Both the position numbers and the translations under genes were made by a program. From positions 1 to 33,851 of the forward strand of contig JALZUE010000221.1 of assembly GCA_023301705.1 (NCBI GenBank): a stretch of 33,851 bases of DNA, read 5' to 3'. Below, piece after piece: positions 1 through 33,851 of the stretch; the first letter of the stretch is position 1, and each line of letters begins with the position of its first letter. The stretch comes from Alteromonadaceae bacterium (GTDB lineage: Bacteria; Pseudomonadota; Gammaproteobacteria; Enterobacterales; Alteromonadaceae). The notes beneath the pieces are model-generated. The model was not told the DNA's origin. It was given only the letters and a program-made list of their open reading frames with translations, and did no database searches.

Positions 1-1
1 G

Positions 2-1000
2 AATGAATTATCTGATGGTTATAAAACCTTTTTAAGCTTAGTGTCACATGAATACTTTCATACGTGGAATGTTTGTCGCATTAAGCCTGAAGAGTTTGTG
101 CCTTATTCATTAAACGATGAAAGCTACACAGAGCAGTTGTGGGCGTTTGAAGGAATTACCTCATATTATGACGACTTTAGCTTGTTTAGAACAGGCATAG
201 TGTCCTTTGAAGACTATTTAATGTTAAAAAGTAAAACCATTAGTCGTGTGAATCGTGGTCATGGTCAATTAAAGCAAAATTTAATTGAATCAAGTTTTTA
301 TACTTGGACAAAGTTTTATCAGCAAGGCCCTGATGCCGCAAACAATATTGTTAGTTATTACACCAAAGGTTCGTTAATCGCTTTATGGTTAGACTTAACT
401 ATTCGTAAAGCCACAAACGCAACTAAGTCATTAGATGATGTTATGCGTGCGCTTTGGGCTGAATATATTAATCAAGGGTCGAATTATAAAGGCACAAAGC
501 TGAATACTATTGTTGATATTGTTAATCAGTTAATTGCTCGAGATATCTCAAATGAATTTTACCAATTATTAACAAGCAAGGAAGTAGTGCCATTAACCAG
601 CTTATTGGCTGATTTTGGCGTTGAACTAAACAATGTTACCTCTTCATGTTCTGCGTTATTGTCAATGAATACAGAAACGCACAGCCCGTATTTAGGCTTT
701 ATGTTTAAAGAGGCGAAGTTAGGCATAGAAGTTGTTCAGGTTTTAGAAGATTCACCTGCTGAAAAGTCAGGCATTAGTGTTCAAGATAATATTATTGCCA
801 TTGATAATATTGTTGTAACTAAGGGTAATTTCTCAGATGTAGTGAATAACCTAAATCCTAATAACAAGTATAATATTGCTTATATTCGTAACGGTGAATT
901 ATTTACTGGTGTTATTCATCTTTCGTTAGCAATTAAAGAATTAACTCACTTGAAAGTTGTTAATAGCGATAAAGTTAACGCATGGACAAAAATCGTTTGA
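2..1000 (+). CDS. M61-family (glycyl aminopeptidase-like) metallopeptidase with PDZ domain, 5' truncated by window edge
   Basis: This is the C-terminal part of a zinc metallopeptidase. The frame is open from the window edge, so the true start lies outside. The GTG at 41 sits inside the conserved LVSHEYFHTWN segment and is not a start. In the visible protein (about 332 residues) HEYFH supplies the two zinc histidines (residues 16 and 20) and the glutamate catalyst. WAFEGITSYY (glutamate near residue 50) supplies the third ligand, in the usual M61 order. A PDZ-like domain lies near residues 225-310 (LGIEVVQVLEDSPAEKSGI, then DNIIAIDNI), as is normal for M61 enzymes. The family releases N-terminal residues from peptides; the substrate here is unknown. 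A perfect hairpin follows the stop. The family call is firm. Confidence 0.9.
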   Translation, partial: NELSDGYKTFLSLVSHEYFHTWNVCRIKPEEFVPYSLNDESYTEQLWAFEGITSYYDDFSLFRTGIVSFEDYLMLKSKTISRVNRGHGQLKQNLIESSFYTWTKFYQQGPDAANNIVSYYTKGSLIALWLDLTIRKATNATKSLDDVMRALWAEYINQGSNYKGTKLNTIVDIVNQLIARDISNEFYQLLTSKEVVPLTSLLADFGVELNNVTSSCSALLSMNTETHSPYLGFMFKEAKLGIEVVQVLEDSPAEKSGISVQDNIIAIDNIVVTKGNFSDVVNNLNPNNKYNIAYIRNGELFTGVIHLSLAIKELTHLKVVNSDKVNAWTKIV

Positions 1001-1013
1001 TAACTCCTTTGGT

Positions 1014-1038
1014 CAGACCTGTTGGTTTTACAGGTCTG
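1014..1038 (+). terminator. Hairpin downstream of the M61 peptidase gene
   Basis: A perfect 9-bp inverted repeat (CAGACCTGT and ACAGGTCTG, 7-nt loop) begins 14 bases after the peptidase stop codon. There is no immediate T-run behind it, so it is either a weak intrinsic terminator or a processing or stability hairpin. Confidence 0.5.
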
Positions 1039-1146
1039 TAGAGGAGATTTAATAAATTTGTAATTTTTTAGTAATAAAAAGTTCAAAAAATAATAATTTT
1101 TTTATCGTAATAAAAACAGTTATATAGCTTCGGTTATTAACATCTT

Positions 1147-1203
1147 TGTAACAAATTATGAAATTAATGCTTGCTGTCTGCTCTAGATTGGGTAAAGTAT
1201 ATA
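1147..1203 (+). promoter_or_regulatory. Candidate promoter and GacA/UvrY-type upstream element of the CsrB-like RNA
   Basis: TGTAACAAATTATG (1147-1160) resembles the TGTAAG...TTACA boxes bound by GacA/UvrY/VarA upstream of Csr/Rsm RNA genes, though its right half is degenerate. A possible -35 (TTGCTG, 1171-1176) and -10 (TAAAGT, 1193-1198) are 16 bp apart, which would put the RNA start near 1205. All of this is by-eye motif matching. Confidence 0.4.
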
Positions 1204-1204
1204 C

Positions 1205-1550
1205 AGCTACTGAGTAGCGAGATGAATAAGGAAAGAGTTTGCACGGATAGCAAAATATTAAATAACTAATATTATTTAATGCATCTTTTCAGAATATGGA
1301 TGGTTCTCTTACTTCATGGAATGGAAGTGATAATTAAGCCTTTTAGGCATTACGGACTAAAAATAAAGTGTTAGGAAGACCGATTAAAATAAAATTAGCC
1401 ATGGAAGCTACATAATAATAATAGGGTTAGGGTTGTATACAGGGAATGTGTTGAATTTGGTAGGATGCCAATTTAAAAATTAGGAAGTTATCAGTTTATA
1501 TAAACTCATATAACAATATCCGAAAGCGATGGCTATGCCATCGCTTTTTT
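1205..1550 (+). ncRNA. CsrB/CsrC (RsmB)-like CsrA-sequestering small RNA
   Basis: This gene-free stretch of about 346 nt carries 11 GGA triplets (first bases 1230, 1245, 1298, 1318, 1323, 1354, 1374, 1403, 1443, 1463, 1483), several in ACGGA or AGGA contexts. At least five sit in loops of short perfect hairpins: TTTGC/GCAAA around ACGGATA (1238-1254), AGAA/TTCT (1291-1307), ACTTC/GAAGT (1311-1328), TAGC/GCTA around CATGGAA (1396-1410) and TTGG/CCAA around TAGGATG (1457-1471). It ends in a strong intrinsic terminator. GGA in hairpin loops is the known binding signal for CsrA. The length is close to E. coli CsrB (about 369 nt). It lies directly upstream of yihI, the position csrC holds in E. 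coli. The 5' end is inferred from a weak promoter and may shift by tens of bases. I leave the symbol blank because CsrB and CsrC cannot be told apart here. Confidence 0.78.
1523..1550 (+). terminator. Rho-independent terminator of the CsrB-like RNA
   Basis: A perfect 11-bp stem (AAAGCGATGGC with GCCATCGCTTT) has a 3-nt loop TAT and runs straight into a T-tract (1545-1550). It is one of the strongest terminators in the window. No protein gene ends nearby upstream, which itself argues for a non-coding transcript. Confidence 0.9.
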
Positions 1551-1638
1551 CCTTTCTGGCAGGTTATTTTTTATCACACTACTACTTCGTTGATGTTTAC
1601 AGTAAAATACCCTTAATTAATTTCTTCGAGTACCTAAC

Positions 1639-2244
1639 ATGACACGTTCAAAAAAATCTAGAAAGCCGGGCGCTAGCTCTGGCAGCGTTCCAAAACCTCG
1701 CCAATCAGATAAAGATGCATTAGCACTACTTAAAGAAAAGCGTACCAGAAAAAAAACTGGTAATAAACCAGGTACTCGCCAAAACGTTATTAACAATAAT
1801 GCAGAATCTAAGGGCAGTAATGTAGCTAAAGACCCTCGTATAGGGAGCAAAAAACCAATAGTTTTAGGTACAAAAATAGAAGCTAAAGTTGAAAAGCCGA
1901 ATAAAAAAATTGAACGTAAACAAAATACTGCATCAATTAAAGTGATTGAACCTCAGCAAAATAATTTACAAGCTGCGATAGAGAATATTGAGAACGATCA
2001 AACTTTATTAGCTATTCTTGCCAAACAAGAAGATGATTTAGCGTTAACAGAGTCAGAAGTAAATTATTACAATGAATTAATGGCTAAGCATGAAGAGCTT
2101 AGTCAAAAGTTAGGCTTAACTGATGATGAAGAGCCAATATCGCAAGCAACTAGCTTATCTGAAGATGACCTTTGGAGTAAGTTTAACGACAGTGACTTTG
2201 ATGATGATTTTAGTAATGACTTTGACGACTCTAAGGAGAACTAA
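1639..2244 (+). CDS. yihI: YihI family, Der (EngA) GTPase-activating protein
   Basis: YihI stimulates the GTPase Der, which acts in maturation of the 50S ribosomal subunit. The 201-residue product has the family layout. A lysine/arginine-rich start (TRSKKSRKPG) is followed by the conserved stretch around LLKEKRTRKKTGNKPGTR. A helical core near residues 115-160 (LALTESEVNYYNELMAKHEELSQKLGL) comes next, then a strongly acidic tail (DDDFSNDFDDSKEN). It is somewhat longer than the E. coli protein (169 residues), with a low-complexity middle. The DUF2489 gene follows 6 bp later, so the two are probably co-transcribed. No clear Shine-Dalgarno sequence precedes the ATG. Location just after a Csr-type RNA matches the csrC-yihI order in enterobacteria. 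Confidence 0.9.
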   Translation: MTRSKKSRKPGASSGSVPKPRQSDKDALALLKEKRTRKKTGNKPGTRQNVINNNAESKGSNVAKDPRIGSKKPIVLGTKIEAKVEKPNKKIERKQNTASIKVIEPQQNNLQAAIENIENDQTLLAILAKQEDDLALTESEVNYYNELMAKHEELSQKLGLTDDEEPISQATSLSEDDLWSKFNDSDFDDDFSNDFDDSKEN

Positions 2245-2250
2245 GTTAGT

Positions 2251-2748
2251 ATGAATATTTCTACCGCAACTATTGTTCTTTTAATTGTTGGCGCGCTAAT
2301 TATTATTAGCTTGGGCATTTATGCCGGTAAGTTAATATCTCAATTAAAAACTCAACGTGAACGTCAAGCTCGTGAGCAAGAAGCATTAAAGAAAGGGCAA
2401 CATAAGCACGATATAAAAGTGACTGAAAGTGTTCTTATTATTGTTAGAGCGATGAAAGAAGAGCAGTGCGATTTTTCTGAAGGTTGTTGGCGTTTATCTG
2501 TATTACTTGATTCATTAAAAACAACCAGCGGGCTAAGTGAGCAATTCCCTGCTATTTTTGAGTTATATAACCAAATTAAGCACATGCAAATTCTTGATAG
2601 TAGAAAAGCATTAACAAAGAAAGATCGTATGAAGCAAGACTTTGAGCGAATGAAAGCAGAAACTGCATTGTATGATGATATTAATAAAGACTTAACGTTA
2701 TTATTACAACATGCTCAAGAACGCTTATCGGTATTAAAAAGCGCGTAA
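2251..2748 (+). CDS. DUF2489-family single-pass membrane protein
   Basis: This is a 165-residue protein of unknown function that usually accompanies yihI in Vibrio and related genera. Residues about 6-29 form one transmembrane helix (ATIVLLIVGALIIISLGIYAG). A basic, charged helix follows (QLKTQRERQAREQEALKKGQ). The rest is cytosolic and mostly helical, with conserved-looking CDFSEGCWRLSVLLD and a C-terminal coiled segment. Its tight spacing to yihI (6 bp) implies one operon. The stop codon overlaps a short GC-rich hairpin. No catalytic motif is visible. The family assignment is from memory of the sequence pattern and its neighbourhood. Confidence 0.8.
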   Translation: MNISTATIVLLIVGALIIISLGIYAGKLISQLKTQRERQAREQEALKKGQHKHDIKVTESVLIIVRAMKEEQCDFSEGCWRLSVLLDSLKTTSGLSEQFPAIFELYNQIKHMQILDSRKALTKKDRMKQDFERMKAETALYDDINKDLTLLLQHAQERLSVLKSA

Positions 2749-2759
2749 ACTAACGCGCT
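2740..2759 (+). terminator. Hairpin overlapping the DUF2489 stop codon
   Basis: A 7-bp stem (AGCGCGT with ACGCGCT, 6-nt loop) covers the last codons and stop of the DUF2489 gene and is followed by ATTATT. It is a plausible weak terminator. Confidence 0.45.
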
Positions 2760-2835
2760 ATTATTGGCTGTTATATAAAAATATCATTAATTACTTTAAT
2801 AGTTACCTCACAAGTTCAACCAACCTACTTAAGAG

Positions 2836-2872
2836 AATGTTAAATGCTAATCATTAATTAGCATTTAACATT
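2836..2872. terminator. 16-bp perfect hairpin between convergent genes, overlapping the 3' end of the VC0807-family gene
   Basis: AATGTTAAATGCTAAT and its exact reverse complement flank a 5-nt loop (CATTA). The right arm encodes the last residues of the minus-strand gene and the loop holds its stop codon. It separates convergent genes and may serve both, but neither side has a T-run, so it could instead protect the 3' end. Confidence 0.5.
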
Positions 2873-3564
2873 TCATCAAACTTCATACCCGTTAACTTAG
2901 TAATAATCTTTACTACATAGAATAAAATACCAAACATCATGATTAATGATGGAATGACAATGACAGGGTAGCTAATTAAGGTCATTTGTCCTAATTGCTC
3001 GTTAAACTCTGTTGTACCTGCAGGGCTAGTGACAATCCATTTAGCTAACACGTAATTCATGACTGATGAAAAAACAAAAGTGAGTGCTAATACTAAATTT
3101 GCTTTACTCATTTTTTGCTTAAAAGTATTCGTATTCTCTGCTTTTTCTAGTGCATCGTAAATATCGTCAATTTTAAAAACCAAGTTATTTAATAACAGCT
3201 TTGCCAATAAAGGTTTACCCCAAAAACCCGATATTAATACGATAATACCTATAATTGCGGGTATAGCCGCTTCTTTAATTGCAAGCCATTCTACATTTAG
3301 TTCAAATAGTGCAATACCACCTGTTAATAGAGTACTAATAAATCCGAGCAAAGAAATATAATTTAATGACTTCACTTTAATAAAGTCGTAAATAGCATAA
3401 CCAACAGGGAAGGCTAAAGCGACAATCAGTCCATTTACCGATCCTAAGTATTCCGGACTTGAAAACTTCATTAAAATAATTGAAGGAATAATAATATTGA
3501 AAACAAGCTCAAGTAATGAATTGTTTTTTTTAGGCTCGCTTGAATTTTTCTGTGATGTGGTCAT
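2854..3564 (-). CDS. VC0807-family integral membrane protein
   Basis: This 236-residue protein has about six hydrophobic segments (near residues 18-32, 42-62, 70-88, 98-115, 152-175 and 198-222) and a charged cytosolic loop around residues 128-150 (KIDDIYDALEKAENTNTFKQK). The N-terminal pattern (LLELVFNIIIPSIILMKFS, then ALAFPVGYAIYDF) and the AIKEAAIPAIIG segment match the VC0807 family, distantly similar to septation protein A (YciB). Function is unknown. It stands alone on the minus strand. Its last codons lie inside a perfect hairpin. I am fairly sure of the family and cannot say what it does. Confidence 0.75.
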   Translation of the reverse strand: MTTSQKNSSEPKKNNSLLELVFNIIIPSIILMKFSSPEYLGSVNGLIVALAFPVGYAIYDFIKVKSLNYISLLGFISTLLTGGIALFELNVEWLAIKEAAIPAIIGIIVLISGFWGKPLLAKLLLNNLVFKIDDIYDALEKAENTNTFKQKMSKANLVLALTFVFSSVMNYVLAKWIVTSPAGTTEFNEQLGQMTLISYPVIVIPSLIMMFGILFYVVKIITKLTGMKFDEMLNAN

Positions 3565-3761
3565 TAACTTTCCGTAAGGTTTGACTAATTATGTTTCTTT
3601 ATAAGGTGGATTATGCATAAAAGTGAGTGAAATTGATACGGTCAATAAGTTATAGGTTTGCGATTTATTTAAGAAATTATAAATGAAAAAACCATACTTA
3701 TTTTATGGTCATATAGTTTTTTTGTACTACAATTATATTTAATATTGTTTTTTTGAATGAT

Positions 3762-3785
3762 GAAACATAATTTATTTTATGTTTC
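3762..3785. repeat. 9-bp inverted repeat upstream of the chemoreceptor at 3833
   Basis: GAAACATAA and TTATGTTTC flank a 6-nt AT-rich spacer, about 50 bp before the chemoreceptor start. It could be an operator. The rest of the 268-bp gap (3565-3832) is AT-rich, with one weaker dyad (3691-3709) followed by T-rich sequence and nothing else recognised. Confidence 0.35.
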
Positions 3786-3832
3786 TCGTGCTTTTTCGAA
3801 AGTTGTATTCAGTAAATAAAGGTTTTTAGTAA

Positions 3833-5494
3833 ATGAAAAAATTGTCATTAGTACAAGTAATAATCGTATTGGCGTTAATGTTATTCAGTATACAATTGGT
3901 TAGTAGTACTATTTCTATTATCAGAATAAGTACAATGGGAGCTAGTATTGAAAAGGTAGAAAAGTTATTAATACCTTTAACCGAAAATATTACGTTAATG
4001 ACAGAACATCAGCTTCTACAAGAAATTGAATTTGAAAGAGCATTAAGGTTTTCATTAACACAAAAGCATAATGCCAATGAACACTTCACATATGCGACAA
4101 ATAAATTTCGTACATTAGATTCTAAAATCAGAGATGAATTTGATACTAGCTATCGATTGTTAGAAATGGCAATCACTGAACTCGATGCTAAAAAATATCA
4201 AGAAGAATTTAATCTATTAAAGCAAGACTTTAGTTGGCTTAAAGAAAATAGACAGGCTTGGATCGACAGTATAGAAAGCATATTTAAGTTACTAGATGAA
4301 AAACAAATAGACGAAGCATATAGTGCATTACCAACAGTTGAAAACCAAGCTCTCGCATTAGAAGAAAAGATTGTTCATTTATTAAATACGGTCGAAGAAT
4401 TAACTAAACATACTATCCATGAATTAAAGTTAGAAGAGCAAAGCATTCTAATCTTTTCCTTAATTGCGTTAGCATTTTCATTTATCACTGCAATCTTAAT
4501 GACACGTTATGTCACGAATAACCTTAAACGTGATATTGAACAACTAAGAAAAGTGATTACTTATATTTCAAATGGTGATCTTGTTAGTAAACCAGAATCT
4601 CGTTTAGGCGATGAATTTTCTATTGATATTATGCGAAACAATTTACATGAAACGTTAAGCATTGTAGGTACTAGTGCAGAAGATATGTATAAATCTAGTA
4701 CAGCACTGGCAAAAGTCAGTGAAAGCGTTAGCCATGATGTAGACCAGCAGGCAATAGAAATAGAGCAAATATCATCTGCGATGACAGAAATGGAAGCAAC
4801 GTCTGTCGAAGTTGCACGTCATGCTGAAAGTACGCAATTATCGACTAGTAATGTAGCGACTAAAGCAAATGAAAGTATTGTTATCATTGATAATGCTGTA
4901 GAACTTATTGTTGAATTAACTAATAGTTTGGGTAGTTCTAGCGATAAAATTAAAGAGTTAGAAGATCACTGTAATCAAATTAGTTCAGTACTTGATATTA
5001 TTAAAGGCATTGCAGATCAAACTAATTTACTCGCGTTAAATGCGGCTATTGAAGCGGCTCGTGCTGGCGAACAAGGTCGTGGTTTTGCTGTAGTTGCTGA
5101 TGAAGTACGCAATTTAGCTAAGCGAACTCAAGAGTCAACCGTTGAAATTGAAAGTATCGTAGAACTATTTACCGGTAGTACACATGAAGCTGTTGTTTTG
5201 ATGTCTGAAAGTACAGAGCAAGGCAATGCTAGTAAAGTTGCTACAGCAGAAGCACACGATCGCATTGCTGAAATTCAAAGAGCTATTACTGAAATTAACG
5301 ATATGAATAATCAAATAGCAACAGCAGCAGAGCAACAATCTTGTACATCACAAGAGTTATCACAAAATACGATTAACATTAATAAACTAGCAAACCATAG
5401 TTTAGAGTCTGTTTCACAAGTTTATACTTCTTCTGAAGAGATAGAGAAAATATCAACACAATTACAAAATAAATTGACTCAATTTATTTTGTAA
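3833..5494 (+). CDS. Methyl-accepting chemotaxis protein with helical periplasmic sensor
   Basis: This is a membrane chemoreceptor that signals through CheA/CheW. Of 553 residues, TM1 is about 6-30 and a wholly helical periplasmic region spans about 35-200. That region resembles a four-helix-bundle sensor rather than Cache. TM2 is about 205-227, the HAMP region about 228-285, and the long cytoplasmic coiled coil runs to the C-terminus. The signalling tip is intact near 393-432 ([20 protein letters not shown], then [20 protein letters not shown]). No C-terminal pentapeptide tether for CheR/CheB is seen. The gene is monocistronic by spacing. A ligand cannot be inferred. Start ATG at 3833 gives a proper short N-terminal tail before TM1. 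Confidence 0.93.
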
Positions 5495-5669
5495 TTTATT
5501 TACTAAAGCGATACCAAGTCTTTATGTTTTTTAATATTTAGGTTTGGTATCTACTGGTATTGTTAATTTATTCCTGCCTACCTGTACATTACCGTAAAAC
5601 TTAACCTCAAAATACTCACAGTTCTTGTTAACCTTTATGATAAAGTAATCTCATAACAATAATAAATGT

Positions 5670-5697
5670 TGCCTTATTTTATGTAAAATCAAAGGCA
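5670..5697. promoter_or_regulatory. Interrupted palindrome upstream of the alginate lyase gene
   Basis: TGCCTT-ATTTTA is mirrored by TAAAAT-(CA)-AAGGCA around a 2-bp centre, about 31 bp before the lyase start. No T-run follows, so an operator is more likely than a terminator for the upstream chemoreceptor. The regulator is unknown. The same gap (5495-5728) also holds a long-range dyad GATACCAA/TTGGTATC at 5510-5551. Confidence 0.4.
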
Positions 5698-5728
5698 TCA
5701 TGTCTCTTAAAATAAATGGTATGAAATT

Positions 5729-6808
5729 ATGAATTTAAAAAAAATGCTAGCGCCTTGTGGCGCTATTGCTTTGAGTACAATCGTATTATCAGGTTGTAAT
5801 GATGATAGTTCAAAGAAAATAGAAGAACAAAAGGTGATGTTTCCTGCAGAAAAGTTTGATTTATCAAAATGGAAAATAGCTATCCCAACGGATGCTGATA
5901 ATAACGGTAAAGTTGATGAAGTTAGTGTAAAAGCAATGCAAAGTTTTCAACACCCTGATTATTTCTATTTGAACAGCGAAGGGCATATGGTGTTCTCTGC
6001 ACCGAACAAAGCATTTACCACACCTAATTCAAGTAATACGCGAAGTGAACTACACCAACTACTTGATAGTGCGACTGCAGACGCTAAGGCGCCATCGAAT
6101 AACTTTACTGTTAAATCAAATAAGCGCGCTAGTGAATTTGGCCAAATAGGTGGTAATTTACAGGCAACACTTAACGTAAACCATGTTGCTAAGCGTGCAG
6201 GCAACCCTGAAAAATTTCCTGCATATTCTGTTGTTGTTGGTCAAATACATGCAGGTAAAGATCAAGTACTTATTGCTGAAGGTGAAGGCTATGGTTGGGG
6301 CAATGAACCGTTAAAAATTTACTTTAAAAAATTTCCTGAGCACGAATATGGCTCTGTTTTTTGGACATATGAACGTAACTTAGCCAAGAAAAACCCAGCA
6401 CGTACTGATATCGCTTACCCAGTTTGGGGTAATACATGGGATAAAACAGATAAACCTGGCGAGCAAGGTATTGCGCTCAATGAGAGCTTTAGTTATGAAG
6501 TGAATGTTGTTGGCGATGTAATGTCATTAACCTTCACTACGGCTCGCCATGGCAGTGTTAATTACGAAATTAACTTAGCAAATAATGTTAATGCTTACGG
6601 TGAGGTTGATGCGCTTGATCACCCTCATGGTTATGCTGGCGATTGGAACTTCTTTAAGGCTGGTGCATATAACCAATGTAGTACTAAAGATGCAGAAGGC
6701 TTTTGGTACGCGGCATGTTTAGGCACAGGTGACTGGGCAATAGATAAAGCGAATGGTGATTATACACAAGTAACATTTTCACGTTTAGAAACGGGTGTTG
6801 CTAAATAG
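5729..6808 (+). CDS. Polysaccharide lyase family 7 alginate lyase, predicted lipoprotein
   Basis: This enzyme is predicted to cleave alginate by beta-elimination. A lipoprotein signal ends in the lipobox LSGC (Cys23), with Asn at +2, so outer-membrane anchoring is expected. The PL7 signatures are in order: RSELHQ (105-110), QIH (172-174) and FFKAGAYNQ (308-316), which together hold the family's Arg, Gln, His and Tyr active-site residues. QIH, rather than QVH, is associated in this family with preference for guluronate-containing blocks. An N-terminal DADNNGKVDEV stretch is common in PL7 enzymes and could bind calcium. It is a single-domain enzyme of usual length (359 aa). No other alginate genes are visible; the convergent DcaP-type porin may or may not be related. 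Confidence 0.93.
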   Translation: MNLKKMLAPCGAIALSTIVLSGCNDDSSKKIEEQKVMFPAEKFDLSKWKIAIPTDADNNGKVDEVSVKAMQSFQHPDYFYLNSEGHMVFSAPNKAFTTPNSSNTRSELHQLLDSATADAKAPSNNFTVKSNKRASEFGQIGGNLQATLNVNHVAKRAGNPEKFPAYSVVVGQIHAGKDQVLIAEGEGYGWGNEPLKIYFKKFPEHEYGSVFWTYERNLAKKNPARTDIAYPVWGNTWDKTDKPGEQGIALNESFSYEVNVVGDVMSLTFTTARHGSVNYEINLANNVNAYGEVDALDHPHGYAGDWNFFKAGAYNQCSTKDAEGFWYAACLGTGDWAIDKANGDYTQVTFSRLETGVAK

Positions 6809-6831
6809 TTATTAATTTTTTGTTTTTTGTA

Positions 6832-6860
6832 AAAAAGGGCTACATTATGTAGCCCTTTTT
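6832..6860. terminator. Bidirectional terminator between the alginate lyase and DcaP-type porin genes
   Basis: A perfect 13-bp stem (AAAAAGGGCTACA with TGTAGCCCTTTTT, loop TTA) has A- and T-tracts on its two sides, so it can stop transcription of both convergent genes. Confidence 0.9.
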
Positions 6861-6912
6861 ATATGTATTAATTTAGTTATTAGTAAATAACTTCTTACGT
6901 ATTTTTAATAAC

Positions 6913-7995
6913 TTACAGTACAAACTTTGCTGTTAGTTGGAAATACGTTGAGTCTGCATCTCTAGGAGCGCTTCCTGAGATATCTTGTTTTTGATCAAAA
7001 ACACCTAGCTCTGCACCAAATGATAACTTCGGTGTATAGTTTTTGAATATATTGATTGCATAATGCGAACGATCTGCATCTGATTCATCGGTTGTCGCAT
7101 TACCATAAAAAATAGTACTTCTTACATTGTCTGACCAAAAGTGACGATAAGCTACAACGTATGCGGTAGTATCCTCAACTTCACCGTCAAATATATCAAA
7201 CGCTGATGTTGTACCTACATAACGGCCTAACTCACCTTTACTGACCGTAAAGCGAAAATCATCTTTACCAACGGTTTTAATGCGACCAGCAATATTAAAG
7301 CCTAATGAAGTATCATCAAATTCATCACCAGCATCATTTGTGGTATTTAATTGACGTGCTAAACCAGCAAAAGAGACATTACCCCAATCACCTTTTAAGC
7401 TATATTTTACTACAAGATCTGGAAGTGCATCGTTATCCGGATCTTCTTGTATTTCACTCCCCGAATTACTAAACGTTTCAGGGTTTTCTAGGGCGATTTC
7501 GAAGCCGCCGTTAGTATAACGAATTTGTGAGTTACGTAAGAATGATTCAGCAACATGAGGACCACCAAAGTCAGCGCTTTCGACTAACGAGCTGGTATTC
7601 ATAAATGTTGACCATGTTTGACCAACAAGTATATTTTTATATTTGATAAAAGCATGGCGTATTCTTGGATTAGATGAATTTGAAATAACCTGATTACCAC
7701 CACCACCGAAAAAATCAAGTTCAATAAAACCGGTTACATCACCGTGTTGGTACTTGGTATTAAAGCGGGTTTCATTTACTAAAAACCTGGTTTGGGTATT
7801 ATTGTCTTCAGTAACAGTACCTGTACCAATAAAAAAATCTTTATAAGCAATATCTCCACTGACAGTACGAGAATCTGCTTTGATGAAACCACCAAATGTA
7901 ATGGTATCTTTATCTGTTAGTTTTATTTCATAAGCTGCATTGGCAACGCTTGCTATAGAGAGTAATCCACTTGCTAAGAGTATTTTATTGAACAT
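6913..7995 (-). CDS. DcaP-like trimeric outer-membrane porin
   Basis: This is a 360-residue beta-barrel protein. A signal peptide (about residues 1-20, ending SVANA) is followed by alternating strands and a C-terminal aromatic/hydrophobic strand ending in a leucine (YFQLTAKFVL), as expected of outer-membrane barrels. The pattern TITFGGFIKAD near the mature N-terminus and GQTWSTFMN, then DFGGPHVAE, resembles the DcaP porin family, which passes small carboxylates and similar solutes. A good RBS (AGGAAAG) precedes the ATG. It lies 104 bp after acs on the same strand but has its own likely promoter with a TATAAT box and a dyad. The solute is unknown; alginate-derived acids or acetate-like acids are possible given the neighbours, but this is inference. 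Confidence 0.82.
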   Translation of the reverse strand: MFNKILLASGLLSIASVANAAYEIKLTDKDTITFGGFIKADSRTVSGDIAYKDFFIGTGTVTEDNNTQTRFLVNETRFNTKYQHGDVTGFIELDFFGGGGNQVISNSSNPRIRHAFIKYKNILVGQTWSTFMNTSSLVESADFGGPHVAESFLRNSQIRYTNGGFEIALENPETFSNSGSEIQEDPDNDALPDLVVKYSLKGDWGNVSFAGLARQLNTTNDAGDEFDDTSLGFNIAGRIKTVGKDDFRFTVSKGELGRYVGTTSAFDIFDGEVEDTTAYVVAYRHFWSDNVRSTIFYGNATTDESDADRSHYAINIFKNYTPKLSFGAELGVFDQKQDISGSAPRDADSTYFQLTAKFVL

Positions 7996-8019
7996 TTGCT
8001 TTCCTTTTTTATATTATAT

Positions 8020-8047
8020 GTTGAGAGCTACAAATGTGACTCTCAAC
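8020..8047 (-). promoter_or_regulatory. Dyad next to the -10 box of the DcaP-type porin promoter
   Basis: GTTGAGAG and CTCTCAAC (exact complements) are 12 bp apart. On the minus strand a TATAAT hexamer (8018-8013) follows the inner arm at once, so a protein bound here would cover the -20 to -45 region of the porin promoter. It could alternatively be an acs 3' hairpin, but it lacks a T-run. Confidence 0.4.
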
Positions 8048-8099
8048 TATTAGTTAAAAAATTAAATCGCACTATTGTCTTTTAATTTTTGTTTCATGT

Positions 8100-9998
8100 T
8101 TATTCTTCTAGAGTACTTAAATCACCTTCATCTTCACCTAAGGCTCTTGCCTTAAGCACACGTCGCATTATTTTTCCTGAACGTGTTTTAGGCAATGATT
8201 CAACAAACTCTATTTGTTCAGGCATGGCAATTTTTCCCATTTCATTGCCAACATGTACTTTTAATTCATTTATCAGTGCCTTATCAGGTATAGCACCTTC
8301 TTGCAGAATTACAAATGTATGTATAGCATTTCCCTTTAATTCATGAGGAATTCCTATTGCAGCAGCTTCTGTTACTTTAGGGTGGCTAACTAAAGCACTT
8401 TCAACTTCTGATGTTCCTAGGCGGTAACCACTGACCTTAAGTACTTCATCCATGCGACCAATGACCCAAATATAGCCGTCATCATCAATTTTTGCACTAT
8501 CACCCGCTAGATAGTGCCATTGACCATTTTCTTTTTTTGTCCAATACAAATCTTCATAGCGTTGTTTATCTTTAAATATCGTTCTAGCCATACCAGGCCA
8601 TGGATTTTTGACAACCAACTTGCCTTCTTCATTGTTCGGCACTTCATTGCCGTCATCGTCTATAATACTAATTTCATTACCAAAAAATGGCTTAGTCGCA
8701 GAACCTGGCTTTAAAGGGGTAATGGGTAATGGGCATATCATGAAACCACCTGTTTCAGTTTGCCACCATGTATCAATAATAGGGCACTTGTCTTGGCCAA
8801 TAACATGATGGTACCAACGCCATGCTTCTGGGTTTATTGGTTCACCTACACTGCCCAATAATCGTAAACTTGATAAATCATGCTTTTTAGGCCAACGGTC
8901 ACCAAATCGCATTAAGCCACGAATGGCTGTTGGAGAGGTATATAAAATATTAATACCATGTTTTTCAATGATTTGCCACCAGCGGTTAGGGTACGGATAA
9001 TTAGGAGCACCTTCGTATAACATAATAGTTGCGCCATTAATTAATGGCCCGTAAACAATGTAACTATGGCCAGTTATCCAGCCAGGATCAGCAGCACACC
9101 ACCATCTATCTTGTGGCTTTATATCAAATGCCATTCGGTGGGTTGTTGATGTGTATACAGCATAACCACCGTGGGTGTGTAACATGCCTTTAGGTTTGCC
9201 AGTGGTACCTGATGTATACAGTATAAATAAAGGGTCTTCTGCGTTTGTTTGTTCTGTTTTACATTTAGTGCTAGCAATAGGTAGTGCTTTTAAATCATGT
9301 AACCAGAAGTCGCGTGTTGGTTCCATTTCAACATCGAGTTCATTATTTTTTACACAAATACACACTTCAATCGAAGGTGTTCTTTTCATAGCATCGTTAG
9401 CAATTGATTTTAAATCTATTGCCTTACCTCGACGCCAGCCGCCATCAGCAGTTATTAATACACGGCTGTGCGCATCATCTATTCTAGAAGCTAACGCTTC
9501 GGTACTGAACCCACCGTAAACAACTGAATGTACAGCGCCAATTTTTGCACAAGCAAGCATCGCAAAAACAAGCTCTGGAATTTGCGGCATATAAATAGTA
9601 ACAATGTCACCTTTTTCAACACCCATGCTTTTTAATACATTGGCGAATTGACACACTTCTCTGTGTAAACCGTTATATGAATAATTTCGAGTTTGACCAT
9701 TTTCTCCTTCCCATATAATGGCCATTTTATTGCGGTTTGCAGTTTCAATATGTCGATCAACTGCGTTGTGCACAATATTAATTTCACCACCGTCAAACCA
9801 TTTGTAATGAGGAGCATTACTTTCATCTAATACTGAATCCCACTTTTTATACCATGATAAAGTGTCTGCTTGTTCTGCCCAGAACTCCTCTCTATTGTTA
9901 ATTGAATGTTCGTACATCTTGTCATATTCGTTCACATTTGCTTGTTCTATTACTGTTGTACTTGGCATAAACAAGTTAGTTTTCTCTGGGTGTTTCAT
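8100..9998 (-). CDS. acs: Acetyl-CoA synthetase (acetate-CoA ligase, AMP-forming)
   Basis: The enzyme converts acetate, ATP and CoA to acetyl-CoA via acetyl-adenylate in the cytosol. I chose the ATG at 9998 (MKHPEK) because GGAG lies 7 nt before it. An upstream in-frame ATG at 10013 would add five residues and lacks an RBS. The ANL-superfamily core motifs are present: YTSGTTGKPKG (P-loop), DTWWQTETGG with the acetate-limiting Trp, the GYRLG hinge region, and PKTRSGKIMRR at the C-terminus. With the chosen start the catalytic lysine falls at residue 609, the site controlled by reversible acetylation in Salmonella Acs. Length (632) is normal. It is divergent from the symporter genes and close to CrbS/CrbR, the known regulators of acs in Vibrio and Pseudomonas. 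Confidence 0.95.
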   Translation of the reverse strand: MKHPEKTNLFMPSTTVIEQANVNEYDKMYEHSINNREEFWAEQADTLSWYKKWDSVLDESNAPHYKWFDGGEINIVHNAVDRHIETANRNKMAIIWEGENGQTRNYSYNGLHREVCQFANVLKSMGVEKGDIVTIYMPQIPELVFAMLACAKIGAVHSVVYGGFSTEALASRIDDAHSRVLITADGGWRRGKAIDLKSIANDAMKRTPSIEVCICVKNNELDVEMEPTRDFWLHDLKALPIASTKCKTEQTNAEDPLFILYTSGTTGKPKGMLHTHGGYAVYTSTTHRMAFDIKPQDRWWCAADPGWITGHSYIVYGPLINGATIMLYEGAPNYPYPNRWWQIIEKHGINILYTSPTAIRGLMRFGDRWPKKHDLSSLRLLGSVGEPINPEAWRWYHHVIGQDKCPIIDTWWQTETGGFMICPLPITPLKPGSATKPFFGNEISIIDDDGNEVPNNEEGKLVVKNPWPGMARTIFKDKQRYEDLYWTKKENGQWHYLAGDSAKIDDDGYIWVIGRMDEVLKVSGYRLGTSEVESALVSHPKVTEAAAIGIPHELKGNAIHTFVILQEGAIPDKALINELKVHVGNEMGKIAMPEQIEFVESLPKTRSGKIMRRVLKARALGEDEGDLSTLEE

Positions 9999-10013
9999 TA
10001 TTTGACTCCACAT

Positions 10014-10351
10014 TAGCGTGATAATTTTTAATTATTAGGAATAAGGTAGTGAAATTATGATCATTAAGGAATTAGACCTAAGTCTAAAATTTGTACTTAT
10101 TTGGTTTTAGGGTATTTGATTATTTACGGTGTAGATATATAGGTGTATGAATTTTAAATACGAATAATTCGAATACTAGACTAAAGTTTAATACCCTAAC
10201 CTTGAAATGCCTGATATTTTTATAAATAGACTAAATTAAATGTTAATTTTCTAGACAGTTTCTTGTCTTAAAAAAGATGTTTTATTTTTCTTAACACTAT
10301 TAATAATTATTACAAAATACTGAAAGCAACATAGTTGCTGGGAGAGTTCTA
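10014..10351. promoter_or_regulatory. Divergent control region of acs and the acetate symporter operon, with repeated TAGAC elements
   Basis: This gene-free stretch separates divergent acs and the symporter. It contains a dyad TTAGAC-CTAA-GTCTAA (10072-10087), two exact copies of TAGACTAAA exactly 50 bp apart (10177-10185 and 10227-10235), a further TAGAC at 10252-10256 and a short palindrome CGAATAATTCG (10161-10171). These repeats are candidates for CrbR binding, but I do not know the CrbR site well enough to assert it. No clear sigma-70 hexamer pair stands out. Confidence 0.45.
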
Positions 10352-10603
10352 GTGGATGAAAACAGCTCATATTGGCAGGAAAACCTGCGGTTAATTTTTA
10401 TTTGCCTAATAATCTGGTTTGTTGTCTCATTTGGTTTTGGCTTATTACTTGTCGAACCATTGAACAATATTCGTATTGGTGGCTATAAATTAGGTTTTTG
10501 GTTTGCTCAACAAGGATCTATTTATACTTTTGTAGCATTAGTTTTTTGGTATACAAAAAAAATGAATGCGCTTGATAAAAAATACGATGTAGGGGAAGAA
10601 TAA
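10352..10603 (+). CDS. DUF4212 small subunit of a Na+/solute symporter
   Basis: This 83-residue protein has two transmembrane helices (about 13-34 and 52-69) and the family's EPLNNIRIGGYKLGFWFAQQ segment between them. It is the small partner that accompanies the VC2705-type subfamily of SSS symporters. The start is GTG at 10352, supported by a good RBS (GGGAGAG, 10340-10346, 5-nt spacing); no ATG is in frame nearby. Its TAA overlaps the next gene's ATG by one base, so translation is coupled. The exact role (stability, or part of the transport unit) is not shown by the sequence. Confidence 0.9.
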   Translation: MDENSSYWQENLRLIFICLIIWFVVSFGFGLLLVEPLNNIRIGGYKLGFWFAQQGSIYTFVALVFWYTKKMNALDKKYDVGEE

Positions 10604-12339
10604 TGGATGAGTTAAAACTTTACACTTACATTGCTGTTTTCGGCTCATTTGCTTTGTATTTTGCTATTGCTTGGTGGGCAAGAGCGGGAACAACAAGTGA
10701 GTTTTATGCTGCTGGCGGTGGTGTAACACCGATTCAAAATGGTATGGCGATCGGTGCCGATTGGATGAGTGCTGCATCGTTTATCTCTATGGCGGGTTTA
10801 ATCGCTTTCTTAGGGTATGGTGGTTCAGTGTTCTTAATGGGCTGGACAGGTGGTTATGTACTTTTAGCTATGTTGTTAGCGCCTTATATGCGCAAGCATG
10901 GTAAATTTACCGTACCTGAATTTATTGCTGATCGGTATTATTCTAAAACTGCGCGCATTGTTGCTGTTGCTTGTTTAATCATTGCTTCACTAACTTATAT
11001 TATTGGCCAAATGAAAGGTGTTGGTGTTGCCTTTTCTCGCTTCTTAGAAGTTGATTATGATCTTGGCTTATTCATCGGTATGGGCGTTGTTTGGGTATAT
11101 GCCGTATTAGGCGGCATGAAAGGAATTACTTATACGCAAATTGCACAATATTGTGTATTAATTTTTGCCTATACAATTCCTGCAGTGTTTATTTCATTAC
11201 AACTTACAGGCAACCCTATTCCTCAGCTTGGTTTAGGTAGTACGTTAGCTGACGGTAGTGGTGTCTATTTACTTGATAAATTAGACTTAGTTGTCACTGA
11301 CTTAGGTTTTAAAGAATATACGACAGATAATCTAGGCGGCACGTTAAATATGTTCGCTTATACTATGTCACTTATGATTGGTACCGCGGGTTTACCTCAC
11401 GTTATTATGCGCTTTTTTACTGTACCTAGCGTACAAGCAGCTCGTGCATCGGCAGGTTATGCTTTAGTGTTCATTGCTTTACTTTATACGGTAGCTCCTG
11501 CTGTTGGTGCGATGGCTCGTTTAAACTTAATGAATACTATTGAACCTACTGCAGGACAAAACCTTGAGTATGCTGAGCGTCCTCAGTGGTTTAAAGATTG
11601 GGAAAAAACCGGGCTATTACAATTTGAAGATAAAAATGGTGACGGTAAAATTCAATACACAGCGAGCGCTGAAACTAATGAAATGATTAAAGTTGATCGA
11701 GACATTATGGTGTTAGCAAACCCAGCAATTGCAAATTTACCTAATTGGGTTATTGCGCTAGTTGCTGCCGGTGGTTTAGCTGCAGCACTTTCAACAGCAG
11801 CTGGTTTGTTACTTGCGATATCTTCATCTATCTCACATGATTTAATGAAAGGGGTATTAACACCTGATTTATCAGAGAAGAATGAATTATTTGCGGGGCG
11901 TGTTGTTATGACAATTGCTATTCTTGTTTCTGGCTATCTCGGTTTAAATCCGCCTGGCTTTGCCGCCGGTACGGTAGCCTTAGCCTTTGGTTTAGCTGCT
12001 TCGTCAATTTTCCCAGCATTAATGATGGGTATTTTCGCGAAACGCATGAGTGGTAAAGCTGCTGTATTGGGTATGGTCTCTGGTATTGGTGTAACAATGT
12101 TATACGTATTCCAGCATAAAGGTATTATGTTTATTCCTGGTACATCGTTCTTAGGTGATTTGGGGCCAAACTGGTTCTTTGGTATTTCGCCTAACGCATT
12201 TGGTGCAGTAGGTGCAATTGTTAACTTTGCAGTGGCATTTATTGCGCTTAAATTTACTGGCGATGCTCCAGCTCATATCCAAAAAATGGTAGATAACTTC
12301 CGTGTACCTCATGGTGCAGGAGCTGCGCACGACCATTAA
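10603..12339 (+). CDS. Cation:acetate-type symporter, SSS family (VC2705-like subfamily, ActP-like)
   Basis: This inner-membrane symporter probably couples Na+ entry to uptake of acetate or a similar short carboxylate. The 578 residues have about 13 predicted helices. Family features include GGGVTPIQNGMAIGADWMSAASF (residues about 38-60), QMKGVGVAFSRF and GGLAAALSTAAGLLLAISSSI. A hydrophilic loop around 310-365 contains D343-K-N345-G-D347-G-K-I350, which resembles an EF-hand calcium loop. It is preceded by its DUF4212 partner with a 1-base overlap and faces acs across a shared control region. The substrate is inferred from the acs and CrbS neighbours, not proven; the family also carries other small acids. 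Confidence 0.9.
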   Translation: MDELKLYTYIAVFGSFALYFAIAWWARAGTTSEFYAAGGGVTPIQNGMAIGADWMSAASFISMAGLIAFLGYGGSVFLMGWTGGYVLLAMLLAPYMRKHGKFTVPEFIADRYYSKTARIVAVACLIIASLTYIIGQMKGVGVAFSRFLEVDYDLGLFIGMGVVWVYAVLGGMKGITYTQIAQYCVLIFAYTIPAVFISLQLTGNPIPQLGLGSTLADGSGVYLLDKLDLVVTDLGFKEYTTDNLGGTLNMFAYTMSLMIGTAGLPHVIMRFFTVPSVQAARASAGYALVFIALLYTVAPAVGAMARLNLMNTIEPTAGQNLEYAERPQWFKDWEKTGLLQFEDKNGDGKIQYTASAETNEMIKVDRDIMVLANPAIANLPNWVIALVAAGGLAAALSTAAGLLLAISSSISHDLMKGVLTPDLSEKNELFAGRVVMTIAILVSGYLGLNPPGFAAGTVALAFGLAASSIFPALMMGIFAKRMSGKAAVLGMVSGIGVTMLYVFQHKGIMFIPGTSFLGDLGPNWFFGISPNAFGAVGAIVNFAVAFIALKFTGDAPAHIQKMVDNFRVPHGAGAAHDH

Positions 12340-12344
12340 TGATA

Positions 12345-12382
12345 AGGGTTAAAGGTGAGCTTTAACATTCACTTTTAACCCT
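12345..12382 (+). terminator. Hairpin downstream of the symporter gene
   Basis: AGGGTTAAAGGTGA pairs with TCACTTTTAACCCT (14 positions, one G-U) around a 10-nt loop, 6 bp after the symporter stop. The T-tail is weak, so termination here may be partial. Confidence 0.6.
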
Positions 12383-12486
12383 CTATCACATTTCTAAATT
12401 TCATAACGCTTGTTCAATAATTACTTTACAGTCTTTAGCAATAAGCGTTATTTTAATATAATCATTTAAAGTCTTACGTATTATTG

Positions 12487-12502
12487 GCTAATAGCTATTA
12501 GC
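12487..12502. promoter_or_regulatory. 16-bp perfect palindrome upstream of the small anchored protein and crbS
   Basis: GCTAATAGCTATTAGC is identical to its reverse complement and lies about 42 bp before the likely start of the next gene. It is a candidate operator for a dimeric regulator; none can be named. Confidence 0.4.
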
Positions 12503-12544
12503 TTGATACAGTGTCATTTATTCTATTTTGAGAAACACAATATA

Positions 12545-12985
12545 ATGAACCGTCATATTAAAACCGCTTTTTTTGTTGCTCCATTTTTATTAATTGGGGG
12601 GTATGTCGCTTCTGATTTTTATGTAGAGAATAAAGCTCAAAAAAACAAAATATTTCAACTTTTACCTCTAGGGCAATGCGATGTAGTAAACCAGTCGTGT
12701 ATTTTAAAATCAGGTGAGTTTGAAGTTAACGTGCTTGATGATAAAGGTATTACTACAGTTAATACAACGTTTCCTTTAGACAAGGCGACACTGTTTTTGG
12801 TAGATAATGATAAAAAAGTGACACCATTTCCATTAGGTATGCTTGAAAGTCCTTATTATTGGCGTGCCGAAACCCCACTTCATCAGCTAGTAAAAAGTAA
12901 CAATGGAAAATATACTTTACGTTTAATTGCTGAAATAAAAGGCGGTAAGTATATCAGTGAGTTTTATACCGAAAGCATAAAGTAA
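12545..12985 (+). CDS. Small membrane-anchored protein of unknown function, upstream of crbS
   Basis: I do not recognise this gene. The likely start is ATG at 12545 (MNRHIKTAFF), giving 146 residues. An in-frame ATG at 12503 would add 14 residues with no signal-like character. Residues about 7-26 form one N-terminal hydrophobic segment, with basic residues before it, so the rest should face the periplasm. That part is a beta-rich domain with two cysteines (GQCDVVNQSC) that could form a disulfide, then EVNVLDDKG, TLFLVDND and a YYWRAETPLHQL stretch. The layout weakly resembles FixH/YtkA-like extracytoplasmic domains, but this is a guess. It is 67 bp before crbS on the same strand and may share its operon. 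Confidence 0.7.
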   Translation: MNRHIKTAFFVAPFLLIGGYVASDFYVENKAQKNKIFQLLPLGQCDVVNQSCILKSGEFEVNVLDDKGITTVNTTFPLDKATLFLVDNDKKVTPFPLGMLESPYYWRAETPLHQLVKSNNGKYTLRLIAEIKGGKYISEFYTESIK

Positions 12986-13052
12986 TTGTGAGTAAGCTTT
13001 TGCCTGTCACTTTATTAAAACAAGCGTTATGTTTTAATTATTAGGGAATGTT

Positions 13053-16000
13053 ATGTTTTCAAGTTGGCACTTAATTGTCATTAGTATTGCGTATATAGGA
13101 TTGTTGTTTTTAATTGCTTTTTTAGGCGATAAGTATCGTTCCAAATTAAAAGATAAAAGCCAGTCTATTATTTATGCGTTAACGTTAGGTGTTTATTGTA
13201 CTTCATGGAGCTTTTTGGGCACTTCTGGACAAGTTGCTGAGCATCTCATTTCACACTTACCGATATATTTAGGGCCTATTTTTTTATTTGTTTTTGCTTG
13301 GCCTTTTATTCAGCGAATTATTCGAGTGAGTTTATCCCTAAACTTAACCTCTATTGCTGATTTGTTGGCCTCTCGATTTGGCAAATCACACAACTTAGCA
13401 ATTATTGTTACCTTTGTCGCTCTTATTGGCACTATGCCTTATATAGCATTACAACTTAAGGGAATTGTATATTCTTTTCAGCAGTTACAATTAGGACATA
13501 CAGTTGTTTTATGGCGATTTGGTTTAGTTGTTAGCATAGTGCTTGCCGGTTTCACTATATTATTTGGAATTCGGCATATTGATGTAACCGAACGTCACCC
13601 CGGCGTGATGTTAGCTATCGCATTTGAGTCGTTAATTAAGCTTATTGCCTTTATTGCGGTGGGTTTATTTGTTTGTTTCTTTTTGTATGATTCACCGTTA
13701 GATTTATGGCAACAATCAAATGGTGTAGAGCGATTAGAAACCGCATTACAAACCCCTAATATCTTTTCTATGTTTGGTATGTTGATTATTGTAATGGCGG
13801 CTTTTTTATCATTACCTCGGCAATTTCAAGTCATGGTTGTTGAACTGAAAAGTGAAAAACATACATGGTTAGGACGAAGAGTTTTCCCAATATACTTATT
13901 AATTTTTGCAGTTCTAGCTATTCCGTTGGGTTTGGCTGGGGACACCTTATTAGGAAGCCAAGTACCTTCAGATTCTTATGTTTTGTTTCTTCCTTTATAC
14001 GAACAACAAGCTTGGCTGACATTATTAACGTTTATAGGGGCTATTTCCGCGGCTAGTTCTATGGTTATTATTTCTTCTATTTCATTAAGTACAATGCTGA
14101 GTAATGAAGTTGTTTTTCCACTTATTTTTAAAATTACTAAAACCCAGCATAGCGACTATAACAATTTCCGCGTGTTTTTATTAAATGTGCGTAAGGCACT
14201 TGTTTTATTGGTTATTTTATCAGGATATGGCGTTTTTCTATTAGTATCACCAGAAACGTTATCGTCAATGGGGGAGGTCGCTTTTGGTGCTTTTGCGCAA
14301 CTTACACCCGCATTAATCGCCGCCTTTTATTGGCGTAAAGCGACATTGGTTGGAGCTTATGCTGGTATATTATTTGGTTCAATGATGTGGTTTATGCTGA
14401 ATTTTTTACCTCAGTTAGGTCTTTATCATCATGTTTTTGAAAGCGATTACTTACCTGTTAATACTATTGCTACACTGCTAAGTTTGAGTACTAATGTATT
14501 TGCCTTATGGTTAATGTCGACAGTAAGTCGTCAAAGTGTACAAGAGCGGGTTCAAGCAGCATTATTTATGAATGTTAAAGGCCAAAAGGTACCACTTAAT
14601 CGTAATAAGCGTAATATTAATATTGATGAACTTGAGTTACTTGTTTCTCGCTTTGTTGGTAGTGCAAAAGCGAAAGATAGTTTTAGGGGCTTTAATATTG
14701 AGCATGATATTAAATTATTAGGGCAAGGGGAATATAAGAATGTGCTTTATCAGCATACTGAAAATACTTTAGCGAGTGTGATGGGGGCATCTTCTGCTCG
14801 GTTAGTTTTATCTTCAACCTTAGATGGTAGAACTATTGAATTAGATGAATTGGCCATGTTGGTTGAAAATGTATCTAATGAACAACAGCAGTTTAGTTAT
14901 AGTGTGCTGCATAGTGCAATTGAGAATGCTGGTGAGGGCATTTCAATTATTGATAATAACTTGAAGTTAATAGCATGGAATCAACAATATATTGATTTAT
15001 TTCATTATCCATCAGAGCTTATTTATGTAGGTAGCCCGATAGAAAGCCTTATTCGTTTTAATGTTCAGCAGGGTTTATGCGGTGATGGTAATGAAAATGA
15101 ACAGGTTGAAAAACGTTTACGGTATTTAGAGAAAAAAGGTGCTCATAGCTCTGAGCGTGTTCACCGTAATGGGCAAACTATACGCATTGAAGGAAACCCA
15201 CTGCCTGATGGCGGCTTTGTGATGATGTTCTCTGATATTACCGTATACCGAGAGGCGGAAAAAGTCTTAAAAGAAGCGAACTTAGATTTAGAAGCTAGAG
15301 TTGCTGAACGAACTAAAACCCTAGAAAGAACAAATGAAGCGTTGGCTATTGCTAGTGCAAAAGCAGAGCTAGCACATGCCAAAAAAAGTCAATATTTAAA
15401 AGCATGCAGTCATGATTTAATGCAACCTATTGAAGCTGCTAGATTATTTACTTCTGCTTTGTCAGAACCCAAAAATTTAAATGAAGTACAATATCGCCAG
15501 ATTGAGAATATAGAGCATTCGTTAAAAGTTGCTAGTTCGTTAATTACAGACCTAGGTGATATTGCAAAAATTGAAAGCGGAAATATTCAACCTAATCTAA
15601 CAGCTTTTGCGTTAAATGATGTATTTACAGCACTAGCAAATGAATTCAATGTGATGGCAGAACAGCAACAGGTTTCTTTTCGAGTTATTCCGTCTACTGT
15701 ATGGGTTACCTCTGATCAGCATTTGCTTTATCGTATATTACAAAACCTCATTGGCAATGCTTTTAGGTATGCAAGTCCAGGGGAAATATTCTTAGGTGAG
15801 AAAGTCATCAATGATGAGGTTATTATTCAAGTCTTAGATAACGGCCCTGGCATACCTAAAGAAAAACAAAATGAAATGTTTGAGCAGTTTACTCAACTTA
15901 ATAACATGTCATCAATATCTAAAGGTTTAGGCTTAGGGCTTTATATCACTCAAAGCTTAAGTGAAATTTTAGGTCATGAATTATCACTTGAATCGGATAC

Positions 16001-16487
16001 AGATAAGGGCTGTAAATTTTCTTTGACGCTTGATAGAACAGAAGTCAGTTTTACACCAGAAGTTCAGCCTCGATATACAATAGGCTTTAAAGATATTACG
16101 GTATTATGTATTGATAATGACTCTGCCGTACTTGACGGTATGATAGAGCTACTGAAAATGTGGGAGTGTAAAGTGTTGTCAGCAACCACACCTAAAGAGG
16201 CTTTCAGGCAACTTGAATCGCATGGTGATGAATTAAGTATAGTTTTGGCTGACTATCAGCTAGATAATAACGAAAGTGGCTTAATCTTAATACAAGACAT
16301 TAGGGCCAAATTAAAAAAAGATATACCTAGTATATTAATTACTGCGGCAGATGAGTCCGGAGTACAAGATAAATGTGAAAGCTTAGATGTTGGTTTTATG
16401 AAAAAGTCAATTAAGCCAGCAATGTTAAGAGCCCTGATGAGTTCGAAATTAACTCAACACTTACAGCATAATTATAATCAATATTAG
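13053..16487 (+). CDS. crbS: CrbS-type hybrid sensor histidine kinase with SLC5 transporter domain
   Basis: This is a 1144-residue membrane sensor kinase. Residues 1-490 form an SSS/SLC5 transporter-like module with about 13 helices. About 500-605 is a linker where STAC-like domains occur in this family. About 615-735 is a PAS domain (ENAGEGISIIDNNLKLIAWN), then coiled coil (735-780). The HisKA phospho-acceptor is His787 (SHDLMQP). The ATPase has its N-box near 897-905, DNGPGIP (929-935) and GLGLGL (958-963). A C-terminal receiver has phospho-acceptor Asp1067 and KKSIKP (1117-1122). This architecture is CrbS (AcsS/MxtR in other names), which activates acs through CrbR in Vibrio and Pseudomonas. 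An AGGGA RBS precedes ATG 13053. It converges on crbR, 11 bp away tail to tail. Confidence 0.92.
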   Translation: MFSSWHLIVISIAYIGLLFLIAFLGDKYRSKLKDKSQSIIYALTLGVYCTSWSFLGTSGQVAEHLISHLPIYLGPIFLFVFAWPFIQRIIRVSLSLNLTSIADLLASRFGKSHNLAIIVTFVALIGTMPYIALQLKGIVYSFQQLQLGHTVVLWRFGLVVSIVLAGFTILFGIRHIDVTERHPGVMLAIAFESLIKLIAFIAVGLFVCFFLYDSPLDLWQQSNGVERLETALQTPNIFSMFGMLIIVMAAFLSLPRQFQVMVVELKSEKHTWLGRRVFPIYLLIFAVLAIPLGLAGDTLLGSQVPSDSYVLFLPLYEQQAWLTLLTFIGAISAASSMVIISSISLSTMLSNEVVFPLIFKITKTQHSDYNNFRVFLLNVRKALVLLVILSGYGVFLLVSPETLSSMGEVAFGAFAQLTPALIAAFYWRKATLVGAYAGILFGSMMWFMLNFLPQLGLYHHVFESDYLPVNTIATLLSLSTNVFALWLMSTVSRQSVQERVQAALFMNVKGQKVPLNRNKRNINIDELELLVSRFVGSAKAKDSFRGFNIEHDIKLLGQGEYKNVLYQHTENTLASVMGASSARLVLSSTLDGRTIELDELAMLVENVSNEQQQFSYSVLHSAIENAGEGISIIDNNLKLIAWNQQYIDLFHYPSELIYVGSPIESLIRFNVQQGLCGDGNENEQVEKRLRYLEKKGAHSSERVHRNGQTIRIEGNPLPDGGFVMMFSDITVYREAEKVLKEANLDLEARVAERTKTLERTNEALAIASAKAELAHAKKSQYLKACSHDLMQPIEAARLFTSALSEPKNLNEVQYRQIENIEHSLKVASSLITDLGDIAKIESGNIQPNLTAFALNDVFTALANEFNVMAEQQQVSFRVIPSTVWVTSDQHLLYRILQNLIGNAFRYASPGEIFLGEKVINDEVIIQVLDNGPGIPKEKQNEMFEQFTQLNNMSSISKGLGLGLYITQSLSEILGHELSLESDTDKGCKFSLTLDRTEVSFTPEVQPRYTIGFKDITVLCIDNDSAVLDGMIELLKMWECKVLSATTPKEAFRQLESHGDELSIVLADYQLDNNESGLILIQDIRAKLKKDIPSILITAADESGVQDKCESLDVGFMKKSIKPAMLRALMSSKLTQHLQHNYNQY

Positions 16488-16498
16488 TACTTTCTTTG

Positions 16499-17149
16499 TT
16501 AGACAGGAGGTTGAGCTACTTCTAAAGAACTTAAAGCAATTACCGCTTGCGTTCTATTGCGTACGTTTAATTTCTTAAATATAGCTGTTGCATGGGCTTT
16601 AATTGTTGCTTCAGAAACATGTAGTTCATAAGCTATTTGTTTATTAAGTAAGCCTTGAGCAAACATCATCAAAATTCGGTGTTGTTGCTGTGTTAAACTA
16701 GCTATTTGCTGTGCTATTTCCAGTGTGTGTTGCTGTGTTTCTAATTTATAGAAGTGTGCAGGTAACCATATGTTGCCTAATAATATTTGATTGATAGCAT
16801 TAAAAATATCATCTACAGATGTCGATTTAGGGATAAAGCCGACAGCACCATGTTCCATCGCTTTATTCATTGTTTTATTATCTTCAAATGCCGAAATTAC
16901 AATGACAGGAATATGTGGGTAATGACTGCGAATGTGAATAAGCGTATTAAAACCATGAGCACCAGGAATATGTAAATCTAATAATACTAAATCACTAGTA
17001 TTGTTGTTTTTTAATTGATGCTCTAATGTTTCTATTGTTTGTGCTTCAAGCCATTGTGTTTTTATAAACTTAGTTTGTAACATTGATAATAATGCTTGTC
17101 TAAACAATGGATGATCATCAGCAATTATTATTTTTTTAGGCTGAATCAT
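16499..17149 (-). CDS. crbR: CrbR-type LuxR/NarL-family response regulator
   Basis: This is a 216-residue transcription regulator. The receiver domain (about 5-125) has the acidic pair DD (11-12) and phospho-acceptor Asp58 (LVLLDLHIPG). A LuxR-type helix-turn-helix occupies about 145-210 (MFAQGLLNKQIAYELHVSEATIKAHATAIFKKL). It is the expected partner of the CrbS kinase next door and would switch on acs and the symporter when acetate use is needed. The RBS (AGGAAT) is well placed before the ATG. Unlike many homologues in which kinase and regulator are separated or co-directional, here they converge with only 11 bp between stops, so the two transcripts must be made from separate promoters and no terminator fits in the gap. 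Confidence 0.9.
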   Translation of the reverse strand: MIQPKKIIIADDHPLFRQALLSMLQTKFIKTQWLEAQTIETLEHQLKNNNTSDLVLLDLHIPGAHGFNTLIHIRSHYPHIPVIVISAFEDNKTMNKAMEHGAVGFIPKSTSVDDIFNAINQILLGNIWLPAHFYKLETQQHTLEIAQQIASLTQQQHRILMMFAQGLLNKQIAYELHVSEATIKAHATAIFKKLNVRNRTQAVIALSSLEVAQPPV

Positions 17150-17292
17150 AGGTATTCCTTATATCATTCAATATGATAATAACAATCTAAAGAGCTTTTG
17201 TAAAAATAGATTGTTGATGGCATCTTTTCCGTTAAAGCCCTCTAGCAAGTTTATACAATGAGAATGTTTGAATTGAATAATAAGTTCACTAA

Positions 17293-17331
17293 AAGTAAAG
17301 CCAGAAATAAATGTTATTTCTGGCTTTACTT
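17293..17331 (-). terminator. Terminator of the first Cache chemoreceptor
   Basis: A perfect 18-bp stem (17293-17310 with 17314-17331, 3-nt loop) lies 34 bp past the stop codon of the minus-strand chemoreceptor. On that strand it is followed by TTTT. It is the longest perfect hairpin in the window. The remaining sequence up to crbR (17150-17292) shows nothing I recognise. Confidence 0.85.
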
Positions 17332-17364
17332 GGTTTGTTAATTTTATTAAAAGCTATTATATTG

Positions 17365-19002
17365 TTATTCTAGTTTAAAGTTTTGCACTACTTTAGACAT
17401 AGCATTACTACTAACTTCTAATTGTGAGCCTGCTGTCGCGATTTCTTCTGTCATTGCTATAGCTCTGTTTGTCATGCCAGCTAATTCGTTAATACGCAAG
17501 TTAACTTCATCAGCTGCTGATGCTTGCTGTTCAGTTGCTCTTGCAATTTCAGAATTCATATCTAACACTGTTTCCATATAATTATCTATTTCAGTTAACG
17601 CAGCATCGGCTTTCTTGGCATCTTCTACAGTTTGTAATGAGGCTTTTTGGCTAATACTTACTGCTTCTACTGCTTCTTTTGTACCTGTTTGCAGCTTGAG
17701 GATCATTTTTTGAATCTCTTCAGTACTTTGACCTGTTCTACTTGCAAGTGTTCTTACTTCATCTGCTACAACTGAGAAACCTCGACCTTGTTCACCAGCA
17801 CGAGCTGCTTCAATAGCGGCATTTAGTGCAAGTAAGTTCGTTTGTTCTGCAATGCCGCGAATAACATCAAGCACATCACCAATATTACCAGATTCAGCAT
17901 CTAGTGAACTGATAGCGCTACTTACCCGATCAACATCATTTGATAAACTGTTAATTTGATCTATTGTTTTAGAAACAACTTCTTTACCGGCAGCTGTATT
18001 TTCTCTTGCGCTTAATGCCGCTGTTTCAGCAGCTTCAGCATTAACACTAACTTCACGTATATTGGTGGTCATTTCTTCCATAGCGGCAGCGACATGTGTT
18101 GTATTGTCGCTTTGCTCTTGTACCAATTCATGATTTTTAATACTAGTGTTTGCTAGGTTGTCAGCACTACTTTTAACCGCCTTGTAGTTACTGGTTATAT
18201 CTAACAATGATGCTTTCATTTTTTCAGTAAACAAATTGAAAAAATGTGATAACTCAGATATCTCATCCTTACCTTTACTATCAAGACGTTGCGTTAAATC
18301 ACCATCACCATTGGCAATGTTTTCCATTAATTTAGCTGCTTTAATAGTAGGAGTTGTTACACTTTTCGCAATAATAAAGACAAAAGTTCCGATGATAACA
18401 GCAAGAATAGATGAAATAATGATAAATGTATTACGAATATTCGCGAAAATATCACCAATGCTATCAATGTAGGCACCAGAGCCGATAATCATTTTCCATG
18501 GTGTAAACTCTTGTACAAAAGATATTTTATCAACCGGCTCTTCTTTATTTGGTTTTGCCCATTTATAAGGGACGAAACCTTTATTTTCTTCTCTAACTTT
18601 TTTTACAATATCTAAGAATAATGCTTTGCCATCAGGATCCTTTACATGTCCTACTGTTTTACCGTTTAACGCTGGTTTTATAGGGTGCATTAACATGGTA
18701 GGTGTTGAATCATTAATCCATATATAATTACCACCGTCATATCTAAAACTTGATAACACAGAAAATGCCTGCTTTTGGGCTTCATCTTGTGTTAATTTTC
18801 CTGATTTCTCTAATTGGTAAAAGTGCTCTAGTACACTAGTAGCACCTTCAACAACTTGTTTCACTTTTTGTTGTTGCTGTTCATATAAAATAAAATAACT
18901 TTTTGAAAGGGCAACCACGCTTAATAAAATTAGTGCCGTGATTAATGAGATTAATATAAAGCTTAATCTTGATTTAATTGAAAACTTTCTCAATAGTTGC
19001 AT
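17365..19002 (-). CDS. Methyl-accepting chemotaxis protein with single Cache domain (downstream copy of tandem pair)
   Basis: This is a 545-residue chemoreceptor. TM1 is about 13-33, and a periplasmic single Cache domain (sCache_2 type) is about 40-190, with [24 protein letters not shown] and [15 protein letters not shown]2 is about 191-213, HAMP about 213-266, then a full cytoplasmic signalling hairpin with the conserved [20 protein letters not shown] tip. Single Cache domains of this type often bind small organic acids; the ligand here is unknown. It is a close paralogue of the next gene upstream, of exactly the same length. A 168-bp gap containing a terminator lies between them, so the two are probably transcribed separately. 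No CheR tether is seen at the C-terminus. Confidence 0.93.
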
Positions 19003-19094
19003 AGTAATAATATGTTTAAGAATTGTATTACTTATACTAGAACAGATATGAAAAAAAGAGATGTTTTTTATTTTTTTTTATACAATTTTTGATG

Positions 19095-19142
19095 AAACCC
19101 ACGAGTATAAAGCTCAATGAAAGTTTTATACTCAATGGGTTT
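19095..19142 (-). terminator. Terminator-like hairpin after the upstream Cache chemoreceptor
   Basis: AAACCCA-CG-AGTATAAA pairs with TTTATACT-CAA-TGGGTTT, leaving a small internal loop and a 13-nt apical loop, 28 bp past the minus-strand stop. The T-tract is weak on this strand. Confidence 0.6.
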
Positions 19143-19170
19143 TAGAGTTTTAATAGTTATTTTTTGCTTG

Positions 19171-20808
19171 TTATTCTAATTTAAAGTTATGTACAACTTT
19201 AGACATTGCGTCACTGCTGACTTCTAATTCAGTACCTGCCGTTGCTATTTCTTCTGTCATTGCTATTGCTCTGTTTGTCATGCCAGCTAATTCATTGATA
19301 CGTAAGTTGACTTCGTCTGCCGCACAAGCTTGTTGTTCTGTAGCTCTTGCAATTTCAGAGTTCATATCTAACACTGTTTCCATATAATTATCAATTTCAG
19401 TTAATGCTACATCTGCTTTCTTTGCATCTTCAACAGTTTGTAATGACGCTTTCTGACTAATACTTACGGCCTCAACGGCTTCTTTAGTGCCCGTTTGAAG
19501 TTTAAGTATCATTTGCTGTATTTCCTCAGTGCTTTGACCTGTTCGGCTGGCTAAGGTTCGTACTTCATCAGCAACAACAGAAAACCCGCGGCCTTGCTCA
19601 CCTGCGCGAGCAGCTTCAATAGCTGCATTTAAAGCTAGTAGGTTTGTTTGTTCGGCTATCCCTCTGATAACATCTAGAACAGCCCCGATATTAACCGACT
19701 CTTGATCTAATGATGTAATTACACTACTAACTTTATCAACATCGGTTGATAAGTTGTTAATTTGTTTAATAGTTTTAGAAACAATCTCTTTACCCGAAGA
19801 TGTATTTTCTCTAGCACTAAGAGCTGCAGCTTCAGCGGCTTCAGCATTCACACTTACTTCTCTAATATTAGTAGTCATTTCTTCCATAGCGGCAGCTACG
19901 TGTGTTGTATTATCACTTTGCTCTTGTACTAAATCATGATTTTTAATACTTGTTTCTGCAAGGTTTTCGGCACTATGCTTTACGTCTTTATAGCTCGTGG
20001 TTACATCTAACAGCGAAGCTTTCATCTTTTCAGTAAATAAATTGAAAAAATGAGAGAGATTTGAAATTTCGTCATTGCCTTCACTATCTAAACGCTTAGT
20101 TAGATCACCGTCACCTTGAGCAATATTTTCCATTAATTTAGCGGCTTTAATCGCTGGGTTTGTGATACTTTGAGCGATAATAAGTACAAAACCACCAATA
20201 ACAGCAGCAATAATTAATGAAATAATGATGGAAGTGTTACGACTTTTTGAAAAGATATCTTCAATGTTGTCAATATATGCCCCAGAGCCAACGATTATTT
20301 TCCAAGGTTTAAATTCTAAAACATAAGAAATTTTATCAACAGGTTCGTCTGAACCTGGCTGTGACCATTTATGAGCAACAAAGCCTTCACCATTCGTGTT
20401 AATTGCATTAGCCATTTCAATGAATATAGGAACACCATCAGGATCTTCAACATTTCTCATGTTTTTTCCATTTAATGCAGGCTTTATTGGATGCATAAGC
20501 ATTTTTAAGTCAGTATTTAATATAAATAAATAGTTAGTGTTATCATATCTAAACGTTGACAGCGCTGATAGTGCCTGGGTTTGAGCTTCTTCTTTATTTA
20601 ACTTTCCTGAAGTCTCTAACTGATGAAAATGCTTTAATATACTTGTAGCGCCTTCAACAACTTGTTGTACTTTTTCTTGTTGTTGAGCATAAAGAGTAGA
20701 GTAATTTTTAGATAAACTAATCGCACTTAATAAAATCAATGCTGTAAGAAGTGAAATAAATATAAGACTGAGTCTTGATTTGATTGAAAGTTTTCTCAAT
20801 AATTCCAT
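19171..20808 (-). CDS. Methyl-accepting chemotaxis protein with single Cache domain (upstream copy of tandem pair)
   Basis: This 545-residue chemoreceptor has the same domain order as its downstream neighbour: TM1 (13-33), single Cache (about 40-190), TM2, HAMP and a cytoplasmic hairpin. By eye the cytoplasmic halves are about 90% identical while the Cache domains are only about 60% identical. The conserved [21 protein letters not shown] and GSGAYID segments remain. The strand before MLMHP differs most (LFILNTDLK here against IWINDSTPT). One Ser in the adaptation region is replaced by Cys ([10 protein letters not shown]). This is a tandem duplication whose sensor halves have diverged, probably toward different ligands. 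No strong RBS precedes the ATG. Confidence 0.93.
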
Positions 20809-20988
20809 ATTAATACTTTGTTACTAAATTATAATATATATTTTAGTACAAATTTACAAAAACGAGACGTTTTTGTACGAAATATTTCATAGTTTTATGA
20901 GGTATTTTAGTAGACAACACATTTTTAAAAAATTGAATTAAAAGAATTTTAAAATGTGACGAAAACTTATTGAATAGGGCAGGAATAA

Positions 20989-21018
20989 AAAAGCTCAGTA
21001 AACTGTTACTGAGCTTTT
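20989..21018 (-). terminator. Terminator of the TorF-family porin gene
   Basis: A 13-bp stem (AAAAGCTCAGTAA with TTACTGAGCTTTT, loop ACTG) lies just past the porin stop, with T-rich sequence on the minus strand. Between it and the chemoreceptor start (20809-20988) I see only AT-rich sequence that should hold the chemoreceptor promoter. Confidence 0.85.
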
Positions 21019-21053
21019 ATTAGATTTGATATTAGATAATTAAATTTTCTGAA

Positions 21054-21779
21054 TTATAAATCAAATTCAACAGTGTAAGAAACGAAGATTTTTAACTCTT
21101 CAGCTTCATCAATAGCATTATCATCTGAATCACCATTAAAGAATACTTTTGAAGCGCCGAATGTGAAACCGTCTTTAGAATATGCAGCGCTAACTTCATT
21201 ATAGCCACCTACACCAAAGTTACCTTCATTATCATCTGCATAATTAGCTAAATGAAATGATACTTCTGCTTCACTTTTTAGGGCATAAGTATAATCTAAT
21301 TCAGTATAGACAGTATCACCTAAATCTGTATTTCTAGCATCAGCTAATACAGTTACGCCTAATGTAAAACCAGCAGCTGAAACGCTTGCGTATATTTCAG
21401 AAAAATCGATGTCTTGATCTTCATCAGGATATTCATAGTGAATGAAGCCAAGATCATAAGAAACATTTTCAGTAATGTTGCCGCCGTAACCAAAGTATAA
21501 ATCTACTTCAGTTTCTGCACCTTGCTCACCTTCAGCAAACTCATTGTTGTCACCAAAGTCAACATTAGAAACCCAAACACCAGCGTAAAAGCCAGATTCA
21601 TCAGCGAAATCTACACCACCAGAAACAGCAGCTTGACCATTTGTTTGCTCAAGGCCTCGAAATAAGTATGTGTTAGATACTGAAACATTTGCCGTTGTTT
21701 CTGCAGAAGCTGCAGTTGAAATCATTGCTGTTGAAGCTAAAACAGATGTTAAAGCAACTGATAAAAGAGTTTTTTTCAT
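21054..21779 (-). CDS. TorF-family putative porin (Gcw_chp domain)
   Basis: This is a 241-residue outer-membrane beta-barrel. I place the start at 21779 (MKKTLLSVAL) because GGGAAAG lies just before it; an in-frame ATG at 21791 adds MGKT only. A signal peptide ends at about residue 26 (TAASA). The mature start (NVSVSNTYLFRGLEQTNGQAAVSGGVDF) is the hallmark of the TIGR02001/TorF family, and YAGVWVSNVDFGDNNE and EVDLYFGYGG follow. The barrel closes with a final FVSYTVEFDL strand. In many proteobacteria such genes sit beside glnK-amtB and respond to nitrogen. Here those genes are absent, but the upstream DNA has a sigma-54 promoter and NtrC-like sites. What it transports is unknown. Confidence 0.88.
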   Translation of the reverse strand: MKKTLLSVALTSVLASTAMISTAASAETTANVSVSNTYLFRGLEQTNGQAAVSGGVDFADESGFYAGVWVSNVDFGDNNEFAEGEQGAETEVDLYFGYGGNITENVSYDLGFIHYEYPDEDQDIDFSEIYASVSAAGFTLGVTVLADARNTDLGDTVYTELDYTYALKSEAEVSFHLANYADDNEGNFGVGGYNEVSAAYSKDGFTFGASKVFFNGDSDDNAIDEAEELKIFVSYTVEFDL

Positions 21780-21877
21780 AGTCTTTCCCATGTTTAATAA
21801 TAAATGAACTTATTTTTTATTGTGAAGTGTACATCATTGTTACAAATAATGAACATATCTTTATTTAATTAACAAAA

Positions 21878-21893
21878 AGCAAATATAATGCCT
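21878..21893 (-). promoter_or_regulatory. Sigma-54 (RpoN) promoter of the TorF-family porin
   Basis: On the minus strand AGGCATTATATTTGCT matches the sigma-54 consensus (TGGCAC-N5-TTGCW) at the key places: GG at -24, GC at -12 and exactly 10 bp between them. Transcription would start near 21867, giving a leader of about 88 nt. Confidence 0.7.
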
Positions 21894-21996
21894 TTTATAT
21901 ATTAAATATTAAAATTAACTTTATTTCAAATAAAAACAGTTGCTTATGTTTTTTATTGGGTTTTTATTTTTAGTTTTAATTCATATTATATTTTTT

Positions 21997-22046
21997 TGCA
22001 CCATTTTGCTGCCTTGTTTTGGTGCTCTGTGGTCTTTTTTGGTGCG
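21997..22046 (-). promoter_or_regulatory. NtrC-like upstream activator sites of the TorF-family porin
   Basis: TGCACCATTTTGCTGCC (21997-22013) matches the NtrC consensus (TGCACCA-WWW-TGGTGCA) at 15 of 17 positions. A second site centred near 22038 keeps only the TTTTGGTGC half, and a further TTTTGGTGC half (ending 22025) lies between. Centres of the first and last are 33 bp apart, like the paired glnA sites. They lie about 130-180 bp upstream of the predicted sigma-54 start. The rest of this gene-free stretch (21780-22121) is AT-rich. Confidence 0.6.
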
Positions 22047-22121
22047 TTAGGGTTGTTTTTTTAACTTCAATATCAATAGACTATTAGGTAAAGTATGTGA
22101 AAATAATTTTAAGGTATGTTT

Positions 22122-22796
22122 ATGGCTGATTTTTTTATTGCTCCTTCAATTTTATCTGCTGATTTTGCAAATTTAGGCAGTGATGTTGCTAGTGTGTTAA
22201 ACGCAGGTGCAGATATGGTTCACTTCGATGTGATGGATAACCATTATGTGCCTAACTTAACGTTTGGTCCTATGTTCTGTAAAGCTTTACGTGATTTTGG
22301 TATTGTTGCACCCATTGATGTTCATTTAATGGTAAAGCCTGTTGATTCATTAGTGCCAGAGTTTGCAAAGGCGGGAGCAAGTATTATTACATTTCATCCT
22401 GAAGCAAGTGAACACGTTGATCGTACATTGCAATTGATTAAACAACACGGCTGTAAAGCTGGTTTAGTATTAAACCCGGCAACGCCGTTACATTATTTAG
22501 ATTTTGTTATGGATAAAATCGATGTAATTATGCTGATGTCTGTTAATCCTGGTTTTGGCGGACAAACCTTTATACCTGAAACCTTAAATAAGCTTCGATT
22601 GATTAAAAAACGAATTGTTGAAAGTGGTTTTGATATTCGTTTAGAAGTAGACGGTGGTGTTAATGCAAATAATATAGCTGAAATTGCTGCTGCCGGTGCT
22701 GATACTTTTGTTGCGGGTTCTGCCATTTTTAATCAACCAGACTATCAGGTTGCAATAGATGAAATGAGAACACAATTAAGTACGGTTAAGATGTAA
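22122..22796 (+). CDS. rpe: Ribulose-phosphate 3-epimerase
   Basis: Rpe interconverts ribulose-5-phosphate and xylulose-5-phosphate in the pentose phosphate pathway. I prefer ATG at 22122 ([15 protein letters not shown]), because AAGG lies 7 nt before it. An in-frame ATG at 22116 sits one base from that RBS. The (beta/alpha)8 barrel motifs are complete: [29 protein letters not shown] (metal-binding His and Asp), [25 protein letters not shown] and [12 protein letters not shown]. The length (224) is normal. trpS follows 82 bp later. In E. coli gph lies between rpe and trpS; here it is absent. Confidence 0.96.
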
Positions 22797-22878
22797 GTAG
22801 TAATAAAACTACATACATCTATAAGGGTTATATCGTATAATCAAATGGTTCGAAAGTTTAATTTAGTAAAGGAAAATC

Positions 22879-23883
22879 ATGAGTAAACCTATCGTATTAA
22901 GTGGTTGCCAGCCTTCAGGTGAGCTAACTATAGGTAACTATTTAGGTGCATTGCGCCAATGGGTCAATATGCAAGATGATAATGAATGTTTTTATTCATT
23001 AGTTGATTTACATGCGATTACAGTTCGTCAAGATCCTAAAGCATTGCGTAATGCTGTATTAGATGGTTTGGCTCTTTATATGGCTTGTGGTGTTGATCAT
23101 GAAAAAAGTACTATTTTTGTTCAATCTCAAGTGCCCGAACACAGCCAATTAAGTTGGGTATTAAATTGCTACACTCAAATGGGTGAGCTAAATAGAATGA
23201 CGCAATATAAAGATAAATCACAAAAGTCTGAAGCAAATATGAATTCAGGTTTATTTACTTACCCAGTATTAATGGCTGCAGATATTCTCCTATACAATGC
23301 TGACAGAGTGCCTGTTGGTGAAGATCAAAAGCAGCATTTAGAATTAGCTCGTGACGTAGCAACACGTTTTAATAATATTTATGGTAATACATTTAAGGTA
23401 CCAGACCCTTATATTCCAGAATTCGGTGCACGAGTAATGAGCTTACAAGACCCATTAAAGAAAATGTCAAAATCAGATGACAACATTAATAATTTTATTG
23501 GCTTATTAGAAGATCCTAAAAAAATTACTAAAAAGATTAAGCGCGCGATGACAGACTCAGATGAGCAGGCACGTATTTACTTTGACCTTAAAGAAAAGCC
23601 AGGCGTATCGAACTTATTATCTTTATTGTCATGTTGTACTAATACAACGGTAGAATCTTTAGTACCTCAATATGAAGATAAAATGTATGGTCATTTAAAA
23701 GGTGATGTTGCAGATGCCGTTGTTGGCTTATTAGAGCCTATTCAAAAGAAGTTTCATGAATATAGAAATGATCAGGCTTTTTTAGATAGTGTGATGAAAT
23801 CAGGAGCTGAAAAAGCGTCAGCGCGAGCGAGTAAAGTACTGGCTAATGTATATGATGCGGTAGGCTTTATTGCTAGGCCTTAA
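22879..23883 (+). CDS. trpS: Tryptophanyl-tRNA synthetase
   Basis: TrpS charges tRNA-Trp with tryptophan. It is a class I synthetase of 334 residues, the usual bacterial size. The HIGH-type motif is TIGNYLGAL (17-25) after SGCQPSGEL, and the KMSKS motif is exact (residues 195-199, [12 protein letters not shown]). [13 protein letters not shown] and the ALRQW segment also fit. A GGAAAA RBS precedes the ATG. It is downstream of rpe on the same strand, as in other Gammaproteobacteria, and ends at a shared bidirectional terminator. Confidence 0.97.
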
Positions 23884-23909
23884 AGCATTTAGTAAAAATA
23901 ATACATAAT

Positions 23910-23938
23910 AAAAAAGGCAGCTTTAAGCTGCCTTTTTT
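23910..23938. terminator. Bidirectional terminator between trpS and plsB
   Basis: A 12-bp stem (AAAAAAGGCAGC with GCTGCCTTTTTT, loop TTTAA) is flanked by A- and T-tracts and serves both convergent genes. Confidence 0.9.
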
Positions 23939-23959
23939 ATTATGAAGATAAATTAGATC

Positions 23960-26401
23960 TTAGTCATCAGTACTTAACGTTTGCAATACCTTAACGTCAA
24001 CCAACTTACTAACTAAGCTTGTTAATGTTTGTAATGTATCGTTCATAATAATAACATCGTCATCACTTTGTTCAATATAATGTAATTTTTTCATTTGGTT
24101 TATTAAACTTGATTGTGCTTTTTTATCAACAAATTCAGGTGCATGAATGTTATTTAAAATAGCTAATCGATTAGCCATTACCACCATTTTACTTTCTAAT
24201 GTTGATTTTGGCATAGGCGCATTATGTTCAATTAGTTGGCTTACTATCACTAAACGTTGAATCGTTGCCTCAATGCACTTACTCATTGTGAATATTCTAG
24301 TATGATTTTCTATGCCATCATGCAATGACCAGAACCCAGCTTTAGAGTGCTTGATTATATGCTGCTCTTCTAAAAAGTGAAGCGTGTTAACAACTTGTTC
24401 TTTAACATCATCATCACTTTGCCATAAGAAAAACTCGTGTTTAATGATAGCGATTAATTGTTGTGTTTGCTCAATTACTAATGAATTGGCAATTTTTTCG
24501 TTTTTATTAAGTAAACGGCAAATAAGCGAAGGTAATATAAAGGCATGTAAAATATTGTTGCGGTAATAACTCATTTCTAATGCTGATGATTTATTTAAAG
24601 AAATAACACTGCCTAACGCATCATCAGTTACGATTACTTTATTTAACGAAATTGCATCATTGATAAGATCTTCACCATTACCTTCAGGCAACGTTAATTC
24701 TTTGTGATAAGGAACGTGTTGTTGAAGTGATAGAAAAAAATCAATTTGCTTAGCTAGTATAGTTTTATCTAGTGCTTTATTTTCATTTGTTAATAATATT
24801 AAAGAAATTAATGATATTCCGTTTAATGCGACGGCATTATTGATGTTTGTCATCACATGTTCACTTAACAAGTTAACTGATGGTGTTAACCATTGCGGTT
24901 TTTGTTGGTCTGAATTATTGATATCTGCTTGCCAATTGGGTACTTCATTGTTTAAAAATTGATTGATATTGATTGGTTCACCAAAATTAACAAAACCCTT
25001 TCCGTAATTACGTAGGTTTTTAATGGCTTTTAATACCCCCCAAATTGACTCAGACTTCTTTTTATTACCACTTAACTCTTTGTGGTATGTCGCAACTTCC
25101 ATAACATGTTCATATCCAATATACACAGGAACAAGGGTTAAAGGACGTTTAACTCCTCGTAACAAACTTTGTACTGTCATAGCAAGCATACCTGTTTTAG
25201 GAGCTAATAAACGACCTGTTCTACTGCGCCCACCCTCAGTGTAATACTTGACGGAATAGCCTCGCTCAAAAAGTAAGCCTAAGTATTCTCTAAAAATAGC
25301 AGAATATAAGCGGTTGCCACCAAAACTACGTCGAATGAAAAAAGCCCCCGCCTTTCTAAAAATAGGCCCAGCAGGCCAAAAGTTTAAATTAATTCCTGCG
25401 GCAATTCTTGGCGTTACTAGACCTTGATTGTAAATAACATACGTTAATAACAAGTAATCCATATGGCTACGGTGGCAAGGAACATAAATGATTTCTTGAC
25501 CATCTTCAGCTAATGCTCTTAAGCGTTCACCATTATTAACAGTAATGCCACTGTATAGCCTGTTCCATAGTTTATTTAATATACGCTCGCCAACTCTTAC
25601 CATTGAAATGCTGTAATCACCTGCAATTTCGTTCATGACATTCAAAGCATTTTTACGAGCTCGAGCTTCAGAGATTTTCTTAATTTTCATTTCTTCAGCG
25701 ATGACTTTTTTAATTGCCGGGTTAGCTAATAATGCTGTAAACATTTGCTGACGATGCATTAAGCGAGGGCCTGAAGCAGCAATAGTTTGACGATAAAAAT
25801 GAAACCTAGTTATACGTAGTAGTTTTCTTGCTATTTGTGCATCAGAGCCGTGTTGGCTTACTAATTCACGTAGTGAAAGTGCATTACTAAAACGTAATAA
25901 TGTATGGCGACCAAAAAAGATTACGGTGAATAATTTATGAAGCCAGCTTGGTGATTGTTGTTCTGAAAAAATAGCGCTAAACGTTGCTGTATTTTTTTCT
26001 TTGGTTGGTTTTCTACCCCAGTTTAAATTAACAGGAATTATTTGAATATCTAAGTTTTCATTTTCATTATGTAATGATAGTAATTCTTTACTTTGTTGTA
26101 AGGCATTGGTGACTGATTTTTTACGCCAATTGAAAATAGGTGTAGATTTTTCTATATAGAGCGTTCGTGAAAATTTTTGACTATTAATTATTACATCGTC
26201 AAGAGGGTCAGGTAACCCTTTCTTTTGACATATATTTTGTAATGTTAAAATATCGCTTGCTGATTCAGTATGAAGAATATAAAAAAGGTGTTTGTTTTCG
26301 TTTTGTACAGGCATTTGTTCAGCAAGTATTGCTTTACAACGAACAAGTAATGTTAAAGGCAGTTTTAATAAAAAGTAGAAAGTAGAACGAAGGAGAGTCA
26401 T
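23960..26401 (-). CDS. plsB: Glycerol-3-phosphate 1-O-acyltransferase PlsB
   Basis: PlsB transfers a fatty acyl group to position 1 of glycerol-3-phosphate, the first step of membrane phospholipid synthesis, at the inner membrane. The 813-residue length and order of motifs match the family: the HRSHMDYLL catalytic box (His310 and Asp315), GPIFRKAGAFFIRRSFGGN, the YYTEGGRSRTGRLL box (386-399, glycerol-3-phosphate binding), and VPVYIGYE. An N-terminal hydrophobic stretch (about 4-20) may help membrane association, and the C-terminal third is a helical domain. The gene is monocistronic on the minus strand, convergent with trpS. Confidence 0.96.
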   Translation of the reverse strand: MTLLRSTFYFLLKLPLTLLVRCKAILAEQMPVQNENKHLFYILHTESASDILTLQNICQKKGLPDPLDDVIINSQKFSRTLYIEKSTPIFNWRKKSVTNALQQSKELLSLHNENENLDIQIIPVNLNWGRKPTKEKNTATFSAIFSEQQSPSWLHKLFTVIFFGRHTLLRFSNALSLRELVSQHGSDAQIARKLLRITRFHFYRQTIAASGPRLMHRQQMFTALLANPAIKKVIAEEMKIKKISEARARKNALNVMNEIAGDYSISMVRVGERILNKLWNRLYSGITVNNGERLRALAEDGQEIIYVPCHRSHMDYLLLTYVIYNQGLVTPRIAAGINLNFWPAGPIFRKAGAFFIRRSFGGNRLYSAIFREYLGLLFERGYSVKYYTEGGRSRTGRLLAPKTGMLAMTVQSLLRGVKRPLTLVPVYIGYEHVMEVATYHKELSGNKKKSESIWGVLKAIKNLRNYGKGFVNFGEPININQFLNNEVPNWQADINNSDQQKPQWLTPSVNLLSEHVMTNINNAVALNGISLISLILLTNENKALDKTILAKQIDFFLSLQQHVPYHKELTLPEGNGEDLINDAISLNKVIVTDDALGSVISLNKSSALEMSYYRNNILHAFILPSLICRLLNKNEKIANSLVIEQTQQLIAIIKHEFFLWQSDDDVKEQVVNTLHFLEEQHIIKHSKAGFWSLHDGIENHTRIFTMSKCIEATIQRLVIVSQLIEHNAPMPKSTLESKMVVMANRLAILNNIHAPEFVDKKAQSSLINQMKKLHYIEQSDDDVIIMNDTLQTLTSLVSKLVDVKVLQTLSTDD

Positions 26402-26508
26402 TTCTCAATTATCCAAGCTTATTTGTGCTAAATATTTTAGCATTTATTACAAGGATGTTATAGATATCAAGTTTGATATTCTGATGAGCAATGAAAATTT
26501 AATTATAT

Positions 26509-26545
26509 AAAAAAGCCATATTCATGGTTAGAATACGGCTTTTTT
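26509..26545 (-). terminator. Terminator of the phosphate-binding-protein gene
   Basis: A 15-position stem with one A-C mismatch (AAAAAAGCCATATTC with GAATACGGCTTTTTT) and a 7-nt loop lies 67 bp past the stop of the minus-strand gene and ends in a T-run on that strand. Confidence 0.8.
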
Positions 26546-26611
26546 GATTATTGCTATGTGTAAAATCAACACTTAAGTAGTTATAAGCGAATGCTTAGTA
26601 CATATTTAATG

Positions 26612-27031
26612 TTATGGAAACACTTTAACTACTTTAACAGTATCGTTTACTTTACTTGCATCAATATAAGCAATCGCTTTTGGGTTACCAGCAACATAGG
26701 CAATAGCATCTTCATCACTACCTGACTCAACCAATGGCTTCGCTTTACCTGAAAAGATTAGTTTTGACCAATAGGCTTTTACTTGCTTACTTGATTTACC
26801 TAATGCTTTTTGTTCGAATTCAGAACGTACACCATTACCAGATGCTAAATTGGTAGCATTGACTTTTTCACCACTAGCGAAAGATTTATTTTTTCCTAAA
26901 AATATTCGTTTAATATCATCATCTGATATTGCACTGGTATTTGCAGGGTTCACAATAACGGCTACATCAGCCATAGCAAATGAGCTAATTAAGCATGCAC
27001 AAAGTGCAAAACTACGATTAAATAATTTCAT
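26612..27031 (-). CDS. Small PstS-like periplasmic phosphate-binding-type protein
   Basis: This is a 139-residue secreted protein. A signal peptide (about 1-21, ending FAMA) precedes a half-size periplasmic-binding-protein domain. DVAVIVNPANTSAISDDDIKRIFLGK and the S-G-N-G-V-R-S-E-F stretch resemble the N-terminal part of PstS-type binding proteins, where a comparable loop grips the anion. KAIAYIDASKV is the typical end of these short versions. No ABC permease or ATPase is encoded nearby. It starts 10 bp after the porin stop and so is the last gene of a chemoreceptor-porin-binding-protein operon. It may deliver a ligand to the chemoreceptor or collect solute from the porin; both are inference. 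Confidence 0.82.
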   Translation of the reverse strand: MKLFNRSFALCACLISSFAMADVAVIVNPANTSAISDDDIKRIFLGKNKSFASGEKVNATNLASGNGVRSEFEQKALGKSSKQVKAYWSKLIFSGKAKPLVESGSDEDAIAYVAGNPKAIAYIDASKVNDTVKVVKVFP

Positions 27032-27041
27032 TAATAACTCC

Positions 27042-28301
27042 TTAAAAAACTGTTACTAAAGCAAATCTAATAATGTCTGCATTAACAGTGTTCGCATCAT
27101 CACTTGAAAAGTTAGTATATTCTAATTTTACTGCGGCAGACTCATGAAAATCATAACGAGCACCTAAGGTAACGTAACTAGTGTCTATGTCTTCTGAAGC
27201 AGTAAAATCATTAGTACCTGATATCAAATTATCAATGTTAACTAATAACCCGGCAAGAGCAGGGCTTGCATCTGCTGCACCAGTTTGACGAATAATGTTA
27301 GTACCATCTGGGTTAACACCTAATGCGATTGAATCGCGAGTATTTCTATCAGCACCATAAGTTACATGTAATAAAACATCACCTACAGGGTATGCTACTG
27401 TTACATAATATGATTCTTCATCGTCAGCAAAAGGCGTATCATCAATTGATAACTCTGTGTACTCACCAATAACACGTAATTTATCAAAATTTAATTGAAA
27501 ACCGAACTCAAGAAATGTAGCTTTGTCATCTTCAACTGTTAATTGGTCAGTAACATCATCAAGGTTAAATTCTGGAAAGATTATAGAGTCTAACCCAACA
27601 CCTTGAGCACCTGCAAACGTTGCACTAAAGCCAGTTGCTAAGTTAGCAAAACCATCAACAGGAATATCTAAGCCAGCTTCAAAGTAAGCAGCTCGAAGTG
27701 TTAACCATTCGTATGAGAATGTTGTAGCTAAACCAACTACATCATCAAATGATGGAGTAACATCGGTGCCGTCTATATCGAATTCTTCAGAGTTACTACC
27801 GTAAATACCATGGAATGTAGCATCAACATTACCAAAGGTTGTATTGTATATAGCACCTACACCATCAATACTATCAAATACTAGATCATAAACACCTTGT
27901 TGCGGTGTGATCCAGGGGTATGCGTAAGATACATCTAGGAAGTCTGAATACATAAAGAAAGGTGCGCGTTGACGACCTGCAAGTATACGTAACTCATCAT
28001 TTACATCGTAGCTAACGTAAGCCCATTCAAATTGAGGATCCCAATCTTCAATACCTCGAGCTGTAATTTGAACAGTAACACCTAAGCCGTTACCTAAGTC
28101 ACTTGATGCTTGCAGACCAAGTACTGACTCTTGACGAAAATCTAATTTACCTGCATAGTTTTCAAAACCTTCAACAATTTCATCACTTCCCCCGGTAGTA
28201 CCTGCAACAATAGAAGCAAAGCCACTAAAGTGTATTTCTGCTAAAGCATTACTAGATATAAATGCACTTGCTAAAGCAAGAGTTAATAAGCTTTTTTTCA
28301 T
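27042..28301 (-). CDS. Outer-membrane porin (beta-barrel) in the chemoreceptor operon
   Basis: This 419-residue protein has a signal peptide (about 1-21, ending NALA) and a barrel pattern. It begins EIHFSGFASIVAG and has ASSDLGNGLGVTVQITARG and ELRILAGRQRAPFFMYSDF. It closes with a typical last strand (NADIIRFALVTVF, terminal Phe). The Asp-rich loops are acidic. A good RBS (AAGGAT) precedes the ATG. The family is general porin-like, similar to barrels found beside phosphate-related genes in Shewanella. The solute is not evident. It lies 79 bp after the chemoreceptor and 10 bp before the binding protein. Confidence 0.83.
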   Translation of the reverse strand: MKKSLLTLALASAFISSNALAEIHFSGFASIVAGTTGGSDEIVEGFENYAGKLDFRQESVLGLQASSDLGNGLGVTVQITARGIEDWDPQFEWAYVSYDVNDELRILAGRQRAPFFMYSDFLDVSYAYPWITPQQGVYDLVFDSIDGVGAIYNTTFGNVDATFHGIYGSNSEEFDIDGTDVTPSFDDVVGLATTFSYEWLTLRAAYFEAGLDIPVDGFANLATGFSATFAGAQGVGLDSIIFPEFNLDDVTDQLTVEDDKATFLEFGFQLNFDKLRVIGEYTELSIDDTPFADDEESYYVTVAYPVGDVLLHVTYGADRNTRDSIALGVNPDGTNIIRQTGAADASPALAGLLVNIDNLISGTNDFTASEDIDTSYVTLGARYDFHESAAVKLEYTNFSSDDANTVNADIIRFALVTVF

Positions 28302-28380
28302 GTTTTTTATCCTTGATTATTTCTATTTTAATAAGAGTTATCAATAGTGTTTTATTATTGTTATTGTCATTATTAATTTT

Positions 28381-30000
28381 TTACACTTTAAATTGCAGGG
28401 CAATACTTTCAAGCTTAGAAGCCAAGCCATTTAGTTTATTACTAACAGTTGCAATTTCAGTTGATGTATCTGACGCTTCAGTTGCGCATTGTTGTATTTC
28501 TTCAACATGCTGAACCATTACACTAGATACTTGAGTTTGTTGTTGTGTTGAGTTAGCAATAGAGTCATTCATTTCAGAGATAACATTAATTGCTGATGTA
28601 ATTTCAAGTAAGCTTTCACCTGCTTTATTAGCACTCTCTACACTTTCCTCAACACCTGTACGTGAGCTTTGCATTGTTTGTACGGCATTACTTGCAGCAC
28701 TTTGAAGCTGTGCTAGCATTTGATTAATTTCTTCGGTAGATTCTTGAGTTCTTGAGGCAAGGTTTCTTACTTCATCAGCTACTACAGCAAAACCACGGCC
28801 TTGTTCGCCAGCACGAGCCGCTTCAATTGCAGCATTAAGGGCAAGTAAGTTTGTTTGCTCAGCAATACCGCGAATAACTTCTAATACTACATTGACCTTT
28901 TCTGTATCTTTTTGTAGTTGATTAATGCTTTCTGATGATTCAAGAACGGTTGTTGATAACTCTCTAATTTTAGTTACCGTTTGATCTACAACGGCTTTAC
29001 CATTATTGGCTTCAGCATTGGCATTTTGAGCTGAAGATACCGCGTCAGCAGCATTGGTTGTTATATCAGCTACACTTACACTCATTTCATCAACAGATTG
29101 ACGAGACGCCTCTACACTGTCATTTTGTCGCTTGAAAGATTCAATTGTATTGTTCGAAAGTGCTTGAATATTATTAGCTGTTTCTGCTAAAGGCATTGCA
29201 GTATCAACAACATCTTTGATAACACCTTGTAGTTTTTCAATAAAACTATTAAACCAAAATACTAAATCACCAATTTCATCTTTATTATTTGTACTTAAAC
29301 GAACTGTTAAATCACCATTTTCTTGAGCAATGTTTTTTAATGAGGAAATAATACTATGTAAGCTTCGGAAAATAGAATTCGCAATAGGTACGGCTACAAC
29401 AAATAAGCTTAAAATAGTGATTGCTCCTATAATAAGACCGGTTGTAGAAGTTGACTCAACTTTACCGTTTACAGATTCAAATGCATGATTAAAGGTTTTA
29501 TTTTTTTTGTTTTGAAAGTCGGTTAATTTTAGTTGTATAGCATTGAGTTTATTCGTCATGTCTTCACTACGACCTGACAGTGTTGAAAAATCGATAGAAC
29601 CATCAACCATTTCTCTGGAAAGTGTAGAAGCATCACGGTAGTAACTATCAAAGTCGGCTAACAAGCTTTGTAAAAAAGGCTTGTATTCAGCACTTATACT
29701 GTACGAACTTTGTAATTTTTTTCGAAAGTTATCGGCATAGGTATCTGAAGCTGTTAACAGATCTTCTTCGCCCATTGTTGCAGCATTACCTAAGGTTTCT
29801 TTCACCTTATCAAGTTGAAGTAAGCTAAATTCAGAAGTTTGTAAATATTGATACTCAACAACGTATGCGTTGTCTAATTCTTCTACAATTTGGTTCATTG
29901 CAAGTAAGCTAGTAACCAAATATATGGAAAAGCCAACAGTGCCAACAATAGGTATTAGCAAGATTTTTAATCTAATTGTAATTGCTTTAAAAGATGACAT
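28381..30000 (-). CDS. Methyl-accepting chemotaxis protein, first gene of the porin/binding-protein operon
   Basis: This is a 539-residue chemoreceptor. TM1 is about 10-33, and an all-helical periplasmic sensor (about 35-185) has no Cache motifs. TM2 is about 187-212, HAMP follows ([28 protein letters not shown]), then the signalling domain with an intact tip ([20 protein letters not shown], then [20 protein letters not shown]). Two genes follow closely on the same strand: a porin and a PstS-like binding protein. This suggests the receptor senses that binding protein or its ligand. A sigma-28-like promoter lies 230 bp upstream, fitting a motility-coregulated gene. Confidence 0.93.
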
Positions 30001-30315
30001 ATAAAATACTATTCCGAGCTCTAGTTAATGAATAAAATGCTACTAATTTAATGTAAATTGATCTTACTTTTTAAATTAAGCGTAGCTTAGTTTGTGAAAT
30101 TGTAAATTTTTGGTTAATACTTTCTTAATTTTCTTGAAAACAATAGATCAATCAAGAATATAAACTTACTGTTTATGGTTAACTTATTTTTGAAATAAAG
30201 TTTATAATCAAACAGGCTTAGTCAGCAGCTATCGGCAAAAGTTGAAAATAGTTAAATTTTTATACTAGTTTTTTTCCATTGGGTTAAAATAGTGTCTTAA
30301 TTATTTAATGTATTA
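30001..30315. other. Divergent intergenic region, chemoreceptor operon and pseudouridine synthase
   Basis: Apart from the sigma-28-like promoter noted separately, this 315-bp stretch is AT-rich and I see no open frame, strong hairpin or other site. It must contain the promoter of the plus-strand pseudouridine synthase gene, probably in its right third, where TTAAAATAGTGTCTTAATTA lies. Confidence 0.5.
30229..30255 (-). promoter_or_regulatory. Sigma-28 (FliA)-like promoter of the chemoreceptor operon
   Basis: On the minus strand GCCGATAG (30236 to 30229) matches seven of eight bases of the FliA -10 element GCCGATAA. TTAA, 15 bp upstream, is one base from the -35 core TAAA. The leader would be about 220 nt, which is long. 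No comparable element was seen before the other three chemoreceptor genes. Confidence 0.5.
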
Positions 30316-32046
30316 GTGAGCTGTAACTTGTCTTTTACTACCTTTAGTCAGTCAGTAGAAAAAACTGTTTTACCTGAGCGTTTTACTTTTCCATTTTATT
30401 ATCAGCCGCATGATATTGCGCTAATAGCAATTGAGCAGCTTCAACGTGACTTACTTCAATCGTCATTATTAAAAGCGCATTTCATTGATGATGATAAAAC
30501 TGCGGGTAAAATGTTTGGCGTACTCGTTGTTCAAAATAAAGAAGGGCAGTTAGGCTATTTATCTGCATTTTCAGGAAAATTGAGTCAGCACCTTATTCCA
30601 TCGACTGAACCTTTAAATGCACCCTTGCAAAACTGTCATCAGCCGATTTTTGTACCTGCTATTGACGACTCGTTTGAGTCTGATCGAATATTCACTGATA
30701 CGCAAAAAGAAATTAATGTATTAAATTTGAAAGTAAATGATTTAACGACCGAATTAGAGATACCGAAATTACAGGCTGAATTAGCAGAGCAAACTACGCA
30801 GTATAATCATAAGATAGAAGGCTTTCGTCAAAACATTATTACAGCAAGAAAAATAAGAAAAGATAAACGTTTGCATGCAAAAAATAATTTATCTGAACGT
30901 GAACAAAGCGTTTTATTTGATGAGCTAGCGAAAGAAAGTGTTGCCGAAAAAAATGCATTTAATGCTTTTAAAGAAAACCAATTACAAGTGCTTGAGTTAA
31001 CCAAAAAATCACTAGAATTGGCAAACGCTAAAATTATCGCGCTTAAAAATAAACGAAAAAAATTATCAGCAAATTTACAAAAGGCTATTTTTGAACAATA
31101 CAGTTTTTTAAATGCATTAGGTGATAAAAAGAATGTGATTGAATTATTTTCTTCGCTTACTAGTGACTTATCACAACAATTTAAGGCCATACCATCAGGT
31201 GCTGGTGATTGTGCTGCACCGAAGCTATTACATTATGCATATAAACATGATTATTATCCTGTTGCCATGGCAGAGTTTTGGTGGGGTAAATCACCAAAAT
31301 CAGCCGTTCGTAAGCATAAGCAAATTTATCCTGCATGTCACAGCAAGTGCCAACCTATTTTAACGCATATGCTTAAAGGCTTAAATGTTGATGAAAACCC
31401 ATTATTAATGAACCCTGCAGAAGGTAAACAGCTTGATATTATTTATCAAGATGACGATATTTTAGTGATTAATAAACCCGCTGATTTTCTATCTGTACCA
31501 GGAAAAAATATTACTGATAGTGTTTATAGCCGTATTAAATTAGCATTTCCTTATGCAACAGGCCCATTAATTGTTCATCGCTTAGATATGTCGACATCAG
31601 GTTTAATGGTATTAGCGTTAACTAAAGATGCAAATAAACAATTACAAAAACAATTCATTAAACGTACTGTAACGAAACGTTATGTTGCTTTACTTTCTGG
31701 CGTATTATCTAATAATAACGGTACAGTTGACTTACCTTTACGAGTTGATCTTGATGATAGGCCTAGACAGCTTGTTTGTTATGAATATGGTAAACCTGCG
31801 CAAACATATTATGAAGTGATTCACCGTGATGCTGAAAATACGCGCGTGTATTTTTATCCAAAAACAGGGCGTACACATCAACTAAGGGTGCATTCAGCTC
31901 ATCAATTAGGTCTTAATGCTGCCATTGTTGGTGATGATCACTATGGTACTTCTGCTGATCGATTACACTTGCATGCCGAGCAATTAACTTTTATTCACCC
32001 AGCTACAGGTAAAGAGTTATTTTTTGAAGTGGCTCCTGACTTTTAA
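30316..32046 (+). CDS. RluA-family pseudouridine synthase with long N-terminal extension
   Basis: This enzyme is predicted to isomerise uridine to pseudouridine in RNA. The catalytic domain is about residues 370-576: LDIIYQDDDILVINKPADFLSVPGK, then HRLDMSTSGLMVLAL with catalytic Asp424, and GRTHQLRVHSAHQLG. The first 365 residues are unusual. A mixed domain (1-125) leads to a highly charged coiled coil (about 130-260), then a conserved-looking segment PSGAGDCAAPKLLHYAY, AEFWWGKSP and YPACHSKCQPIL. This has cysteines at 299, 341 and 345. Similar long versions exist in Vibrio, Shewanella and some Bacteroidetes. GTG at 30316 is the only plausible start between the upstream stop and the domain, apart from a TTG at 30328; no clear RBS is seen. 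The RNA target is unknown. Confidence 0.9.
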   Translation: MSCNLSFTTFSQSVEKTVLPERFTFPFYYQPHDIALIAIEQLQRDLLQSSLLKAHFIDDDKTAGKMFGVLVVQNKEGQLGYLSAFSGKLSQHLIPSTEPLNAPLQNCHQPIFVPAIDDSFESDRIFTDTQKEINVLNLKVNDLTTELEIPKLQAELAEQTTQYNHKIEGFRQNIITARKIRKDKRLHAKNNLSEREQSVLFDELAKESVAEKNAFNAFKENQLQVLELTKKSLELANAKIIALKNKRKKLSANLQKAIFEQYSFLNALGDKKNVIELFSSLTSDLSQQFKAIPSGAGDCAAPKLLHYAYKHDYYPVAMAEFWWGKSPKSAVRKHKQIYPACHSKCQPILTHMLKGLNVDENPLLMNPAEGKQLDIIYQDDDILVINKPADFLSVPGKNITDSVYSRIKLAFPYATGPLIVHRLDMSTSGLMVLALTKDANKQLQKQFIKRTVTKRYVALLSGVLSNNNGTVDLPLRVDLDDRPRQLVCYEYGKPAQTYYEVIHRDAENTRVYFYPKTGRTHQLRVHSAHQLGLNAAIVGDDHYGTSADRLHLHAEQLTFIHPATGKELFFEVAPDF

Positions 32047-32068
32047 TGTGTATAAATCAGACTCTTAC

Positions 32069-32101
32069 TTGAGTTTATATACAGTATGTATATAATGACA
32101 G
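32069..32101 (+). promoter_or_regulatory. Two adjacent SOS-like LexA boxes upstream of lexA
   Basis: TTGA-N8-ACAG (32069-32084) and ATGT-N8-ACAG (32086-32101) are imperfect versions of the CTGT-N8-ACAG SOS box with AT-rich centres. Each keeps the right half exactly, and they lie one base apart, as paired boxes do upstream of lexA in E. coli. They should give autoregulation. Confidence 0.65.
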
Positions 32102-32130
32102 TTACTATGGTGTGAACTAACAGGAACCTT

Positions 32131-32745
32131 ATGCGCCCATTAACAGCTCGCCAAGAACAAATATTTAATTTAATTAAAGACACAATTGCTGATACCGGTA
32201 TGCCACCAACAAGGGTGGAAATAGCGCGTTTTTTTGGTTTTAAATCAGCGAATGCAGCAGAAGAGCATTTAAAAGCACTTGCTAAAAAGGGCTATATTGA
32301 AATGCTGCCAGGTACGTCAAGAGGTATTCGTTTAGCGCCTGAGTTTATTGAAGAAGAAGGTTTACCATTAATTGGTAAAGTAGCCGCAGGTGAACCAATA
32401 TTAGCGCTTGAACATGTTGAACAGAGATATCAAGTTGATGGGAGCTTATTCAAACCCAATGCTGATTACTTGTTACGTGTAAATGGTGAGAGTATGAAAG
32501 ACATTGGCATTTTAGATGGTGACTTACTAGCTGTTCATCAGACTACTGATGTGAATAATGGTCAAGTGATTGTTGCAAGAGTTGACGATGATGTGACGGT
32601 AAAACGCTTTAAACGAGAAGGCAATGTTGTTTATTTACATGCAGAAAATGAAGCCTTTTCTCCAATTGAAGTAGATTTAACGCATCAACAATTTAATATT
32701 GAAGGTATTGCTGTTGGTGTGATCAGAAATGCAGATTGGATGTGA
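32131..32745 (+). CDS. lexA: LexA, SOS-response repressor
   Basis: LexA represses SOS genes and is cut when RecA is activated by DNA damage. The 204 residues contain an N-terminal winged helix ([39 protein letters not shown]). The cleavage site Ala86-Gly87 lies in IGKVAAGEP. The Ser-Lys dyad is Ser121 ([10 protein letters not shown]) and Lys158 (TVKRF). The length is normal. AGGAAC provides the RBS. SCO and MATE-family genes follow on the same strand; in E. coli the MATE gene dinF is co-transcribed with lexA, so the neighbourhood is partly conserved with an SCO gene inserted. Confidence 0.97.
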
Positions 32746-32855
32746 TCATTGATAATAAGTAGCTAACACTATTTTTAATAATATTCTTTCCTAGTATGTA
32801 TTTATTAATGGTAAAGTATATAACTTATCGTTGTTAAAAATAGTAAGTAGCTCTA

Positions 32856-33512
32856 ATGAATAAAGCAGTTTATGGCCTTGCCATTGTATTACTTTTAGTG
32901 GTTGTTTCTTTTGTTCTTTTTATTGTGAATAAACCCTTACTTGAACAGCCACAAAGTGGAACATACTATACTAAGCATCGTGTCGTTGAACCGTTTTCAA
33001 TGACCGACCATTTAGGTAACGATTTTAATAATGAATCTTTTCTAGGAAAATGGTCTTGGATTTTTCTAGGCTACACGTCATGCCCAGATATTTGTCCTAC
33101 AACATTACAAACCTTTAATTTTGCTTACCAAGAATTACAAGCAATTGTTCCAGTGAACCAAGTTATTTTAATTAGTGTTGATCCAAGTAGAGATACTCAA
33201 ACACGTTTATCTCAATATATTGATTATTTTAATTCAGAGTTTATTGCATTACGAGCAGAGCATGAAACTTTGTTTCCTTTTGCGCGCAACATAGGTTTAA
33301 TTTATGCTATCAGTAATGAAGCTGATTTCGCTGTACAATCAGGACAGTATCTTGTTGATCATAGTGCTTCATTAGTATTAATAAATCCTGAAGGTCAAAT
33401 TGCGGCAACCATTAACCCTCAACTTAATGAGGGGCAACCACCGAGTATTAATAAAGCAACCTTAGTGTCTGATTTTAAAAAAATCGTCGCATTATACCAA
33501 GCAGATAAATAA
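32856..33512 (+). CDS. SCO1/SenC-family copper chaperone-like protein
   Basis: SCO proteins deliver copper to the CuA site of cytochrome c oxidase or act as thiol-disulfide proteins in the periplasm. The 218-residue product has one N-terminal transmembrane anchor (about 5-25) and a thioredoxin fold. The copper ligands are Cys76 and Cys80 in GYTSCPDICPTTL and His169 in LVDHSASLVLINPEG. ISVDPSRDT is also typical. No oxidase genes are visible nearby. It lies 110 bp after lexA and 42 bp before the MATE gene on the same strand. Confidence 0.93.
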   Translation: MNKAVYGLAIVLLLVVVSFVLFIVNKPLLEQPQSGTYYTKHRVVEPFSMTDHLGNDFNNESFLGKWSWIFLGYTSCPDICPTTLQTFNFAYQELQAIVPVNQVILISVDPSRDTQTRLSQYIDYFNSEFIALRAEHETLFPFARNIGLIYAISNEADFAVQSGQYLVDHSASLVLINPEGQIAATINPQLNEGQPPSINKATLVSDFKKIVALYQADK

Positions 33513-33554
33513 TACTTTGCTCTAACTTTACCGTTAAAATGTTCATAAATTCTT

Positions 33555-33851
33555 ATGAAAAATATGTCATACCACAAGCAGTTATTTACGTTAGCAATAC
33601 CCATGATGCTATCAAATATTACTGTGCCATTATTAGGCTTAGTTGACGCGGCTGTTATAGGTCATTTACCTAATGCATACTATTTGGGTGCCAATGCTGT
33701 TGGCGCTATGATTATTGTGTTTATTACTTGGCTATTTAGTTTTCTTCGTATGACAACAACAGGGTTAACCGCAAATGCCTATGGCAGTAAAAACAATGTA
33801 GCGAACTTACATGTTTTACTTAAAGGCTTGCTGCTTGCTGTCACATTAGGT
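33555..33851 (+). CDS. MATE-family (DinF-like) transporter, 3' truncated by window edge
   Basis: A frame opens at ATG 33555 and runs to the window edge with no stop (99 codons). It reads MKNMSYHKQLFTLAIPMMLS, then NITVPLLGLVDAAVIGHLPN and a LGANAVGAMIIVFITWLFSFLRM segment. Two or three hydrophobic helices and the VDAAVIGHL motif are typical of the N-terminus of MATE efflux transporters of the DinF group, which exchange Na+ or H+ for drugs and other compounds. The position near lexA supports DinF. An in-frame ATG at 33564 is an alternative start; neither has a clear RBS. The symbol is withheld because only one quarter of the gene is visible. Confidence 0.88.
   Translation, partial: MKNMSYHKQLFTLAIPMMLSNITVPLLGLVDAAVIGHLPNAYYLGANAVGAMIIVFITWLFSFLRMTTTGLTANAYGSKNNVANLHVLLKGLLLAVTLG

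Follow-up and report, generated by a model that had tools for sequence, protein, structure and literature searches.

The window analyzed here, a 33,851-nt contig stretch of an Alteromonadaceae bacterium, carries a non-coding gene at 1205-1550 (forward strand) that we read, with a probability of about 0.88, as an ortholog of csrC, i.e., a CsrA sponge with its own promoter and terminator whose expression is here probably independent of UvrY. This reading draws on the yihA-RNA-yihI-hemN gene order, the -10 sequence, the UvrY box, GGA hairpins with covarying stems, and sub-threshold matches to the Rfam CsrC model (RF00084), several of them found in relatives, and it sharpens a first-pass annotation, which had proposed a CsrB/CsrC-type RNA upstream of yihI, specifically to CsrC. 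From the sequence we infer that 1205-1550 is transcribed and that its RNA binds and sequesters CsrA.

A GGA-rich non-coding gene upstream of yihI

The upstream neighbor of the RNA gene encodes an M61 glycyl aminopeptidase with a PDZ domain (2-1000, forward strand; PF05299, E = 6e-40), the 5′ end of which lies off the contig. Downstream, and also on the forward strand, are yihI for the Der GTPase activator (1639-2244; PF04220, E = 8.8e-25) and a gene for a DUF2489 protein (2251-2748; PF10675), which lies between yihI and hemN in relatives. As had been stated earlier, there is no credible gene between the M61 gene stop (1000) and yihI, with open reading frames in 1001-1638 of at most 46 aa. The interval instead holds a free-standing, GGA-rich gene of ~346 nt. 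Its sigma-70-type promoter (1170-1198, forward strand) consists of a -35 CTTGCT (1170-1175), a 17-nt spacer, and a -10 TAAAGT (1193-1198), and the arrangement CTTG-N-GTAAAGT is found at the equivalent place in ~30 relatives. The -10 sequence GTAAAGTA is common to the window, the relatives, and E. coli csrC, where it precedes the csrC start. The gene ends in an intrinsic terminator with a T tail (1522-1550, forward strand), for which 11 bp had been claimed and 12 pairs were found (1522-1548; 0.2 expected). Both RNA ends (1205 and 1550) were derived from the promoter and the terminator, the start being placed ~7 nt after the -10. The element had initially been drawn as 1147-1550, of which the end held and the start did not: the start is most likely ~1205, and 1147-1204 is the promoter region. 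Further downstream on the same strand, a TAAAAT at 1603-1608 is probably a separate -10 of yihI, and most relatives retain GTAAAATA past the terminator.

Eleven GGA motifs occur in 1205-1550 (at 1230, 1245, 1298, 1318, 1323, 1354, 1374, 1403, 1443, 1463, and 1483), which is the GGA-densest stretch of the window (window mean 1.4 per 346 nt; minus-strand maximum 6), and this number is modestly above that of dinucleotide shuffles (mean 6.65, p = 0.014). Five of the motifs lie in loops of stems with at least 4 Watson-Crick pairs, compared to 0.83 expected, and none of 100 shuffles reached five; with stems of at least 3 pairs, seven GGA were in loops against 2.74 expected (p = 0.02). The earlier counts (11 GGA, at least five in hairpin loops) were thereby confirmed. 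The global fold of the RNA was without unusual stability (z = -0.87).

Conservation in relatives and RNA model searches

Rfam searches of the window gave no CsrB or CsrC match, neither at the gathering cut-off nor at E = 10. By the rule that the first-pass annotation had set for itself, this formally amounts to a refutation, and for this reason relatives were examined. When 1120-1560 was compared by BLASTN with 197 genomes from its GTDB family, 31 of them gave matches, mostly directly upstream of yihI, and 35 loci shared a recurrent CTTG-N-GTAAAGT promoter, the 5′ hairpin, 7-15 GGA, and the same terminator, with the window RNA ~60% identical to that of relatives. A full-length model (R1) was built from 22 sequences, including the window as a seed; it gives the window RNA, itself a seed sequence, 212.8 bits and detects a single copy in its own genome, with no second match. 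At the order level, R1 matched 26 of 198 genomes, including some genera outside the family. When named genomes were scanned for the most conserved site (GUC-AGGA-GAC) as a pattern, it turned up in Colwellia, Cognaticolwellia, Thalassotalea, Thalassomonas, Pseudoalteromonas, Bowmanella, Aestuariibacter, Neptunicella, and Shewanella gelidimarina, and a minority of the pattern matches, in unrelated bacteria, are due to chance.

The structure tested on the 22-sequence alignment was hand-written and consisted of nine short helices, i.e., the 5′ hairpin, the terminator, and others mostly around GGA motifs. In this structure, 83% of cells were paired and 25 of 41 pairs had compensatory changes; the latter are the better evidence, since the structure was drawn from the same sequences, which favors the percentage paired. 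The covariation score was 0.272, compared to 0.144 in shuffles (none of 500 as high) and at most 0.128 in slid controls. RNAalifold alone found only three helices.

The best-supported helices were the 5′ hairpin, the GUC-AGGA-GAC hairpin, and the terminator, and helix 5 was poor in this alignment. The 5′ hairpin (GCUAC-UGA-GUAGC, 1206-1218) had 95.5% of cells paired, with compensatory changes A-U/G-C and C-G/G-C/U-A/A-U. The most conserved site (1368-1381), GUU-AGGAA-GAC in the window and GUC-AGGA-GAC in the family, had 100% of cells paired in the 22 sequences, and so did the terminator, which also covaried. Among the other GGA hairpins, UUUGC-ACGGAUA-GCAAA (1238-1254; stem of at least 4 bp) had compensatory changes at two pairs, and AGAAU-AUGGAUG-GUUCU (1291-1307) combined a GGAU invariant in the 22 sequences with covariation of the closing pair (U-A/U-G/C-G). 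The hairpin at 1311-1328, UAUC-AGGAU-GAUA in relatives, showed compensatory changes at 4 of 4 family pairs, and that at 1457-1471, UUGG-UAGGAUG-CCAA in the window and GGUU-AGGAU-AACC in relatives, at 4 of 5 pairs. ACA-GGGAA-UGU (1439-1449) was paired in 80% of cells, with compensatory changes, and UAGC-CAUGGAA-GCUA (1396-1410; 4-bp stem) is missing from some relatives. All of these hairpins are on the forward strand. GGA loops are therefore kept in related genomes on covarying stems, as the initial proposal of a CsrB/CsrC-type RNA had anticipated.

In relatives, the RNA is matched by RF00084 below the threshold, with E = 5.5e-4 in Thalassotalea mangrovi, 0.0021 in S. gelidimarina, and 0.032 in another genome of the order. 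These relatives reach 20-26 of 61 bits, short of the gathering cut-off, which is the threshold of a narrow model and has no standing as a biological feature. Conversely, the best match of R1 within 6 kb of E. coli was csrC (E = 0.022). The direct link to E. coli consists of short elements and a weak model match. The CsrB model (RF00018) had no match in the window and matched CsrB of the family at other loci. CsrB-like RNAs were detected in 56 of the 197 family genomes with at most 69 bits, all under the Rfam gathering score of 71, and Rfam annotation therefore misses CsrB throughout the family.

The UvrY box and other Csr components

Most relatives carry a box, TGTAAGACATTGACCATT, ~163 bp upstream of the RNA start. 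Of 64 rows, 50 have it between -151 and -189 (at least 14 of 16 positions; fewer than 0.6% of shuffles reach 13); some genomes account for two rows each, and part of the consensus came from these rows. Independently of this, the box is one base from the inverted repeat of Salmonella csrC (TGTGAGACATTGACCATT) and similar to the E. coli repeat (TGTGAGACATTGCCGATA), which lies at -168. These inverted repeats mark UvrY/SirA sites crosslinked in vivo as determined by ChIP-exo, and DNase I footprinting located UvrY at the upstream csrC site (PMC4682653). At two Pseudoalteromonas loci (L140, L170) and at L124, a locus from the window's family, the upstream box is a near-full palindrome (e.g., TGTGAGATATATCTCACA) at -185, replacing the half-degenerate box of the csrC type.

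In the window, the best score for a csrC-type UvrY box was at chance level, and at one mismatch the box was absent from the genome assembly (80% complete). The generic Gac box TGTAAGN6CTTACA likewise scored at chance level upstream of the RNA; a Gac-type box, which had been called uncertain, is not found in the window. The alignment shows decayed sequence where the box would be in the window, and separate decay of this place in a Thalassotalea group as well as in Colwellia sp. C1TZA3, MB3u-45, and MB02u-6. In Cognaticolwellia mytili, the M61 gene and csrC are separated by a gene that we take, from our own reading of its sequence, to be of the VOC family. Because this gene is also missing from the window, the UvrY box may have been lost or disrupted here through a deletion.

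The RNA is intact in all of these lineages, which suggests that their csrC is expressed independently of UvrY rather than decaying. A related possibility, that the window RNA is a decaying csrC relic replaced by a long CsrB, is unlikely, though the best of the alternatives considered. It would account for the lost UvrY box, for the ~60% identity to relatives, and for the long CsrB of this genome with its 27 GGA, but the promoter, 5′ hairpin, covarying loops, and terminator are all intact, the RNA scores 212.8 bits with the family model, and other lineages without the box also retain an intact RNA.

The separate CsrB gene of this genome (contig C33 of assembly G000, 25382-25930, reverse strand) is ~549 nt long. 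Its Gac box (TGTAAGACATGTCTTACA), at the contig end, is perfect, and inside the gene a 105-bp unit is repeated in tandem (2.5 copies, 96% identical). The Rfam CsrB model gave only weak matches in this genome, on C33 (E = 0.56), which on inspection were pieces of the long CsrB. The repeat would be an expansion of CsrA sites by tandem duplication, and in the wider CsrB locus (L113, C33 23000-26116) an htpG-like frame follows. The CsrA gene is intact (C44), and a UvrY gene is present (C83, 65% identity). A second intact CsrA-like protein (MLVLSRNTHEVITIGDYIEV...) is encoded at C182:6355-6510 on the minus strand, and a CsrA-like fragment lies at C182:3886-3948. The window RNA is one of two predicted sponges in this genome, beside CsrB.

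Mechanistically, the predicted GGA hairpin loops would bind CsrA dimers and keep CsrA off its target mRNAs, such that more RNA would relieve CsrA control. In most relatives, UvrY would switch the RNA on from the site ~163 bp upstream; in this genome, where the site has decayed, the RNA is probably UvrY-independent, and CsrB with its perfect Gac box would carry the UvrY signal.

Synteny and relation to known CsrA antagonists

The gene order in E. coli is yihA-csrC-yihI-hemN, and the place before yihI that had been compared to csrC of E. coli was supported by synteny in relatives. In Aestuariibacter, Neptunicella, and Pseudoalteromonas, the order yihA-RNA-yihI continues with the DUF2489 gene and, in some, hemN. 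In Shewanella-like genomes, yihA and yihI flank the RNA, with ~700 nt of extra sequence before yihI. Colwellia, Cognaticolwellia, and Thalassotalea likewise have the RNA before yihI. In the Colwellia types the order is RNA-yihI-DUF2489-hemN, and the genes preceding the RNA are other ones, in the window as well. The position that characterizes csrC, upstream of yihI and downstream of a divergent yihA, is therefore found for yihI in the window and for yihA in relatives. A csrC-like RNA was also observed at five loci (L127, L129, L130, L132, and L135) in a third family of the order (f21, genus g72); that of L127 has 17 GGA and the box TGTAAGACATTTGCCATT, and yihA and yihI flank the RNA in L127 and L130.

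This synteny, together with the UvrY-type box, also makes it improbable that the RNA is a conserved small RNA of another kind (e.g., base-pairing) in which GGA motifs are incidental. Such an RNA would fit the lack of an Rfam CsrB/CsrC match in the window and the conservation of several unpaired A-rich stretches, but what is conserved is chiefly the GGA loops, which sit on covarying stems and are of the CsrA-site type (AGGA/ANGGA in short hairpins). Still less probable is a cis-acting yihI leader whose terminator is an attenuator controlling read-through into yihI, because although the RNA lies directly upstream of yihI on the same strand and has a strong terminator, a second conserved -10 separates this terminator from yihI, a distance of ~700 nt or more separates the RNA from yihI in Pseudoalteromonas and in Shewanella-like genomes, the consensus has no alternative antiterminator fold, and the multiple GGA hairpins would be left unexplained.

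Read as a csrC ortholog, the RNA resembles CsrC of Escherichia coli and Salmonella (RF00084) in adjoining yihI (or, in the wider group, occupying the yihA-yihI interval), in the -10 sequence, in the UvrY inverted repeat that relatives have ~163-168 bp upstream, in its GGA hairpins, and in a GCGA..TCGC terminator stem, which is GCGAC..GTCGC in E. coli csrC. It differs in its length (~346 nt in the window vs ~245), in being below Rfam detection, and, in the window, in having no UvrY box and an M61 peptidase gene upstream instead of yihA. With CsrB (RF00018), examples of which include Pf1 of Pseudoalteromonas fuliginea (PMC9927453) and CsrB1/B2 of Shewanella oneidensis (PMC3171408), it shares the GGA-rich CsrA sponge type, an intrinsic terminator, and a length of several hundred nt; however, it is a separate gene, and CsrB RNAs have ~20 or more GGA and other neighbors.

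On balance, we slightly favor a broader view in which csrC is a CsrA sponge of ancient origin, has a fixed position across the wider enterobacterial order, was missed outside Enterobacteriaceae because it diverged below model thresholds, and was uncoupled from BarA-UvrY by box loss in several marine lineages including this one, such that a UvrY-driven CsrB and a UvrY-independent CsrC would exist in one genome. The RNA may have been predicted in Colwellia before, in a 2006 paper by Kulkarni et al. on CsrA-regulating RNAs. Overall, synteny, promoter, UvrY site, and structure extend CsrC from enterics to Colwellia, Thalassotalea, Pseudoalteromonas, and Shewanella-like genomes, in which existing RNA models detect CsrB-type RNAs at best, and predict that many marine bacteria have a second CsrA antagonist. 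The most notable aspect is the lineage-specific loss of the UvrY box, which offers a natural experiment, with the same RNA in lineages with and without the box.
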